Positions 1-64,000 of a stretch of DNA of 64,000 bases are shown piece by piece (within the stretch, counting starts at the first letter, position 1; each line of letters opens with the position of its first letter). The DNA comes from an uncultured Lactobacillus sp. Lineage in GTDB: Bacteria > Bacillota > Bacilli > Lactobacillales > Lactobacillaceae. The notes beneath the pieces were generated by a model. It was not told the origin of the DNA. It made no database searches and was given only the letters and a program-made list of their open reading frames with translations. The stretch covers positions 1 to 64,000 of the forward strand of contig CAMKZU010000007.1 in assembly GCA_946477855.1 (NCBI GenBank), written 5' to 3'. Both the position numbers and the translations under genes were made by a program.

Positions 1-67
1 ACGACAGTTATTAATACTAGCAATTATTTTTCTCTTTTGCAAGTATTTTTTACAAAAAATTTTTAGT

Positions 68-586
68 TCAGTCAGCTTTTTTTATGGATTGCTCAATATG
101 AACCAATAATAAATGGATACTCTGATATACATCCCTGATATCATGCCGGCATTCATCTACCACCCAGTTAAAAACAATAGCATAAATTCCGTTTGCTACT
201 AATTCAACTTTGTGAACTGAAAATGGACCTCTAGGTCGCATGTAATTCTCTATTGCTTTAGCATATTCTTTTCGCAAAACGCGATAAAATTCTGGTGGAT
301 CTTGTGCAATTCTATTGAGATTGATATAGAATATCTTATTTTCTTTTATTTTCTGTAACATCCGATAGAACATCCGGTCCATCGTTTCGCCATCTACACT
401 TCGTAATGTCCGCCTAGTTTGCAGAGTTAAAACTGAAGTAAATAAATCACAAATATTACGGTATTTTGTATAAAAAACTCCACGATTTATATTTAACTTC
501 TTACAAAACTTAGTTACAGTATACTTATAAACTCTATATTTTGACAGCTCTAACAGGAGAACTTGTTCGGTCTTTGTTAAACTCAT
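68..586 (-). CDS. TetR/AcrR-like transcriptional regulator
   Basis: This 172-residue protein has an N-terminal helix-turn-helix that looks like the TetR/AcrR type. The recognition-helix region near residues 30-48 (NINRGVFYTKYRNICDLF) follows the family pattern of a turn, then a tyrosine, then an aspartate-leucine pair. The C-terminal helical part resembles the small ligand-binding domain of DhaS-like regulators. The family represses neighbouring or distant genes on ligand release; no target is evident here. The gene is transcribed away from the helicase, from which it is separated by about 210 bases with a putative terminator, so it is probably monocistronic. A GGAG precedes the ATG. Family placement is fairly safe, function unknown. 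Confidence 0.7.
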   Translation of the reverse strand: MSLTKTEQVLLLELSKYRVYKYTVTKFCKKLNINRGVFYTKYRNICDLFTSVLTLQTRRTLRSVDGETMDRMFYRMLQKIKENKIFYINLNRIAQDPPEFYRVLRKEYAKAIENYMRPRGPFSVHKVELVANGIYAIVFNWVVDECRHDIRDVYQSIHLLLVHIEQSIKKAD

Positions 587-734
587 CTCGATCGCTCCTA
601 CTTATAGTATCATAAGTATATCAATAATAGTCATGCCTAGCAATACTATCTTGGAAAAAAATGATGTTATTTTTAAAAAGCTAAAAAAGTACTTAAAAGG
701 GCAGTATTCTTTAATTTATCTGCTAAATAAAAAA

Positions 735-760
735 CCAACAACTACTAAAATCGTAGGTTG
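735..760 (-). terminator. Putative terminator downstream of the DEAD-box helicase
   Basis: On the minus strand an imperfect stem (CAACCTAC pairing with GTAG-TTG across a one-base bulge) is followed by TTGGTTTTTTATTT. It lies just past the helicase stop codon. Confidence 0.5.
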
Positions 761-799
761 ATTTTCAGATAATAAGTTAAATATGATTTTTATTTTAAA

Positions 800-2161
800 T
801 TAGGTTTGACTATCACGCCTATTTTTTCTTTGGCGCTTGGCCTTACGAATTTTACTACGTTGCTCAATTTTATTTTTTTGTGCTCTGTCTTGTTGAATAG
901 CTCTTTTAATCTTTTTCTTATAGCCTGGTTTACGCTTTTTTTGTGCTTTTTTTACCATCCCTCTTACCTTATTATCAAGGCCTTGAGAAGTTGACTTTCT
1001 TAACTTGCGGTTATGATAATGCGTCCGTGGTATGAGAGAATTATCTTTAATTTCGACAAAATCAAAATGAATTCCCATTTTTTCCAGCTTAAGGATTTGA
1101 TTCATTTCTTCTTCACGAATTAAGGTAATGGCATGACCACTCATCCCATTTCGTCCGGTTCTACCAATACGATGAATCACAAATTCTAATTCGCGGGGGA
1201 TTTCATAATTAATAACCAAGCTGACACCTTCAATATCAATGCCACGTGCAGCTAGATCAGTTGCCACTACATACTGGTATTGTCCGGCCTCTACTTCACG
1301 CATTGTTCTTTTACGTTCGCGCTCAGTAATTCCACCATGAATTTTAGCCACTTTTAAGCCCTGATTAATGAGAAATTCTGTTAGTTCATCAACAGTTTGC
1401 TTCGCGTTAGCAAAAATTAGTGCCAAATACGGCTGGCCCATTGTTAATAATTGATAAAGTATTTTTTTGCGACTTTTTGAGCCAATATCAAGCAAGTCGT
1501 TTTTGACCGTTGGCGAGATAACAGTAGGATTATCTATGATAATGGTTTCTGGCTTTGCCATGTATTTACGTAAAAAGTTAGCCAACTTAACCGGAATTGT
1601 AGCAGAAAAAGCAGTTAAAACACAGTTTTGAGGTAATCTTTGTGCAACAAAATCGATCTCACTCAAAAAGCCCATGTCCAGAGTCATATCGGCCTCATCA
1701 ATGACAAAATTTTTGACATAATCTAAGGGCAAAATCTTTTTTTCGACAAAATCGTGTAATCTGCCGGGAGTCGCAATCACAATCTGCGGCTTATGAGCAG
1801 AGATCTTATCGACTTGTCGCTCACGGTCGCTACCGCCAGCCAGATGTGCAATGGTAATGTTTAAACCAGCAGCGTCCCTTAACTGGCGCGCAACTTGATA
1901 CAATTGCTGGGCAAGTTCACGACTAGGCGTAGTCAAAATTGCTTGCGGATACTGAAGATTCTCGTCAATTTCATTCATAACTGGAATCAAAAAAGCATGA
2001 GTTTTGCCTGATCCGGTAACAGCTTGTACAACAGCATTTTTGTGTGCCATTAAAACAGGGATCACTTTTTCCTGCACCTCAGTCGGTTTAACAAAATTAA
2101 TCTTTTTTAATCCCTGCCTGATTGCTGGATTTATCTGCTCGTTTTCAAAAATATTATTCAT
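800..2161 (-). CDS. cshB: DEAD-box ATP-dependent RNA helicase, CshB-like
   Basis: A 453-residue cytoplasmic RNA helicase that unwinds RNA duplexes in ribosome assembly, cold adaptation or mRNA decay. The motifs are in order: Q-motif region NFVKPTEVQ (22-30), Walker A AVTGSGKT (47-54), PSRELAQQ (79-86), TPGRL (131-135), DEAD (155-158), SAT (186-188) and HRIGRTGR near 330. A very basic tail of about 65 residues rich in Lys and Arg follows, as in Gram-positive cold-shock helicases. Length and tail fit CshB better than CshA. The start codon overlaps the stop of the upstream nrnA gene by 8 bases, so the two are probably translationally coupled. The specific symbol is an inference from similarity. 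Confidence 0.88.
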   Translation of the reverse strand: MNNIFENEQINPAIRQGLKKINFVKPTEVQEKVIPVLMAHKNAVVQAVTGSGKTHAFLIPVMNEIDENLQYPQAILTTPSRELAQQLYQVARQLRDAAGLNITIAHLAGGSDRERQVDKISAHKPQIVIATPGRLHDFVEKKILPLDYVKNFVIDEADMTLDMGFLSEIDFVAQRLPQNCVLTAFSATIPVKLANFLRKYMAKPETIIIDNPTVISPTVKNDLLDIGSKSRKKILYQLLTMGQPYLALIFANAKQTVDELTEFLINQGLKVAKIHGGITERERKRTMREVEAGQYQYVVATDLAARGIDIEGVSLVINYEIPRELEFVIHRIGRTGRNGMSGHAITLIREEEMNQILKLEKMGIHFDFVEIKDNSLIPRTHYHNRKLRKSTSQGLDNKVRGMVKKAQKKRKPGYKKKIKRAIQQDRAQKNKIEQRSKIRKAKRQRKNRRDSQT

Positions 2162-3110
2162 GTTCCTCTTGATATTCCTTGGTTACTTGAACTAGTTCTG
2201 CGAAAATTTGTTTCACTTCCGCCATATCTTTTGCATTAGCCCCACTTGCTAAAGCATGACCACCGCCGTCATGTTTGGCTGCTAATTCATTAATTACTGG
2301 CCCCTTTGAACGATAATGGACTCTATATGTGCCGTCTGGCTTTTCCACAAAAACATTCCAGGCAATGATGTCCTTAATGCGGCCAGGAGTAGAAACAGTA
2401 CACGAAGCTTGGTCTGAATCTACACCCAAATTATGCAGAGTATCTTGAGTTAATATTGCATAGGCTGCACCACTCGTATCAACTTTCATATATTTCAAAA
2501 CTTCAGCCTGTAATTTTGCTTGCTGGAAAGTTACATCACTGATATTGCGGGCAATCTCGTTGATGTTAATTCCGGTAGCTGCCAATTTAGCTGCTATTTT
2601 AAAAGTATGATCTGTGGTTTCAGGATACATAAATCTACCGGTATCACCTACTATTCCAGCATAAAGAGGATAAGCTACTTCAGCAGTAAGTGGCATTTCT
2701 TCAGTAATAATAAAATCAGCTACGATCTGGGAAGCAGCAGGAGCCTGATCATCAACAAAACTCATATCAGCATAGGGTTCAACATCGGGATGATGGTCAA
2801 TTTTTATTAAAAAATCACCTTTGCTATATAATTTATTAGCAATACGGGCAGTATTTCCGGTGTCTGTGGTAATCACAAGAGCACCCACATAATCTTTTTC
2901 CGTTACTTGGTCCATCTTATTTATCCAAGCTAAGTCGCCTTCATCATTTTCGCCCGCGCACAAGATGCGCTTATTAGGAAACTGCAGTTTCAAAGAACGT
3001 GCAAGTCCAGCCTGAGAACCTAAAGCATCAGGATCTGGACTAGTATGTCTATGCAAAATAATGGTGTCATATTGTGTGATTTTTTGATATATTTCGGTAA
3101 AAGTATTCAT
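2154..3110 (-). CDS. nrnA: DHH/DHHA1 phosphoesterase, NrnA-type oligoribonuclease/pAp phosphatase
   Basis: A 318-residue DHH-family phosphodiesterase. Catalytic DHH motifs are visible: DPDALGSQ near residue 26, TTDTGNTA near 85, IDHHP near 105 and DTGRFMYPETTDH near 156. The DHHA1 substrate-binding signature GGGHALASGA lies near residue 280. The family degrades short RNA oligonucleotides and 3'-phosphoadenosine 5'-phosphate, completing RNA turnover. It is the upstream partner of the CshB-like helicase, with which it overlaps by 8 bases, which suggests a joint RNA-decay operon. Some members instead hydrolyse cyclic dinucleotide products (pApA), so substrate is uncertain. Confidence 0.88.
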   Translation of the reverse strand: MNTFTEIYQKITQYDTIILHRHTSPDPDALGSQAGLARSLKLQFPNKRILCAGENDEGDLAWINKMDQVTEKDYVGALVITTDTGNTARIANKLYSKGDFLIKIDHHPDVEPYADMSFVDDQAPAASQIVADFIITEEMPLTAEVAYPLYAGIVGDTGRFMYPETTDHTFKIAAKLAATGININEIARNISDVTFQQAKLQAEVLKYMKVDTSGAAYAILTQDTLHNLGVDSDQASCTVSTPGRIKDIIAWNVFVEKPDGTYRVHYRSKGPVINELAAKHDGGGHALASGANAKDMAEVKQIFAELVQVTKEYQEEHE

Positions 3111-3162
3111 ATCTTAACTCCCTTATTACTTAATTATAGATTTTAGCTTAATAACAACTTTC

Positions 3163-4299
3163 TTATTGAATAAACAAATCCAAATCCATATTTTCATAGT
3201 CCGCTTCGGTAAAATCCGTAGCTGTCACACCTAAAAGCCTAATACCATCATTTAAAAATGAACTGGAAATAGGACCAAAAAGATCTTTAGCAACATCATA
3301 TAATTCTAACGGATTATTTGTAGCATGATCAAGTTTACGTCTTTTAGTAACAGTCTTAAAATCACTGTTGCGAATTTTTAAGACAACCGTATTAGCATAA
3401 AAATTACGTTCAATTAGCTTATCGGCCAGATCATTAACGTAATTACGCAAATTTGTCAGTGCGGTTTGCTCACTGTAAACGCTGGGTTCATAGGATCGTT
3501 CAATACCAATAGATTTGCGATTACGCTCGTCGTCGGGAATTACCCGGGATAAATCAATACCATTTGCGTGCTCTGCCATTAAATAACCCATACGGTTGAA
3601 ATGTTTTATTAAATCACGAACATGCATTTTTTGCAAGCCATGTCCTGTAAATACATTCATTTCTGCTAATTTTGCTTGTGTCTTGGGCCCAATGCCATGA
3701 AACTGAGCAATTTTTTGTTTTGCTAAAAATTGCTGCGCTTCTTCGGGCAAAATAATAGTGCGACCAAAAGGCTTCGAATATTCAGAACCCATTTTGGCCA
3801 AAAATTTGTTATAGGTGACACCAAAGGAACAGTTCAGGCCAATTTCTTTTTTTATTTTTTTCTGCAAATTAATTGCAATCTGCAAAGCAGAAGTTACTCC
3901 TAATTTGTTTTCAGTTACATCCAAATAAGCTTCGTCAAGTGCAATAGATTGAACGTTATCAGTAATTTCATGCATCAACTGATGAATTTCTGCAGAAACA
4001 CTATGATATTTCTTAAAATCGGGACTCATAAATACTAGTTTATTTTTGGGTATAAGTCTTAGGGCCTTAATCGATGGCATAGCCGAATGAACGCCATATT
4101 GACGGGCAATATAGTTGGCTGTAGCAACCACACCGTGACCGTGATAATTTCTCGGATCCTGACCTATTACTAGTGCCTTATTTTTCAATTCAGGGTGATC
4201 ACGAGTTTCTACGGAAGCATAAAAAGCATCCATATCAAGGTGAATAATTTTTCTATGTGTATCATTTTTGGGCAGTAAACCGTCGTCAAAGCTATTCAT
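3163..4299 (-). CDS. dinB: DNA polymerase IV (Y-family translesion polymerase)
   Basis: A Y-family DNA polymerase that copies past damaged bases and is error-prone. The catalytic palm motifs are present: DMDAFYASVE near residue 22 and SIALDEAYLD near 118 supply the metal-binding acidic residues. A helix-hairpin-helix follows near 195 (FHGIGPKT), then the little-finger domain. The open frame extends 43 codons further upstream, deep into zwf; I chose the internal ATG at 4299 because the protein then begins MNSFDDGLLPKND just ahead of the conserved region, giving 378 residues, normal for DinB. It overlaps the zwf stop by 8 bases, so coupling with zwf is likely. The C-terminus (LDLFIQ) looks like a beta-clamp-binding peptide. 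Confidence 0.9.
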   Translation of the reverse strand: MNSFDDGLLPKNDTHRKIIHLDMDAFYASVETRDHPELKNKALVIGQDPRNYHGHGVVATANYIARQYGVHSAMPSIKALRLIPKNKLVFMSPDFKKYHSVSAEIHQLMHEITDNVQSIALDEAYLDVTENKLGVTSALQIAINLQKKIKKEIGLNCSFGVTYNKFLAKMGSEYSKPFGRTIILPEEAQQFLAKQKIAQFHGIGPKTQAKLAEMNVFTGHGLQKMHVRDLIKHFNRMGYLMAEHANGIDLSRVIPDDERNRKSIGIERSYEPSVYSEQTALTNLRNYVNDLADKLIERNFYANTVVLKIRNSDFKTVTKRRKLDHATNNPLELYDVAKDLFGPISSSFLNDGIRLLGVTATDFTEADYENMDLDLFIQ

Positions 4300-5740
4300 A
4301 AATCCAGCGCTCTGTCGGTGACTCAAAAATTTTAGCAGCTGACTTAGGACCCATTCTGTATGGTAAATATTGTTCAGGCTCTTGCCCCTGTTCATTTTCC
4401 TTTTGCCATGCTTCTTCAATATGGTCAATAAATTTCCAGTAGTTCTTTAATTCGCTCCAGTGAGTAAAATTGGTTGAATCATTAACAAAAACATCATGTA
4501 GTAAACGTTCATAACCATCTGGCACCTGTTTTTGCTCATCACTTGAAAGTCCGTAACTCAAATTCTCTCGTCTGATGCCAGATTCATTAATTTTTTTACC
4601 ATTAATAGTAATAAAAATCTGCATCTGCGGATCGATAATAATTGAAATGTTATTTGAATGAGCCATGCCATACTGATTCGACATATGTTTTAAAACAATG
4701 TCAATCCTATTTTTCTTTTCTCTCATTTCCTTACCAGTTCTGAAATAAATTGGTAAATCTGCCAGTGGACCCTTTTTAAACTTGACCTCACCGGCTACAA
4801 AAGTTTCGGTATGAGAGTCTTCTGCAACATTGGGTTCTTGACGATAGCCAAATGTAACATCACTGCCGAGATATTGTCCTCTTACAAAATGCCGCTCAAT
4901 TTCGTCTTCGTTAGGAATCACCATGCTGTCTAAAAGTTCTTGCTTTGCCTTGTGGATACTTTGCGAAGTCAGATCTTTAGGTTCCGGCATTGCGAGCAAC
5001 GTAATAATCTGGAAAATGTGGTTCTGTACCATATCGCGCAAAGCTCCTGCTGTTTCGTAATAACCACCTCGAGCCTCAACTCCCAGTTGTTCTGCCAAAG
5101 TGACCTGAACATTTTTAATATTATGATTATTCCAAATATTTTTAATCAAAGGATTGGTCAGCCTCATTGGCAAAATGTTCTGAATCATTTCTTTGCCTAA
5201 GTAATGATCAATCCTAAAAATATCATCTTCAGCAAAAGAAGCAGTTATTCGCTTGTTTAACTCTTCTGCTGTAGCTAGATCACGCCCAAAAGGCTTTTCA
5301 ACAACAATGCGGTTAAAACCTGAGCTGGTTAAATGTTGATCATTAATGTGTTCAGCAATAGTCCCAAAGAATTTAGGAGCCATGGCCATGTAGAAAATAC
5401 GATTTCCCTGTGCACTATAACGATCGTCAAGATCTTGTGCCAAATTTTTCAAAGTTTCATAGTGTTCAACATTTGTCACATCATGAGACTGATAGTAAAA
5501 ATGGCTGGCAAACGCAGCTAAATCATTTTCATCAACTTCATAATGTGTTTCGTGCACAGCGTCACTCACTTGATCGCGCAAATATTCATGTGACCATGGA
5601 CGACGAGCCGTGCCAATCACAGCAAAATTATCGTGAATTAAACCTTGTTCAAATAAATTAAACAGTGCAGGATATAACTTTCTATGAGCTAAATCTCCAC
5701 TCCCACCAAAGATAATCATAATTACCGGAATGTTATTCAT
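4292..5740 (-). CDS. zwf: Glucose-6-phosphate 1-dehydrogenase
   Basis: A 482-residue enzyme that oxidises glucose 6-phosphate to 6-phosphogluconolactone with NADP+, the first step of the oxidative pentose phosphate route. The Rossmann nucleotide-binding motif GGSGDLAHRK is at 12-21, EKPFG at 148-152, and the active-site signature RIDHYLGKE at 176-184 contains the catalytic His and Lys. Full length for the family. It is the first gene of a two-gene overlap with dinB. About 140 bases upstream separate it from yajC, which ends with its own terminator, so zwf probably has its own promoter. Confidence 0.96.
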   Translation of the reverse strand: MNNIPVIMIIFGGSGDLAHRKLYPALFNLFEQGLIHDNFAVIGTARRPWSHEYLRDQVSDAVHETHYEVDENDLAAFASHFYYQSHDVTNVEHYETLKNLAQDLDDRYSAQGNRIFYMAMAPKFFGTIAEHINDQHLTSSGFNRIVVEKPFGRDLATAEELNKRITASFAEDDIFRIDHYLGKEMIQNILPMRLTNPLIKNIWNNHNIKNVQVTLAEQLGVEARGGYYETAGALRDMVQNHIFQIITLLAMPEPKDLTSQSIHKAKQELLDSMVIPNEDEIERHFVRGQYLGSDVTFGYRQEPNVAEDSHTETFVAGEVKFKKGPLADLPIYFRTGKEMREKKNRIDIVLKHMSNQYGMAHSNNISIIIDPQMQIFITINGKKINESGIRRENLSYGLSSDEQKQVPDGYERLLHDVFVNDSTNFTHWSELKNYWKFIDHIEEAWQKENEQGQEPEQYLPYRMGPKSAAKIFESPTERWIYE

Positions 5741-5852
5741 GAAAAAATCCTTTCTGCTATCTTTTTACACTAACTTTATTTTATACTATTTTGCCGTTAA
5801 ACTCGCGCTTTGAGCAATATTTGCTATTTTTGTTTACTAATTTTGGTAACAA

Positions 5853-5876
5853 AAAAGTGCCTTAAAGGCACTTATT
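5853..5876 (-). terminator. Rho-independent terminator of yajC
   Basis: On the minus strand AAGTGCC and GGCACTT form a 7-bp stem around TTTAA, followed immediately by TTTTGTT. It lies directly downstream of the yajC stop. Confidence 0.75.
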
Positions 5877-5883
5877 AACCACT

Positions 5884-6354
5884 TTATTTTGACTTGTCCG
5901 GTGTTTCAGCAGCTGAACTAGCTGGCTTTTCTTCAGCTGGTTTTTCAGCAGGCTGATCCGGCTTTTGATCTGTCGTCGGTTCACTTTGTTCTGCTTCTTC
6001 AGTTTTGTCAGTATCTGCAGAGGCAGAAGCTGGTTCAGCATTAGTTGCATTGCCTGGCAGAATTTGCTGCACCGCCATTCTACTAAAAGTTAAATAAATG
6101 CCATCTGCATCGAGCACCACAGTTTTGTCTTTAGTATTAACAGAATCAATTTTACCGTGAAGACCGTCAATCATGATGACGCTGTCACCTTTCTTCAATT
6201 GATTCATCATTTCCATTTTCTTTTGCTGTTGCTTTTTTTGGGGTTTGATCATAGTAAAATACATTAAAGCGATCAAAACTACAAAAACTATGATTGTCCA
6301 CATAGTACTACTACTACCAGCATTATTAGCCTGTGCTAAAAATAAATTATTCAC
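5884..6354 (-). CDS. yajC: Preprotein translocase subunit YajC with long acidic tail
   Basis: YajC is the small membrane partner of SecDF at the Sec translocon. I place the start at a GTG at 6354 because a strong GAGGAG sits 8 bases upstream; the ATG 30 bases further upstream has no ribosome-binding site. The product has 156 residues: a single transmembrane segment at about 18-34 (MWTIIVFVVLIALMYF), a basic stretch KPQKKQQQKK, and the conserved YajC domain with GDSVIMIDGLHGKI near residue 66. From about residue 103 on, the protein is a low-complexity tail rich in Glu, Pro, Ala, Ser, Thr and Asp, longer than in most YajC proteins. It follows ruvB at the end of the repair operon. Confidence 0.88.
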   Translation of the reverse strand: MNNLFLAQANNAGSSSTMWTIIVFVVLIALMYFTMIKPQKKQQQKKMEMMNQLKKGDSVIMIDGLHGKIDSVNTKDKTVVLDADGIYLTFSRMAVQQILPGNATNAEPASASADTDKTEEAEQSEPTTDQKPDQPAEKPAEEKPASSAAETPDKSK

Positions 6355-6425
6355 TTTTACACTCCTCAAATTAAAATTACTCATTGTCTAAATATTAATT
6401 ATACAAAAAATAACGAACAATTGCA

Positions 6426-7448
6426 TTATTTGTTTGGCAAGGGCAAGCCTAAATGAACGTAAGCTTTCTCAGTGACCATTCTTCCTCTTGGCGTCATTAA
6501 TAAAAAGCCATTTTGCATTAAATATGGCTCGTACAGTGACTGGATAGTTTCAACGTCTTCTCCTGAATTTGCCGCTAAAGTCCTGATTCCTACCGGACCA
6601 CCACGATAATTTTCAATAATCACACGCAAAATTTTGCGATCAGTCTGATTAAGCCCTTCATCGTCAACTTGCAATTGTTGCAGTGAGCTTTTGGTAGTCG
6701 CAAAAGAAATAACTTCTTCTCCTTTGACCTGAGCAAAATCACGCACTCTGCGTAATAACCTGTTAGCCACACGGGGCGTGCCCCTAGATCTGCGTGCTAA
6801 TTCGTGTGCTGCTTGAGGTTCAATATCAATATTAAAAACTTTGCTTGAACGACAAATAATTTTTTCCAGTTCATCAACAGTATAGTACTGCAAGTGTTCC
6901 ACGATACCAAATCGTCCGCGTAAAGGAGCAGAAAGTTGACCGGCTAAAGTAGTTGCGCCAACTAAAGTGAAAGGTGGCAAGGGGACATGAACCGCATGAG
7001 TAGTCTGCCCTTCACCAATCACGATATCAACATAATAGTCTTCCATTGCGGAATAAAGTACTTCTTCAATTGGCTTGGCCAAACGGTGAATTTCATCAAT
7101 AAATAAAATATCACCAGGATTAAGATCAGTTAGCAAGGCAACTAAATCACCAGCCTTTTCAATTGCAGGTCCACTGGTACTTTTTAGGTGGACACCAAGC
7201 TCATTAGCTATTACAAAGGCTAAGGTAGTTTTACCCAGTCCAGGCGGACCATATAATAGAACGTGATCCAGTGCTTCGTCTCTTTTTTTGGCAGCCTTTA
7301 TATAAACTGCCATCTCTTTTTTTACCCGTTTTTGTCCCAAATATTCATCTAGTGTTTGGGGACGCAGTGAAAATTCGGCATGTTCTTCTTCTGAGCCCTG
7401 AACTTCACCAGAAACTATCTCATTTTTATTTTCTGCCAACTGTCTCAC
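6426..7448 (-). CDS. ruvB: Holliday junction branch-migration ATPase RuvB
   Basis: A 340-residue AAA+ motor that, with RuvA, drives branch migration of Holliday junctions. Walker [10 protein letters not shown] is at 67-75, Walker B DEIH at 118-121, sensor 1 at GATT near 165, and an arginine finger in RGRFG near 178. The C-terminal winged helix contains [10 protein letters not shown] and ends with the usual RGR motif (TPRGRMVT). It sits 36 bases downstream of ruvA in the standard gene order and just upstream of yajC. Confidence 0.97.
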
Positions 7449-7484
7449 TTCCTTTTTAAATCGTTATTTTCATTATAGCAAGAT

Positions 7485-8069
7485 TTACTTCTTTAAGAGA
7501 AGAGACAATCCCTTTTTGATGTACTGATCTGCCGTTGTCTTTTCTTCTTCTATTAAAGCCGGTGTAATTCTGTCTACTTCTTTTTTAGTATAACCTAGTG
7601 CCAGTAAAGCTAACAAAGCATCATTTAATTCTGGTGTTACTTCCGCTAAAGCTTCTTTATTTGCCTTCTTGACATAGTCTCCTAATTTACCTTTTAAATC
7701 AAGGACAATTTGTGAAGCTGTTTTTTTGCCTACACCTGGAAAACGAGTTAAGTATTTCACCTCACCCTGTTCAATTGCTTCTGCTAGAGAATTACTGTCT
7801 TCAGCAGCCATAATTGCTAAGGCAGACTTTGGTCCGATACCACTAACACTTAAAAGTTTTAAAAACAGTCCTTTATCATCTTCTGTTTGAAACCCATATA
7901 AGGTTACTCCAGTATCTCGCACGATTTGTTCAATAAAAACTCGCACTTTTTGTCCATCTTGGTATGCATATGGTGAGGGACTAAAGACCTTGTAGCCAAC
8001 TCCATTTACGTCAACTACTATAAAATCTGGCTTAATTAGAGTAATAGTACCATTTAAATATTCATACAT
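7485..8069 (-). CDS. ruvA: Holliday junction DNA-binding protein RuvA
   Basis: A 194-residue protein that binds four-way DNA junctions as a tetramer and loads RuvB. The N-terminal OB fold begins [15 protein letters not shown]. Two helix-hairpin-helix motifs are visible ([15 protein letters not shown] near 72 and [12 protein letters not shown] near 107), and the C-terminal RuvB-interacting three-helix domain follows from about 140 ([17 protein letters not shown]). Normal length. It begins 5 bases downstream of mutL, so the mutS-mutL-ruvA-ruvB run is most likely one operon. Confidence 0.97.
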
Positions 8070-8074
8070 TGTTA

Positions 8075-9955
8075 TTAATCTTTCTTAAACATTTTGTGCA
8101 AATCACTTTTTCTTAGGCGCACAATTGCCAAATTACCCTTTGCATCATGATACGGATCAGAAATTTGTCTCAAACTCGTCAAAATTTCGCCACAATCTGC
8201 AGATGTCAGCCTTTTACGTCCAGGAACTTCCCTTTGAGCTTGATCTGCTGCTATTCTTTTAATTAAATTTTGAAAATTGCTGTCATCTACGTTTAAAAAC
8301 GTGTCTAAAATTGTACGCACAGAATGTTCGACATCAGTACCCAGCCAGGTAGGATAGGATCTCAAGATGAAGGTATCTTGCCCAAAATCTTCTAAAAAAA
8401 TACCAATTTTTTGAATATCTGCCAACTTATCTTTTATTTGTAAAAAATCTAAATTGCCAAATTCTAAAATTAAAGGACTTAATAAACCTTGCTGGCTGAT
8501 CTTAGAATTAGACAACTCGAGCATAATCTTTTTAAAAGAAAGCAGTCTTCTGGCGGCAACCTGATCAATTAAATATAAGTCATCATTATTTGTGGCAATA
8601 ATATATATTTTAGTTTGACCCACAAAACTTAATTCGGGTAAACTACTTGCCAGTAATTCATCCCCGGTAGAAATCACTCCGCTACTAGACTGCTTACTGG
8701 TGAAAGGCGTCAACTGACATTGTTTTTTAACATTCTCCGTCCAAGTTGCGGTAATCAGATAACGATCATCATCTCGCGGGGTATCTAAATCTACATACTG
8801 TGTATGTTGAATATGCTGGATTTTTTCAGGTACCGTTTCATTAATTTGGTCAGCTTGAGTTTCAGGTCTTTTAGTTTCAACCACATTTTTATTTAAATTA
8901 AATTTTAACTGATCAACTAAAGTATCTTCTGTAGCATTATTTAAATTGCTGATAGCATCAGATTTTGTTTCACTTTTCAAGAGCACAGTGCTGATTGCAT
9001 TTGTTATTAAACGACTTAATTCAGTTTCTTTGGATAAACGCACCTCCCTTTTTGTGGGGTGCACGTTAACATCTACTAAAAGTGGATCAGTTTTTATCTT
9101 AACCACAGCTATCGGATAATGTTTAGCAGCAAGGTTATTACCATAACCAGCCATCACTGCACTAGCTAATTTAAAATTTCTAATGTACCGACCATTAAGT
9201 AAAATTGAAATAAAATTACGCGTAGATCTGGTAAGTTCAGGGTTAGAAATTAAGCCACTTACCTCAAAATCATTATCATTGCTTTTAAAAGACAACATTT
9301 TTTCCGCAATATTTATGCCATAAACGCTAGAAACCGTTTGCCGTAAATTATTGTTGCCAGCAGTTCTTAGTAATATTCGACCTTCGTTCATCAATGTAAA
9401 TGCAATTTCAGGATAACCTAACGCAATCCGATTAACAATATCCACGATTTTCATAATTTCAGTTCTCGGACTACGTAAATATTTTAATCGCGCCGGTGTG
9501 TTATAAAATAAATCTTTGACTGTAATCTGTGTACCCTTTCTGGCAGCAGCATTTTCCTGTGTTTTCTTAACTCCGCCAGCAAACTCGGCGCGCGTACCTA
9601 TTTCATTAGCAGAATTAGTTAAAATTTCGACATGACTGACTGCAGCAATTGAGGCTAAGGCTTCGCCTCTAAAACCTAATGTATTGACATTAAATAAGTC
9701 ATGCTCATTTGCAATCTTACTGGTCGCATACCTGGTAAAAGCAAGATCAATCTGATCACTATCAATTCCGGAGCCGTTATCTTGAACTACAATTTGCTTT
9801 AAACCGGCATCAGTGAATTCAATTCTTATTCTGCTGCTACCTGCGTCAATTGCATTTTCGACCAGTTCTTTTACCACGCTAGCAGGTCGTTCAATTACTT
9901 CTCCGGCTGCGATCTGATTAGAGAGATTGACAGAAAGCTCATGTATTTTTGCCAT
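8075..9955 (-). CDS. mutL: DNA mismatch repair protein MutL with degenerate endonuclease domain
   Basis: MutL couples mismatch recognition by MutS to strand incision. The N-terminal GHKL ATPase is complete: [38 protein letters not shown] and [11 protein letters not shown] are all present. The C-terminal domain is open to its normal end (HKMFKKD) but has lost its nuclease signature. Where Gram-positive MutL has DQHA(X)2E(X)4E, this protein reads [12 protein letters not shown] at 464-475, so the His and both Glu are Val, Arg and Lys. The ACK-type motif is replaced by [10 protein letters not shown] and the CPHGRP motif by DPYHDAKGN. The family in mutH-less bacteria normally needs these residues for nicking and metal binding. 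The frame is intact, so the gene is likely expressed but without endonuclease activity. Total 626 residues. Confidence 0.93.
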
Positions 9956-9957
9956 GA

Positions 9958-12564
9958 CTAGTTCTCATCCTTTAAATCTTCTTGCCAGTTTTCGACTAAC
10001 TGCATTACTTGCAGCGGCGTCTGATCAGCTAAATAAAGATTAGAAATTTCATCTAAGATATCTTTTTCTTTATCAGTTAATTCATCCTTAGAATCTGATG
10101 GTGTTTCAACAGGAACAGCTTCTTCTGTTTCACTAGCTGAACTAAACAAATCCAGCTGCGTGGAAGCAGGTCCTAAATTACTTCCTTGGGCTTCAAGTCT
10201 ATTAAGCAACTTAGTAGCTTTTCGTAAAACTTTTCGCGGCAATCCAGCAAGTTGTGCTACATGGATGCCATAACTTTGATCAGCTGGTCCTGGTAAAATT
10301 TTATGAAGAAAAATTAATTTACCGTTTTCTTCGGTTGCTCCAACGTGAATATTCTTTAAATGAGACAGTGTCTGTTCCATTGCTGTTAGCTCGTGGAAGT
10401 GCGTCGCAAACAACACTTTAGCACCAACTTCATCGTGCAGATACTGCACAATAGCACCAGCTAGAGCCATGCCATCATAGGTTGCTGTTCCGCGACCAAT
10501 TTCATCAAATAATACTAGGCTCCGCTTGGTTGCATGCTGTAGTGCATCGTTTGCTTCTGTCATTTCGACCATAAAGGTACTTTGACCGGAAATTAAATCG
10601 TCTGCTGCACCAATTCGGGTAAAAATTTGGTCAAAAATCGGCAAGTCAGCACTATCTGCTGGCACAAACGAACCAATTTGAGCCATCACGGCAATAAGCG
10701 CCATTTGTCGCATATAAGTACTTTTCCCTGACATATTAGGACCTGTTATCAGAAAAATGTCCGTATTTTCTGTTAATTTTACATCGTTAGGAATAAAAGA
10801 GCCTGCCTTCATGACCTGTTCAACTACAGGGTGACGGCCCATGATAACTTTAACATCCTGATTATCAGTATGAAATTGTGGTCGGCAGTAATTGTTGTCC
10901 TCGGCAATTTGAGCAAAAGAGCAGAAAACATCGAGCTCTGCCACTTGTCCAGCCAACTTTTGCAAGGCTGGAATATATTTCTTAACTTCTTCTCTTAGTT
11001 TCACAAACAAATCATATTCCAAATCCGTTGATTTGGTCTGTGCTTCTAAAATCAGATTTTCATGCTCTTTAAGTTCAGGTGTAATATATCGTTCAGCATT
11101 GGTCAAAGTTTGCTTACGGGTATAACGATCTGAAGGTACTTTGCCCTTATTCGAGTTTGTAACCTGAATATAATAGCCAAAGACCTTGTTGTAACCTACT
11201 TTTAAATTTTCAATTCCTGTTTTGGCCCGTTCATCCTGTTCCATTTCGGTTAGCCATTTTTTACCATTATTCATGGCATCCCGGTAGCGATCTAATTGAC
11301 TATCAACGCCATCTTTGATTAGCCCTCCCTCAGTGGTCAGAACTGGAGGCTGATCAACAATGGTATCTGTAATTAATTTGGCAATTCCTTTTAACGGATC
11401 AATTTGTCTGGCAAAATTTTGCAGATTTTTATTATCAGCTTTTTGGATTGCTGTCAAAATCGTTGGTACGGCATTGAGAGAATGAGCCAATTGCAATAAC
11501 TCGCGGGCATTGACATTGCCAAAAGCAATTCGCCCAGTTAAACGTTCTAGGTCATAAACCCCTTTAAGAGCATCATTAATATTTTCCCGCGTAAAATATT
11601 CATCAATTAGTGCCTGCACCATTTCCTGCCGTTTATTTAGCCGCTCAACAGATAAGAGTGGCCGAGCTAGCCATTGTTTTAACAATCGTCCACCCATTGC
11701 AGTACGAGTTTTATCCAGAACCCAAAAAAGGGAACCCATTTTTTTGCCGGTTTTCGCAGACGCTGTTAACTCTAAGTTATCCCGTACGGTGTGAGACATT
11801 TGTAAATATTGATTGACTTCATAACTTTTTGCTACTTGTAAGTGGGCTAAACTGCGGCGCTGCGTCTGCAATAAATAACCTACAAGTTGTTTTACAGCAG
11901 CTTTTTCGGCAGAATTAGTTAAATTTTGTTCAGCAAATGAAATCTCTGCATGTTTGCCAGTTAATTCTACGGGCTCTGACACCGTAATATTAGCTTTATG
12001 GAGAAAATCACTATCCTTGTCACTTAAGTGACCATTAAAAACAACTTCGCGTGTTCGCAGCGAAAGCAACTCATTTGAAACAGCAGCAAAACTTTTTAAA
12101 TGTGTAGCGTAAATTTCACCAGTGGATAAGTCACTGTATGCCAGTCCAAAGCAACTTTTGGTAGTTACAACCGATGTAAGATAATTTGATTCTTTAGCTT
12201 CACTGGGCTTGTCATTCATTAAAGTTCCGGGAGTCACAAGTTGAATTATGCCCCGTTTAACCATTCCTTTAGCTTTTTTAGGATCTTCGAGTTGTTCACA
12301 CAAGGCAACCTTATAGCCTTTTTCAACCAAAGTATCTACATAGGATTGGACTGCTACATGCGGAACTCCTGCCATTGGAACAGGGTTTTCAGCTTTATTA
12401 GATCTGTGAGTCAAAGTTAATTCTAAAATTTGAGCACCTTTGACTGCATCATCTTCAAATAATTCATAAAAATCGCCCACCCGATAAAAAAGGAAAGCAT
12501 CGGGATATTGCTTTTTAATTTCGTGATATTGCTCCATCATCGGAGTCAGGTTTGTTTGCGCCAT
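9958..12564 (-). CDS. mutS: DNA mismatch recognition ATPase MutS
   Basis: MutS binds base-base mismatches and small loops and recruits MutL. The mismatch-binding Phe-X-Glu region is clear (FYRVGDFYELFEDDA near residue 26). Walker A GPNMSGKST lies near residue 612 and Walker B FDEIGRGT some 75 residues later, followed by ATHFHEL. A beta-clamp-binding motif QLDLF is near residue 802. The frame extends 7 codons upstream, but the ATG at 12564 has AAGGGG about five bases ahead of it and gives the usual MAQTNLTPMMEQY start, 868 residues. It is the first gene of the mutS-mutL-ruvAB-yajC run. Nothing suggests MutS itself is impaired. Confidence 0.96.
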   Translation of the reverse strand: MAQTNLTPMMEQYHEIKKQYPDAFLFYRVGDFYELFEDDAVKGAQILELTLTHRSNKAENPVPMAGVPHVAVQSYVDTLVEKGYKVALCEQLEDPKKAKGMVKRGIIQLVTPGTLMNDKPSEAKESNYLTSVVTTKSCFGLAYSDLSTGEIYATHLKSFAAVSNELLSLRTREVVFNGHLSDKDSDFLHKANITVSEPVELTGKHAEISFAEQNLTNSAEKAAVKQLVGYLLQTQRRSLAHLQVAKSYEVNQYLQMSHTVRDNLELTASAKTGKKMGSLFWVLDKTRTAMGGRLLKQWLARPLLSVERLNKRQEMVQALIDEYFTRENINDALKGVYDLERLTGRIAFGNVNARELLQLAHSLNAVPTILTAIQKADNKNLQNFARQIDPLKGIAKLITDTIVDQPPVLTTEGGLIKDGVDSQLDRYRDAMNNGKKWLTEMEQDERAKTGIENLKVGYNKVFGYYIQVTNSNKGKVPSDRYTRKQTLTNAERYITPELKEHENLILEAQTKSTDLEYDLFVKLREEVKKYIPALQKLAGQVAELDVFCSFAQIAEDNNYCRPQFHTDNQDVKVIMGRHPVVEQVMKAGSFIPNDVKLTENTDIFLITGPNMSGKSTYMRQMALIAVMAQIGSFVPADSADLPIFDQIFTRIGAADDLISGQSTFMVEMTEANDALQHATKRSLVLFDEIGRGTATYDGMALAGAIVQYLHDEVGAKVLFATHFHELTAMEQTLSHLKNIHVGATEENGKLIFLHKILPGPADQSYGIHVAQLAGLPRKVLRKATKLLNRLEAQGSNLGPASTQLDLFSSASETEEAVPVETPSDSKDELTDKEKDILDEISNLYLADQTPLQVMQLVENWQEDLKDEN

Positions 12565-12623
12565 TATTCCCCTTCTTTTCTGCATTACTGTTATTATTAT
12601 ACGCTAAAGTTCTTATTAAAAGA

Positions 12624-12654
12624 AAAAAGACCGCAAGTAAAACGATCTCTTTTC
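12624..12654 (-). terminator. Putative terminator downstream of pcp
   Basis: On the minus strand AGATCG pairs with CGGTCT (one G-T wobble) around TTTTACTTG, followed by TTTTTTCTTTTA. It lies about 45 bases past the pcp stop and before mutS. Confidence 0.55.
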
Positions 12655-12699
12655 ACAATATGTTTTTTTGCCGCAGTGATTGCTTTCTTTTTAAAAAAT

Positions 12700-13347
12700 T
12701 TAAGCAATGTGGCCTTCAATACTTTGTAAATCTTTTTTGCCATCCATTTTCACAATAGCGCTAATTGCTGCAGTAATGCCTTTTACATCATCTGCTAGGC
12801 TAAGACAAGGAGTTTCAGGTTTAGCAACAACTTGCTCAGGTAAATACGGAATGTGCATAAATCCAGCCTTTAAGTTACGAAATTCCTTGTCAATCATATA
12901 CTGCACTTGATACATAATATGATTGCAGACAAAAGTCCCTGCTGTAGTAGAAACAGAGCTTGGCAATCCAGCTTCCCGAATTGCACGTGCCATGGCCTTA
13001 ACAGGAAGTTGTGTGAAATATGCGTTTTGTCCATCTTCATGAATAGGACTAGCAATTGGTTGATAACCTTTGTTATCAGCAATACGGCCATCATCAAAAT
13101 TAATAGCTACTCGTTCTGGAGTCAAAGCATAACGACCACCAGCTTGACCAATATTTAAAACATAATCTGGTTTTTCCTTAAGAATAGCTTCATGAACTAC
13201 TTCTGCACAGTCGCCAAAAACTGTTGGTATTTCGAGTTTAACGATCTTTGCACCAGCAATCTCATCATCCAGCCGTTTAACTGCTTCAATTGCAGGATTA
13301 ATCTTATCTTCGCCAAAGGGATCAAAACCTGTTACAAGAATTTTCAT
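12700..13347 (-). CDS. pcp: Pyrrolidone-carboxylate peptidase (pyroglutamyl peptidase I)
   Basis: A 215-residue cytoplasmic cysteine peptidase that removes N-terminal pyroglutamate from peptides. The family landmarks are visible: [10 protein letters not shown] at the N-terminus, [19 protein letters not shown] near 67 carrying the catalytic Glu, [10 protein letters not shown] near 142 carrying the catalytic Cys, and [11 protein letters not shown] near 163 carrying the catalytic His. Length is standard. It is the last gene after the DUF969-DUF979 membrane pair, 20 bases from the latter, so the three probably form one operon handling pyroglutamate-containing substrates. Confidence 0.96.
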
Positions 13348-13367
13348 TATCTTTTCTCCTTACTATC

Positions 13368-14291
13368 TTAAAAAGCTAAAAAGTACATTAGAATAATTTG
13401 AATGAGCAGCATGCTAATTGCAATCGGAAATTGTTGCTTGATTACACCTAATTGATCTTTCATTTCCATTAATGCAACTGGCAAAGTATTAAAGTTGGCA
13501 GCCATTGGGGTAAGCAATGTACCGCAGTATCCAGATGTCATTCCTAATGCCGCAACTACAATCGGTGAACCACCTTGGGCGACAACAAAAGGAATGCCAA
13601 TCCCTGCTGTAATAACTGCAAACGCAGCAAACGCATTACCCATTATTGCTGTAAATAGTGCCATAGCAATACAATAAAGTGCAACTCCTAATAAGTGGTT
13701 TCCAATAGGAAAAAGCCCGGAAATAGCTTTAGCCGTCACTTGTCCCACACCTGAAGCCGTAAATACCACACCTAAAGTTGCAAGTAGTTGTGGTAAAATG
13801 CCGGCAGAACCAACAGAACGGACCATTCTTTGTGTATCCTCGTAAACTACTTTGGCATTTGATCTAGTCAAAATTTGTGCAACCACAAGTGAAACAATAG
13901 CTGCTACACCGATTCCTACTTGACCACCAAAATTAGTAAATTGTGCTATGACCAAAGCTAAAACTGCCAGCAAGATACTGGGTAAGAAAATCCAGTTGCC
14001 AATACGTTTAACCGTTTTTTGGGCTACTTTTTCATCCAATTCCTTAATATGGCCGACACGAACCTGTTTAAATAATGATAACAAAGCAATAATGACGATA
14101 AGGCCACCGTTAATTGCATTTGGCAACCATTGTCCAGTGCAGAAAAGTATTGCAAATAAGAGCCAAAATAATCCAGTACCCCAGCGAGCTGGATTAGCCT
14201 GATCGCGCCAAGATTCAATAGCAGCAGCCAAGAAAAAAAGGCCAATTAAAATATAGAATGCCAGTAAAACATTATTAATTAAAGTATCCAT
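13368..14291 (-). CDS. DUF979 family membrane protein
   Basis: A 307-residue polytopic membrane protein with about nine hydrophobic segments, starting at residues 5-25 and ending with a membrane segment at the C-terminus. I recognise it as DUF979, which with DUF969 forms a two-part membrane system often found beside pcp. The stretch ITAGIGIPFVVAQGG and GYCGTLLTPMAANFN resemble re-entrant loops of ion-transporter-superfamily carriers. Transport of 5-oxoproline or a related product is an inference from gene neighbourhood only. It starts 8 bases after the DUF969 stop. Confidence 0.8.
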   Translation of the reverse strand: MDTLINNVLLAFYILIGLFFLAAAIESWRDQANPARWGTGLFWLLFAILFCTGQWLPNAINGGLIVIIALLSLFKQVRVGHIKELDEKVAQKTVKRIGNWIFLPSILLAVLALVIAQFTNFGGQVGIGVAAIVSLVVAQILTRSNAKVVYEDTQRMVRSVGSAGILPQLLATLGVVFTASGVGQVTAKAISGLFPIGNHLLGVALYCIAMALFTAIMGNAFAAFAVITAGIGIPFVVAQGGSPIVVAALGMTSGYCGTLLTPMAANFNTLPVALMEMKDQLGVIKQQFPIAISMLLIQIILMYFLAF

Positions 14292-14299
14292 TATTTCTC

Positions 14300-14968
14300 C
14301 TATTTTTCCTTGCTTTTCATTAACTTTTGGTCAAATGCGTGATTGTAGAACAAGCATAAAATATAGCTGATAATAGCTACAGGAAAAGTGTATAAAACAA
14401 TACCGGCAGGATCTACAGGATGACCCAGCGATTTCATTGTACTTGCAATAAGTAAAACACTCGAGGAAGCAACAAACAGGTTTTGGGCAAAGAAATTACC
14501 AAAATTTTCTGTTGCAGCAGCTCTACCTTTGATTTGGTCTACTTCAAGAGGCGTCAATTCGCTATTAACCTTACCGGCCGCTTGTGCCATTGGATTAATT
14601 AGTGGCGCAATAAATTGGACATGTCCTTGTAATGAAATGCCGAAAGCACCAGCAATTTCACGAATGGCTTGGTAAATATCGAAGATACGACCTGGAGTCA
14701 GTTTCTTCATTTTTTTAATCAAATTAACAGCAGCTTGTTTTAAACCATGTCTTTCTAAAATTCCAATAGTTGGTAAAGTAAGAAAGAATAACGAAACCAT
14801 TCTATTATCCATAAAACCTTTACCCAGAATTGTCAAAAATGAGGTAAAATCTATTCCCGAAACTAATGCTGTAATTAAAGCAGCAATTACAACTACGGCT
14901 ATCGTGTCAAGTCCTAAAGCAAATCCGACTACTATAACAACAATACCTAATAAACTTAAATATTCCAC
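14300..14968 (-). CDS. DUF969 family membrane protein
   Basis: A polytopic membrane protein of 222 residues, partner of the adjacent DUF979 protein. I choose the GTG at 14968 because AAAGGA lies about seven bases upstream; the longer frame begins with a TTG at 15001 without such a site. The protein starts MEYLSLLGIVVIVVGFALG, a membrane segment, followed by at least four more. A soluble-looking loop near 95-125 contains KKMKKLTPGR. Together with DUF979 it could make one split transporter. It heads the three-gene run ending in pcp and lies just after the groESL terminator. Confidence 0.78.
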   Translation of the reverse strand: MEYLSLLGIVVIVVGFALGLDTIAVVVIAALITALVSGIDFTSFLTILGKGFMDNRMVSLFFLTLPTIGILERHGLKQAAVNLIKKMKKLTPGRIFDIYQAIREIAGAFGISLQGHVQFIAPLINPMAQAAGKVNSELTPLEVDQIKGRAAATENFGNFFAQNLFVASSSVLLIASTMKSLGHPVDPAGIVLYTFPVAIISYILCLFYNHAFDQKLMKSKEK

Positions 14969-15023
14969 TAATGTTCCTTTCAAGTAAATAATCTTAACCA
15001 AGATAAACTAAAAATGAATTGTA

Positions 15024-15071
15024 ACAAAAAAATCCCACTAGCAAGCCCCACAGGATTGCTAGTAGGATTTA
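15024..15071 (-). terminator. Rho-independent terminator of groESL
   Basis: On the minus strand AATCCTACTAGCAA and TTGCTAGTGGGATT form a 14-bp stem with one G-T wobble, followed by TTTTTTG. It lies 24 bases beyond the groEL stop. Confidence 0.9.
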
Positions 15072-15094
15072 TTAATTAACTAATAAAAACTAGA

Positions 15095-16741
<1,647 letters not shown>

Positions 16742-16745
16742 TTAA

Positions 16746-17030
16746 TTACTTAACAATTGCTAAAATATCTTTTTCGTGAAGGACTAAATACTTTTCGTCA
16801 TCATACTTGACATCTGTGCCTGAATACTTGTCGTATAAAACAACGTCACCTTTTTTAACGGTCATAGGAATTTTACTGCCGTTCTCAGCATAACTGCCCT
16901 CACCAACAGCAACAACTTCACCTTCTGTTGGCTTTTGTTTAGCATTAGAAGCCAGGACGATTCCGCCTACAGTTTTCTCTTCTTCTTCTTTAACTTTAAC
17001 GATCACGCGATCACCAATTGGTTGTAACAC
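16746..17030 (-). CDS. groS: Co-chaperonin GroES (Hsp10)
   Basis: A 94-residue co-chaperonin lid for GroEL. The mobile loop [18 protein letters not shown] is at about residues 18-35, and the conserved roof and C-terminal [21 protein letters not shown] is present. First gene of the heat-shock operon; the CIRCE element downstream of the promoter lies in its 5' leader. Confidence 0.98.
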
Positions 17031-17074
17031 GTTTGTCCCTCCTAAAATTAAATTTTAATCTCTTTTATGTGCCA

Positions 17075-17101
17075 TTAGCACTCCTATTTGTCAAGTGCTA
17101 A
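17075..17101 (-). promoter_or_regulatory. CIRCE operator 1 (HrcA site, 5' leader of groES)
   Basis: TTAGCACTC, nine bases, AAGTGCTAA: one mismatch from the canonical CIRCE inverted repeat. HrcA binds this element and represses the operon at normal temperature. It sits downstream of the -10 box, within the leader. Confidence 0.93.
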
Positions 17102-17113
17102 CTTACATTTATG

Positions 17114-17142
17114 ATAATAACCCCTTTTATGAAAAAATGCAA
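17114..17142 (-). promoter_or_regulatory. groESL promoter (-35/-10)
   Basis: On the minus strand TTGCAT and TATTAT are separated by exactly 17 bases, a good SigA-type promoter. It lies between two CIRCE elements, so a bound HrcA on either side would flank polymerase. Confidence 0.8.
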
Positions 17143-17149
17143 GAAAAAA

Positions 17150-17176
17150 TTAGCACTTTGAGTAAAAAAGTGCTAA
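17150..17176 (-). promoter_or_regulatory. CIRCE operator 2, also a terminator-like hairpin after rex
   Basis: TTAGCACTT, nine bases, AAGTGCTAA: perfect 9-bp arms with the CIRCE spacing, differing from the consensus at the innermost position of each arm. It is just upstream of the -35 box. On the minus strand the second arm is followed by TTTTTTCTTG and the element starts 14 bases after the rex stop, so the same hairpin could end rex transcription. Confidence 0.82.
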
Positions 17177-17190
17177 TTCTATTTTTAGAC

Positions 17191-17826
17191 CTACTTTTTC
17201 TTGTCTGAGTCCAGAAAGTAAATTAGAGTTTGTAATTCCGTTGCCAAGTCAACGTTTTGGATTCTAATACCACTTGGAGCAGACAAACGAATTGGCGTGA
17301 AATTCATAATTCCTTTGATGCCGGCTTCAACCATATCATCAGCAGTTTTTTGAGCTGTCGTAGAAGGAACAGTCAAAATAGCAATAGAAATCTGCTGGTC
17401 ACTAAGCTGTTTTTTTAGCTCACTCATATCATAAACAGGAACGCCACTAAGAATCTTGCCCGTAATTTTATCATCAATATCAAAAGCACATGAAATACGG
17501 ATATTGTTTGTACGCTTGAAATTATAGTTTAATAATGCATGACCTAAATTACCAACGCCAACCAGAGCAACATTGGTTAAGGTATCTTGGTTTAAAATCT
17601 TTTTAAAAAAAGAAAGCAAGCTTTTTACATCATAGCCGTAGCCACGTTTGCCCAATGCGCCAAAGTATGAAAAATCACGTCTGATTGAAGCACTATCTAC
17701 TTGAACGGCTTCAGATAATTCAGTAGAGGAAACTTTTTCTTTGCCAGCCTCATTTAAAATTATCAGATAGCGGTAATATAGCGGCAGTCTTTTAGCCGTA
17801 GCCGTGGGTATTTTGATTTTTTCCAT
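17191..17826 (-). CDS. rex: Redox-sensing transcriptional repressor Rex
   Basis: A 211-residue NADH/NAD+-sensing repressor of fermentation and redox genes. The N-terminal winged helix ([20 protein letters not shown] near 38-57) is followed by GKRGYGYDV and a Rossmann fold with [10 protein letters not shown] near 88. The C-terminal domain-swap helix is present. It lies directly upstream of groESL and divergent from the ABC-F gene. A Rex-like site sits in the divergent region and suggests autoregulation. Confidence 0.96.
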
Positions 17827-17864
17827 TTAAAAAGCCTCCAACTTGATTAAGTAAATATTTCGTT

Positions 17865-17882
17865 TTGTGAATTATTCAGCAA
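17865..17882. promoter_or_regulatory. Candidate Rex operator upstream of rex
   Basis: TTGTGAATTATTCAGCAA resembles the Rex consensus TTGTGAA-N4-TTCACAA: the left half is perfect, the right half has three differences. It is about 40 bases before the rex start codon. Confidence 0.4.
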
Positions 17883-18103
17883 TTACTACTATTTTATCTA
17901 TAAATTTGCGCCATTTGCAAACATTTTTTTCACAATCTATCAAATTTTAGCATAATAGTAACAGGTTGATAATAGAAATTTGTATTTTTACTCTTTTTAA
18001 TGTAAAAATGCTTCTTTTTTACATTTATTTCCTATATTTATTAATCAAACTCTCCCCCAAGAATTTTGCTACGTATGCTAAAATGGTTTCTAGGTGAAAA
18101 ATT

Positions 18104-20026
18104 ATGATAATTGCTCAAGGACACGACTTAGAAAAACAATTCGGTGCCAACACATTATTTAAAAACGTCAATTTTTCAATTGACTCAAATGCAAGAATAG
18201 GTCTCATTGGACCCAATGGTGTCGGTAAAACGACTCTGCTTAAAATTATGACCGGCGAAGAAGAAGCCACACATGGTGACTTCACCATCAATAAAAATAT
18301 AGATGTCGGCTATATTGCTCAAGAAAATGATTTAAATGAAAATAAAACTATTTGGGATGAAATGCTGTCTGTTTTTACTCCCCTAATTAATATGGGTAAA
18401 AAGATAAGGGATTTACAAGAAGAAATGTCTGCCAATCCACAAAAAAAGGACCTGCTAAAACAATATGACCAATTGCAATACAGTTTCGAACAACAGGGAG
18501 GATACACCTACCAGGCCGATATCAAAAGTATTTTGAACGGCTTTAATTTTCCTGAAGCAACTTGGACTAAAAAGGTTGGCAGCCTTTCTGGGGGAGAAAA
18601 AACGCGTCTTTCTTTTGTTAAGTTGTTATTGCGCAAACCCCCATTATTATTGCTTGATGAACCTACCAACTATCTGGATTTAGACACACTAGACTGGCTT
18701 GAAAATTACCTTAAAAACTATTCTGGTGCTATTTTGGTAGTTTCTCACGACCAATATTTTTTGGATAATTTAGCAACGCAGATTTTTGAATTACAATTTG
18801 GCAAATTAACTGTGTTTAAGGGAAATTATTCTGCCTACGTTGCTGAGCGGCAATTGCGTGACCGCCAACAAGAAGAAGCATACGAAAAGCAACAAGAAAA
18901 AATCAAAAAAGACGAGGAATTCATTCAAAAAAATATTGTAAGAGCTAAAACTACTAAGAGAGCACAAAGTCGGCGCAAGCAACTGGAAAAAATGGAACGA
19001 ATTAGTCCGCCCAAGCACAAAAACAAAGTCAGAATTAATTTTCAAAGCGAGCGGCCATCTGGTAAAGAAGTGCTGATTTTACATGATTTAACTATTGGCT
19101 ATCCCACAAAAACAATGGTTCACGGTATTTCTCTGCAAATTAATAAAGGCGACCGTGTAGCCGTTATTGGTCAAAATGGTATTGGCAAATCTACTTTACT
19201 AAAAACCGTTATGAAGGAGTTAAAGCCGAAAAAAGGTTCAATCAAATATGGAGCTTCGTTAGATATCGGCTATTATGATCAAGAACTGCAAGGGCTTGAT
19301 CCAGGTAAAACTGTAATCGATACAGTTTGGGACCGGCACAAAACAATGCCTGAAAAAGATGTGAGGTCGATTTTAGCCAGTTTTTTGTTTACGGCAAAAG
19401 ATATTGATAAAACTGTCGGACAACTTTCAGGTGGTCAAAAAGCCAGATTAACATTAACTGTTTTGTCACTAGAACATAATAACTTTCTGCTGATGGACGA
19501 ACCTACTAACCACTTGGATCTCGAAGCAAAGGAGGTTTTAGAACAGGCACTACAGAACTATGATGGTACTTTACTTTTCGTTTCTCACGACCGCTATTTC
19601 ATCAATCAATTAGCAAATAAGATTGTGGAGATCAAAGGTGGTATTGCTCAAGTATATGAGGGTGATTATAGCTATTATTTAGATGAAAAAAATAAGCAAG
19701 ACTCAGCCCCCGAAAATGAATCATCTGAAAATAGAGAAATATTAGAACCTGAACAAAATAAAAATAAATTGTCCTATCAGGAGCAAAAGTTGCGCGATTC
19801 ACAAAAGCGTAAATTGCAAAGAGAAGTTGAAAATATCGAAAATAAAATTGAAAAGTTGGAAAAAGAGCAAAAAGATATTCAATCTCAAATGGCTGATCCA
19901 GCAATTGCTACTAATTTTGACAAGTTAGGTCCCTTGCAAGAACAGCTTAGCGCTGTACAAAAACAACTGGACGATGCAAATAATGCTTGGGAAAGTGCAT
20001 TGAATAAACTGGATAGCTTTGACTAA
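18104..20026 (+). CDS. ABC-F family ATPase (YdiF-like translation factor)
   Basis: A 640-residue protein with two ABC ATPase domains and no membrane segments, the ABC-F layout; members act on the ribosome, relieving stalled translation or protecting from antibiotics. Walker A motifs are GPNGVGKTT near 36 and GQNGIGKST near 356; signatures are LSGGEKTR and LSGGQKAR. The inter-domain linker is long and basic (residues about 245-320), as required for reaching the peptidyl-transferase centre. The last 80 residues are a coiled coil. In Bacillus subtilis the homologue YdiF of similar length lies between rex and the tsaD-rimI-tsaB cluster, genes that also flank it here. Housekeeping role is more likely than resistance. 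Confidence 0.9.
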   Translation: MIIAQGHDLEKQFGANTLFKNVNFSIDSNARIGLIGPNGVGKTTLLKIMTGEEEATHGDFTINKNIDVGYIAQENDLNENKTIWDEMLSVFTPLINMGKKIRDLQEEMSANPQKKDLLKQYDQLQYSFEQQGGYTYQADIKSILNGFNFPEATWTKKVGSLSGGEKTRLSFVKLLLRKPPLLLLDEPTNYLDLDTLDWLENYLKNYSGAILVVSHDQYFLDNLATQIFELQFGKLTVFKGNYSAYVAERQLRDRQQEEAYEKQQEKIKKDEEFIQKNIVRAKTTKRAQSRRKQLEKMERISPPKHKNKVRINFQSERPSGKEVLILHDLTIGYPTKTMVHGISLQINKGDRVAVIGQNGIGKSTLLKTVMKELKPKKGSIKYGASLDIGYYDQELQGLDPGKTVIDTVWDRHKTMPEKDVRSILASFLFTAKDIDKTVGQLSGGQKARLTLTVLSLEHNNFLLMDEPTNHLDLEAKEVLEQALQNYDGTLLFVSHDRYFINQLANKIVEIKGGIAQVYEGDYSYYLDEKNKQDSAPENESSENREILEPEQNKNKLSYQEQKLRDSQKRKLQREVENIENKIEKLEKEQKDIQSQMADPAIATNFDKLGPLQEQLSAVQKQLDDANNAWESALNKLDSFD

Positions 20027-20067
20027 AATAATATATATTAAGTTAACACAACTCCAAAATAAGATTA

Positions 20068-20118
20068 ACTAGCCTTTTATCTACCGTTTCTATTCTTAGC
20101 TAGTGCTAGATTTTTTTA
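20068..20118 (+). terminator. Weak putative terminator after the ABC-F gene
   Basis: ACTAGC and GCTAGT can pair across a 25-base loop, followed by GCTAGATTTTTTTATT. The stem is short and the loop large, so this is tentative. Confidence 0.3.
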
Positions 20119-20272
20119 TTAACTGTTAATAAAATTTTCTTTTTATTTATAAATACGTAATAATTATCAGACGCAAAAAAGATTTTTATACTATTGCTTT
20201 TAAAATTGTAGTTGTTTAAACTTAAAGATAATAATTTTACTGGCTCTATCAAAAATAAATTGAGAGGTACAC

Positions 20273-20299
20273 ATGGAAAAATTACGCACTGCTCTTTAA
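20273..20299 (+). CDS. Possible 8-residue leader peptide MEKLRTAL
   Basis: A short frame encoding MEKLRTAL begins 5 bases after GAGAGG and ends 28 bases before the ATG of the acetyltransferase. The gap holds an AT-rich palindrome (TTAATTAATTAA) and the AAGGAGGA of the next gene. The layout resembles a translational leader, but the frame is so short that chance is a real alternative. The rest of the 300-base gap between the ABC-F gene and the acetyltransferase shows nothing else I can support. Confidence 0.25.
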   Translation: MEKLRTAL

Positions 20300-20326
20300 T
20301 TATTAATTAATTAAGGAGGAATAAAA

Positions 20327-20731
20327 ATGAAATATATAGCTGACAAAAATATCGCTATGGAACAACTTATAAATTTATACACAAGCGTAGGTTGGAGTTC
20401 CTATACGCAAAATCCTCGGCAACTGCAAAAGGCAGTTGTAAATTCGCTTTTTGCTATTGGCGCTTATGATCAAAACCAGTTAGTTGGATTAATCAGAGTA
20501 GTTGGTGATGGTCTGACCATCATTTATATCCAAGATTTACTGGTTAATCCTGCTTATCAAAGACAAGGAATTGGTACGAAATTAATAAACAGCGTGCTAA
20601 AGAAATATAATTCTGTAAGACAGAAAGTTTTGTTGACAGAAAATACCGTTAAAACGCGCAGGTTTTATGAGAGTTGTAATTTTCATCCGTGTGACAAATA
20701 CAACTTGATTGCTTTCTACATAGATTTTTAA
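20327..20731 (+). CDS. GNAT family N-acetyltransferase
   Basis: A 134-residue GNAT acetyltransferase. The acetyl-CoA-binding motif A is clear (QDLLVNPAYQRQGIGTKLI near 78-96, with the Q/R-x-x-G-x-G/A loop), and the family C-terminal strand RRFYESCNFHPCDKYN is present. The N-terminus (LYTSVGWSSYTQNP) matches small GNATs annotated as amine or aminoglycoside-like acetyltransferases. Substrate unknown. AAGGAGGA lies 7 bases ahead of the ATG, and a strong terminator follows, so it is probably a single-gene unit. Confidence 0.85.
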   Translation: MKYIADKNIAMEQLINLYTSVGWSSYTQNPRQLQKAVVNSLFAIGAYDQNQLVGLIRVVGDGLTIIYIQDLLVNPAYQRQGIGTKLINSVLKKYNSVRQKVLLTENTVKTRRFYESCNFHPCDKYNLIAFYIDF

Positions 20732-20740
20732 GAGATATAA

Positions 20741-20780
20741 AGAGTCTGGAAAAAAACTATCTTTTCCCAGACTCTTTTGA
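20741..20780 (+). terminator. Rho-independent terminator of the GNAT gene
   Basis: GAGTCTGGAAAA pairs with TTTTCCCAGACTC (one bulged base), followed by TTTTGAAATG, 10 bases after the stop codon. Confidence 0.85.
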
Positions 20781-20956
20781 AATGAGTTTTCCATTTTGTA
20801 ATGGCGAGTATGTTATTACTTGTTATAGTAATATATTTTTACACTTAGTTTTAAAAGACTTTTGAGTAAGCATAATTTAAATAAACTAATGAACGATCTA
20901 AAGTCATGATAACACTAAATTAGAAGTAAAAATATTAATTTAAGAAATTTAAAATT

Positions 20957-22126
20957 TTATTCTTTATATTTTATATAGCTGGACAGTAAAATCATAATAG
21001 TAATTATTAAAATTGAACAGCACAGCGTTAAAAGCCCTGACGTATAGTTCAACTGCACATTTTGATAATTCATTCCTAAATTGCCTGATACTATGTCAAC
21101 TGCATTCAGGTAAGTCATTGGCAACCAGGCGCAAATCTTACGCAACGGCTCAACTATCATAGTTGCAATGTTGAGCCCTGGGACAAGTAGAATAGCGATA
21201 AGTAATGCTGGTAATTTATCACGAAAAATTCGGGCAAGGAACTGAACTAGGACAACCTCGAAGATGAAGGTAAGTACCTGCAATACAATTACTTTAATAA
21301 TAAAACTGCCAGTAGATATACATTCAATAAGAGGCCTACCACCTGTATATTGACCTACGATATAAGGAAAGGCTAAACTACCTGTACCATAAATAAGGGA
21401 AGCTACAATAAATAATACTAAATTAATCGCTAAAAAACTACCAAGAGTCAGGACTATTCCTGCTATGGTATTCGAAATCATTAAATTATTTTTTTCAAGC
21501 GGTAATAACTGCGCCGTATCTAACTTTTGATGGTAAGAATCAGTTAAAAGCAAAGTTAATAAAAACAGAGCAACAAGAGTAAATACGTAAGGCAAATATT
21601 GCTGATTTAATTGTAGTAAGAACTGCCAGCCTGTTACTGGCATATCCTGACTTTCATAAGGCAAAGGCTCATGATGTAAATAGTTAAAGAATTGCAGTTT
21701 TTTCTCTACATTTATTCTTGAATTTATGCCTGCTAAATCTTGGCCATTTGATGAAATAGTTTGTTCTTGCTTTTTTTGTTGCCACATAATCGTGTAGGCT
21801 TTGCGCCAGTTGCCTTTATTTGCCGCTTTTTGAACTTGTTTATCTTGCTTAACTGCATCTTGGTTTTGCTTAATAGCAGCTTTAGTATCATGGTAAACTT
21901 CAGTTTTTGATTTTTGTTTATCATGTTTAAGTAATCTTTGCTGCCGGTTAATTTCTTTTTGGCGGTAAGCAATCTCTGATTTAGCCCCCGCCTGCAAGGA
22001 AAATTGGGGATTAGTACGAACATTCATGAATAAGACAGTACCCATTAATAAGAGCAAAATTGCTAAGCAAACTGGGGTTAGCTTATTCTTAAATACTTTT
22101 TTAAGCTGAAAAGCCAAATAGGACAT
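20957..22126 (-). CDS. ABC transporter permease (paralogue B)
   Basis: A 389-residue membrane protein with a first transmembrane segment at about 17-35, a large hydrophilic, coiled-coil-prone extracytoplasmic region at about 40-145 rich in Lys and Gln, and five further membrane segments from about 180. It aligns throughout with the adjacent permease, so the pair arose by duplication and presumably forms a heterodimer. The ATPase partner is two genes upstream. The ATG overlaps the previous stop by one base. I do not know the substrate; this build is typical of ABC-2-type exporters involved in peptide or antibiotic stress. Confidence 0.75.
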   Translation of the reverse strand: MSYLAFQLKKVFKNKLTPVCLAILLLLMGTVLFMNVRTNPQFSLQAGAKSEIAYRQKEINRQQRLLKHDKQKSKTEVYHDTKAAIKQNQDAVKQDKQVQKAANKGNWRKAYTIMWQQKKQEQTISSNGQDLAGINSRINVEKKLQFFNYLHHEPLPYESQDMPVTGWQFLLQLNQQYLPYVFTLVALFLLTLLLTDSYHQKLDTAQLLPLEKNNLMISNTIAGIVLTLGSFLAINLVLFIVASLIYGTGSLAFPYIVGQYTGGRPLIECISTGSFIIKVIVLQVLTFIFEVVLVQFLARIFRDKLPALLIAILLVPGLNIATMIVEPLRKICAWLPMTYLNAVDIVSGNLGMNYQNVQLNYTSGLLTLCCSILIITIMILLSSYIKYKE

Positions 22127-23313
22127 TATGCCAATCTCCCATTTCTATGTGCAATAGTTGTAATGCGATCAATTAAAAGTACCAGCAAGAATAATAATAT
22201 AGAACTTAGTATTAAGGTAAACACACCATTTGAAAAGTTAATCGCGGAATTATCCATTGCGTAGGCTGTTTGGTTTGATACAACATTTAAAACTCCTAAA
22301 TAAGTACCAGGAAGCCACTGCGCAATCTTCTCCAACGGAATGATAAAAATTGTAATAAAATGACCGCCTAATAAAAGCAATAGCGAAACTAACAGAGTCG
22401 GTAACTGGTTATGAAAGATTTTAGCAGCCAGCTGCACAAACAAAATCATAAATATGAAATTTAAGAGCTGCAGTATAGCTGCTTGGGGCAACAATTTGGC
22501 GCTCGGAACAATTCCTGGCACCAAGTGGTCGCTAACCAGATGGTGAATGATGTAAGGATAGTCACTGCGACCAGTACCAAAAATGCTCGCTGCTCCACCG
22601 AAAACTAATAAGTTTAGTAAAAGAAAAATAAAGCTGACAACTAATAGCCCAACAATATTATTAGTCACGGTACTTTGCATGCGATTAATTGGCAAGACAG
22701 TCGAAATGTCAAGACCATTTTTATAAGAACCAGTAAATAAATAAGTCAAAACAAAAATCATTACTAAACTAAATAAGACGGGCAAATAGTTTTCATTCAA
22801 ATCTAATAGAAACTGTATTCCAGTGACTGCGCTATCGCTTTCATAAGGCATAGGGTGAGCTATAGGCATAGGGTGAGCTATGAGATACTTTAAACGCAGT
22901 ATTACACTTTTATGTCCATCTTTTTCATCCGAACTTAGATCAGTCAATTTTCCTTTTTGTTCACTTTTTAATTTGGTCTCATAAACTCGCTTCCAGTGAT
23001 TGTGATTAATATTATCAACAAAGGTTTGATCTTTTTTTAATTCCTTTTCAGTTTGTTTAATATCTTTTTCAGTGGCCTTGTATGATTTTCCTTGCGGTGA
23101 ATATCGTTTGAGTGCTTGACGATCGGCTTGTAAGGCTTCCTTTTTCATAGCAATCTGACCTTGAGCATCTCCCTTTAAAGAACCTGTACCACTGAGCTGC
23201 GTAGACTTCATGTATAATAAGCCAAAAGAAATTAATGATAAAATAACCACTGAAATAATTGATAGATTGTTTTTAGTAACTTTTTTAAGTTGCAATGAAA
23301 AATATGAGCTCAT
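22126..23313 (-). CDS. ABC transporter permease (paralogue A)
   Basis: A 395-residue membrane protein with the same plan as its neighbour: one N-terminal membrane segment, an extracytoplasmic coiled-coil-prone region (about 45-155), then five membrane segments. Shared landmarks include YES followed by VTG and QFLL-LN--YLP. At about residues 146-157 it holds the tandem AHPMPIAHPMP caused by an 18-base direct repeat (22854-22893) not present in the paralogue. The start overlaps the ATPase stop by 4 bases. Substrate unknown. Confidence 0.75.
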   Translation of the reverse strand: MSSYFSLQLKKVTKNNLSIISVVILSLISFGLLYMKSTQLSGTGSLKGDAQGQIAMKKEALQADRQALKRYSPQGKSYKATEKDIKQTEKELKKDQTFVDNINHNHWKRVYETKLKSEQKGKLTDLSSDEKDGHKSVILRLKYLIAHPMPIAHPMPYESDSAVTGIQFLLDLNENYLPVLFSLVMIFVLTYLFTGSYKNGLDISTVLPINRMQSTVTNNIVGLLVVSFIFLLLNLLVFGGAASIFGTGRSDYPYIIHHLVSDHLVPGIVPSAKLLPQAAILQLLNFIFMILFVQLAAKIFHNQLPTLLVSLLLLLGGHFITIFIIPLEKIAQWLPGTYLGVLNVVSNQTAYAMDNSAINFSNGVFTLILSSILLFLLVLLIDRITTIAHRNGRLA

Positions 23314-23933
23314 TGTTTTACCTCGTGCATCTTTTGCTTGTGTAAAACAAGCCGGTGTAAGTTATTCACTTTAATCTCGCTGCTATAGTGAGACGTTAGA
23401 ATAATACATTTATTACGCTGAGTCACCTCATTATTTAGTCGTTCATAAAGAATTGCGCGACTTTCTTCATCAAGACCGTTAGTGATCTCATCCATCAAGT
23501 AATATTCGGCGCCACTAACTAAGTACATGGCCACAATCAATTTCTGTTTCATTCCAAGCGAATACTTTTTAATCGGGACTTTGACATACTCACGTACACC
23601 CAGCAAATCAAGTTCTTGATCAAGGTCGACATTAGAATGCCATTGTCTTTTCACGAATTTTAAGTAATCAAGGCTGGTTAAATTGACATTCAACCATTCA
23701 TTGCTTTCAAAGAAAAAAAGCTTACGCTTATTTTTGGCATACGGCTTTCCGTCCAATAAGACTTTACCAGAAGAAGCTGGAATTAGATCCGTAACAGCAC
23801 GCAAGAAACTTGTTTTACCAGAACCGTTTTCTGCAGCAATTTGATAAAATTGACCGGGTGCAAATTGATAAGAAAAATCATGCAGGATTGGCTGCCTGGT
23901 TTTGAGTGATAGGTTTTGTACAGTTAGCATCAT
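23310..23933 (-). CDS. ABC transporter ATP-binding protein
   Basis: A 207-residue ABC ATPase that powers the two downstream permeases. Walker A is AENGSGKTS near 35-43, the signature YSLGMKQK near 123, and Walker B YYLMDEITNGLDEES near 145. The gene begins with two consecutive ATGs; the AAGGAG site fits the second one better, so the protein may be one residue shorter. First gene of a three-gene overlapping operon with a promoter element shared with the other ABC operon in this window. Confidence 0.88.
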   Translation of the reverse strand: MMLTVQNLSLKTRQPILHDFSYQFAPGQFYQIAAENGSGKTSFLRAVTDLIPASSGKVLLDGKPYAKNKRKLFFFESNEWLNVNLTSLDYLKFVKRQWHSNVDLDQELDLLGVREYVKVPIKKYSLGMKQKLIVAMYLVSGAEYYLMDEITNGLDEESRAILYERLNNEVTQRNKCIILTSHYSSEIKVNNLHRLVLHKQKMHEVKQ

Positions 23934-23972
23934 AGTCTCCTTTTTTGAGTGGTGAATTAAGTTGAAATGATA

Positions 23973-24007
23973 GAATACTATATCAGAATATCATTGAATT
24001 ATATCAA
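23973..24007 (-). promoter_or_regulatory. Promoter/operator region of the first ABC operon
   Basis: On the minus strand TTGATA (24002-24007) precedes CTGATATAGTATTC (its plus-strand core is 23973-23987). The spacing from TTGATA to TATAGT is 19 bases. A flanking inverted repeat AATGATA...TATCATT surrounds the core. Nearly the same arrangement lies upstream of the second ABC operon at 60830-60862. Confidence 0.55.
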
Positions 24008-24235
24008 TTTCATTGTTTTTTGATTAATAGTTTAAACATTTCCTCTATTTATTTGTAGGAACTTGGTTATATTTGAGTTTTATTAATAGTCCATGTTTAT
24101 AAAATTCATAATCAAAATGATTATCAAATTTTGTATTTCTTGAACTTACTTTTTTGATTTCCCACTTTACCTTTCTGACTTTATTATAATCTGGTAGGAA
24201 AACTAAATTAAAAAATGTCATATATGATTTTTGAA

Positions 24236-24280
24236 GTGACCCCCAAATTTAAAACAAATTTGGGGGTCATTTTTATGACT
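24236..24280 (+). repeat. Perfect inverted repeat, terminator-like or mobile-element end
   Basis: TGACCCCCAAATTT, a short AAAAC-type loop, AAATTTGGGGGTCA, then TTTTTATG. The 14-bp perfect stem with a T-run looks like a plus-strand terminator, but no plus-strand gene precedes it. The TGACCCCCAAATTT arm looks like an insertion-sequence end. Confidence 0.55.
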
Positions 24281-24420
24281 AAATTATCAAAACAAGATAA
24301 AATTCAAATCTTTTTCAGAGTTTTGATAATAGGCTTCATTAATTAGTTGATTAAATTCTGCTTCTTTTCAATCAAAGGACTGATCACGCTCATTCAGTAA
24401 TTGATACATAAATTTAATGT
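24274..24420. pseudogene. Possible relic of a mobile element in a 640-base gene-free stretch
   Basis: Plus strand: an ATG after the inverted repeat opens MTKLSKQDKIQIF, which resembles the start of an IS3-type OrfA, then the frame becomes nonsense and stops. Minus strand: from 24414 a frame reads MYQLLNERDQSFD, a TGA, then KEAEFNQLINEAYYQ and onward to a stop near 24288. At most one of these is real. Both are far too short to function. I cannot identify a parent element with confidence. The rest of 23934-24573 holds the ABC promoter and two hairpins and otherwise nothing I recognise. Confidence 0.3.
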
Positions 24421-24494
24421 TTAAAATAGTTAATCTTAAAACGTATAATGACAAAAAAGGTCTAGGAAAAGCTAGCCCTCTTGACTTAATAAAA

Positions 24495-24535
24495 CTAAAG
24501 CCGGCAAACCACTTTTTTAGTGGTTTGCCGGCTCT
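24495..24535 (-). terminator. Strong terminator after tsaD
   Basis: AGCCGGCAAACCACT and AGTGGTTTGCCGGCT form a perfect 15-bp stem around a T-rich loop. On the minus strand it is followed by TTTAGTTTTATT, about 40 bases past the tsaD stop. It ends the ten-gene tmk-to-tsaD run. Confidence 0.9.
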
Positions 24536-24573
24536 TTTAGTAAGATCACTGACCTACTTTTTCCCAGTCTCCT

Positions 24574-25623
24574 TTATTGCAGCATTTCTGATGCGTAAGG
24601 CAATTCTAAAGATGGATCAGCATCCAAAGTAAGATCAGCGAATTTTCCTTCTTGGTACAAGTTATAGGCAGCGGCACCAATCATTGCAGCATTATCTCCA
24701 CACAATTTTAACTCTGGCAAAATTACTTTCGGTTGTAAATTCCGAGGCAGGTTTGCTATTTCATGGTTCATTCTTTCACGTAAACCATGGTTAGCGGCAA
24801 CCCCTCCACCCATAATAAAAGTTTTTGGAGCATACTGTTTAATTGCTCTAATAGTTTTAGTAGCCAAGACATCTATTACTGCAGCTTGGAAACTGGCAGC
24901 CAGATCATATTTATTCAGGTTTTGATGAATTTGTTCAGCGTGATGATAGGTATTAATAAAAGCACTCTTTAAACCAGAAAAAGAAAAATCATAATCATCT
25001 TCTTTAATCATTGCCCGCGGAAATTCAAAGGTATCCTTTCCTTTCTGAGCCCATTCATCAATAGTTTTACCAGCTGGATAATTGACCCCCAAAACTCGGC
25101 CAATTTTATCATAAGCTTCTCCAGCCGCGTCATCCCTGGTATCACCAACAATTTCCAAATGAGTCGGATCTTTGAGCAAAACAATTTCAGTATGACCACC
25201 TGAAACTTGTAAAGCTAATGCTGGATAAGCAATTTCTTCCTTTAACTGAGCTGCCATAATGTGACCCATGATATGATCAACGCCAATTAAAGGAATACCT
25301 GTAGCCATTGAAGCAGCTTTTGCCGCACTAACACCAATTAAAAGGGCACCTACCAAACCAGGTCCATAGGTTACCGCAATTGCATCAATATCTTTCCAAG
25401 CTACGTGTGCTTCTTTAAGTGCTTCATTGGTTATCTGAGTAATAACTTCAATATGATGACGACTAGCAACCTCAGGAACAACACCCCCAAAACGTTGATG
25501 GCTCTTAATTTGAGTTGCTACAATCAAACTTTCTATTTCTCTGCCATTTTTTACAACAGAAGCCGAAGTCTCATCACACGAGCTTTCAAAAGCCAAAATA
25601 CGGATGTCTTTTTTATTTACCAA
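24574..25623 (-). CDS. tsaD: tRNA N6-threonylcarbamoyladenosine transferase TsaD
   Basis: TsaD transfers the threonylcarbamoyl group to A37 of ANN-decoding tRNAs, together with TsaB and TsaE. The N-terminal [14 protein letters not shown] and the metal-binding histidines in [13 protein letters not shown] near residue 110 are present, as is the ASKH-fold motif [12 protein letters not shown] near 270. I take the TTG at 25623 as start because AAGGAAA lies just ahead and it yields [15 protein letters not shown], 349 residues; the open frame continues another 30 codons into rimI without support. It is last in the tsaB-rimI-tsaD run. Confidence 0.95.
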
Positions 25624-25639
25624 TTTAATTTCCTTTCTT

Positions 25640-26191
25640 TTAGTCACTTGCCAATTTAAGCACCATGTTAAAAGCATCTTGATGCGAACTCTGGTAATAA
25701 TTAGGCCACACAAAACTTACTGTAAAACCTAACTTGCAATACAAATTTTGAGCAGTCAAGTTATCAACTCTTACTTCTAGACTAAGTTCTTTACAGTTTT
25801 TATTTTTAGCAATTTCAATCACTTTTTTGATTAAATAAGTGCCAATACCTTTTTTTTGCCAAGCCGAATCAACCATCAGATTAGTAATATGTGCACTACT
25901 AACGTCAAAATGCACACCAATTAAGCCAATGAGACTTTTAGTCTGCAATACAACTAAATACAGTGAATCATTTCTACTTATTTCAGTATGAAAAGCCATT
26001 GAATTCCACGGTTGTTTACCCTGATAAAGACTTTGTTCCAGTAACAATATTTGAGAAATATCTTTAACTTGGGCTTGTCTCACACTTAGACTAGATTGAT
26101 TCACAATGATTTTTTCTGGGACAAACTTAATAAACTTTTTTTCTTTTGCTAAAAGCCAAAAAGACCCAAAATGCTTAAACTTCTTCCACAT
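25640..26191 (-). CDS. rimI: Ribosomal-protein-alanine N-acetyltransferase RimI-like
   Basis: A GNAT acetyltransferase placed between tsaB and tsaD, the usual RimI position. Motif A is [20 protein letters not shown] near 123-142, and [19 protein letters not shown] matches the RimI C-terminal half. With the ATG at 26191 the protein is 183 residues and overlaps tsaB by 17 bases; the longer frame from 26302 would overlap tsaB by 128 bases and is unlikely. An N-terminal extension of about 35 basic and hydrophobic residues precedes the GNAT core. Annotated targets of RimI in Firmicutes are mostly inferred. Confidence 0.88.
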
Positions 26192-26921
26192 AATTGCTAT
26201 CTGGTTTATAGGCTTCCCCTGTCTTATTATGCCAGTCAATTTCAGCTTGCGTGCGCCGCAAATAATTCGGCAATAATTGATCAGGGTCATCAGGTTGAGC
26301 ATTCAGAGCCAGCTTACCTATTAAACCAGCATGAACAACATTCTGCTTTTCCGTGCCAAAACTGAAAGAAATATTTGTCTTTTTGATAGTCTCTTCCTGC
26401 TTTTCAAAACCAGAACCAACATAAATAACATTTTCCAGATTGTTATCTGCACAATATTCTGCTACTGCGCTTAAAAGTGTGTCAATATGATAGTGCCCAT
26501 CAGGTATTACACATTCAGGGCCCCAATCATTTTCCTTATTTATATAAGCACCAGCAAAATAGTTATCATTACGGGCATCAATTCCAGCCACTATTAAAGT
26601 TCCTTCTTCTGCACAACTTGCAGCCAGTGCTTGTAAAGTAGAAATGCCTACTACATCTTTATGTAATATGCTGGCAAACATTTTTACCGTAGTTACACCA
26701 ATCCGTAATCCAGTATATGAACCCGGTCCTATCGCAACAGCAAAACGATCAATTTCAGCTAATTTCAGATTATGTTCTTTTAAAATTTGGTCAATTAAAG
26801 GATCTAAATGTGAACTATGATTGCGGGCATCATATTCATTTTTTTCCGCAATAATTTTACTGTCGTCATTTAAAGCCACACTAAGATTGTTTGTGGCAGT
26901 AGACATACTTAAAATTTTCAT
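26175..26921 (-). CDS. tsaB: tRNA threonylcarbamoyladenosine biosynthesis protein TsaB
   Basis: A 248-residue ASKH-fold protein that dimerises with TsaD in t6A synthesis. The N-terminus ILSMSTATNNLSVAL, SSHLDPLIDQIL near 37 and the family signature AIGPGSYTGLRIG near 63-75 are present. The C-terminal half is shortened and degenerate relative to TsaD, as usual. It lies 27 bases after folT and overlaps rimI. Confidence 0.95.
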   Translation of the reverse strand: MKILSMSTATNNLSVALNDDSKIIAEKNEYDARNHSSHLDPLIDQILKEHNLKLAEIDRFAVAIGPGSYTGLRIGVTTVKMFASILHKDVVGISTLQALAASCAEEGTLIVAGIDARNDNYFAGAYINKENDWGPECVIPDGHYHIDTLLSAVAEYCADNNLENVIYVGSGFEKQEETIKKTNISFSFGTEKQNVVHAGLIGKLALNAQPDDPDQLLPNYLRRTQAEIDWHNKTGEAYKPDSNYVEEV

Positions 26922-26948
26922 TCTAAAATTTTTATACTCTTTTCAAAA

Positions 26949-27467
26949 TTACCTTTTGATTTTAACTCGTGAAATGGCGTTCAAAACAAAGTAACTAATA
27001 ATCATCTCTAACCACGGCGTAATCGCTTCTTTAGGTATTCGTTGAATAAGGACAACGCGAAAGTCCATCCCGTATAAAAGGTGCACCCATAAAGTATTTA
27101 ACCCAATATTAACGAAAACAGTTACCAATAGAGTCGCAAGAATTATCCGCCAGACTTTGACTGGTTTTTGGTAAAACACTAAACCATAGATAAAGGGGCC
27201 AATCATTGCACTTAAAGTAAAGCCGAGGAAAAAGCCCCCTTGATTGCCAAATAGAGCTGATGAAACTAAGTCACTAATTCCACCGCCTACACTACCCCAG
27301 ACTGGACCAAAAAGGTACCCCAGCATCACACTGCCAATAAATCCCAGGCTAACATGCACAATAGTTGTTCCAACTGTAAAACGACTAAGAATAATTTTCA
27401 TTGCCACGATAATTCCTAAAAGGACAAGATCACGCAATTCGACCTTAAGCATCTCTTTAATAGTCAT
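26949..27467 (-). CDS. folT: Folate ECF transporter S component FolT
   Basis: A substrate-binding membrane subunit of an energy-coupling-factor transporter, which docks with a shared EcfAA'T module for vitamin uptake. About six membrane segments are visible. The sequence MKIILSRFTVGTTIVHVSLGFIGSV is characteristic of FolT, and the short alanine/glycine-rich helix 1 expected for EcfT contact is present. I use the ATG at 27467 (172 residues); a GTG 9 bases upstream is an alternative and neither has a strong ribosome-binding site. Lactobacilli commonly import folate. No riboswitch fits in the 46-base gap upstream. Confidence 0.82.
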   Translation of the reverse strand: MTIKEMLKVELRDLVLLGIIVAMKIILSRFTVGTTIVHVSLGFIGSVMLGYLFGPVWGSVGGGISDLVSSALFGNQGGFFLGFTLSAMIGPFIYGLVFYQKPVKVWRIILATLLVTVFVNIGLNTLWVHLLYGMDFRVVLIQRIPKEAITPWLEMIISYFVLNAISRVKIKR

Positions 27468-27522
27468 TTGCAGCACTTTCTTTCTTCAGTTAATTTTTGT
27501 GAGAACACAAAAAACAATTATA

Positions 27523-28260
27523 TTATAATTTGCGCCAAGTTAGTTCACAAACAGCTTTGTCATTTTTGTCCTCATCCGCAATTGTGTGATATGTTTTAAC
27601 ACCATTCTCATCATTGATTACACTAACGCGCGAATATGGTGTCTCCCCGTACCGCACTTCAAGATTAAATTTAATATCAATAGTCTTGACAATATGGTTT
27701 TTCAAAAAGTCACGGTCCAATGTATCAATGAACCAGTTAAAATAGTGGCCATTGGTCATGTGATGGTTTGTATCTAAATCATCATAACGAACCCGATATT
27801 GTCTCTCTTTTTGATATTTATCCTGAACTCTTAATCTAGGAAAACGAGGTAATTTTTTTAGAAGTGGAACGCCTATTTCAGCCATCATTTCTTTGTCTGT
27901 GGAAACCAGCTTACGAGTTTTTAAATCAAATAGCACCCATTCACTCTTAACAGTTATTAGTTCATTTCCGCTTTGATCTGTAAAAGCATAATTTCTGTAT
28001 TCTAAAAAACGATTATAGCCAAATGGTTCCGTTGTGATGATAATTTCTTCATTTGGTCTAGGCAGGCGTGCCACTTCAATATGGTATTGTGTTACAACCC
28101 AACCTAATCCCCTTTTAGTTAGTGCATTTGTACTGCCATTACCAGAGTCTAATTGATGCTCTGAAACGCTCATCATTAAATCAATCATTGCAGGCAATTT
28201 CAAATTTTTATTTTCATCACACTCATAATAATTTACTATATGCTTTTCACTATACTTCAT
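27523..28260 (-). CDS. Acyl-ACP thioesterase (FatA/FatB-like)
   Basis: A 245-residue double hot-dog thioesterase that releases fatty acids from acyl carrier protein. The first hot-dog contains NYYECDENKNLKLPAMIDLMM, and the second contains RYDDLDTNHHMTNGHYFNWFID near 155-175 with the Asn-His pair expected of the active site, followed by a conserved acidic residue in NLEVRYGE. Length is normal for the bacterial family. It follows rsmI by 8 bases in the tmk-to-tsaD operon. Confidence 0.9.
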   Translation of the reverse strand: MKYSEKHIVNYYECDENKNLKLPAMIDLMMSVSEHQLDSGNGSTNALTKRGLGWVVTQYHIEVARLPRPNEEIIITTEPFGYNRFLEYRNYAFTDQSGNELITVKSEWVLFDLKTRKLVSTDKEMMAEIGVPLLKKLPRFPRLRVQDKYQKERQYRVRYDDLDTNHHMTNGHYFNWFIDTLDRDFLKNHIVKTIDIKFNLEVRYGETPYSRVSVINDENGVKTYHTIADEDKNDKAVCELTWRKL

Positions 28261-28268
28261 ACTTTCAC

Positions 28269-29123
28269 CTACTTTTGATGATAACGTTCATATAACTCAT
28301 TTTTGGAAACATGATTTTCCTGAGCTACTGTTTTAATCGCCGATTTTTTACTTTCTCCCTTGGAAACTAACTGATTGACCAATTTAATCAATTCTGTCCA
28401 AGACAATTGTTTTTCCTTAACAGTGTTTGGAGAAACTAAAACAACAAATTCGCCGCGGGGAGGATTTTGTCCAAAATAATCGGTAACCTCACTGATTGTA
28501 CCACGAATAAATTCTTCATGAATTTTAGTAAGCTCTCTGGCAACAACAATTTTACGCTCAGAATTCAGTATTTCAGATAAATTATTGAGAGTTTTTGTCA
28601 ACCTGTGTGGCGCTTCATAAAAAATAGAAGTAGCATGAGCTTTTTTCATTTGCTCAAAAAAAGGCTGTTGTTCACTTTTTTTACGGGGTAAAAAGCCATA
28701 GTATGTAAAAGGTTGGGCGTCAAAGCCAGAGGCAATCAGGGCAGTAGTAAATGCGGAAGCGCCGGGCAGAGGAACTACGGGAATATTATTTTTGATACAT
28801 TCTTGCACCAGAATATATCCTGGATCAGAAATGACGGGCATCCCGGCATCGCTAATCTCAGCAATAACCGCTCCCTTTTTCATTAGCTTGATTAATTCCG
28901 GTGCCCTTTCTTTTGAATTGTATTTGTGAAAGGAAAGCATATGATTATGGACCCCAATTTTTTCAAGCAAAATTCCACTTGTTCTAGTGTCCTCAGCAGC
29001 AATATAATCAGCTTCCTGTAAAATTCTTTTTGCTCTAAGGGTAATGTCTTCAAGGTTACCTATCGGAGTTGGCACTAAATAAAGTTTGCCGCTGTCTTGG
29101 CCATAACTACTTTGCCTTTGCAT
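28269..29123 (-). CDS. rsmI: 16S rRNA (cytidine1402-2'-O)-methyltransferase RsmI
   Basis: A 284-residue SAM-dependent tetrapyrrole-methylase-fold enzyme that 2'-O-methylates C1402 of 16S rRNA. The motifs LYLVPTPIGNLEDITLRA near 14-31, AAEDTRTSGILL near 38 and ISDAGMPVISDPG near 91 are diagnostic. The C-terminal helical extension (KGESKKSAIKTVAQEN) is present. It comes 12 bases after yabA in the standard order holB-yabA-rsmI. Confidence 0.96.
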   Translation of the reverse strand: MQRQSSYGQDSGKLYLVPTPIGNLEDITLRAKRILQEADYIAAEDTRTSGILLEKIGVHNHMLSFHKYNSKERAPELIKLMKKGAVIAEISDAGMPVISDPGYILVQECIKNNIPVVPLPGASAFTTALIASGFDAQPFTYYGFLPRKKSEQQPFFEQMKKAHATSIFYEAPHRLTKTLNNLSEILNSERKIVVARELTKIHEEFIRGTISEVTDYFGQNPPRGEFVVLVSPNTVKEKQLSWTELIKLVNQLVSKGESKKSAIKTVAQENHVSKNELYERYHQK

Positions 29124-29135
29124 TTAATCAATCCT

Positions 29136-29480
29136 TTAATGTTTTTTCTTCTTTTCGCCAAAATTATCAAGAATATCCAAACAAAACATGCAGTCAGTAT
29201 TGGGGTCACGGTGAGAGCCATAGTACATATTGCAAATATGGTAACCTGAACTGTAAATTTGCCGTAAAGATTCAAGACCACTCTGAGTTTTAACGGTGTT
29301 ATTGTGGGCATTATTCATTTTGTCCATTTTTTCACGCAGCAACTGATTCTCTACTTTTAACTCAGTATTTTCTTTCAATGTTTCCAAAATACTATTTTCT
29401 AAACTCTCGATTGTTTTGGTCATGCTAACCATTGAATCATGAAGTTGCTCTAACTTTGAATAAGAATCCACCTTAAACAC
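29136..29480 (-). CDS. yabA: Replication initiation control protein YabA
   Basis: A 114-residue protein that binds DnaA and DnaN and restrains over-initiation. The N-terminal half is a coiled coil (residues about 5-65) for tetramerisation. The C-terminal zinc-binding signature is visible as H-I-C near 85 and CMFC near 101, separated by about 15 residues. The start is immediately after the holB stop, so the two are translationally linked. Confidence 0.92.
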   Translation of the reverse strand: MFKVDSYSKLEQLHDSMVSMTKTIESLENSILETLKENTELKVENQLLREKMDKMNNAHNNTVKTQSGLESLRQIYSSGYHICNMYYGSHRDPNTDCMFCLDILDNFGEKKKKH

Positions 29481-30341
29481 CTACCTTTTCCATTGCAAAG
29501 CAAGAAAGTCCAATAAATTGCGAAAATTGACATTGCTGTACTGCATTTTGTCAATTTCAAGCAAATACTTTAACATCCTTGCCCCGATTTCTTGATTACT
29601 GCTGTTTAATTCAGCTTGAGCCCATTTTTTAAGTAAAAAAAGAATATAATTTTGCTCACTTTTGCTTTTAGCCATTTCCGCTAACTGATGTGCACTCACA
29701 AGTGAAAGTGAATTGTTTTCAAGCATTTCTTGGTAAAAATACCTAGTCTTTTTATCTAACTTAGCAGTATCTTCCAATGAGTCAACTTCACTTGGACTAA
29801 ACCCATTTGCCAGCAATTCCGCGCTTTTGCCATTCTCTTTTTCATTATTAGTAAAATTAATAATCTGAGTACGTGAACGAATTGTGGGCAAAATTTGATC
29901 GGTATTATTTGTAATTAAAATAGTAACAACAGGTGCGATAGGTTCTTCCAACAAGTTAAGTAAAGCATTAGCCGCTGGCAAAGTTAATTTCTGGGCTTCA
30001 TTAATAATAAAAAAACGCACGTTGCTTTGAACTGGACTTTTAGCTAATTCTTCCTTTAAAAGCCTCACCTGATCGATTCCCAAATTCTGCTTGCTTTCAG
30101 GCTTCACCAGTAACACATCAGGGTGGTTGCCGGAAATAATTTGCCTGCAATTCTGACACGTACCATCCGGTTTTTCAGTGCCACTACAATTAAAAAGGCA
30201 AGCTAGCCAATAGGCAGTATTTAATGCCTGAATTTCATTGGCATCAACAAATAAATAGCTATGCGCCAATTTGTTTTGCTCAAAAGCTTGTCGCAAAAGT
30301 TCAGACTGCTTCTTGCCCCTTTCTTGAATATTGACAAACAT
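29481..30341 (-). CDS. holB: DNA polymerase III delta prime subunit
   Basis: A 286-residue clamp-loader subunit. The N-terminus includes the zinc-finger-like CSGTEKPDGTCQNC near 51-64. The AAA+ core shows EAQKLTLPAANALLNLLEEP near 115, and the SRC-type sensor reads PTIRSRTQ near 155. There is no Walker A P-loop, as expected for delta prime. The stop of darA overlaps its ATG by one base. Confidence 0.94.
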   Translation of the reverse strand: MFVNIQERGKKQSELLRQAFEQNKLAHSYLFVDANEIQALNTAYWLACLFNCSGTEKPDGTCQNCRQIISGNHPDVLLVKPESKQNLGIDQVRLLKEELAKSPVQSNVRFFIINEAQKLTLPAANALLNLLEEPIAPVVTILITNNTDQILPTIRSRTQIINFTNNEKENGKSAELLANGFSPSEVDSLEDTAKLDKKTRYFYQEMLENNSLSLVSAHQLAEMAKSKSEQNYILFLLKKWAQAELNSSNQEIGARMLKYLLEIDKMQYSNVNFRNLLDFLALQWKR

Positions 30342-30664
30342 CAGAATTGCTTGAATTCTTCAACAGGCAAAACAAAACAAGTGGCCCCACCAACTGTTAT
30401 TTTAACTGGTTGGCTACTCATTTCAAAACCTGTCATCACCAAATTAGGATTCATATATTCTTCACGGGATTTAGACTCTTCCTTAATGATGCGCAAAACC
30501 TGCTTGACATGTTTATTATCTATTCCGATAAGAAAAGTAGTGTTACCTTCACTTAAAAATCCGCCAGTTGTAGCCAGCTTAGTCGCACGAATATTTTCTT
30601 TGACAAAAGTACGCTGCAATCTATTAGCATCTTCTTTTTGAACAATTGCAACTATTAACTTCAT
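30341..30664 (-). CDS. darA: Cyclic-di-AMP receptor DarA (PstA/YaaQ family)
   Basis: A 107-residue PII-like trimeric receptor for c-di-AMP. The N-terminal strand MKLIVAIVQKEDANRL, the T-loop region ATKLATTGGFLSEGNTT near 27-43 and the C-terminal GGATCFVLPVEEF are typical. It probably links c-di-AMP to osmotic or cell-wall control; its effector is not known in most species. Located between tmk and holB, as in most Firmicutes. Confidence 0.94.
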   Translation of the reverse strand: MKLIVAIVQKEDANRLQRTFVKENIRATKLATTGGFLSEGNTTFLIGIDNKHVKQVLRIIKEESKSREEYMNPNLVMTGFEMSSQPVKITVGGATCFVLPVEEFKQF

Positions 30665-30669
30665 TTTAA

Positions 30670-31317
30670 TCAGTCCTTTAACAAATCTACTGGTAATCGG
30701 TTTGCAATTATTTTAACACAATCCTCTACTACTAAATTAAAAGGTTTATTTGCGTCAACAACCTTTATTCTTTCAGGATGAGCCTTAATTACTTCTTGAT
30801 AACCCTGATAAACTTTTTGATGAAAATTTAATTTTTCCTGTTCCAAACGATCTTCTTGACCGGCTCTTTCTTTAGCAATTCTGGTTAATCCAACTTGCGG
30901 TTTAACATCTAAAAAAATAGTTAGATCGGGTTCAATTTTACTTGTAGCAAAATCATTAATCTGTTTTACTGCAGCAACACCCAATTCTCGGCCTGCTCCT
31001 TGATAGGCTAATGAACTATCAACAAAACGATCTGAAAAAACTATTTTACCTGCTTTAAGTGCTGGTATCACGGTTTCAAACATGTGCTGACTGCGAGAAG
31101 CTGCATAAAGCAATGCTTCAGTTTTGGCAGACATTTCTTCATTAACCGGATCCAAAATTAATTGCCGGATTTTCTCAGCAATTTTTGAACCTCCTGGTTC
31201 TCTGGTTACTAGATATTGTGTCTTAAGCCTAGGCCCAATTTCCGCCACGACTTGCTTTAAAACTGTACTTTTTCCTGACCCATCTGGTCCTTCGAAACTG
31301 ATAAAATAACTCTTCAT
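30670..31317 (-). CDS. tmk: Thymidylate kinase
   Basis: Phosphorylates dTMP to dTDP. Walker [10 protein letters not shown] is near residues 10-18, the DR(F/Y) motif is [14 protein letters not shown] near 90, and the LID contains [11 protein letters not shown] near 145. The ATG at 31317 has GGAGAG six bases upstream and gives 215 residues; an ATG 12 bases earlier is less well supported. It is the first gene of the run tmk-darA-holB-yabA-rsmI-thioesterase-folT-tsaB-rimI-tsaD, whose gaps are all under 50 bases. Confidence 0.95.
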
Positions 31318-31389
31318 AAAACTCTCCATGTCTCTATTTTACAAGAGTTATCTTTATATGAACACCCCAACGTACTTTTAATTTTTAAT

Positions 31390-31421
31390 CAAAATAAAAA
31401 GCCCTTTTGAAAAAGGACTTT
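31390..31421 (-). terminator. Terminator after yaaL
   Basis: On the minus strand AAAGTCCTTT and AAAGGGCTTT pair with one mismatch around a short loop, followed by TTTATTTTG. It directly follows the yaaL stop and separates the dnaX-yaaL and tmk-tsaD units. Confidence 0.75.
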
Positions 31422-31650
31422 AGTCAGAAATTGCATTGGTAAAACCACTAAATCTTGTATGACGATGTCGCGCTTCATCATATAAAAATGAATACTTGGC
31501 TCTTAAAATTTTACCTGTCACTACATTGTCTTCAGACATATCTAGTGTTGTCGGATCAAGATTTTTTTGAACAGCAATCTTTTCCTGCAAGTCTTCAATA
31601 GTAGCCATTAACCACTCATCACCCATATTTTTTATTTTGTTACGTGCCAT
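31420..31650 (-). CDS. yaaL: YaaL family protein (DUF2508)
   Basis: A 76-residue, highly charged helical protein of the DUF2508 family, always found next to recR in this gene order. TARFLY-type landmark here reads RAKYSFLYDEARHRHTRFSG near 50-69. Function unknown. The ATG overlaps the recR stop by one base. Confidence 0.85.
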   Translation of the reverse strand: MARNKIKNMGDEWLMATIEDLQEKIAVQKNLDPTTLDMSEDNVVTGKILRAKYSFLYDEARHRHTRFSGFTNAISD

Positions 31651-32249
31651 TAGATTGAAGTTCTCCCCTGTACTGCTCGTTTTAAGGTAATTGAATTAGC
31701 GTATTCAATATCACTGCCTACAGCCAAGCCTGCTGCTAGCCTGGTTACTTTAATACCAGCTGGTTTGATTAGTTTACTAATATACATGGCTGTTGATTCT
31801 CCTTCTGGAGTTGAATTTAAAGCCAAAATGACTTCTTTTACGCGATCCTGCTTTTGCAGCCGAACTATTAATGACTTAATATTAATTTCTTCTGGGCCAA
31901 TACCATCCATTGGTGATAAAACCCCGTGCAAAACGTGATATAGCCCATTATATTCACCCATATCTTCAAAAGCCATCACGTCTTTAGGCTGCTCAACTAC
32001 CATAATGGTCGATTGATCACGTTCAGGATTACTGCATATAGTACACGGATCTTTTTCTGTAATGTTGCCGCAAATAGAGCAACGGTGAAGTTTTTCTTTC
32101 ACCTCTTTTAGTGCAGTACTAAAACTATGAACGTCTTCATCTGGCATATCAAGAGTATAAAAAGCAAGCCTTGTTGCTGTTTTTTCACCAATACCAGGTA
32201 ACTTCATATAAGAATCAATTAAATGCGCAATCGGTGCTGGATACTGCAA
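31650..32249 (-). CDS. recR: Recombination mediator RecR
   Basis: A 199-residue RecFOR component that helps load RecA on gapped DNA. The helix-hairpin-helix is near residue 10 ([13 protein letters not shown]), the zinc finger is [16 protein letters not shown] near 57-72, and the Toprim domain contains [12 protein letters not shown] near 83. The C-terminal Walker-B-like region is present. Its ATG directly abuts the ybaB stop. Confidence 0.97.
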
Positions 32250-32579
32250 TTAAATCATGCCCTTCGTATATTTGCCTAAACTCTGTTGGGTAGCTTGGTC
32301 AATTTCTGCTAATCCTTTATTAACCGCATCAATAATCAAATCTTGCAACATATCAGGATCATCAGGGTCAATCGCATCTTTATCAATAGTAATATTTTTT
32401 AATTTGCGATCACCACTAAAAGTAGCTACGACTAAATCATCTGCAGACTTGCCTACAAATTCCTGTGCAGTAATATTTTCTTGTTCTTGCGCCATTTGCT
32501 CCTGCAACTTCTTAGCCTGCTTCATCATTTGTTGCATATTCATGCCGCCCATAGCCCCAAAATTAGGTCTTTTACTCAT
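32250..32579 (-). CDS. Nucleoid-associated protein YbaB/EbfC family
   Basis: A 109-residue small DNA-binding protein. The N-terminus is Met-rich (GGMNMQQMMKQAKKLQEQMAQ) followed by the conserved fold with VVATFSGDRKLKNITID near 52 and PDDPDMLQDLIIDAVNKGL near 72. Located between dnaX and recR as in nearly all bacteria. Confidence 0.95.
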   Translation of the reverse strand: MSKRPNFGAMGGMNMQQMMKQAKKLQEQMAQEQENITAQEFVGKSADDLVVATFSGDRKLKNITIDKDAIDPDDPDMLQDLIIDAVNKGLAEIDQATQQSLGKYTKGMI

Positions 32580-32599
32580 ATTAATTTCTCCTTTAAATT

Positions 32600-34405
32600 T
32601 TAGTCTTTAACATTTACTGTGTCACCAAATAGCTCTTTAGCTTTTTCTACAACCTGATTGCTTGAGGCGTCTTGTTCAGAACCTGAATCTGATTGTTTTT
32701 GTTTATTAAGTAGTTCTTTACCATGCTTTTGTAAAAACTCTGTACGCACAGTGGACCAGTCCTCATCAGGTACCAGCACTATTTCATAGCTATGTTTAGT
32801 AAATTTAGCAATTTCATCTGTCAATACATCTAGTAAATTACCATCTTCACTGGCTTTTTCAAACCAAAGAGTATATTTGCATTTCATTACTACCTGATCT
32901 GAACTGGCTGCAACAGGTTCTAGCACATCTAGCAAAGCACGTTGTGATACTCCTAAAACTGATTGCAGATCAGGCCAAACATTTTTGATAGCTACAAGAT
33001 CATCCTTTGTGGCATTTTCTAAGACATGATAAACCTGTTTCCGATTTTGCTCATTAGCCTTTTTTCTACTTCTGACTGTTTTTTTAGGTTTGGGAACAGT
33101 TTTTGCTTTGGAATTTTTACTTTTATTAGTATCAATTCGATCAGAAACGGCACTATCAAGATGAAAAATCTTATCGCTATTTTTAGTTTGCTTTTTGCTT
33201 AAATTAGAAACTTTTTTAGTTAAGTTTGCAATCTGCTTTTTTAGTGCCTCCAATTCACTTGTCAAATCAGTATTTGCATTCTTTTGACTTTTCGAATCGG
33301 CCAAAACATTTTTAGAACCAACTTTGCTATTTTGTTTGCCAGCACATTCAACTAAAAACACCTCTAGTGGAATCTGCTGCTGATTAGTATAGCGTAAATC
33401 ATTTAATGCTGTATTAGCTGATGCAATTACTTGAAAATAGCGGTCAGAATGTACATCTTGTATCTTTTTTATAAAGTCAGCGTTCAAAAAGTTTTTCTGA
33501 CTATTGTCTTTAGTTTTGACAGCCATTAACGCATTAGTCGCCATTTCAATCAGTTCATCTAAAATGTTTTTTGAGCTGGCACCATTTGCAAGTTCTGTCT
33601 GCGCCAAAGACAATGCTTCAGTTGGATCATTATTCAAAATTGCCAATAAAATCTGTTCGATCTTTTCTTTATCAGCAAAACCTGTTATTTCCAGAGCTGC
33701 ATCATATTCAACTTTATTTTTATCAAAACTTAAAAGCTGATCTAAAATGCTTAAGGCATCCCTCATACCACCATCAGCTACCTGAGCAATTACGGCTAAG
33801 GCTTTTTCATCATAATTGATTTTTTCTTGCTCAAGTATATACTTCATTCTTTTTTCAAGGTCAGCTTGAGTTATACGTTTAAAATTATAACGCTGAGTCC
33901 TTGATATGATGGTTGCTGGCACTTTTTGCAATTCCGTAGTGGCCAGAATGAAAACAACATGCTCTGGTGGTTCTTCAAGAGTTTTAAGCAAAGCATTAAA
34001 CGCACCCATTGACAGCATATGAACTTCATCAATGATGTAGACTTTGTATTTACCCTGAGTTGGGGCATACTTAACTTTATCTCTAATATCACGTATTTCA
34101 TCAACGCCATTGTTAGAAGCCGCATCGATCTCCATAATGTCTGCCATTGCACCCTTGTCGGCTGCAAGACAATTGGCGCACTTATTACAGGGCTCTCCAT
34201 CTTGCAAATTGCTGCAATTCAATGCCTTAGCCAAAATTTTTGCACAGGAAGTTTTTCCAGTTCCCCGTGGACCAGCAAACAAAAAGGCATGGGAGATTGT
34301 ACCGCGCTTAATTGCATTTTTCAAAGTATCCGTAATATCATTTTGACCAATCACACTAGCAAAAGTGCGCGGTCTCCATTTGCGGTATAACGCTTGATAA
34401 GCCAT
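32600..34405 (-). CDS. dnaX: DNA polymerase III gamma/tau subunit
   Basis: A 601-residue clamp-loader ATPase. Walker A GPRGTGKTS is near 45-53, the zinc module is CSNLQDGEPCNKCANC near 67-82, Walker B is IIDEVHML near 123, and the sensor ISRTQRYNF near 167. After the AAA+ and collar domains (to about 365) comes a Lys/Ser-rich coiled linker (380-450) and a tau-specific C-terminal part. It starts directly downstream of the SRP RNA terminator and heads the ybaB-recR-yaaL unit. Confidence 0.96.
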   Translation of the reverse strand: MAYQALYRKWRPRTFASVIGQNDITDTLKNAIKRGTISHAFLFAGPRGTGKTSCAKILAKALNCSNLQDGEPCNKCANCLAADKGAMADIMEIDAASNNGVDEIRDIRDKVKYAPTQGKYKVYIIDEVHMLSMGAFNALLKTLEEPPEHVVFILATTELQKVPATIISRTQRYNFKRITQADLEKRMKYILEQEKINYDEKALAVIAQVADGGMRDALSILDQLLSFDKNKVEYDAALEITGFADKEKIEQILLAILNNDPTEALSLAQTELANGASSKNILDELIEMATNALMAVKTKDNSQKNFLNADFIKKIQDVHSDRYFQVIASANTALNDLRYTNQQQIPLEVFLVECAGKQNSKVGSKNVLADSKSQKNANTDLTSELEALKKQIANLTKKVSNLSKKQTKNSDKIFHLDSAVSDRIDTNKSKNSKAKTVPKPKKTVRSRKKANEQNRKQVYHVLENATKDDLVAIKNVWPDLQSVLGVSQRALLDVLEPVAASSDQVVMKCKYTLWFEKASEDGNLLDVLTDEIAKFTKHSYEIVLVPDEDWSTVRTEFLQKHGKELLNKQKQSDSGSEQDASSNQVVEKAKELFGDTVNVKD

Positions 34406-34425
34406 TGATCAGTCTTCCCTAGTAA

Positions 34426-34463
34426 AAAACTCTTAACTCTTGCGAAAGAGTTAAGAGTTTGTA
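34426..34463 (-). terminator. Terminator of the small SRP RNA gene
   Basis: A perfect stem AAACTCTTAACTCTT / AAGAGTTAAGAGTTT around a four-base loop, followed on the minus strand by TTTACTAG. It stands between the SRP RNA and dnaX. Confidence 0.85.
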
Positions 34464-34471
34464 ATTGTCTA

Positions 34472-34552
34472 ATAAAAGGCACATGCCCGAGCAACCTTAG
34501 TGCTGCTACCTTCCGGTCCTGACACGCTTTGGAAGTCAAACATTGCCCATAA
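34472..34552 (-). ncRNA. ffs: Small signal recognition particle RNA (4.5S-type)
   Basis: On the minus strand the conserved SRP domain IV core is clear: GTCAGGACCGGAAGGTAGCA followed by GCACTAAGG, essentially the universal symmetric and asymmetric loops with a GGAA tetraloop. Flanking halves GGGCAATG and CATGTGCC close the hairpin. This is the short form without an Alu domain. It binds Ffh for co-translational membrane targeting. Ends are estimated from pairing. Confidence 0.92.
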
Positions 34553-34584
34553 GATATATTAACGTATTTCAAGGTATTTTTCCA

Positions 34585-35094
34585 CTAATTTGCGAAATTT
34601 TTGCCGGAGTCTTTTGCGGATTTTTGTTTTCGCCTAATTTCTTTAAAAAAATCTTTTAACATCTGACTCGCTTCTTCACGATACAGTCCTCGAATTACGT
34701 TGGGATGATGATTAAACTTTTTGATATCAAAAAGATTAACCACGCTACCGGCTGCACCAGCTTTAGGGTCAAGTGCTCCAAAATACAAACTCTTAAGGCG
34801 AGAGTTAATAATCGCACCTGCACACATGGGACAGGGTTCTAGGGTGACAAAAAGACTACAGTCTATTAAACGCCAAGTACCAAGATTATTGCAAGCTTCC
34901 CTGATAGCAATCATTTCAGCATGTTGCGTAGAATCTTGATCCAGCTCACGGCGGTTATATCCTGTACCTATAACTTGCCCATCAGGAGCTACCACAATCG
35001 CACCAATTGGAACTTCTCCCAAATTTTGGGCTTTTTTTGCTTGCTGAAAAGCTAATTGCATAAAGTCTTTTTTTTCTGCACTTGAAAATGGCAT
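34585..35094 (-). CDS. tadA: tRNA-specific adenosine deaminase TadA
   Basis: Converts A34 to inosine in tRNA-Arg(ACG). The zinc/catalytic motifs are HAEMIAIREA near 58 with the active-site Glu, and PCPMCAGAI near 88 with two zinc Cys. 169 residues with a basic C-terminal tail. It begins at the stop of the upstream methyltransferase gene (1-base overlap) and is next to the SRP RNA, a conserved arrangement in Firmicutes. Confidence 0.95.
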   Translation of the reverse strand: MPFSSAEKKDFMQLAFQQAKKAQNLGEVPIGAIVVAPDGQVIGTGYNRRELDQDSTQHAEMIAIREACNNLGTWRLIDCSLFVTLEPCPMCAGAIINSRLKSLYFGALDPKAGAAGSVVNLFDIKKFNHHPNVIRGLYREEASQMLKDFFKEIRRKQKSAKDSGKNFAN

Positions 35095-35714
35095 TAATTA
35101 TTCACCGCCTGCAAAACATAGTAACCCTTATCTCTTTTTAAAATGGTGCAGTTGCCAAAAGTTTTTGTTAATAATTTACGTGCACTCGGTTCACCTTGTT
35201 TTTTCTGAATTACTACTAGTAAAACCCCATCAGTTACCAAATGATTTTTCGCACCAGACAAAATATTGGAAACAACTTCTTTACCTGCTCGAATCGGTGG
35301 ATTAGTCAGAATTAAGCCATATTTCTTTTCTGATGCAATATTACTATAAACATCAGAGGAAAAAATGGCGACATTATGAATGTGATTAACCTCAGCATTC
35401 TTTTTCGCCAAGTCCAATCCACGTTCATTAACGTCTATCATTTCTACTGTTTGCTTTGGCCAAAATTTAGCTGCAAAAAGACCGATTGGCCCATATCCGG
35501 TGCCAACATCTAAAATATTGTTTTGTGGGAAAACAACATCAACCATTTTTTTAATTAAAACACCTGAACCATAATCAACACGTAATTTCGAAAAAACTCC
35601 GGCATCAGTGGTAAATTTGAGATCAATGCCGTTGACTTGATAATCAATTATATGCTCATCATGCTGAGAAGTGGGATTCTCAGCAAAATACATTTGGTTT
35701 TGTTTTTCAGTCAT
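35094..35714 (-). CDS. Class I SAM-dependent methyltransferase, RsmC-like
   Basis: A 206-residue methyltransferase with the SAM loop LDVGTGYGPIGLFAAK near 64-79 and the catalytic NPP motif in LILTNPPIRAGKE near 135. This corresponds to the C-terminal half of RsmC, which methylates G1207 of 16S rRNA; single-domain versions are common in Firmicutes and their substrate is less certain. Forms a two-gene unit with tadA. Confidence 0.88.
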   Translation of the reverse strand: MTEKQNQMYFAENPTSQHDEHIIDYQVNGIDLKFTTDAGVFSKLRVDYGSGVLIKKMVDVVFPQNNILDVGTGYGPIGLFAAKFWPKQTVEMIDVNERGLDLAKKNAEVNHIHNVAIFSSDVYSNIASEKKYGLILTNPPIRAGKEVVSNILSGAKNHLVTDGVLLVVIQKKQGEPSARKLLTKTFGNCTILKRDKGYYVLQAVNN

Positions 35715-35777
35715 AATTCGCTCATTTCTAAAACCTTATCCAGATAATTTTAGCGGACATATAAATTTTTGCAAATA

Positions 35778-35830
35778 TAAAAAAACTAATTATGTTTAAA
35801 AGATGTTTTCCAACATAATTAGTTTCTTGG
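35778..35830 (-). terminator. Terminator of the cell-wall gene cluster
   Basis: AAACTAATTATGTT and AACATAATTAGTTT form a perfect 14-bp stem; on the minus strand a TTTTTTATATTT tract follows. It lies directly after the unknown secreted protein gene. Confidence 0.8.
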
Positions 35831-35833
35831 ATT

Positions 35834-36604
35834 TTAGTAAATACCGTAAAGCATGCGAAACTTCACATAGTTTTTATATTTTTTAAATTTATCTATTTTA
35901 AAGAATATATAATGATAGCCGTAACTGGGATCATTTATCTCAACATCACCAAAACGAACTGTATCCATAAAATCAGCTACGGTATCTTTCATAGTATCAG
36001 AGGTATCAATCTTCCAATTCTGATAAAAGTGTTTTTGCTTTTTAGATGCCAGAAAATCTGTTTCGTTACCCTTTTTTAATTTAAAACCCCCTTTTGGGTC
36101 AATAAAGTCTTTATAAAAAGCTTTAAGTAAAATATTAGGAGTTAATTTAATTCTTTTGACCTTGATATTCTGCTTTTTCTTAAAAGCTATGCCATGAATT
36201 ATTGCATTATCCCTAGTTTTATAGTGCATGATGAAGTTACCTTTTGAAAAGTCGGCACTAACCGCGTGAGCCTTCAATTGTTTAAATCTCGGATAATATG
36301 AAGATTTAACTGGTTTCATATTTTTAGTGTATTTTGTGTATCCACTATGATCGGTGACAACATAACCATTCATATGAATCCAGGGATTCTTAGCATAGGC
36401 TTTTTTAGAGGCCTTTTTTTGTAGTTTATAGCAGTAATCATACTTTTTAGGATGTTTTTTTGGAATTAGATGCTTAAGGCTATAATAATTGTATTCATTA
36501 TAAGAGGCCTTTATTTCAGAACTTTTTGCAGTAAACGGCAAGGCTAGACTGACTAACCCTATAGTTATGTAAGCCAAAATTTTGGCAGGTTTAAGATGTT
36601 TCAT
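35834..36604 (-). CDS. Unknown secreted protein, Lys/Tyr-rich
   Basis: A 256-residue protein with an N-terminal signal peptide: basic MKHLKPAK, a hydrophobic core ILAYITIGLVSLALPF, and a likely cleavage near residue 28. The mature part is rich in Lys, Tyr and Phe. I recognise no domain and see no LPXTG, SLAP or catalytic motif. A putative beta-rich middle part contains WIHMNGYVVTDHSGYTKYT. It lies at the end of a minus-strand run of secreted cell-wall proteins, which suggests a surface role and nothing more specific. Confidence 0.7.
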   Translation of the reverse strand: MKHLKPAKILAYITIGLVSLALPFTAKSSEIKASYNEYNYYSLKHLIPKKHPKKYDYCYKLQKKASKKAYAKNPWIHMNGYVVTDHSGYTKYTKNMKPVKSSYYPRFKQLKAHAVSADFSKGNFIMHYKTRDNAIIHGIAFKKKQNIKVKRIKLTPNILLKAFYKDFIDPKGGFKLKKGNETDFLASKKQKHFYQNWKIDTSDTMKDTVADFMDTVRFGDVEINDPSYGYHYIFFKIDKFKKYKNYVKFRMLYGIY

Positions 36605-36707
36605 TTTTACCCCAAAGGACGTTTAATATTATTTAATCAAATCGCTTATTAAAGCAGTCGTATTTCATTGTTATCAGGCAACCTTTGACGAGTCTACATT
36701 TTTTTAC

Positions 36708-37655
36708 TTAATATGTAACTCCAACCGATGAATAAATTTGATCGCTGTTGTTATCTACTACTGCACCAAGTCCAATTGTCTTATCCTTAGGATTAAGCAG
36801 AATGTCACGGTGACCCCAATTGGATGCAGCGTCATCATAAATATACTCATAAACCATGTTATCAGCTACTAAAGCACTAGTGCCACCATGTGGAGCCTCA
36901 ACAAGCTGGTTACTTGAATGATCCATTGTCCAACCCCAAGGAAACATCGCTAGACATTCAGAGGTACTGTTACGACTAATTCCGGCCTTATCAAAGAAGT
37001 CATTTAAGATAAATTTTCCATTCGCATCCACATGAGCAAAATTATTAGGCAGTAGTTTGGTCCTTTCCTGTACAACTTCATCTAAACGAGAATCTTCTGT
37101 TACTGTATTTAACCCCTGTTTTGTTCTTTCATTATTTAATTCTTTTAAAAACTCTTGCCTAAATTCACTAATTGAAAAATCAGCAATTGAGGAATTATTT
37201 TGAGCAGGTTGCGTTGTGCCTGTATTAGCTGAACTTGCTGGTGTATTAGTATCTACAGGATTGGCAGAATTGCCTGGATTAGATTGAGTAGGTTGATTTA
37301 CAGGCTGTTTTTGTGGCTTTTTAACCTTTGACTTAATATTTGCAACATCTTTTACCAGAACAAATCTATTTTTAGTTACCCGATAAAATTTTTTCCCTTT
37401 TATATTTTTGGCTTTTTTAACAACTGTTAGCTTCTTACCCTTTTTTAAAATCTTTTTCTTTAACTTCTTGCCTTTTTTATTATAGTAATATGTTCTTTTT
37501 TTGACTTTTACCCTTTTAACAGCTGGTGCTTTCAAAACCACCCTGCTGGAAACTTTCTTAGCTTCTGTGGTCGTTGAGCCAAAAGACAGACCGCTTGCCA
37601 TGCTTGTAAAAGTTAATAGTACTGCGACAGTTTTACGATAATTAAATTTTTTCAT
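36708..37655 (-). CDS. Surface protein with SLAP domain and CAP (SCP-like) domain
   Basis: A 315-residue exported protein. A signal peptide covers about residues 1-32. Residues about 38-108 are a SLAP (bacterial surface-layer-associated) domain, recognisable by VKKRTYYYNKKGKKLKK, KKGKKLTVVKKAKN and GKKFYRVTKNRFVLVKDV, which tethers proteins to the wall. A Pro/Gln/Asn/Thr/Ser linker follows (110-160). The C-terminal part (about 166-315) is a CAP domain: LNNERTKQGL, and SNWGHRDILLNPKDKTIGLG near 282. CAP proteins of bacteria have unclear enzymatic roles. It starts 11 bases before the end of the L,D-transpeptidase intergenic gap, so the two are probably co-transcribed. Confidence 0.82.
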   Translation of the reverse strand: MKKFNYRKTVAVLLTFTSMASGLSFGSTTTEAKKVSSRVVLKAPAVKRVKVKKRTYYYNKKGKKLKKKILKKGKKLTVVKKAKNIKGKKFYRVTKNRFVLVKDVANIKSKVKKPQKQPVNQPTQSNPGNSANPVDTNTPASSANTGTTQPAQNNSSIADFSISEFRQEFLKELNNERTKQGLNTVTEDSRLDEVVQERTKLLPNNFAHVDANGKFILNDFFDKAGISRNSTSECLAMFPWGWTMDHSSNQLVEAPHGGTSALVADNMVYEYIYDDAASNWGHRDILLNPKDKTIGLGAVVDNNSDQIYSSVGVTY

Positions 37656-37666
37656 TGCTTTCTCCT

Positions 37667-38236
37667 TTATTTAATAATAACTCTTAGTCCAGTGGGTGCT
37701 TTTTGATAGAGCCAATTTGCATCGCTTGTGCTTAAATGAATACAACCATGAGAGGTTGGCTTTTTACCTAATTTGTTAGCTACCTTTTTAATTAATTTGT
37801 GGTGAATATTCCGTGGATTTTCATGAAAAAGATATAAGCCGCCTTGCAGCCAGCCCACCGCAAATCTTGCACCCATTTTCTCACTGGCAGAATAAAACCA
37901 CGGTGCCCGATAAGTATTAATACGAAAATGTCCCTTAGGTGTTGAGTTATGTGCTCCAGTTGAAACATAAAATTCGTATCTGGTTTTGCGACCACGGATC
38001 AAATACGCGCGTTGCTTTTTTAATGAAACTACTATCTTATCTTTTTTAGCGCTCATCCCATGAGGATATGGTTTAATTTCAGAAGATTTAGTATAACTAA
38101 TCGGTTTACGCATATATTCCTGTGGAATTTCATTAACTGATTTTGCAAAGATTTTCTTTTGCCCAAAATTTAATATGAATCCGCCAAGAATAATTAAAAA
38201 GCTAACTATTACAAATTTATTCTTTTTTATTTTCAC
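37667..38236 (-). CDS. L,D-transpeptidase (YkuD domain)
   Basis: A 189-residue membrane-anchored or secreted enzyme. An uncleaved signal anchor is at about 8-27 (FVIVSFLIILGGFILNFG). The YkuD catalytic signature is SHGCIHLS with Cys165, preceded by the conserved His in FHENP. The family makes 3-to-3 cross-links in peptidoglycan or attaches proteins using tetrapeptide donors. The D,D-carboxypeptidase 31 bases upstream would make those tetrapeptides from pentapeptides, a functional pairing inferred from context. Confidence 0.88.
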   Translation of the reverse strand: MKIKKNKFVIVSFLIILGGFILNFGQKKIFAKSVNEIPQEYMRKPISYTKSSEIKPYPHGMSAKKDKIVVSLKKQRAYLIRGRKTRYEFYVSTGAHNSTPKGHFRINTYRAPWFYSASEKMGARFAVGWLQGGLYLFHENPRNIHHKLIKKVANKLGKKPTSHGCIHLSTSDANWLYQKAPTGLRVIIK

Positions 38237-38267
38237 TATCCATTACTCACCTTCTTTAATATGTCGA

Positions 38268-39290
38268 CTAACTACGATGCTTATACGTAAATTTTACTAA
38301 TTTATTGGCATCTGAAAACTCATTTTTGTCATGCAGTACAACTACAATTCTTCCAGTGCCTTTTTTATAGCTACCAACAAAACAATAGCCTGAGCGTGGC
38401 GTCCAACCTGTTTTCATACCGTCTGTTTTTAAGGATTTAACGTTATACTTACGACCAGGTAACGTATCATTATAGTTATGTAATTTCTGGCCTGCCACAT
38501 ACATCCCAGGTGTGGCAAAAAATCTCATCAAACTGGGATAATCATGAGCAACATGATAACCAATTATTGCTAGATCTTTTGCCGACAATAAGTTTCCTGA
38601 ACTCCAAGCACCTTTAACATAATAACCATAAGGTGCTAAATCACTGTTTTCAAGCCCTGAAGCTGATACGAAATTTGCAGAAAGATGCCATAGCTTTGCC
38701 TGTTTATTCATCATTTTGATGAATTTCTTATTTGAACCTGCAACCCATTGACCCAATCGAATTGTAGAGTTATTGTCGGAATCAATTATTGCTGAAGACA
38801 TGATCTCTTTGACAGTATACTTTTTGCCTTTTTTTACATGAAAGCAGTCAAGGTTAGGATTCTTGGCCATTTTTACCAAAGAGCTAGAAAACTTGAGCTT
38901 TTTTTTCCAATCATGCGGATTACGGGCAAGTTTGCGCCTGGCTAAATAAATCGTCATTAGTTTCCCAGTAGATGCTGTTAAATAGCGCTTCTTCGCATTT
39001 TTTGCCAACAATACTTCTCCAGTTTTACGATCCAAAACTAGGTAAGCTTTTGCTTTGGTTTTAGGCTTTTTTCCATGAATATACTTAGTATATTGGCCAA
39101 CTGATTTGTCTTGAGTGTGACTATAAACTGTAGTTTTATGTTTTTTCTTTTTAATTTTTTGATCCACTTCATTGTTTGCACTATTGCTGTCTATTTGAAT
39201 GGTTTCATCAGCATGAGCTACTGAAGCGCTAACGAAAAAAGCTACTATTACCAAAAAAAAGCCACAAATACACTTATTTTTGACTTGCAC
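38268..39290 (-). CDS. D-alanyl-D-alanine carboxypeptidase (class A, DacA-like)
   Basis: A 340-residue low-molecular-weight penicillin-binding protein. The signal peptide covers about 1-27 (cleavage near AHA-DE). Active-site motifs are STGK (107-110), SDN (171-173) and KTG (293-295), with correct spacing. It removes the terminal D-Ala of pentapeptides. There is no clear C-terminal amphipathic membrane anchor, so it is probably soluble or held by its Lys-rich N-terminal segment (40-80). It heads a minus-strand run with the L,D-transpeptidase and SLAP-CAP protein and is divergent from the broken NlpC/P60 gene. Confidence 0.9.
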   Translation of the reverse strand: MQVKNKCICGFFLVIVAFFVSASVAHADETIQIDSNSANNEVDQKIKKKKHKTTVYSHTQDKSVGQYTKYIHGKKPKTKAKAYLVLDRKTGEVLLAKNAKKRYLTASTGKLMTIYLARRKLARNPHDWKKKLKFSSSLVKMAKNPNLDCFHVKKGKKYTVKEIMSSAIIDSDNNSTIRLGQWVAGSNKKFIKMMNKQAKLWHLSANFVSASGLENSDLAPYGYYVKGAWSSGNLLSAKDLAIIGYHVAHDYPSLMRFFATPGMYVAGQKLHNYNDTLPGRKYNVKSLKTDGMKTGWTPRSGYCFVGSYKKGTGRIVVVLHDKNEFSDANKLVKFTYKHRS

Positions 39291-39418
39291 CTATACCTCC
39301 CTAAACATTTTCAAATTTAAAATTACAAGTGATATTTTAAAATTAATTAACTATAAATTTTATTATATTATAAAATGGTAAATATAGTTAAATTTTTTTA
39401 AAATTGATTGGAGCTAAA

Positions 39419-40558
39419 ATGTTAAGCAAATCCAAATTATTTTTAGTGGCTATCAGCTTATCGCTTATGAGCACATTTATTTTTAATGAAAGAGTTTCTG
39501 CTGCAACTACTAATACACCAAGTATTGTTGATCAGCAGAACAATGAGCAAAAAGAGCAAACTCAATCTAATTCTGACACTAGTGATGATTCTAATTCTGA
39601 CAATAATCAGATAGAAGATTCTAATACGAACGATAATAACTCTGGTTCAAACGGGGCAATTAACACTAATAAAAAGCACAAAGAAGTGCCAAAGGTTGTC
39701 TATTCTAAGAAAAAAGGTAGTGGTAAAATTTAGCAAACCCATTATCGCTTTAGTAAAACATTAACTGGCAAAAAGAGTTCAGCCAAAAATTGGTATAAAA
39801 GACAAATTAGTTACAGCAAATTAGCCAAAACTAACAAAGGGACTTTTGTTAAGACAAAGTACGGATGGTTAAATAAAAAAGCTTTCAATCAGTTTCTATT
39901 AACTAAAAATAAAATCAATTATAAAATAAAAATTGTCAGAAATGCCAAATTGTATAACTTGCCTGCCCACACTAATGATGCCAGAAAAATAGGAACTAGC
40001 AAAAATTTGCATTTGAAGAATAAATGGGTTCATGTCAATATGATTGCCCATACTAACTTGCATGCAGTATATTATCGTTTTAAACATCAAGGGAAAAATT
40101 ATTGGATTTTAGGCCAAAATATCAAATATAATTTAAAGGCTCTAGAAGGCAACAAAAAGTCGCTTGAACGCATTATCAAAATCGGTGAAAAAATGATTGG
40201 TCATTCCAAATATGATGAAAAATCAAGACATTTTGACTGTTCTAGTTTTATGAATTATCTTTTTACTAAAGCAGGCCATCATCTAGGATCAACCACATTT
40301 AGTCAATGTTATAATGGCAAACCCGTTAATTATAAAAACAAAAAACGTGGCGATCTCATTTTCTTCGATGATAAAGACGATGGTCATTTAGCCCATGTTG
40401 GAATGTACCTCGGAAAAGGATTATTTTTACATGATAGTCCATACACTGACAACGGTGGGGTTGGAGTTTCCAGTCTGCAAGACAATTTCTGGAACTCACG
40501 CAATTCAAAGTATTTATCAGTTCACTATCCTGATGGTATTGTCAGAAGAATTATGTAA
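39419..40558 (+). pseudogene. NlpC/P60 cell-wall endopeptidase gene interrupted by one in-frame TAG
   Basis: One continuous reading frame of 379 codons, broken only at codon 105 by TAG (39731-39733). GGAG precedes the ATG at 39419. Codons 1-28 encode a signal peptide (LFLVAISLSLMSTFIF), then a low-complexity Asn/Ser/Asp/Gln linker (30-90), then two GW/SH3-like wall-binding modules (about 95-240; YGWLNKKAF). The C-terminal NlpC/P60 domain has FDCSSF with Cys274, HVGMYLG with His326 and His338. The TAG lies in the first GW module, and everything on both sides is open and family-like. Either a recent nonsense mutation, a sequencing error, or read-through (context ATT TAG CAA). Without read-through only the secreted linker would be made. 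Confidence 0.85.
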
Positions 40559-40615
40559 AAAATAATTAAAAGCCTTTAGCTTAAGTCCAATTTTAATAAA
40601 ATCTCTTGAAAAATA

Positions 40616-40653
40616 AAAAGACGTATTTGCAAATTGCAAATACGCCTTTTTTT
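40616..40653. terminator. Bidirectional terminator between NlpC/P60 gene and rplL
   Basis: CGTATTTGCAA and TTGCAAATACG form a perfect stem around one base, flanked by CCTTTTTTT on the plus strand and CTTTTTATTTTTC on the minus strand. It serves the convergent genes on both sides. Confidence 0.85.
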
Positions 40654-40675
40654 AACTTGTCCGATCGGACTACAA

Positions 40676-41041
40676 TTATTTCAATGTAACTGTAGCACCA
40701 ACATCTTCAAGCTTAGATTTAATGTCGTTAGCTTCATCCTCAGAAACGCCTTCCTTAACGTTCTTAGGAGCGCCATCAACAAGATCTTTTGAGTCCTTAA
40801 GGCCAAGTCCAGTAATATCACGGACAGCCTTAATAACCTTAACCTTTTCTTGGCCAGCTTCTGTCAATTCAACATCAAATGATGTCTTAGCAGCAGCTTC
40901 GCCACCAGCAGCACCTGCAGCAGCAACTGGAGCAGCAGCAGAAACACCAAATTCATCTTCAATAGCCTTTACCAGGTCATTTAATTCAAGAATTGAAGCA
41001 CCTTTTAAGTCTTCAATAATCTTATCAGTATCTAAAGCCAT
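40676..41041 (-). CDS. rplL: 50S ribosomal protein L7/L12
   Basis: A 121-residue stalk protein that recruits translation GTPases. N-terminal dimerisation domain [16 protein letters not shown], Ala-rich hinge (about 37-52), C-terminal domain with [17 protein letters not shown] start at the ATG at 41041; the longer frame begins at a TTG that contains the Shine-Dalgarno GGAGG. Co-transcribed with rplJ. Confidence 0.97.
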
Positions 41042-41084
41042 ACTTATTTTATCCTCCAAAATTTTTAGATATAAATTATATTAT

Positions 41085-41594
41085 TTATTCTGCAGATTCA
41101 TCTTTTGAATCAGCAACAGCTTTAACAGCATATGCGAAATTGCGTACTGGAGCTTGTAATACAGAAACAAGCATTGACAGTAAACCTTCGCGTCCAGGAA
41201 TGGCAGCAAGCTCTTTGATTTCTTCTTTAGAAGTCAATTTACCTTCTAACATACCACCCTTAATGTCAATAACATCATAGTCATCTTCGTATTTTGAAAC
41301 AATACGAGCTGGTTCTGTAATATCATCAGCATTATCAGTATAGATTACAGCAGTTGGACCAACAAAAGTGTCATCAAGACCTTCAATGCCAGCCTTAGCA
41401 GCAGCGCGTCTTAAGTAAGTATTCTTAACCACCTTCATGTTAACATCGTTTTCACGAAGTTCCTTACGCATGTTAGTAACTTCTTCAACAGTTAAACCAA
41501 GGTAATCAATTATCAAAATTGCTTTTGCAGCCTTTAGCTCTTCAGCAAATGCATCAACAAACTTTTCTTTTTCAGCAATAGCAGCTTTACTCAA
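41085..41594 (-). CDS. rplJ: 50S ribosomal protein L10
   Basis: A 169-residue stalk base protein that binds 23S rRNA and carries L7/L12 dimers. Landmarks: KAAIAEKEKFVDAFAEEL, DYLGLTVEEVTNMRKELR and VVKNTYLRRAAAKAG. The start codon is TTG (41594) preceded by GGAGG. An L10 leader RNA lies upstream, so the protein likely represses its own mRNA. Confidence 0.97.
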   Translation of the reverse strand: MSKAAIAEKEKFVDAFAEELKAAKAILIIDYLGLTVEEVTNMRKELRENDVNMKVVKNTYLRRAAAKAGIEGLDDTFVGPTAVIYTDNADDITEPARIVSKYEDDYDVIDIKGGMLEGKLTSKEEIKELAAIPGREGLLSMLVSVLQAPVRNFAYAVKAVADSKDESAE

Positions 41595-41635
41595 TCTATT
41601 TCACCTCCATTAAATTTATTAATAAATTCCATAAG

Positions 41636-41745
41636 GCCTTAAAAAACTCCATGCCAAGAAAGACATGGAGTTATAAACTCTTCATTATCTTCTGGCCTCG
41701 GCGGGATATTAAGGCGTCATGCCACCCGAGTCTTAGGTAGAATTT
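41636..41745 (-). promoter_or_regulatory. Ribosomal protein L10 leader RNA with attenuator hairpin
   Basis: The minus strand upstream of rplJ holds the L10-leader hallmarks CCTAAGACTCGGGTGGCA and, after a loop, AATATCCCGCCGAGGCC, which mimic the 23S L10-binding site. It is followed by a terminator-type hairpin AACTCCATG / CATGGAGTT with TTTTTT (41641-41671). Binding of L10-(L12)n is expected to favour premature termination. Confidence 0.88.
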
Positions 41746-41788
41746 ACTTTATTAAATATAACAGGATTACATTTTAAATGCAAGTCAA

Positions 41789-42457
41789 TTATTTCTTTTT
41801 AGGTTTAATTAACTCGAATAATTCACCAGAAGTTTTATAAATAACCCAACTAGCCAAATTTACAATGTGATCACTAATTCTTTCAAGCAGCCTGATAATA
41901 ACAAAGTAACTAGCTGATGCCACAGCAGCATCAGGTTCTTGCTCTACTCCATCAATAATCATTTGTCTGGCATTTTTATAGTCCTTAAAAACTTTAGCAT
42001 GCCCAAGTACCATTTTTCTGGCATCTTTTTCATTTTCTTGAACATAAGCAGTTAACACTTGAACCAACATTTCACGTACTTGATGGGTCATGTTGGAAAT
42101 TACTTTTTCAACTTCTGGCAGACGTGGGTTACCTTTGACTCTGACAGTCTCAACGGCAATACTGTTTGCATTTTCGCCAATTCTTTCTAAGTCCGTTGTA
42201 GCTTTTAAGATACTAATAACAACGCGGAAATCTGTTGCAACCGGCTGTTGCAATGCCATTAATTCCAAAGCCTTTTTCTCAATTTTAACTGCTTCTTTTG
42301 CGACTTCCTTGTCTTCTGCAATCATTTGTTGAGCTGTTTTTTTATCATGTTCGACGAAAGAACGTGTACCCTTATCGATCAGGTCATTTACTAAAACTCC
42401 CATCTCCATAAACTGTGCGTTCAATTTTTTCAATTCGTCTAAAAATATTTCGTGCAT
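41789..42457 (-). CDS. phoU: Phosphate transport regulator PhoU
   Basis: A 222-residue all-helical protein with two PhoU repeats, each carrying the metal-binding E/DxxxD pattern (DLERIGENANSIA near 90, LERISDHIVNLA near 193). It dampens Pst uptake and signalling. Last gene of the pst operon, 14 bases after pstB. Confidence 0.95.
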   Translation of the reverse strand: MHEIFLDELKKLNAQFMEMGVLVNDLIDKGTRSFVEHDKKTAQQMIAEDKEVAKEAVKIEKKALELMALQQPVATDFRVVISILKATTDLERIGENANSIAVETVRVKGNPRLPEVEKVISNMTHQVREMLVQVLTAYVQENEKDARKMVLGHAKVFKDYKNARQMIIDGVEQEPDAAVASASYFVIIRLLERISDHIVNLASWVIYKTSGELFELIKPKKK

Positions 42458-42471
42458 AATCCACCTCCATA

Positions 42472-43227
42472 TTAGCCAAAACGGCCGTTAAGATAATTAT
42501 TTGTTATTTCTTTTTGCGGTGCTAAGAACATTTCTTGTGTCGAGCCGGATTCAATCAATTCACCATTCATTAAAAATGCTACCTGATCAGAAACTCGACT
42601 CGCTTGTTGCAAGTTGTGTGTCACCATAATAAAAGTATATTTTTGCTTTAACGCCATTAAAGTCTCCTCAATTTCAGCACTAGAAATTGGATCAAGAGCA
42701 GATGTTGGTTCATCAAGCAAAACTACTTCTGGCCTGATAGCTAATGCACGTGCAATGCATATACGCTGCTGCTGACCACCTGAAAAAGCAAGGGCACTGC
42801 GCTGCAGGCTGTCTTTAGTTTCACTCCAAATGGCAGCTTGCTTCAAGCTTTCTTCAACTCGCTGCTTAATTAATTCTTTATCTTTAACGCCAGCTATGCG
42901 CAAACCATAAGCTACGTTATCAAAGACTGAAAACGGAAAAGGCGTGGGCTGTTGAAATACCATCCCCACTTTTTTACGCAATCCTACCAAATCAATATGA
43001 GAATTATAAATATCTTTTCCTTCTAATAAAATTTCACCAGTAATGTTAATACCATCAATATCATCATTCATGCGATTTAGACAACGTAAAAAGGTAGATT
43101 TGCCGCAGCCAGAAGGCCCAATCAAAGCAGTCAACTTTTGAGCGGGAAATGCTAAACTGATTCCGTGTAAAGCTTCAAAATCACCGTATTTTAATTTAAC
43201 GTTTTTGGCTTCCATCACATATGTCAT
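42472..43227 (-). CDS. pstB: Phosphate ABC transporter ATP-binding protein PstB (copy 1)
   Basis: A 251-residue ABC ATPase for phosphate import. Walker [10 protein letters not shown] is near 37-45, the Q-loop [15 protein letters not shown] near 88, signature FSGGQQQR near 149, Walker [14 protein letters not shown] near 167. One of two PstB proteins in the operon, about half identical to the other; a tandem pair is common in lactobacilli and streptococci. Confidence 0.96.
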
Positions 43228-43242
43228 TATTACCGCCCCTTT

Positions 43243-44043
43243 TTATCCAAAACTACCCTGAATGTATTTTTCAGTAATCTCACCTTGCGGATTAGTAAAA
43301 ATATTAGTAGTCGTATCATATTCTAACGCATGTCCCAGATGAAAAAAGGCAGTATACTCACTAATTCTTGAAGCTTGCTGCATATTGTGAGTCACCATTA
43401 CCATAGTATATTTCTTCCGCAATTGCTTTAAAGTGTCTTCCAATTTAGCAGTAGAAACTGGATCAAGAGCACTTGCAGGCTCATCCAAAAGTAAAATTTC
43501 CGGCTTTAAAGCGATCGCTCGTGCAATACAGAGTCTTTGTTGCTGACCACCGGAAAGTGCCAAAGCACTCTGATCGAGTTTGTCTTTAACCTCATCCCAT
43601 AAGGCAGCAGCTTTAAGACTTTCTTCGACAATCTGATCAAGTTTCTTCTTATTGCGATGACCATTTGCTTTCAAGGCATAAGTAATGTTTTCCCTAATCG
43701 ATTTTGGAAAAGGATTAGGTTTTTGAAAGACCATACCAATTGCCTTACGTAGTTCATAAACATTAATTTTACTTTGATTAACATCAAGACTATGAAACAT
43801 AATGCTGCCGTCAACACGCGCTACCCGATCATTCATACGATTAAGCGAGCGCAAGAAAGTTGATTTGCCTGAACCTGAAGCTCCAATCAAAGCAGTAATA
43901 GTATTTTTCTTAAAACCTAAACTAACATTGAAAAGCTTTTGTACAGTCCCACCATAAAATACACTTAGATCTTGGGTAGAAATTGCACATTCATCTTCAG
44001 TAAAAGTCTTAATATAGCTTTTTTGATCTTGCCAATTTTCCAT
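43243..44043 (-). CDS. pstB: Phosphate ABC transporter ATP-binding protein PstB (copy 2)
   Basis: A 266-residue ABC ATPase with an N-terminal extension of about 20 residues relative to copy 1. Walker A GASGSGKST is near 54-62, the Q-loop FQKPNPFPKSIREN near 104, signature LSGGQQQR near 165, Walker B LLLDEPASALDP near 184. Lies between pstA and the second pstB. Confidence 0.96.
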   Translation of the reverse strand: MENWQDQKSYIKTFTEDECAISTQDLSVFYGGTVQKLFNVSLGFKKNTITALIGASGSGKSTFLRSLNRMNDRVARVDGSIMFHSLDVNQSKINVYELRKAIGMVFQKPNPFPKSIRENITYALKANGHRNKKKLDQIVEESLKAAALWDEVKDKLDQSALALSGGQQQRLCIARAIALKPEILLLDEPASALDPVSTAKLEDTLKQLRKKYTMVMVTHNMQQASRISEYTAFFHLGHALEYDTTTNIFTNPQGEITEKYIQGSFG

Positions 44044-44054
44044 AAAAAGCTTCC

Positions 44055-44948
44055 TTACTTTATTTTAGCGGCTGTCAGCCGTTTATATATCCAATTTCCT
44101 AGTGCTCTGGCACCAAAATTAAAGATGATGACAACAATTACCAATAAAGCTGATGTTCCAGCAGAAACCACATTAACATCAGGAATAATACCTTCAGTAT
44201 TAACTTTCCAAATGTGAACCGCAAGAGTCTCAGCGGGTCGCATAATATTTAAAAAACTAGTAGGACTGAATATATTCCAATTAGAATAATCAACGGTAGA
44301 GCCACTTTGTCCTGCAGTATAAATTAATGCTGCAGCTTCACCAAATACACGGCCGGCACTTAATATGACGCCAGTGATTATTCCAGGCAGCGCTGCCGGT
44401 AAAACTATACCCCTAATGGTTTTCCAGTTTGATAAACCTAGAGCCCATCCTGCTTCACGCTGAGTTTGAGGTACACCCTTAATAGCCTCTTCTATGTTAC
44501 TGGTTAAAGTAGGTAGATTGAAGAAAGTTAAGGCCAAAGCTCCTGCTAAAATCGAAAAGCCCAAGCCAAACTGTACCACAAATAGCAGATAACCAAAAAG
44601 TCCGACAACTATTGATGGTAAGGAACTTAAAATTTCGATTGTAGTTCTAATTAATTGCGTAAACCAATTATCTGGAGCATATTCTGCCAGATAAATAGCA
44701 GCACCTAAAGCGATTGGTAATGAAATTAATAAAGTCAATAATAAAAGATATAACGAGTTAAATAGCTGGTCCCGTATTCCACCTCCTGCTTTAAAAGAAG
44801 AAGATTCGGAGCTCAGAAAATGCCATGACAAATGCGGCACACCCGTTATCAAGATGTTACCAATTATTCCGATTAACAATAAGATAACTATCCCAACGAG
44901 AAAATAAATCACGCCAGCAGCAATTCGGTTAGTTTTTTTCGCATTCAT
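44055..44948 (-). CDS. pstA: Phosphate ABC transporter permease PstA
   Basis: A 297-residue inner-membrane permease with six membrane segments. The ABC-contacting EAA-like loop is ALGLSNWKTIRGIVLPAALPGIITG near 170. Pairs with PstC. It starts 7 bases after pstC. Confidence 0.95.
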   Translation of the reverse strand: MNAKKTNRIAAGVIYFLVGIVILLLIGIIGNILITGVPHLSWHFLSSESSSFKAGGGIRDQLFNSLYLLLLTLLISLPIALGAAIYLAEYAPDNWFTQLIRTTIEILSSLPSIVVGLFGYLLFVVQFGLGFSILAGALALTFFNLPTLTSNIEEAIKGVPQTQREAGWALGLSNWKTIRGIVLPAALPGIITGVILSAGRVFGEAAALIYTAGQSGSTVDYSNWNIFSPTSFLNIMRPAETLAVHIWKVNTEGIIPDVNVVSAGTSALLVIVVIIFNFGARALGNWIYKRLTAAKIK

Positions 44949-44955
44949 AATACCA

Positions 44956-45948
44956 CTAACCCTTCTTTCCGATTAGATGAACTAAGAAATTGAACACAAG
45001 AGACATTATCAAGAGTAAAAGCGCCAAAGACCACAATGCATTATTGGGTAAGGTTCCCATAACCGTATTGCCCATCTGACTGGTTAACTGACTAGTTAAT
45101 GTTGCTGCCGGACTAACTAAGTTATATGGCATTAAGACTGCATTTCCAATTGCCATTTGCACAGCTAAAGCTTCACCAAAAGCACGAGCCATACCAAAAA
45201 TGATTGCTGTCATAATGCGTGAACGTGCAGCTCTTAAAACAACATGATAGATTGTCTGCCATTTTGTTGCACCTAAAGCAGCTGAAGATTTGCGTAATTC
45301 TTTAGGAATTGCTTTAAAAGCGTCCACTGTTAGTGATGTGATAGTAGGCAGCACCATTACAAATAAAATTAAAGTTGCAGTCAAAATGCCAAACCCTGTT
45401 CCGCCAAAAACGGCTCTAACTGCGGGGACTACTACCATCAAGCCAATAAAGCCGTAAACTACAGATGGTATGCCTACTAACAGTTCCATAAAGGATTGCA
45501 ATATTTGTACTCTCTTGCCAGATACATATTCTGTCATAAATAAAGCTACTGCAATCGAAAATGGAGTTGCAATTATCGCTGCCAGCAGTGTTACAGCAAA
45601 AGAAGTAACTATCATTGCAGCTGCACCAACATGGTTTTTACCCGCTCCGGGATTCCAATCAGTTGAAAAGAGAAAATGAAAAACATTAACTTTATTATCA
45701 ATAAATGTAGCTAAACCATGCATTCCTACAAAGCCAATGATAGCAACTATCAATACTCCAATTAGAATAATCGCCAAAAAAGTTAATCCCTTGCCCCAGC
45801 GTTCCTGTCTGGTTTCTTTTGAAGGCTTGGTCAGGCGGTCAACATCAATATTTCTTGGATCAATGCCTTTAAACTTAACATGTGGTACTTTTTGCTCAGC
45901 AAGTGCATCTTCAACCACTTGTTGTAAGTCTTGTTCTTTTTTTGCCAT
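44956..45948 (-). CDS. pstC: Phosphate ABC transporter permease PstC
   Basis: A 330-residue permease with six membrane segments after an unusually long hydrophilic N-terminus (about 48 residues, QDLQQVVEDALAEQKVPH). The cytoplasmic coupling loop reads ALGATKWQTIYHVVLRAA near 224. It abuts the pstS stop with one base between. Confidence 0.95.
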   Translation of the reverse strand: MAKKEQDLQQVVEDALAEQKVPHVKFKGIDPRNIDVDRLTKPSKETRQERWGKGLTFLAIILIGVLIVAIIGFVGMHGLATFIDNKVNVFHFLFSTDWNPGAGKNHVGAAAMIVTSFAVTLLAAIIATPFSIAVALFMTEYVSGKRVQILQSFMELLVGIPSVVYGFIGLMVVVPAVRAVFGGTGFGILTATLILFVMVLPTITSLTVDAFKAIPKELRKSSAALGATKWQTIYHVVLRAARSRIMTAIIFGMARAFGEALAVQMAIGNAVLMPYNLVSPAATLTSQLTSQMGNTVMGTLPNNALWSLALLLLIMSLVFNFLVHLIGKKG

Positions 45949-45949
45949 C

Positions 45950-46816
45950 TTAATTACCTATCTTTGTAACTTTGTTTTGACTATCACGCGTAACTTTCAT
46001 TTCGTGAATGCTTAAATAACCAATTTTTGGAACTAAATCCCTCTGCACTTTTTTACTTAATACGTATTTGATGAACGCAGCTGTTGCTTTATTGGGCTTG
46101 CCCTTCGTATACATGTGCTCATAAGACCAAAGAGGCCATTTATTCGTAGGAATATTTTTATTATCAGGCTGAATGTGGTTAATACTAATCTTTTGAATAT
46201 TTTGGTCATTGGCATATGGGAAAGAAATATAAGAAATAGTACCCGGAGTTGAATTAACAATCTTTTTTACAGTACCATTAGAATCTTGTTCCTGAGAATT
46301 AACAGCCTCTTTTCCCTTTAAGATAAGATCTTCAAACGTGGATCTGGTACCACTGCCGCGAGAACGATTGATCACAATGATTGATTGATTTTTACCGCCT
46401 ACTTGTCGCCAATTTTTGATTTTACCTGTGAAAATGTCCGAAAGCTGTTTGATGGATAAATTTTTAACACCAGTCTCTTTATTAGCAATTGGTACAATTC
46501 CCACAACTGCAACTGGGTAATCTTCCAGCTTTTTAGCATCAATGCCCTTTTGCGTTTCAGCAAAAACATCAGAAGTACCAACTTCCACAGCCCCTGCTTG
46601 CACTTGGCTTAGTCCTGTACCAGAGCCACCACCTTGAACGACAATATTGCTGCTGAGATGTGCTAAATGGTAATCATTACCTGCTTGTTCTATTAAAGGT
46701 TGCAGAGCACTTGAGCCAACTATTGTTATTTTTTCCCGACTCTGGCTACATCCCATTAAAATAAATGGCAAACAAAGCATTAATATTAGCAGTTTGCCTA
46801 AATTATTTTTTTTCAT
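45950..46816 (-). CDS. pstS: Phosphate-binding lipoprotein PstS
   Basis: A 288-residue extracytoplasmic phosphate receptor. A type II signal peptide ends in the lipobox LMGC with Cys23. Phosphate-binding loops are visible: VGSSALQP near 34, GGSGTGLSQV near 63, and NRSRGSGTRSTFE near 150. First gene of the pst operon with its own probable promoter. Confidence 0.95.
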   Translation of the reverse strand: MKKNNLGKLLILMLCLPFILMGCSQSREKITIVGSSALQPLIEQAGNDYHLAHLSSNIVVQGGGSGTGLSQVQAGAVEVGTSDVFAETQKGIDAKKLEDYPVAVVGIVPIANKETGVKNLSIKQLSDIFTGKIKNWRQVGGKNQSIIVINRSRGSGTRSTFEDLILKGKEAVNSQEQDSNGTVKKIVNSTPGTISYISFPYANDQNIQKISINHIQPDNKNIPTNKWPLWSYEHMYTKGKPNKATAAFIKYVLSKKVQRDLVPKIGYLSIHEMKVTRDSQNKVTKIGN

Positions 46817-46852
46817 AATAATTCCCTCAATTAGACAAATAAATTCAGCTCT

Positions 46853-46881
46853 AGTTTATCAAAACTTTCATTATTGACCAA
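46853..46881 (-). promoter_or_regulatory. Candidate promoter of the pst operon
   Basis: On the minus strand TTGGTC and TAAACT are 17 bases apart, about 40 bases upstream of pstS and downstream of the rplA terminator. I see no clear PhoP-type repeats. Support is by spacing only. Confidence 0.4.
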
Positions 46882-46904
46882 TCATAAATACTCGCAAAGA
46901 GATA

Positions 46905-46938
46905 AAAAAACAACTTTGCCAAATAGACAAGTTGTTTT
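46905..46938 (-). terminator. Terminator of rplKA
   Basis: On the minus strand AACAACTT and AAGTTGTT pair around a 12-base loop, followed by TTTTTATC. It lies between rplA and pstS, making pst a separate transcript. Confidence 0.75.
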
Positions 46939-46955
46939 CCATCAGTTATTTAATT

Positions 46956-47648
46956 TTAATCCAAGTTTAGCGGATCTAGCTTAATTCCAGGTCCAAACGT
47001 TGCAGCCACAGCTACACTCTTAATGTATTGACCCTTAGCTGCAGAAGGACGTGCACGCAAAATAACGTCACGTAATGCATCAAAGTTTTCAACTAATTGT
47101 TCATCAGTAAATGAAACTTTACCGATAGCAGCATGAATAGCAGCTTGGCGGTCAACACGATATTCAACTTGACCAGCCTTAACGTTCTTAACAGCTTTTT
47201 CAATATCCATTGTAACGGTACCAGTCTTAGGGTTCGGCATTAAACCTTTTGGTCCAAGCACACGACCTAAACGACCAACTTTAGCCATCATTGTTGGTGT
47301 AGCAACAACAACATCGAAGTCTAAGTAACCGTTTTGTACTTTTTCAACTAAGTCGTCAGAACCAACTTCATCAGCACCGGCAGCCTTAGCTTGTTCAGCT
47401 TGAGGACCCTCAGCAAAAACAATCACCTTTTGAGTCTTACCAGTACCGTTAGGCAAAACAAGTGAACCACGAATTTGTTGGTCTGCTTGTTTAGGGTCAA
47501 CGCTCAAGTTATATGAAACTTCAACTGAAGCATCAAAGCCCGCGTATGAAGTTTCTTTAACTAACTTCATTGCTTCAGCAACTGAATATAATTTCTTTGA
47601 ATCTACTTTTTTAGCAGCTTCTAAATATTTTTTACCATGCTTTGGCAT
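46956..47648 (-). CDS. rplA: 50S ribosomal protein L1
   Basis: A 230-residue L1-stalk protein and translational repressor of its own operon. Landmarks: [37 protein letters not shown] (about 122-142) and the C-terminal GPGIKLD. An L1-operator-like hairpin precedes its Shine-Dalgarno. Confidence 0.98.
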
Positions 47649-47667
47649 GTGATTTCCTCCTTAATAT

Positions 47668-47696
47668 GTGGTCAAGCGAGTTTAAACTCTCCCACC
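47668..47696 (-). promoter_or_regulatory. L1-operator-like RNA element upstream of rplA
   Basis: Minus strand: GGTGGGA, then GAGTTTAAACTC (self-pairing), then GCTTGACCAC. GTGG and CCAC close an outer stem with asymmetric internal loops, closely resembling the L1-binding site of 23S rRNA (GGUGGGAG ... ACCAC). The element ends 5 bases before the AAGGAGG of rplA. Confidence 0.7.
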
Positions 47697-47718
47697 TAAA
47701 TTGTTATAAATAACAGGA

Positions 47719-48144
47719 TTAGTCTTCGACTTCGATACCCATGCTTCTAGCAGTACCTTCGATCATACGCATAGCAGCTTCGACATCAGCAGCGTTAAGG
47801 TCCTTCATCTTAGTTTCAGCAATTTCCTTAACTTGATCCTTGGTTACCTTACCAACTTTCTTAGTATTAGGTTCACCGGATGCCTTGTCAATCTTAGCAG
47901 CTTGCTTCAAAAGCACTGGAGCTGGTGGAGTCTTAGTAACGAATTCAAATGAACGATCTTCGTATACTGTGATGACTACAGGAATAATCATGCCTTTTTG
48001 GTCAGCAGTTCTAGCATTGAAGTCCTTAGTAAAACCAACAATGTTAATCCCAGCTTGACCTAAAGCTGGACCAACTGGGGGAGCGGGTGTTGCAGCACCA
48101 GCTGGTATTTGTAATTTAACAACATTTATAACTTTCTTTGCCAC
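47719..48144 (-). CDS. rplK: 50S ribosomal protein L11
   Basis: A 141-residue protein of the GTPase-associated centre. Landmarks: [23 protein letters not shown] and the C-terminal [17 protein letters not shown] use the GTG at 48144, 8 bases after AAGGAGG, rather than the ATG 63 bases upstream, since it yields the family-standard start [12 protein letters not shown]. Confidence 0.98.
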
Positions 48145-48169
48145 GGTCAAAACCTCCTTGATTCCGTGC

Positions 48170-48207
48170 GTGGTTAAAATGGAAAAGTTACCTACTTTTC
48201 CTCCCAC
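48170..48207 (-). promoter_or_regulatory. L1-operator-like RNA element upstream of rplK
   Basis: Minus strand: GTGGGAGG, inner hairpin GGAAAAGT / ACTTTTCC around AGGTA, then ATTTTAACCAC. The GTGG/CCAC closing stem and GA bulge match the second element before rplA and the 23S L1 site. It lies about 10 bases before the rplK Shine-Dalgarno. Confidence 0.7.
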
Positions 48208-48271
48208 AATAATAAAAGTACTTTAATATACTATCATCAATTTAGCAATTTTGCAATAATTGACCTATTTA

Positions 48272-48820
48272 TTAACTAATCTTCTTCACTTGATCATAGT
48301 CAAGCTCAGTGGTAGTAGCACGGCCAAACATGTCAACCGAAACAAACAACTTATATTTATCAGGCTGAATTTCAGTAATTTTGCCTTCAACGCCATTAAA
48401 AGCGCCATCAATAATAGTAACAGTTTCCCCAACTTCAAAGTCAATTTGTGGTCTTTTAGCCGGTTCACCTTGTTGACGTAAGAGTCTATTTACTTCTTCT
48501 TCTAAAAGAGGAGATGGTTTGGAGCCACCACCGTGTGAACCCACAAAGCCAGTTACATTTGGCGTATTACGCACGACAAACCAGCTTTCATCCGTCATTA
48601 CCATCTCCACCAGAACGTAGCCCGGAAAGATTTTTTCTTCTACTTCTTTTTTCTTATTATTTACTTTTTCAATTTTTTCTTGTTCAGGAACCATAACACG
48701 AAAGATATAATCTTGCATTCCCATACTTTGTGCACGTGACAATAGATCTGATTTAACCTTATCTTCATATCCTGAATAAGTGTGAAGCACATACCACTGC
48801 TTCTTAGTTGTTTCTACCAT
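48272..48820 (-). CDS. nusG: Transcription termination/antitermination factor NusG
   Basis: A 182-residue RNA polymerase-binding factor. The N-terminal NGN domain starts KKQWYVLHTYSGYEDKVKSDL and contains FPGYVLVEM; the KOW motif is GETVTIIDGAFNGVEGKI near 125. The ATG at 48820 with AAGGAG upstream is preferred over one ten codons earlier. Confidence 0.97.
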   Translation of the reverse strand: MVETTKKQWYVLHTYSGYEDKVKSDLLSRAQSMGMQDYIFRVMVPEQEKIEKVNNKKKEVEEKIFPGYVLVEMVMTDESWFVVRNTPNVTGFVGSHGGGSKPSPLLEEEVNRLLRQQGEPAKRPQIDFEVGETVTIIDGAFNGVEGKITEIQPDKYKLFVSVDMFGRATTTELDYDQVKKIS

Positions 48821-48854
48821 TATTAGAAATTCTCCTTTTATTTTTGGCAAACAA

Positions 48855-48882
48855 AAAAGCCTCTTGCGTCAGAGGACTTTTA
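48855..48882 (-). terminator. Hairpin with T-run between secE and nusG
   Basis: On the minus strand AGTCCTCT and AGAGGCT pair around GACGCA, followed by TTTTTTG. It lies between secE and nusG, so it may partly terminate the secE transcript or act as an attenuator for nusG. Confidence 0.65.
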
Positions 48883-48922
48883 TAATCAAACTAATTGTAC
48901 CACAAACAATATAACTGTGCTA

Positions 48923-49093
48923 TTACATAACTATTTGTGTAATATTGGTGAACAATAAATCAAGCAAACCTAAGTAAGCAGCAAACAGAATTGAGGAAAC
49001 AATTACGATTGCTGTGTCGTGACGGTTTTGTTTTGCAGTTGGCCATGTAACTAACCGCATTTCTTCAACTACACTTTTAAAAAACTTAACCAT
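48923..49093 (-). CDS. secE: Preprotein translocase subunit SecE
   Basis: A 56-residue single-span membrane subunit of the SecYEG channel, found by translating the minus strand. It reads MVKFFKSVVEEMRLVTWPTA at the start, with the amphipathic helix and the conserved TWPT motif, followed by a membrane segment (about 28-46). It lies between rpmG (3 bases) and nusG, the universal order. Confidence 0.95.
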   Translation of the reverse strand: MVKFFKSVVEEMRLVTWPTAKQNRHDTAIVIVSSILFAAYLGLLDLLFTNITQIVM

Positions 49094-49096
49094 AAT

Positions 49097-49246
49097 CTAC
49101 CTCGTTTCCTTATGCAAAGTCATCTTACCGCAATGTTTACAAAATTTGTTTAATTCCAGACGCTGAGTGCGATTTTTACTTGCGGTGATAGAGTAATTGC
49201 GCGAGCCGCAGATACTGCAGGCTAATGATGCTTTTTTCACTGCCAT
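49097..49246 (-). CDS. rpmG: 50S ribosomal protein L33 (zinc-binding form)
   Basis: A 49-residue ribosomal protein found on the minus strand. It begins [18 protein letters not shown] and has the two zinc pairs CSIC (10-13) and CKHC (36-39), so this is the Cys-containing C+ version. It is immediately upstream of secE, as in other Firmicutes. Confidence 0.93.
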
Positions 49247-49424
49247 AATCTCACTTCCAAACTATTGTATTTTAGCAAAAATGGCTAACTTAAGCAATTA
49301 ATTTAATAATTACTTGTGAATTTTACTTATTACATAACAAAAGCAGTTACTCTTTCAAGCAGCTGCTTAATAGTGGCCAAACAAATGCGTGACCACAGTG
49401 CGTAGAACATTGTATTAGTCGGAT

Positions 49425-49643
49425 TTACTTCTTAAGATTTTCATTAACGAAGGATTCGATTTTATCGTCAGAGTCTTTCAGGAATGGAAGCATAGCTTCT
49501 TCCGTCTTGATGGTATCTCTACCATTCTTTTCCATAAAATAATCCCAAAGGGCATCTCTTACTGGAATATCTGAGTCACTCCAGTCAAAAACTTCTTTCA
49601 TGTGACGATCTAACAATGCAGTCTTCATAACTTCATCTGCCAT
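49425..49643 (-). CDS. Small acidic protein of unknown function
   Basis: A 72-residue acidic, mostly helical protein without signal peptide or membrane segment. TAGGAGG stands well placed before the ATG, so translation is likely. I recognise no family; the pattern [20 protein letters not shown] and a charged C-terminus are its main features. It follows sigH by 71 bases. Sequence between it and rpmG (49247-49424) shows no gene I can support. Confidence 0.6.
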
Positions 49644-49714
49644 CTTAACTACCTCCTAAAATTTATTCTACAACAACAATTATACCGCACTTTTTATAAG
49701 AGAACTATAAAAAA

Positions 49715-50290
49715 CTAATCGAGCAATGTTTGACGCATTTTTTGCGCCAGACGCGAGCGTGCTCTTGATAAAGTTAATTTACTAATTTTTAATTTTTCGA
49801 TAACATCTTTTTGTTTTACTATACCCAGGCCTATTAGCAATGCATTAGTCTCTAAAGTAGACAACTTGCCAGTTAAAATAGCAATATTTTCACTTAAAGG
49901 AATTTCTGGTATAGAAACAAATGATTTATTTAAAGGCAATAAATTGTTTTTCTTGGCTGTTTCTAGGGAAACTGATTGTTTTAACGCTTGCCTGCGATAG
50001 GCATTATCATATCTCACAAGTGAGCGTGCATGATTGATCAGTCGTGTTTTAAAATAGCTGCCAAATTTTCCTTTATTTAAGTCAAAACTTTTCGCCGAAG
50101 CATGACAAATAATCATTGCATCCTGTTCCCAATCTTGGTTGTCATAATAGCGCACGTGATACATGCCTTTCACTTTGTTAATTAATGGCTTATAGCGAAA
50201 ACATAAGTCTAATAAAGCTTCATCCTCACCATTTTTTATTTGCCTAATAAGTTCCGCCTCACTTTTAATATTTATCCCAGTATTCTTCAT
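49715..50290 (-). CDS. sigH: Sigma-70 family factor SigH/ComX-like
   Basis: A 191-residue alternative sigma factor. Region 2 is visible at about 10-90 (YYDNQDWEQDAMIICHASAK, then FGSYFKTRLINHARS) and region 4 at about 140-187 (LSTLETNALLIGLG, KLTLSRARSRLAQKM, a helix-turn-helix). No anti-sigma gene is adjacent. The position between rlmB and rpmG-secE is that of sigH in bacilli; in lactobacilli the homologue is linked to competence genes, though activity is usually unproven. Confidence 0.82.
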   Translation of the reverse strand: MKNTGINIKSEAELIRQIKNGEDEALLDLCFRYKPLINKVKGMYHVRYYDNQDWEQDAMIICHASAKSFDLNKGKFGSYFKTRLINHARSLVRYDNAYRRQALKQSVSLETAKKNNLLPLNKSFVSIPEIPLSENIAILTGKLSTLETNALLIGLGIVKQKDVIEKLKISKLTLSRARSRLAQKMRQTLLD

Positions 50291-50465
50291 TTCTTTGCTC
50301 CTATTTAAATTTTTATTGAAGAATACAGTAACTAACTAAGCCCAAAAATCGAACCTAAGTTCAAACTCAGCAACTACTTTTTACTGTTAGCTCGGCTGCA
50401 ACAAAAAACCAAATTTGTTGAAAGCGCATTAAATAAAAAAGAGAATATTACTTTATTTGACCATA

Positions 50466-50497
50466 AAAATACACTCTGATTAATCAGAGTGTAAGTA
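50466..50497 (-). terminator. Terminator of the cysS-mrnC-rlmB run
   Basis: ACACTCTGAT and ATCAGAGTGT form a perfect 10-bp stem around TA; on the minus strand ATTTTTATGG follows. Located 9 bases past the rlmB stop. The rest of the 210-base gap to sigH holds no recognisable element. Confidence 0.8.
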
Positions 50498-50500
50498 AAA

Positions 50501-51256
50501 CTATTTAAGAGGATTGCGGCTGTTAAGCATCTGATAAAGCAAAACGCCTGTCGCAACACTAGCATTCAGTGATTGCACATGACCCACCATAGGTAAAGTC
50601 AGCATTTGGTCCATCTGCTCTTTAAGAAGGCGTGAAATTCCTTTGCCTTCATTGCCGATTACCAAAACAGTTTTGCCATTACTGTTCCACTGTCGATAAT
50701 CTGTACCTTTCATATCAGTACCAAAAAGCCAGTAGCCCCGTTTTTTCAATATCTTCGCAGTTTGCACCAGATTATTTACCCTGGCTACTGGCACGTAATC
50801 AATTGCTCCAGTTGAAGTTTTAGCTACAACAGAAGTCAATCCGGTAGCACGTCTTTTAGGAATAATAATGCCATCGACTCCAGTAGCATCTGCTGTTCTC
50901 AAAATGGAGCCCAAATTATGAGGATCTTCAATTGAATCAAGCATCAGTAAAAACGGTTCGTGATTGCTGCGGTCAAATTGATTGAGCAGTTGATCCAGAT
51001 CGGCATATTCAAAACTAGCTACCGTTAATACCAAACCTTGATGATTCTCACCCTGCACCAGTCTATCCAACTTATTTTTGGGTACCGTTTGGACAATTAA
51101 CCCCTTCTGCTTAGCTAAGGTAAATACCTGATTGGCAAAATTTTCTTTAATGCCCTGCTGTAAAAATATTTTGTTGATATGATCGGCATCTTGAGTTTTT
51201 AAATAATCCAGGCCTGCATGCCTGCCAAAAACAAAGTCTTTGTCACTTGAAGTCAT
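50501..51256 (-). CDS. rlmB: 23S rRNA (guanosine-2251-2'-O)-methyltransferase RlmB (TrmH family)
   Basis: A 251-residue SPOUT methyltransferase with an N-terminal substrate-binding domain. The knot motifs are NLGSILRTADATGVDGIIIP near 113, IGNEGKGISRLL near 196 and LNASVATGVLLYQM near 227. The ATG overlaps the mrnC stop by 14 bases. Confidence 0.94.
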   Translation of the reverse strand: MTSSDKDFVFGRHAGLDYLKTQDADHINKIFLQQGIKENFANQVFTLAKQKGLIVQTVPKNKLDRLVQGENHQGLVLTVASFEYADLDQLLNQFDRSNHEPFLLMLDSIEDPHNLGSILRTADATGVDGIIIPKRRATGLTSVVAKTSTGAIDYVPVARVNNLVQTAKILKKRGYWLFGTDMKGTDYRQWNSNGKTVLVIGNEGKGISRLLKEQMDQMLTLPMVGHVQSLNASVATGVLLYQMLNSRNPLK

Positions 51257-51686
51257 ATTCCTCTATGCCCCCATTTTCAATAGTTTTAATACACCATTCG
51301 GTCAGCTGCTCTATACGATCTTTTTTGTTCAAGAGTTCTAAGTAACCCCAAACAGCTTCAAAACCTGTGGATAATTGATAAGTAGCTAAACTGGTATTTT
51401 TTGCTTTAGTATAGGTTTTCGAATTTCGACCACGATGAAAAGTCGCCACTTCACCTTCAGTAAGCAAATTATCTTCCTGAAGTTTGGTGATTAACGCAGC
51501 CTGTGCTTTGGCAGATACGTAATGAGTAGCTCTTCTTTGCAAGACTTGAGGTTTAACAATGCCACATTTAATTAAATGCCTCCTAATAAAGATTTCGTAA
51601 ACTGCATCCCCCAGATAAGCTAATGTTTGCCCGTTTAGAGTATCTGGATTAACATCATTTTCTATCATTTTTTTAGTTTGATTCAC
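51243..51686 (-). CDS. mrnC: Mini-ribonuclease III (MrnC)
   Basis: A 147-residue RNase III-like enzyme without the dsRNA-binding domain; it matures 23S rRNA ends. The catalytic signature [14 protein letters not shown] near 24-37 and the second acidic region in [16 protein letters not shown] near 107 are present. Overlaps cysS by 14 bases and rlmB by 14 bases. Confidence 0.95.
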
Positions 51687-53103
51687 GTAACCACCTTGTT
51701 CCTTGTGGTGTATCTTCTACTGTAATACCCATTTGTTTGAGTTCATCCCGTAACGCATCGCTTTGAGCCCAATCCTTGTTTTTACGCGCTTCTTCGCGCT
51801 TTTTAATTAGTCTCTGAACTTGCTCATCATCATTTTGATTTTCAGCGGTAATTAAGCGCTGTACATCTATCCCGAAAACAGCTAACCAGCTTGTCAAAAG
51901 TTTAGCCGCTTTTTTAAGAGCATCTTTATCAGCATTTTCGGCATTAATATTAGCATTAATTTCCGGTAATAAATCATAAATGGCGGTTAAAGCGTTCTGA
52001 ACATTAAAGTCATCATCCATAGCATTAATAAATTTATGCTGAGTGTCTTGAATTTTATTGACTAAAATTTCTGACTTTTTGCTTGTTGAACCATCTTTAA
52101 GGCGATATTCAAGATTGTTAAGAGTATTCTTAAATCGCTGTAAAATAATTTGAGCTTGTTTTAAATTATCTGTCGCATAATTAATTTGCCTGCGATATTG
52201 CACACTGGCCATAAAGAAGCGCAATACTTGTGGATCAATTTCTTTTAGCAAATCATGCACAGTTACAAAATTATGCAGTGACTTAGACATTTTTTCAGCA
52301 TCTGCTCCAACTGTAACAAAACCATTATGCATCCAGTAATGGACAAAGGTTTTACCAGTTGCTGCTTCACTTTGAGCAATTTCATTTTCATGATGAGGAA
52401 ATTCCAAATCTTGACCACCACCATGAATATCAATTGTTTCGCCTAAATATTTTGTAGCCATAACTGAACATTCGATATGCCAACCGGGACGGCCCTTGCC
52501 CCAAGGAGAACCCCAAGCTATTTCATCAGGTTCCTTTTGTTTTTTCCATAAAGCGAAATCTATTGGGTCTTCTTTACGCTTTTGTTCTTCTTCATTAACA
52601 TGCTCAGAAGCACCCTCTTCAAGCTCTGCAATATTTTGGCTACTAAGGGCGCCATAATGCTTAAATTTTCTGGTATGAAAATAAACATCCCCATCTGACT
52701 CATAAGCATAACCGTTAGCAATCAGTTTCTTAACAAAAGCGATAATTGCTGTGATTTCGTGAGTTGCCCGTGGATTAAGTGTTGCCGGCTCAACATTTAA
52801 GGCTGCAATATCTTCACGATATGCTTTAATGTAGCGCTGAGCTAATTCAGGTACCGTAACATTTTCAGCTTTAGCTTCAGCGATCATTTTATCGTCTACG
52901 TCAGTAAAATTAGACACAAATTTTACCTTAAAACCCCGGAATTCCAAATAGCGTCTGATGGTATCAAATGCAATGACGCTCCTGGCATTACCAATGTGAA
53001 TGTAATTATATACTGTTGGTCCACAAACATACATTGTTACCTGACCTGGGGTGATCGGCTTAAATTCCTCTTTAGTATTAGTTAAAGTGTTGTAAATTTT
53101 CAC
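51673..53103 (-). CDS. cysS: Cysteinyl-tRNA synthetase
   Basis: A 476-residue class I synthetase. The HIGH motif is YIHIGNARS near 34-42, the KMSKS loop is KMSKSLHN near 266, and zinc ligands include CGPTVYN near 28 and the GWHIECS region near 207. The C-terminal anticodon-binding domain is present. No T-box leader is evident in the 175 bases upstream. Confidence 0.97.
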
Positions 53104-53224
53104 TGTGGCTAACTGACCTTTCCAAACTCTATATCTTAATTTTACCAGAAACCTTAAGCAATTTTTTTAACCAAAAGTTTACTATCTTATTTTTTGGCAT
53201 ATCAGGTTTTGCCTAATAGTAAGT

Positions 53225-53275
53225 TAAAACAGCGTATTACTCCCATTTAATAATAGAATAATACGCTGTTTTGAT
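53225..53275 (-). terminator. Terminator of gltX
   Basis: AAAACAGCGTATTA and TAATACGCTGTTTT form a 14-bp stem around an 18-base AT-rich loop, directly after the gltX stop codon. On the minus strand only a weak T tract follows. Confidence 0.65.
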
Positions 53276-53277
53276 AA

Positions 53278-54777
53278 CTATAAGCCGTTTTCACTCATTT
53301 GCTTCAGAGTTAAATCTAAATGTTCTAACACCCGTTTTTTGCCTAACAGCTCCATAGCTTCACCAATTCCTGGTCCCACCATTGACCTGGTAGTAGCAAT
53401 TCTTATTGGCATAAACAAGCGCCTACCCTTAATTCCTGTTGCCTTGCGAGTTGCTTGTACAGCATTCATTATTTGAGGAGCAGTAAACCGTGGAATTAAA
53501 TCAATTTGCTTTTTAAATTCCTCAATTACGGGTCTGGCTTCATCTTGACGAATTTCTGCAATTTCTTTTTCACTTAAGTCCTTAGGAGCATTAAAGAAAA
53601 TTTTTGCCAAGTCAACAATTTGCCTGGTATAAGACATTTGTACAGAATAAATGTTAACTAATTGTCTGACCCACTCCAATTTTTCTGGATTGGGATCTTT
53701 TTCAACCAAATTTGCTTCCTGCAAATTGTTTAGTGCTAAGTCTAAAAGCGTATCACGATCAGCCTTTTTAATATACTGGTTGTTAATCCACTCCAACTTT
53801 TTCTGGTCAAAAGCTGCTGGGGAATTTGACAGACGTGAAGGATCAAACTGCTTGATCAATTCACGCTGGCTGAAAATCTCGCTTTCACCTACCGGAGACC
53901 AGCCTAATAATGTGATAAAGTTAAACATTGCGTCAGGCAGATAGCCCAGGTCTCTATATTGCTCAATGAATTGTAAAACAGATTCATCACGCTTAGAAAG
54001 TTTCTTACCAGTTTCAGAATTAATAATCAAAGTCATATGACCAAACTTTGGTGGCTGCCAGCCTAATGCCTCATAAACTGCAAGCTGCTTTGGGGTGTTG
54101 GAAACATGATCATCTCCTCGTAAAACATGAGTAATTTTCATCAGATGATCATCAATTACCACTGCAAAGTTATATGTAGGCATACCATCACGTTTTTGAA
54201 TGACAAAATCACCGCCAATGGTATCAGATTCGAAACTAAGATGTCCCTTAACAATATCATCCCAAGAATATGTTTCCATTTCAGGAATATGGATACGAAC
54301 AACCGGCTTTAAGCCCTTTGCCTTTGCCTGCTCTTGCTTTTCAGCAATCTCTTCTGCCGTCATTCCTTCATATTCGTATGTGTAGTGAGGTGCAATGCCC
54401 ATTGCCCGTTGTTCTTCACGCTGTTCTTCTAATTCTTCCTCAGTTTTATAAGAGTAATAAGCTTTACCCTCGTCAACCAGCTGCTTAATGTATTTATTAT
54501 AAATGTCTTTTCTTTCAGACTGGCGATACGGGCCATAATCTCCACCCTTATCAGGTCCTTCATCCCAATCAATACCAAGCCAGTGCAGGTTTTCCATTTG
54601 CGACTCTGAGCCACCCGCAACGTTACGCTTCTGGTCAGTATCCTCAATTCTTAAGACAAAAGTGCCCTTGTTATGACGCGCAAATAAATAATTAAATAGC
54701 GCTGTTCGTGCATTACCAATGTGTAGGTGCCCTGTTGGACTCGGGGCATACCTTACCCGAATTTTTTGTTTAACCAA
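53278..54777 (-). CDS. gltX: Glutamyl-tRNA synthetase
   Basis: A 499-residue class I synthetase. The HIGH motif is [15 protein letters not shown] near 13-27, and the KMSKS-type motif is KLSKRDES near 261. In lactobacilli lacking GlnRS it probably also charges tRNA-Gln for GatCAB amidation. Ends with its own terminator; upstream radA is 73 bases away. Confidence 0.97.
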
Positions 54778-54850
54778 AATTTATGCCTCTTTCAAAAGTA
54801 AATATAAACAATTTAAGTTTACCCGTAATAGATAAAAAGTTCAATGTTCG

Positions 54851-56227
54851 TTAGCCTAAAACCAATTTTAAGGCCTGTGGAATGCTTGAAACTGGTATAA
54901 CTTCAATGCCAGCTTTTTTAAGGCTAGCACGCATATTGTGCTTCGGAATAAAAATACGTTTAAAACCAGTTTTAGCAGCTTCTTTAATCCGTGCATCTAT
55001 CTGGTTGACGCGTCTTACTTCGCCGGTTAAACCAACTTCACCAACAAAACAATCAGTTGGCAAAATTTCCTGATTTTTATAACTGGAAGCAATAGCCATC
55101 ACGACTGCTAAATCCACTGCCGGCTCGTTCAAACGGATTCCACCTGTAGCAGTTAAATAAACGTCTTGATTTTGCAACATCAAGTTGCCTCGTTTTTCTA
55201 GAACAGCCAGCAATAATCCCGCCCGATTATAATCAATGCCCGAAGTAGTTCTTTTGGCATAACCAAAAGCCGTAGGCGTAACCAAAGCCTGAATTTCTGC
55301 CAAAATAGGTCTTGTTCCTTCAAGAGAGACAACAATTGCCGATCCAGTTGATTTTGGTAAACGTTCATCTAAAAATACAGCTGAGGGGTTGGTCACTTCG
55401 CGTAACCCTTTATTGACCATTTCAAACATGCCGATTTCATTAGCAGCACCAAATCGATTTTTCACAGAATGTAAAATACGGTAGGCATGGTGTTCATCGC
55501 CCTCAAAATAAAGAACAGTATCTACCATGTGCTCTAAGATTTTGGGTCCGGCAATCGCGCCTTCTTTTGTAACATGGCCAATCACAAAAACAGTTATAGC
55601 ATCCATTTTGGCAATTTTCATTAGTTCGCTAGTGACTTCTCTAACTTGCGAAGCTGAACCAGTCATTGAGTCCAAGCTGGGTTCATTCATTGTCTGAATG
55701 GAGTCAATGACAACAAAATCCGGTTCTAGCTCAGCAATTTGTTGGCGAATGTCTTCCATGTCTGTTTCAGGATAAAGCATCATGTCATTAACTGGCAGTC
55801 CCAAGCGATCAGCCCGTAGTTTAATCTGGTTAGCTGATTCCTCCCCCGAAACATACAGCACTTTATATTGATTGGCCAATTCACTCATGATTTGCAACAT
55901 TAAAGTTGATTTGCCAATGCCAGGGTCGCCACCGATCAAGACTAATGAACCTGGAACAATACCCCCTCCTAAAACTCTGTTAAGCTCTTCCATACTGGTT
56001 TGTATACGTTCTTCTTTTTCTGCCTTAACATTTCCTAATTTAACCGGTTCACTAATTCCGGTTTTCTTAATGAGCCTGCTGGGACTGCCTTTAGTTGAAC
56101 GATTTTGCACTGCTTCAGTTTCTTTTTCAAACTGATTCCAAGCGCCGCAATTGGGACAGCGCCCTAAATAACTAGCAGAAATGTAACCACAGGAACGACA
56201 TTTATACTTGGTCTTTAATTTTGCCAT
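54851..56227 (-). CDS. radA: DNA repair protein RadA
   Basis: A 458-residue RecA-like ATPase that assists branch migration in recombination and transformation. The N-terminal zinc finger has CRSCGYISASYLGRCPNC (10-27), Walker A GGDPGIGKST is near 98, the KNRFG motif is in VKNRFGAANEIGMF near 255, and a Lon-like C-terminal domain follows. It starts one base after dut, so they are linked. Confidence 0.97.
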   Translation of the reverse strand: MAKLKTKYKCRSCGYISASYLGRCPNCGAWNQFEKETEAVQNRSTKGSPSRLIKKTGISEPVKLGNVKAEKEERIQTSMEELNRVLGGGIVPGSLVLIGGDPGIGKSTLMLQIMSELANQYKVLYVSGEESANQIKLRADRLGLPVNDMMLYPETDMEDIRQQIAELEPDFVVIDSIQTMNEPSLDSMTGSASQVREVTSELMKIAKMDAITVFVIGHVTKEGAIAGPKILEHMVDTVLYFEGDEHHAYRILHSVKNRFGAANEIGMFEMVNKGLREVTNPSAVFLDERLPKSTGSAIVVSLEGTRPILAEIQALVTPTAFGYAKRTTSGIDYNRAGLLLAVLEKRGNLMLQNQDVYLTATGGIRLNEPAVDLAVVMAIASSYKNQEILPTDCFVGEVGLTGEVRRVNQIDARIKEAAKTGFKRIFIPKHNMRASLKKAGIEVIPVSSIPQALKLVLG

Positions 56228-56779
56228 TTATCTTCCCTTCTTGTTTGTGGACCCAAAGCCACTTATTCTTTGTCTGTCAATGGGAACATCATTATCAGAT
56301 TTTAAATAATGAATAAAAATCCCCTGACCAATTCGGTCACCTTGATGAATCTGAATAGGCCTGACCCCATAGTTGATTAATTGAACAAAAATCTCTCCTT
56401 CATTAGCATCATTATTATAATAATCAGAATCAATGACACCAACTCCATTTGGCAATGCAAGGTTTTTATTAAAAGTATTTGATGACCGATTTGCCAGCAA
56501 TAACACCTCATCCTCAGGCATATATGCTTTCACTCCTGTGGGAATCAAGAACGGTTTAAGAACATGTTCAGCCATCTCGTAATCCTGTTCGTACAATTGG
56601 TGGCCATTACGAATTAATCTAAAAATACGGACAAAATTAAGCCGCCAAATGCTGGGAATTAATACGTCCTTTGCCGCAGCTAAATCATAGCCTGCACTAG
56701 CAATCGTTTGTCTTCTTGGTAAAGTAACATTTTTATTTTGATATTTAGATACAATCTCAAAGCCCCGAATCTTTTCCAT
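56228..56779 (-). CDS. dut: dUTP diphosphatase, trimeric type
   Basis: A 183-residue deoxyuridine nucleotide hydrolase fold. Motif 1 ASAGYDLAAAKD is near 27-38, motif 2 ANRSSN near 96, motif 3 GVGVIDSDYYNN near 112, motif 4 GDRIGQGIF near 146, motif 5 GFGSTNKKGR at the end. A 30-residue insertion between motifs 1 and 2 (WRLNFVRIFRLIRN) makes it longer than E. coli Dut. The ATG at 56779 follows AAAGGAG. A related deoxyuridine or dCTP-handling activity is possible. Confidence 0.88.
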   Translation of the reverse strand: MEKIRGFEIVSKYQNKNVTLPRRQTIASAGYDLAAAKDVLIPSIWRLNFVRIFRLIRNGHQLYEQDYEMAEHVLKPFLIPTGVKAYMPEDEVLLLANRSSNTFNKNLALPNGVGVIDSDYYNNDANEGEIFVQLINYGVRPIQIHQGDRIGQGIFIHYLKSDNDVPIDRQRISGFGSTNKKGR

Positions 56780-56887
56780 GTTATCTCCTTTAAAACTTTT
56801 AAACACTATTTTACATTAATTTGCAGATAATATTTGAAATCTTATATAATTAGGTACGTAAAATTTTTACTTTTGAAGGGAGAATAA

Positions 56888-57202
56888 ATGTTTAATGTAG
56901 ATGATCCCCACCAATTTTTTCGCGAAGACGATGATAATGGGGAAATGGTTTATAGTTGGACGATGAACAAAATTGAGCGTAAAGACGCTACAGTTTGGGT
57001 CATGAATCATCTTTTTATTAATCCCCAAAAAGATAGTAAAAAGATTTTACACGATCAAATGAAAATAGTAATGTTTATTGCTCAAAAATCTCATCTGCCT
57101 GTTTGGCCGCTTGATCCTTTAGTTATTAACTACTTTAATGAGCATCCAGATTTTGAATCAATTTGGTATCACAAACCAAGTCCAAAAAACGGTTCTCTTT
57201 AG
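56888..57202 (+). CDS. Small GNAT-like protein of YjdJ type, degenerate CoA loop
   Basis: A 104-residue protein. The C-terminal part LPVWPLDPLVINYFNEHPDF matches the ending of YjdJ-type small acetyltransferases (PL-P-V--Y---HP). The central part VWVMNHLFINPQKDSKKILHDQ occupies the motif A position, but the R-G-x-G acetyl-CoA loop is absent, so catalysis is doubtful. A GAAGGGAG precedes the ATG. Divergent from dut, and followed by pepC on the same strand. Family placement is by pattern only. Confidence 0.6.
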   Translation: MFNVDDPHQFFREDDDNGEMVYSWTMNKIERKDATVWVMNHLFINPQKDSKKILHDQMKIVMFIAQKSHLPVWPLDPLVINYFNEHPDFESIWYHKPSPKNGSL

Positions 57203-57330
57203 TATTGAAAGATTAAATAGATAAAGTAAAAACAAATACTTTTTTAACAATAATTAAATTTTCAGAGATAGACTACTTCAGCCGGATAAGCTAAAATAGT
57301 ATTAATTTGTTTAAGGAGGATCTATTTAAT

Positions 57331-58677
57331 ATGACAAAAGAAATTACAAGTGCAGCCATTGATGATTTCACAAAAGATTTAGCGAATCACTCTGGTATTA
57401 ATATTGCCAGTCATGCTGCCCAAGAAAATGGCATCTATAAGGCTAGTCAAAACCTGCAATCTAAGATTGATTTAACACCAACCTTTTCAGTAGAAATTGA
57501 TACTGGCAAGCCTGCTGATCAAAAGCAGTCAGGTCGTTGCTGGATGTTCTCTGCATTGAATACTATGCGCCATCCAATCCAAAAGGAATTTAAGATTAAG
57601 GATTTTGAATTATCACAAAATTACACTAATTTCTGGGATAAATTTGAAAAATCAAACTTTTTCTTTGAAAATGTGATTGCTTCAGCCAAGAAACCACTCG
57701 GTGACCGTAAAGTTAGCTTCTTGTTTGCAACACCACAACAAGATGGTGGTCAATGGGACATGCTTTGTGGACTAGTAGAGAAATATGGAATCGTACCTAA
57801 GTCAGTTTATCCAGAAACAGCTAATTCCAATAATTCAAGTGCTTTAAATGATACTTTGAATACCCTTTTGCGTAAAGATGGCTTAGAATTACGCAATTTA
57901 GTTAACGCCGGCAAGTCAGAAGATGAAGTTGAGCAACGCAAGAATGACTTTTTAAACGAAGTCTTCCGCATTTTGGCTATTTCATTAGGAGTTCCGCCAA
58001 AGAAATTTGACTTTGAATATAAAGATGATGATGGTAATTATCACCGTGAAGCAGGAATTACGCCTAAGGAGTTCTTTGATAAATTCGTAGGCATGAATTT
58101 GGAAGATCACGTTTCAATCATTAATTCACCTACAGATGATAAACCATATCATAAAGTTTTTTCCGTTGAGTACTTGGGTAATGTTGTTGGTGGTCGGCAA
58201 GTTCGCCATCTTAACGTCAAAATTTCTGAAATGAAAGATTTGATTATTAAACAACTTAAAGCTGGCGAAGTTGTTTGGTTTGGTTCAAATGTTGGTAAAG
58301 ATTCAGAAAGACAACTTGGTTTGCTAGATACAGATATTTATAAGCGCGATGAGCTATTTGACGTTGACTTTTCAATGTCAAAAGCAGACATGCTTGATTC
58401 CAGTGAAAGCATGATGGATCACGCTATGGTTATCACTGGTGTTGACTTAGTTGATGACAAGCCTACTAAATGGAAGATTGAAAACTCTTGGGGAGAAAAG
58501 CCTGGCTTTAAAGGTTACTTTGTAATGAGCGATTCCTGGTTTGACAGTTTTGTTTACCAAGCAGTTATCAACAAGAAATTCTTACCTGATGACTTAAAGA
58601 AAGCTTTTGATGAAGGTGCTAAAGACCCAATTCAATTATTACCTTGGGATCCAATGGGCGCATTAGCATTTAAGTAA
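57331..58677 (+). CDS. pepC: Aminopeptidase C (PepC, bleomycin-hydrolase family)
   Basis: A 448-residue cytoplasmic C1 cysteine aminopeptidase, a major peptidase of lactobacilli. Active-site motifs: QSGRCWMFSA with Cys70, DHAMVITG with His364 and ENSWG with Asn385. The start at 57331 follows AAGGAGGA; a frame 8 codons longer would overlap this site. The C-terminal DPMGALAFK resembles the self-capping tail of the hexameric enzyme. A probable single-gene unit with a terminator after it. Confidence 0.97.
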   Translation: MTKEITSAAIDDFTKDLANHSGINIASHAAQENGIYKASQNLQSKIDLTPTFSVEIDTGKPADQKQSGRCWMFSALNTMRHPIQKEFKIKDFELSQNYTNFWDKFEKSNFFFENVIASAKKPLGDRKVSFLFATPQQDGGQWDMLCGLVEKYGIVPKSVYPETANSNNSSALNDTLNTLLRKDGLELRNLVNAGKSEDEVEQRKNDFLNEVFRILAISLGVPPKKFDFEYKDDDGNYHREAGITPKEFFDKFVGMNLEDHVSIINSPTDDKPYHKVFSVEYLGNVVGGRQVRHLNVKISEMKDLIIKQLKAGEVVWFGSNVGKDSERQLGLLDTDIYKRDELFDVDFSMSKADMLDSSESMMDHAMVITGVDLVDDKPTKWKIENSWGEKPGFKGYFVMSDSWFDSFVYQAVINKKFLPDDLKKAFDEGAKDPIQLLPWDPMGALAFK

Positions 58678-58711
58678 AATTATTAGTTATATAAAATTAG
58701 TTAAAATATAA

Positions 58712-58746
58712 AACAGCATTGAGAAAATTTTTCAATGCTGTTTTTA
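58712..58746. terminator. Terminator between pepC and the second ABC operon
   Basis: AACAGCATTGA and TCAATGCTGTT form a perfect 11-bp stem, followed by TTTTATATG on the plus strand. It lies between the convergent pepC and the ABC ATPase gene and could act in both directions. Confidence 0.85.
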
Positions 58747-58776
58747 TATGCTTTGAGCAAGTATTTTATACTGCTT

Positions 58777-59376
58777 TTATTTTTCTTGCAGTATTCCTTG
58801 TCGCAATATAAAGAGACGATCATATTTAAGCTCATTAATTTGATCGTGGCTGGCAACTACTACAATTTTATTTTGCTGTTTTAATTTTTTTAGCAGGGCC
58901 ACAAATAAGCTAATGCTCTCTTGATCAATTCCACGAGTTGGCTCATCAAGCAAAATGACATTTTGGTTTTCCATCACAGCTTGAATAATACCCACCTTTT
59001 GCCTCATACCGACAGAATACTTAGCTATGGGTTCTGGATCATCAGGATCAAGCATAAAATGCCTTAGTAAATCCCTAACTATTTTCTCATTAAACCGTTT
59101 ATTAAGATTAGCCAGAAAATGAAGATTGGACATGGCCGATTCATATTCTAAAAAATCAGGATTTTCTATTAACGCGCCTACAACATCATTTTCACCCAGC
59201 CTAATTTCACCGCTGTCTGCCTTTAATAAACCGGTAATAATTTTAAAAATGGTGGACTTCCCAGAACCATTAATACCTGAGATATGAATCAGCTCACCAG
59301 GTTTAGCTAGCAAAGATACGTTTTTTAAAACCAGCTTCTGACCGAAAGACTTTTTTATTTGCCTAAGCTCTAACAT
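58777..59376 (-). CDS. ABC transporter ATP-binding protein
   Basis: A 199-residue ABC ATPase. Walker A GINGSGKST is near 35-43, signature YSVGMRQK near 120, Walker B VILLDEPTRGIDQES near 139. It ends the three-gene unit whose two membrane proteins lie upstream. Substrate unknown; ATPases of this shape serve ABC-2 exporters. Confidence 0.88.
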   Translation of the reverse strand: MLELRQIKKSFGQKLVLKNVSLLAKPGELIHISGINGSGKSTIFKIITGLLKADSGEIRLGENDVVGALIENPDFLEYESAMSNLHFLANLNKRFNEKIVRDLLRHFMLDPDDPEPIAKYSVGMRQKVGIIQAVMENQNVILLDEPTRGIDQESISLFVALLKKLKQQNKIVVVASHDQINELKYDRLFILRQGILQEK

Positions 59377-59385
59377 TATTTCTCC

Positions 59386-59970
59386 TTAAAAGCCACCATA
59401 AATTTCATGAATAGCCCGATATAATTCGTCATACAAAGGACTATAACTAACCAAAATATTCTTCTCTATATAGTAATGGTAAATTAAGTCTATGAGTATG
59501 ACTATTAACAATAATAAATATGGTCTATGCCAGTTGTAGCCTCCAACTAGGAACCAAAGCAGAAGTAAAAAAACAAGCACATGCAGTATTATGAGTTCAG
59601 TGCCCAAAATAGGGCTGCCAAATTTAAATAGAGGGTAACCAGTTAAAAAATAGGGACCAAATAATCCTAATACAAATAATAAGCAATAAATTGCAGCCAG
59701 TATTATTAAATGAAATATCATCCACCTTCTCTTTCTTCTCACCGTTATAAACACATTAATGTTGCGAAAAGTAAGTATCTGGTTATAGAGAAGCAAAAAG
59801 ACTGCTGGCTGCAAATACAACGATACCAAATGAAAATTGAGATATTCATTTGGCAATTCCATAGTTTCTGGTGAGCCTGTTTTTATCAGAATAATGCTTC
59901 CTATTAATCCTATAAAAAATATGATAAAACCAATTAAAACAAGTCTGTGGGATATTCGCTTTAAACGCAT
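59386..59970 (-). CDS. Membrane protein, probable ABC transporter permease
   Basis: A 194-residue membrane protein with about six hydrophobic segments. I start at the ATG at 59970, where the preceding gene stops, giving MRLKRISHRLVLIGF; the frame allows another start 11 codons upstream that overlaps the previous gene by 31 bases and has no ribosome-binding site. No family recognised. Its place between a permease and an ATPase indicates a transporter part. Confidence 0.65.
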   Translation of the reverse strand: MRLKRISHRLVLIGFIIFFIGLIGSIILIKTGSPETMELPNEYLNFHLVSLYLQPAVFLLLYNQILTFRNINVFITVRRKRRWMIFHLIILAAIYCLLFVLGLFGPYFLTGYPLFKFGSPILGTELIILHVLVFLLLLWFLVGGYNWHRPYLLLLIVILIDLIYHYYIEKNILVSYSPLYDELYRAIHEIYGGF

Positions 59971-59972
59971 AA

Positions 59973-60800
59973 TCAGCCCAGCCTTCTTTTCTGCTGCTGC
60001 CATAATTTAATTAGGTAAGCCGCAAATAACAAATAAAGCAGCGCCACTACCATAAAAAGCAAATAGGAATTAATCGGCGGCAAGCGGGATCCTAACGCAA
60101 ACTGACCTGGTGCAAGTACAGCAAATGGAAACCACGAATACGAGACAAAAAGCCAAAATTTACTGCCCATGGATATTAAAATTGACAATAAAGTCAGACC
60201 TAAACCCACACACGGACCTAAAACTAAATAAATACTATTTTTTGAAACAAAAAGACCAATGCTGAAAATTAAAATAGCAAAAATACCCCAACCAACAGCA
60301 GCTAATATAACGTACGAACATAAATCGATTAATTGGTTAGTAGAAAAATATCCTGGTCTGGCACCAATATATAATTTTAGAGGTCTGGTTTTAAAGAAAA
60401 ACGGATAATAAAATACACTAATCAATGCTAACTGGTAGATATTAGTTATTAAAGAAAACAGAAATCCAACAACAAAGGAGTTAATGACCCCGGTTTTCAG
60501 AAATTTATGATAGCCGACTCTTTGCTGAACAGCGCCGAACATATTATTATTTTTAAAATAGATTAGGAGACCTGTTCCAAAAGTGGGAACGAATGCCAAC
60601 ATCATAACTAAACTTATGATATTTTCATTCCAGCCATTCGGCTGAATGGAAAAGAAAAGCATTACAGAAATGTCAACTGCTTTGCCGTTTGCTGGAATTA
60701 ATCCTGCCCCATCTTTAGCAGCCGTTACAAATTGCCAGGTAATCAAAAGAAGATAAATAATTAAAATAATCAGAACAAATTTTTTGGTTCGGCTTAGCAT
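59973..60800 (-). CDS. Membrane protein, probable ABC transporter permease
   Basis: A 275-residue protein with one N-terminal membrane segment, a short exposed loop near 30-45, then about five further membrane segments, an ABC-2-like permease plan. The frame starts at 60815, but GAGG stands nine bases before the internal ATG at 60800, and the likely transcript start near 60827 leaves little leader for the earlier codon, so I prefer 60800. First gene of the operon. No sequence resemblance to the permeases at 21-23 kb that I can see. Confidence 0.68.
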   Translation of the reverse strand: MLSRTKKFVLIILIIYLLLITWQFVTAAKDGAGLIPANGKAVDISVMLFFSIQPNGWNENIISLVMMLAFVPTFGTGLLIYFKNNNMFGAVQQRVGYHKFLKTGVINSFVVGFLFSLITNIYQLALISVFYYPFFFKTRPLKLYIGARPGYFSTNQLIDLCSYVILAAVGWGIFAILIFSIGLFVSKNSIYLVLGPCVGLGLTLLSILISMGSKFWLFVSYSWFPFAVLAPGQFALGSRLPPINSYLLFMVVALLYLLFAAYLIKLWQQQKRRLG

Positions 60801-60829
60801 TTGCACCATCCTCATAATAATATATCTTT

Positions 60830-60862
60830 GAATACTATATCAGATATAACATTAATTATCAA
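60830..60862 (-). promoter_or_regulatory. Promoter/operator of the second ABC operon
   Basis: Minus strand: TTGATA, 17 bases, TATAGT, an almost ideal promoter. The 14-base CTGATATAGTATTC that includes the -10 box also occurs upstream of the first ABC operon (23973-23987), with TTGATA at similar distance. Confidence 0.7.
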
Positions 60863-60885
60863 ATAAATGGTGTGCCAAAAAAGTT

Positions 60886-60920
60886 ACAAAAAATTTACCT
60901 ATTTTTTATAGGAAATTGTT
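60886..60920 (-). terminator. Terminator of galT
   Basis: On the minus strand AATTTCCTA and TAGGTAAATT pair (one bulge) around TAAAAAA, followed by TTTTTG, about 45 bases after the galT stop. Confidence 0.7.
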
Positions 60921-60960
60921 TTATTTTGCTCATATGGATCTTTTAAACAAAAGCCAAAAT

Positions 60961-62439
60961 TTAATTTAGCCCGACCTCCTTAACAAAACGCATAAAGGCT
61001 GCTTTCCCATCAGCGGTTTGCTTGAAAACTCCTGCATCTTCTAAGACGCGAGCAAAAACAAGACCTAATTCTTTTTGCAAAATCTGATCTGCATTTTCAC
61101 TAGTTATTTCATACTTGCTTTTAATTTTCTTAGCCCAGTCAAGATGCATTGGTGCAATTCTGTTAGGTTGGTCAAGCAAAAACTTTTTTACTTCAAGCAA
61201 TTCAGGTTTCAATCGTGGTGGAAAAATTGCTAATCCCATTACTTCAATTAAACCGATATTTTCTTTTTTAATGTGTTGTACATCAGCATGGGGATGGAAA
61301 ATTCCATCAGGATATTTATCTGAAGTCTGATTGTCTCTGAGAACTAAATCAAGTTCATAAGTTTGTCCATGTAAACGAGCAATTGGAGTAATTGTATGAT
61401 GGGGCGTATTAGCAGTAAACGCCCTAACATCAACTTTTTCATCACTATAACTTTGCCAAACTGTCAAAATTTTATCTGCTAGTTTGACCAAACTTTTTTG
61501 ATTTTTGCTTCTTAGCCGGATAACTGACATGGGCCACTTGACGACACCTGCTTCGACATCATCAAATTCCTTAAAATTAAGTTTTTTATAAATTGGTGCT
61601 TTTTCCATGGGAAAGCGATGCTTGCCACCCTGATAATGTTCGTGCGCTAAAATCGAACCACCCACGATTGGCAAATCCGCATTGCTACCAACAAAATAAC
61701 CCGGAAATTTAGCCACAATCTCCAGCAAATTAGCAAAAGTCTGTTTATTGATTACCATCGGTTCATGCTTTGGCGCTAAGAAAATACAGTGTTCATTAAA
61801 ATAGGCGTAAGGTGAATACTGAAAACCCCAAATTTCATTTCCCAACTGAAAACGAATGATACGGTGGTTAGTGCGCGCAGGATAATTCACATGTCCCAGG
61901 TAGCCTTCATTTTCCATACATAACTGACACTTTGGGTATGAATTTGCTTTGGCTTGTTTGGCTGCTGCAATTTCTTTAGGATCCTTTTCCGGCTTGGAAA
62001 GATTAATTGTAATTTCTAAGTCGCCATATTTACTTGCAGCTGTAAAGTAAATATTTTTTACAATAGCTCTAGTTTTAATATAATTACTATCTTTACCCAT
62101 TTGGTAAAAATCAGCTATCGCTTTTTGTGGTGAACTCTCATAAGTTTGCCAGAAATTGCGGTTAACAACGCTTGGTCTAGGGACAATCAAATTCATTAAT
62201 TGTGCATCAAGGACATCAATAGCGGAATTATTGGCTGAGCACTTCCCTGAATTTTGGGCAACCTGAATCAGCTCGTCTTTAAGATCCAGTAGATCCTTCT
62301 TACTGGTTGCTACCTTTCTTGCCTCATCACCAACAAGGGCCAAAATTCTATTTCTCAAATAAATACGATCAAGTTCTGTAAAATCGCTGTGGGCAATAAC
62401 TTGCGTAATGAAATTCTCAATTAGATTCGTTTTATCCAT
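60961..62439 (-). CDS. galT: UDP-glucose--hexose-1-phosphate uridylyltransferase, class II GalT
   Basis: A 492-residue enzyme of the Leloir pathway that exchanges UMP between UDP-glucose and galactose 1-phosphate. It is the long Firmicute class II type. Landmarks include [21 protein letters not shown] near 190, [11 protein letters not shown] near 272, and HHTITPIA near 358. It starts 15 bases after galK. Confidence 0.95.
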
Positions 62440-62454
62440 CTCAACTTTCCAACA

Positions 62455-63618
62455 TCATAAAACTTTTGTACCATCAGCTGTTTCTGCAATATAAAATGAA
62501 GGCAAATAGCCTATTTGTTCTTGATAGCTATCTGCGACATTCTTTTTAAAAGCTGCAACCTTATTTTTGGCAACCAAAGCTATCGCACAGCCGCCAAAGC
62601 CGGCACCAGTCATTCTCGCACCCAAAACTCCAGGTTGCTTCCAGGCAGTATGAACCAATGTATCAAGTTCTTTACCCGTCACTTCATAGTCATATTCTAA
62701 AGAGACGTGTGAAGCATTCATTAAGTGACCAAACTCATTTAGATCACCCTTTTGCAGTGCTTTTTCAGCATTTAATGTGCGTTCATTTTCCCAGACTGCG
62801 TGACGACAGCGTTTCAGCAGGTTTTCTGTTGGCAAAAGATAGCTATGCTCATCAAAAGTTAAATTATCCAATTCACCAAGCGATTGAATTGACAGTTTCT
62901 CCTGCAAAAATTGCAGACCCTTTTCGCATTCAGCTCTGCGCTCATTATATTTTGAGTCCGCTAAAGTTCTCTTCTTGTTAGTGTTCATAATAACGATAAC
63001 ATTATCTTTCAAGTCAAGTGGTACCAGCTCAGACTCCACCTTTTCGGTATCAAGCAGAATGGCGTGATCCTTTTTACTCATTGCTACAGCATATTGATCC
63101 ATAATGCCGGAGTTAACACCAATAAAGTCGTTTTCGGTTTTGACTCCCATTTTAACAATTTCTAACTTAGAAAAAGTTAGTTTAAACTGGTCCTGCAATA
63201 AAATACCAATTATCATTTCTAGGGCTGCAGACGAAGATAAACCAGCACCATCAGGAATATTGCCATTAATGTAAATGTTAAGGCCATGTTCAATCTTTGC
63301 CCCATTTTCGAGCATAAAATGGAGCATTCCCTTAGCATAATTTGCCCAGGAATCTTCTTTGGCAAACTGCAGCTGGCGCATATCAGTTTCTACTACGCCC
63401 ATATCGGCAAAATTAGCAGAATAAAAGCAAAATCTTTCATCAGTCCGCGGACTGGCTGCACCATAAATTCCTAAAGATATTGCACAGGGGAACACATGAC
63501 CCCCATTATAATCAGTGTGCTCACCAATTAAGTTAATTCTACCAGGCGAAAAATAACAGCCGGTTGGTTCTTGATGATAAATATTACTAAATTCTTGCTT
63601 GAGTTCTTTAATTTTCAT
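62455..63618 (-). CDS. galK: Galactokinase
   Basis: A 387-residue GHMP kinase that phosphorylates galactose at C1. Galactokinase signature [15 protein letters not shown] (26-40), ATP loop [13 protein letters not shown] near 115 and [12 protein letters not shown] near 337 are all present. The ATG at 63618 follows AAGGA; a frame 13 codons longer lacks support. First gene of the galK-galT pair; no galM or galE in the window and no catabolite operator that I could identify. Confidence 0.96.
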
Positions 63619-63717
63619 TTTTATCTGTTCCTTTTTAAAAGCGCTATCAAAAGTCAATAAACTTATTATACTTCTTTTTTTATTACCAGCAATGCCTGGC
63701 CAAAAAGCAAAAACAAA

Positions 63718-63754
63718 CTAAAAGAGTTTCACATCAACATGAAACTCTTCTTAA
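63718..63754 (-). terminator. Terminator of the gene running off the right edge
   Basis: AAGAGTTTCA and TGAAACTCTT form a 10-bp stem; on the minus strand TTTTAGTTTGTTTTTG follows. It lies six bases past the stop codon of the partial gene and isolates it from galK. Confidence 0.75.
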
Positions 63755-63759
63755 GTTTA

Positions 63760-64000
63760 TTACCAAATATGTAGCAGTCTATCGGGATGCAACTTGCATA
63801 AATTAAATTGGTGCACATGCTGCGGACGGCTTTGCGGAAATGATTCCAAGAAATCCGCTGGATTAGCCAGACCAGTAGAGTACGACCACACACTTTTAAC
63901 TTTTTTAATCGGATCAAGCATTTCATTTCGAATCGGAAAAGCCGAAATTAAAAAATGTTTGTGATGAAACTTAAAAACAAAAAATGGCAATCGAAAGTCA
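63760..64000 (-). CDS. C-terminal part of an unknown protein, cut by the window edge
   Basis: The minus-strand frame is open from the window edge to a TAA at 63760, about 79 residues. It is rich in Phe, His and Pro (for example FFVFKFHHKHFLISAF and FPQSRPQHVHQF) and ends HPDRLLHIW. A terminator follows the stop, so it is likely a real gene end. I do not recognise a family. Confidence 0.55.
   Translation of the reverse strand, partial: DFRLPFFVFKFHHKHFLISAFPIRNEMLDPIKKVKSVWSYSTGLANPADFLESFPQSRPQHVHQFNLCKLHPDRLLHIW

Follow-up and report, generated by a model that had tools for sequence, protein, structure and literature searches.

The mutS-mutL locus

The stretch of DNA analysed here (the window; 64,000 nucleotides of contig CAMKZU010000007.1 from an uncultured Lactobacillus sp.) carries mutS and mutL side by side on the minus strand, the mutS stop codon and the mutL ATG being separated by 2 bases. 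The features are as follows:

8075..9955, minus strand: mutL coding sequence, 626 aa, stop codon included (open reading frame list and Pfam)
8951..9955, minus strand: N-terminal ATPase region of MutL, residues 1-335, motifs kept (Pfam HATPase_c and DNA_mis_repair)
8078..8623, minus strand: C-terminal domain (CTD), residues 445-626, endonuclease fold without the catalytic residues (MutL_C, AlphaFold2, TM-score)
8531..8566, minus strand: motif II site, residues 464-475, in place of DQHA(X)2E(X)4E (sequence, alignment)
8546..8548, minus strand: Arg470 at the position of the first catalytic Glu (alignment; of the 70 genus MutLs 67 have Arg, two Lys and one His)
8474..8491, minus strand: β-clamp-binding motif QGLLSP, residues 489-494, kept (alignment)
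8222..8251, minus strand: site of the SCK/ACK motif, residues 569-578, motif lost (alignment)
8132..8158, minus strand: CPHGRP site, residues 600-608, reading DPYHDAKGN (alignment with the B. subtilis CTD)
8144..8146, minus strand: Asp604 at the position of the metal-ligand Cys (70/70 in the genus)
9958..12585, minus strand: mutS, 875 aa, intact, directly upstream of mutL (open reading frame list and Pfam)

The plus strand contains many stops across 8075-9955, i.e. the mutL frame is that of the minus strand. The GHKL ATPase domain and the MutL_C dimerisation domain, both expected of a MutL, are present above the Pfam cut-offs (MutL_C with 90.3 bits vs a cut-off of 25), and the protein is 99% identical to MutL from L. 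kullabergensis (L002), the source of the window being a Lactobacillus closely related to that species. The CTD can be aligned directly to that of B. subtilis MutL (3GAB/3KDG/3KDK), DQVAA standing opposite DQHAA and DPYHDAKGN opposite DPFTCPHGR. A preliminary description of this DNA had stated that residues 464-475 replace the DQHA(X)2E(X)4E motif, that the ACK-type and CPHGRP motifs are gone as well, that the ATPase motifs are kept in an open frame, and that the adjoining mutS is intact. All of this is borne out by the window sequence, the Pfam ATPase domain in the 626-aa minus-strand frame, and the five Pfam domains of MutS, all of which were matched.

Elsewhere in the window, a DinB-like reading frame (3163-4428) and a glucose-6-phosphate-dehydrogenase-like one (4292-5740), both named by eye, overlap by 137 bases as listed, and the true start of the DinB-like frame is probably located further in.

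Extent of the motif loss

MutL was found in 71 of 75 Lactobacillus genomes and in all 60 with a completeness of at least 90% and a contamination of at most 5%; the four genomes without a match (G416, G435, G442 and G445) are each fragmented, contaminated or incomplete. The partial MutL of G422, located at a contig edge and containing one stop, was left out. Motifs were counted in 70 full-length Lactobacillus MutLs, two from the neighbouring genus g28, which is perhaps Amylolactobacillus, and 52 that represent 31 other genera of the family. These outgroup proteins come mostly from the better-scoring matches, and the lower-scoring genera were covered by a separate search.

The DQHA(X)2E(X)4E motif occurs in 0/70 Lactobacillus MutLs, whereas DQHA(X)2E is kept in 52/52 proteins from the 31 other genera. 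The catalytic His is replaced throughout the genus (Val in 47, Leu in 16 and other residues in 7 proteins), and the first Glu position is occupied by basic residues. In all 70 proteins Asp replaces the CPHGRP Cys, and none has retained the His of this motif, so that the equivalents of Cys604 and His606 are present in 0/70. Both g28 proteins (L090, L091) have lost the motif as well and carry Ala at the Glu position and Ser at the Cys position (2/2 each), the Arg/Asp pair being seen in Lactobacillus alone. The set of His, Glu, Cys and His is intact in 51/52 MutLs from the other genera, which excludes chance as the source of the pattern. DQHAAQERIKYE is kept in 10/10 CTDs that represent six further families of the order, and the motifs are lost in 28/28 named Lactobacillus loci, many of which are the same genomes as among the 70 under other identifiers. 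The 52nd outgroup gene (L099) retains DQHA..E with CPHGRP in another frame, reflecting a frameshift or an assembly error near the gene end.

The scores of the MutL_C profile follow the same division, with score gaps serving as a proxy for motif loss and the motifs being read solely in the sequences aligned. In the family survey (397 genomes) 25 Lactobacillus genomes matched with E values from 2.5e-24 to 2.7e-31, two g28 genomes with 3.3e-25 and 1.9e-27, and 363 others with 2.6e-35 or better, while the 7 genomes without a match all belong to genus g30. In the order survey 294/295 genomes matched, 14 Lactobacillus genomes with 6.0e-26 to 2.7e-31 and every other one with 1.3e-34 or better. The genome without a match in that survey, G625, is from another family and consists of 510 contigs at 89% completeness. 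Judged from the sequences, the loss is confirmed as genus-wide and common to Lactobacillus and g28. Thus, what had been presented as a feature of this genome is present here and belongs to the whole genus.

Timing of the loss and constraint on the C-terminal domain

A tree was built by a quick method from the N-terminal domain (NTD) only, with 36 of our 70 Lactobacillus MutLs, two g28 proteins and 32 others as its 70 rows, two long outgroup branches being flagged by the tree program. The motif-less proteins form one side of a single branch (SH-aLRT 100, length 0.57), and g28 is placed beside two Lactobacillus rows with a weak support of 75, which fits both a sister and a nested position. The simplest reading of this tree would be a single loss in the ancestor of Lactobacillus and g28. 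Mapping the CTD alignment onto the tree, as envisaged in the preliminary description, hence places the genus-wide loss on one branch.

Within Lactobacillus the CTD evolves faster than the NTD, with a median rate ratio of 1.93 over 2396 pairs that are not independent, as compared to medians of 0.63-0.96 in six nuclease-bearing genera. As dN/dS is nevertheless just 0.104 for the CTD (NTD: 0.052; 83 pairs with dS under 1.5), the constraint on the CTD has been relaxed without being lost. Together with the confident fold described below, this dN/dS of about 0.10 argues against a decaying domain. The single loss on the NTD tree and the purifying selection on the CTD support the earlier view of a long-standing loss without frameshift.

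Several elements have been retained. The clamp-binding motif Q..L.P is invariant (70/70 Lactobacillus, 2/2 g28 and 52/52 outgroup MutLs), GFRGEAL is found in 70/70 and DNGxGI, as a strict pattern, in 67/70 Lactobacillus proteins. Eight positions of the protein are fixed differences between Lactobacillus and the others (at least 90% in each group), two of them being the exchanges of Glu to Arg and Cys to Asp. Across the 70 proteins 14 of 182 CTD positions are invariant, D604 among them, position 464 is Asp or Glu in 70/70, position 470 is Arg, Lys or His in 70/70, and Asp600 is found in 68/70. MutS is full-length in 67/69 rows, in which some genomes appear under two identifiers, the other two being cut by contig ends; three patterns that we take to be ATPase or mismatch-binding motifs are kept in all 67. 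The clamp-motif pattern Q[LV][SDA]LF fits 61 of these 67 MutS rows, and 6 do not fit.

Structure of the C-terminal domain

A model of the CTD was calculated with AlphaFold2 from 21 aligned CTDs, i.e. the window protein and 20 of the 28 named Lactobacillus loci (mean pLDDT 89.1, pTM 0.82). Its eight best structural matches are the eight chains of the B. subtilis MutL CTD, with a top TM-score of 0.87 by query length (3kdk_A), and the TM-score to E. coli MutL (1X9Z) is 0.69. In B. subtilis MutL the motif His and Glu, together with residues of motifs IV and V, bind two zinc ions, according to passages of PMC2965676. In the Lactobacillus protein R470 and D604 may form a salt bridge where the metal would otherwise sit.

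Search for a replacement nuclease or partner

A MutH-like protein and a second MutL had both been brought into consideration in the preliminary description, and neither turned up: MutH was found in 0/75 Lactobacillus genomes (of 14 control genomes, only E. coli gave a match), and each of 25 Lactobacillus genomes contains one MutL_C gene and no second one. NucS was found in 0/17 genomes, 10 of them from Lactobacillus. RNase HII and Smr gave one match each in every one of 25 genomes (12 Lactobacillus, 1 g28, 12 others), the Smr match lying in a MutS2-sized frame in 24 and in a 203-aa frame in G018. As both occur in and outside Lactobacillus and were not acquired when the motif was lost, they were rejected as newly gained partners.

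Published mutation-accumulation data

The strongest evidence on whether repair still operates comes from the mutation rates of two species in a mutation-accumulation study (PMC12691593), in which MutL is not discussed, mutL occurring 0 times in the main text. L. acidophilus ATCC 4356, in which mutS is frameshifted, acquires 1.97e-8 substitutions per site and generation with a ratio of transitions to transversions (Ts/Tv) of 30.02, and 6.82e-9 indels, whereas the values for L. crispatus ATCC 33820, the mutS gene of which is intact and for which the authors noted no defect in repair, are 9.01e-10, 1.50 and 4.57e-10 (passages of PMC12691593). From these published figures, the rate of L. crispatus is 22-fold below that of L. 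acidophilus, and we calculate that transitions are 35.3-fold, transversions 1.76-fold and all indels 14.9-fold more frequent in the latter; the comparison is one across species and not with a same-strain deletion.

In our genome set G403, putatively the genome of L. crispatus ATCC 33820, encodes a nuclease-less MutL and a full MutS (865 aa). G398/L154, putatively the L. acidophilus type strain, also encodes a nuclease-less MutL, and its mutS lies in two frames, broken near residue 88 (about 6553-6557), a mutS frameshift being described for this strain in the accessible text of PMC12691593. Since the pattern of transitions, transversions and indels is the signature of mismatch repair, repair would be working in one species and absent in the other. 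Moreover, repair of a single strand could lower a rate 2-fold at most; transitions that are down about 35-fold would therefore mean that repair reaches both strands.

According to passages of the same study, alkD and adaB have been lost in the lineage of the L. acidophilus type strain, and mfd is absent from most of the mutS-less strains as well, so that the L. acidophilus baseline may be inflated. Lactic acid bacteria are described there as having high mutation rates in general. The L. crispatus substitution rate is about 4 times the quoted E. coli rate, and its indel rate is about 3 times that of Lactococcus lactis (4.57e-10 vs 1.48e-10; Lc. lactis substitutions 8.36e-10), with mostly longer indels of mean lengths 9.9 and 21.4 nt.

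Substitution spectrum at fourfold sites

Between the window and L. kullabergensis the corrected Ts/Tv at fourfold sites is 0.92 (6422 sites, 1278 changes). The five pairs of the window's clade, including this one, range from 0.92 to 1.47, and a separate count yielded 0.81 and 1.16 for two further pairs. Genus g30, probably Oenococcus, served as control without mismatch repair (MMR): its seven genomes (G029, G065, G095, G121, G145, G168, G189) contain no MutL_C match and only weakly match the MutS query, the frames concerned being 794-813 aa long and therefore probably MutS2. Two nearer g30 pairs gave corrected values of 3.12 and 2.65, and three distant, saturated ones (0.61-0.67 different) gave 1.74, 0.34 and 1.57. 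Nuclease-bearing outgroup pairs lie between 0.47 and 2.36 (13 pairs of that separate count, five of which entered it alone), and 2 of 12 Lactobacillus pairs reach or come near the MMR-less control (3.04 and 2.54). After a rough adjustment for base composition the values are 5.83 and 3.94 for the g30 pairs and 1.94-3.05 for the window's clade; the second control (3.94) is then exceeded by 4 of the 12 Lactobacillus pairs, with values of 4.24-5.37, and by a nuclease-bearing outgroup pair at 4.61.

The fourfold spectrum thus supports working repair in the clade of the window, without being decisive for the whole genus. Fourfold Ts/Tv proved a weaker indicator of repair than anticipated, the MMR-less g30 pairs giving just 3.12 and 2.65 as compared to 30 in the L. 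acidophilus experiment, and several Lactobacillus pairs overlapping the control; a binomial test against a fraction of 0.968 is therefore left out of the evidence. In view of the spectrum of the window's clade and of the data of PMC12691593, the mutator lineage considered in the preliminary description is not favoured.

Probable mismatch repair without the canonical MutL nuclease

Lactobacillus seems to repair mismatches without the known nuclease of MutL, and incision might be carried out by another enzyme, at existing nicks or by a rebuilt site. In the ancestor of Lactobacillus and g28 the MutL CTD would have lost its metal-dependent nicking site; as sequence and model show, MutL has retained its ATPase, the fold of the CTD and the motif that binds the clamp. 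Published mutation rates suggest that mismatch repair continues. MutS would detect the mismatch and load MutL, which, tethered to the clamp, may act as matchmaker, and the incision would come from elsewhere, i.e. from an endonuclease recruited by MutL or from pre-existing breaks, with the ends of Okazaki fragments and the cuts that RNase HII makes at ribonucleotides as candidates. Until incision, MutS and the tethered MutL would behave as they do in other bacteria. We consider this combination of a nuclease-less, clamp-tethered MutL, ongoing repair and incision from elsewhere to be probable. Of the possibilities raised at the outset, an alternative nicking partner or MutL as matchmaker fits best, although no partner was identified.

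Passages of PMC8034640 report that in Caulobacter MutL(D472N) or a clamp-site mutant behaves like a mutL deletion. As a change in the nuclease site thus equals the loss of the whole gene and is normally fatal to the pathway, the Lactobacillus case is a real puzzle. More tentatively, we suggest that the whole genus may perform MutS-dependent repair of both strands without a canonical MutL nuclease site or MutH, either via a nickase docked on the clamp-tethered MutL or via a zinc site rebuilt as an Asp/Arg catalytic site.

Excision directed by 5' ends is known in eukaryotes, and RNase HII is present in all 25 genomes searched, 12 of them Lactobacillus. Both lend some credit to a narrower form of our explanation, in which incision occurs at breaks left by replication only and no dedicated nickase exists. 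We regard this form as unlikely, since Okazaki ends serve the lagging strand only, capping the gain at 2-fold vs the 35-fold seen for transitions, and the frequent leading-strand cuts that it would require are putative. Alternatively, MutL may still nick by means of a different metal site, composed of Asp464, the new Asp604 and Asp600, and the basic residue 470. The conservation of these positions throughout the genus (acidic 464, basic 470 and Asp604 in 70/70 each, Asp600 in 68/70) speaks for such a site, as do the place of D604 among the 14 invariant CTD positions and of both exchanges among the eight fixed differences. Furthermore, Asp464 occupies the position of the DQHA Asp, which we assume to be the residue the change of which abolishes repair in Caulobacter, as given in passages of PMC8034640. 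However, the protein has lost every His and Cys ligand as well as the first Glu, an Arg replacing a metal-binding Glu should repel the metal, R470/D604 would look more like a salt bridge, and g28 shares the loss yet has neither R470 nor D604 (A/A, S/S). A rebuilt site is thus quite unlikely in our view.

It is distinctly improbable that the repair of replication errors was lost and that MutS and MutL were kept for another task, e.g. the rejection of divergent DNA in recombination. The CTD evolving about twice as fast as the NTD, the generally high mutation rates of lactic acid bacteria (passages of PMC12691593) and the MMR-less-like spectrum of some Lactobacillus pairs would agree with such a loss. 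Against it stand the invariant clamp motif, the spectrum of the window's clade, which is unlike that of MMR-less g30, and the repair-null signature (high transitions, 1-nt insertions), which the accessible text of PMC12691593 gives for mutS-frameshifted L. acidophilus and not for mutS-intact L. crispatus. The chance that an assembly artefact or a misread frame underlies the C-terminal sequence, as the preliminary description had allowed, is practically negligible: the window genome is just 66.85% complete, but nothing was found in support of an artefact, and the agreement of 28/28 named loci and 70/70 genus MutLs excludes it. The probable reading hence remains a MutL that is tethered to the clamp as matchmaker, with incision from elsewhere.

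Comparison with known systems and implications

Lactobacillus MutL is a variant of MutL and not a separate kind of protein. With B. subtilis MutL (3GAB, 3KDG, 3KDK) it shares the CTD fold (TM 0.87), the place of the clamp motif and the order of domains, but it lacks the equivalents of His464, Glu468, Cys604 and His606 and has Arg and Asp at the Glu and Cys positions, the B. subtilis numbering being partly assumed by us and partly taken from passages of PMC2965676. As compared to endonuclease-type MutLs in general (B. subtilis, PMS2) it keeps QxxLxP (70/70) without DQHA(X)2E(X)4E, CPHGRP and SCK/ACK.

E. coli MutL, which carries a clamp-binding motif, resembles it in having no nuclease of its own and in the CTD fold (TM 0.69); in E. 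coli, however, MutH makes the cut, and MutH is found in none of the 75 Lactobacillus genomes. The eukaryotic homologues MLH1 and Mlh2 also lack DQHA(X)2E(X)4E, and such motif-less homologues work beside a nuclease-bearing one, whereas each of 25 Lactobacillus genomes has a single MutL_C gene. Human PMS1 is likewise given as lacking the motif in passages of PMC2965676. NucS/EndoMS shares mismatch repair without MutL nicking, but NucS was absent from the 17 genomes searched for it (10 Lactobacillus). If repair indeed continues, the incision mechanism would be unexplained. A loss of the MutL endonuclease in Lactobacillus or Lactobacillales is not reported in the literature covered, outside of which subscription journals and preprints mostly fell, nor in the available portions of PMC3774996, PMC8744996 and PMC3022021.

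As a rule, bacteria that have no MutH can initiate mismatch repair only if MutL has its nuclease. If it is true that a whole genus, which includes well-known gut and dairy species, breaks this rule yet keeps a low, repair-like spectrum, there would be another route for cutting the new strand in bacteria, and Lactobacillus, which offers tractable and safe strains, would allow a direct test of how repair is directed in bacteria without MutH. Finally, the annotation that mutL is present does not reveal which repair mechanism a bacterium uses.
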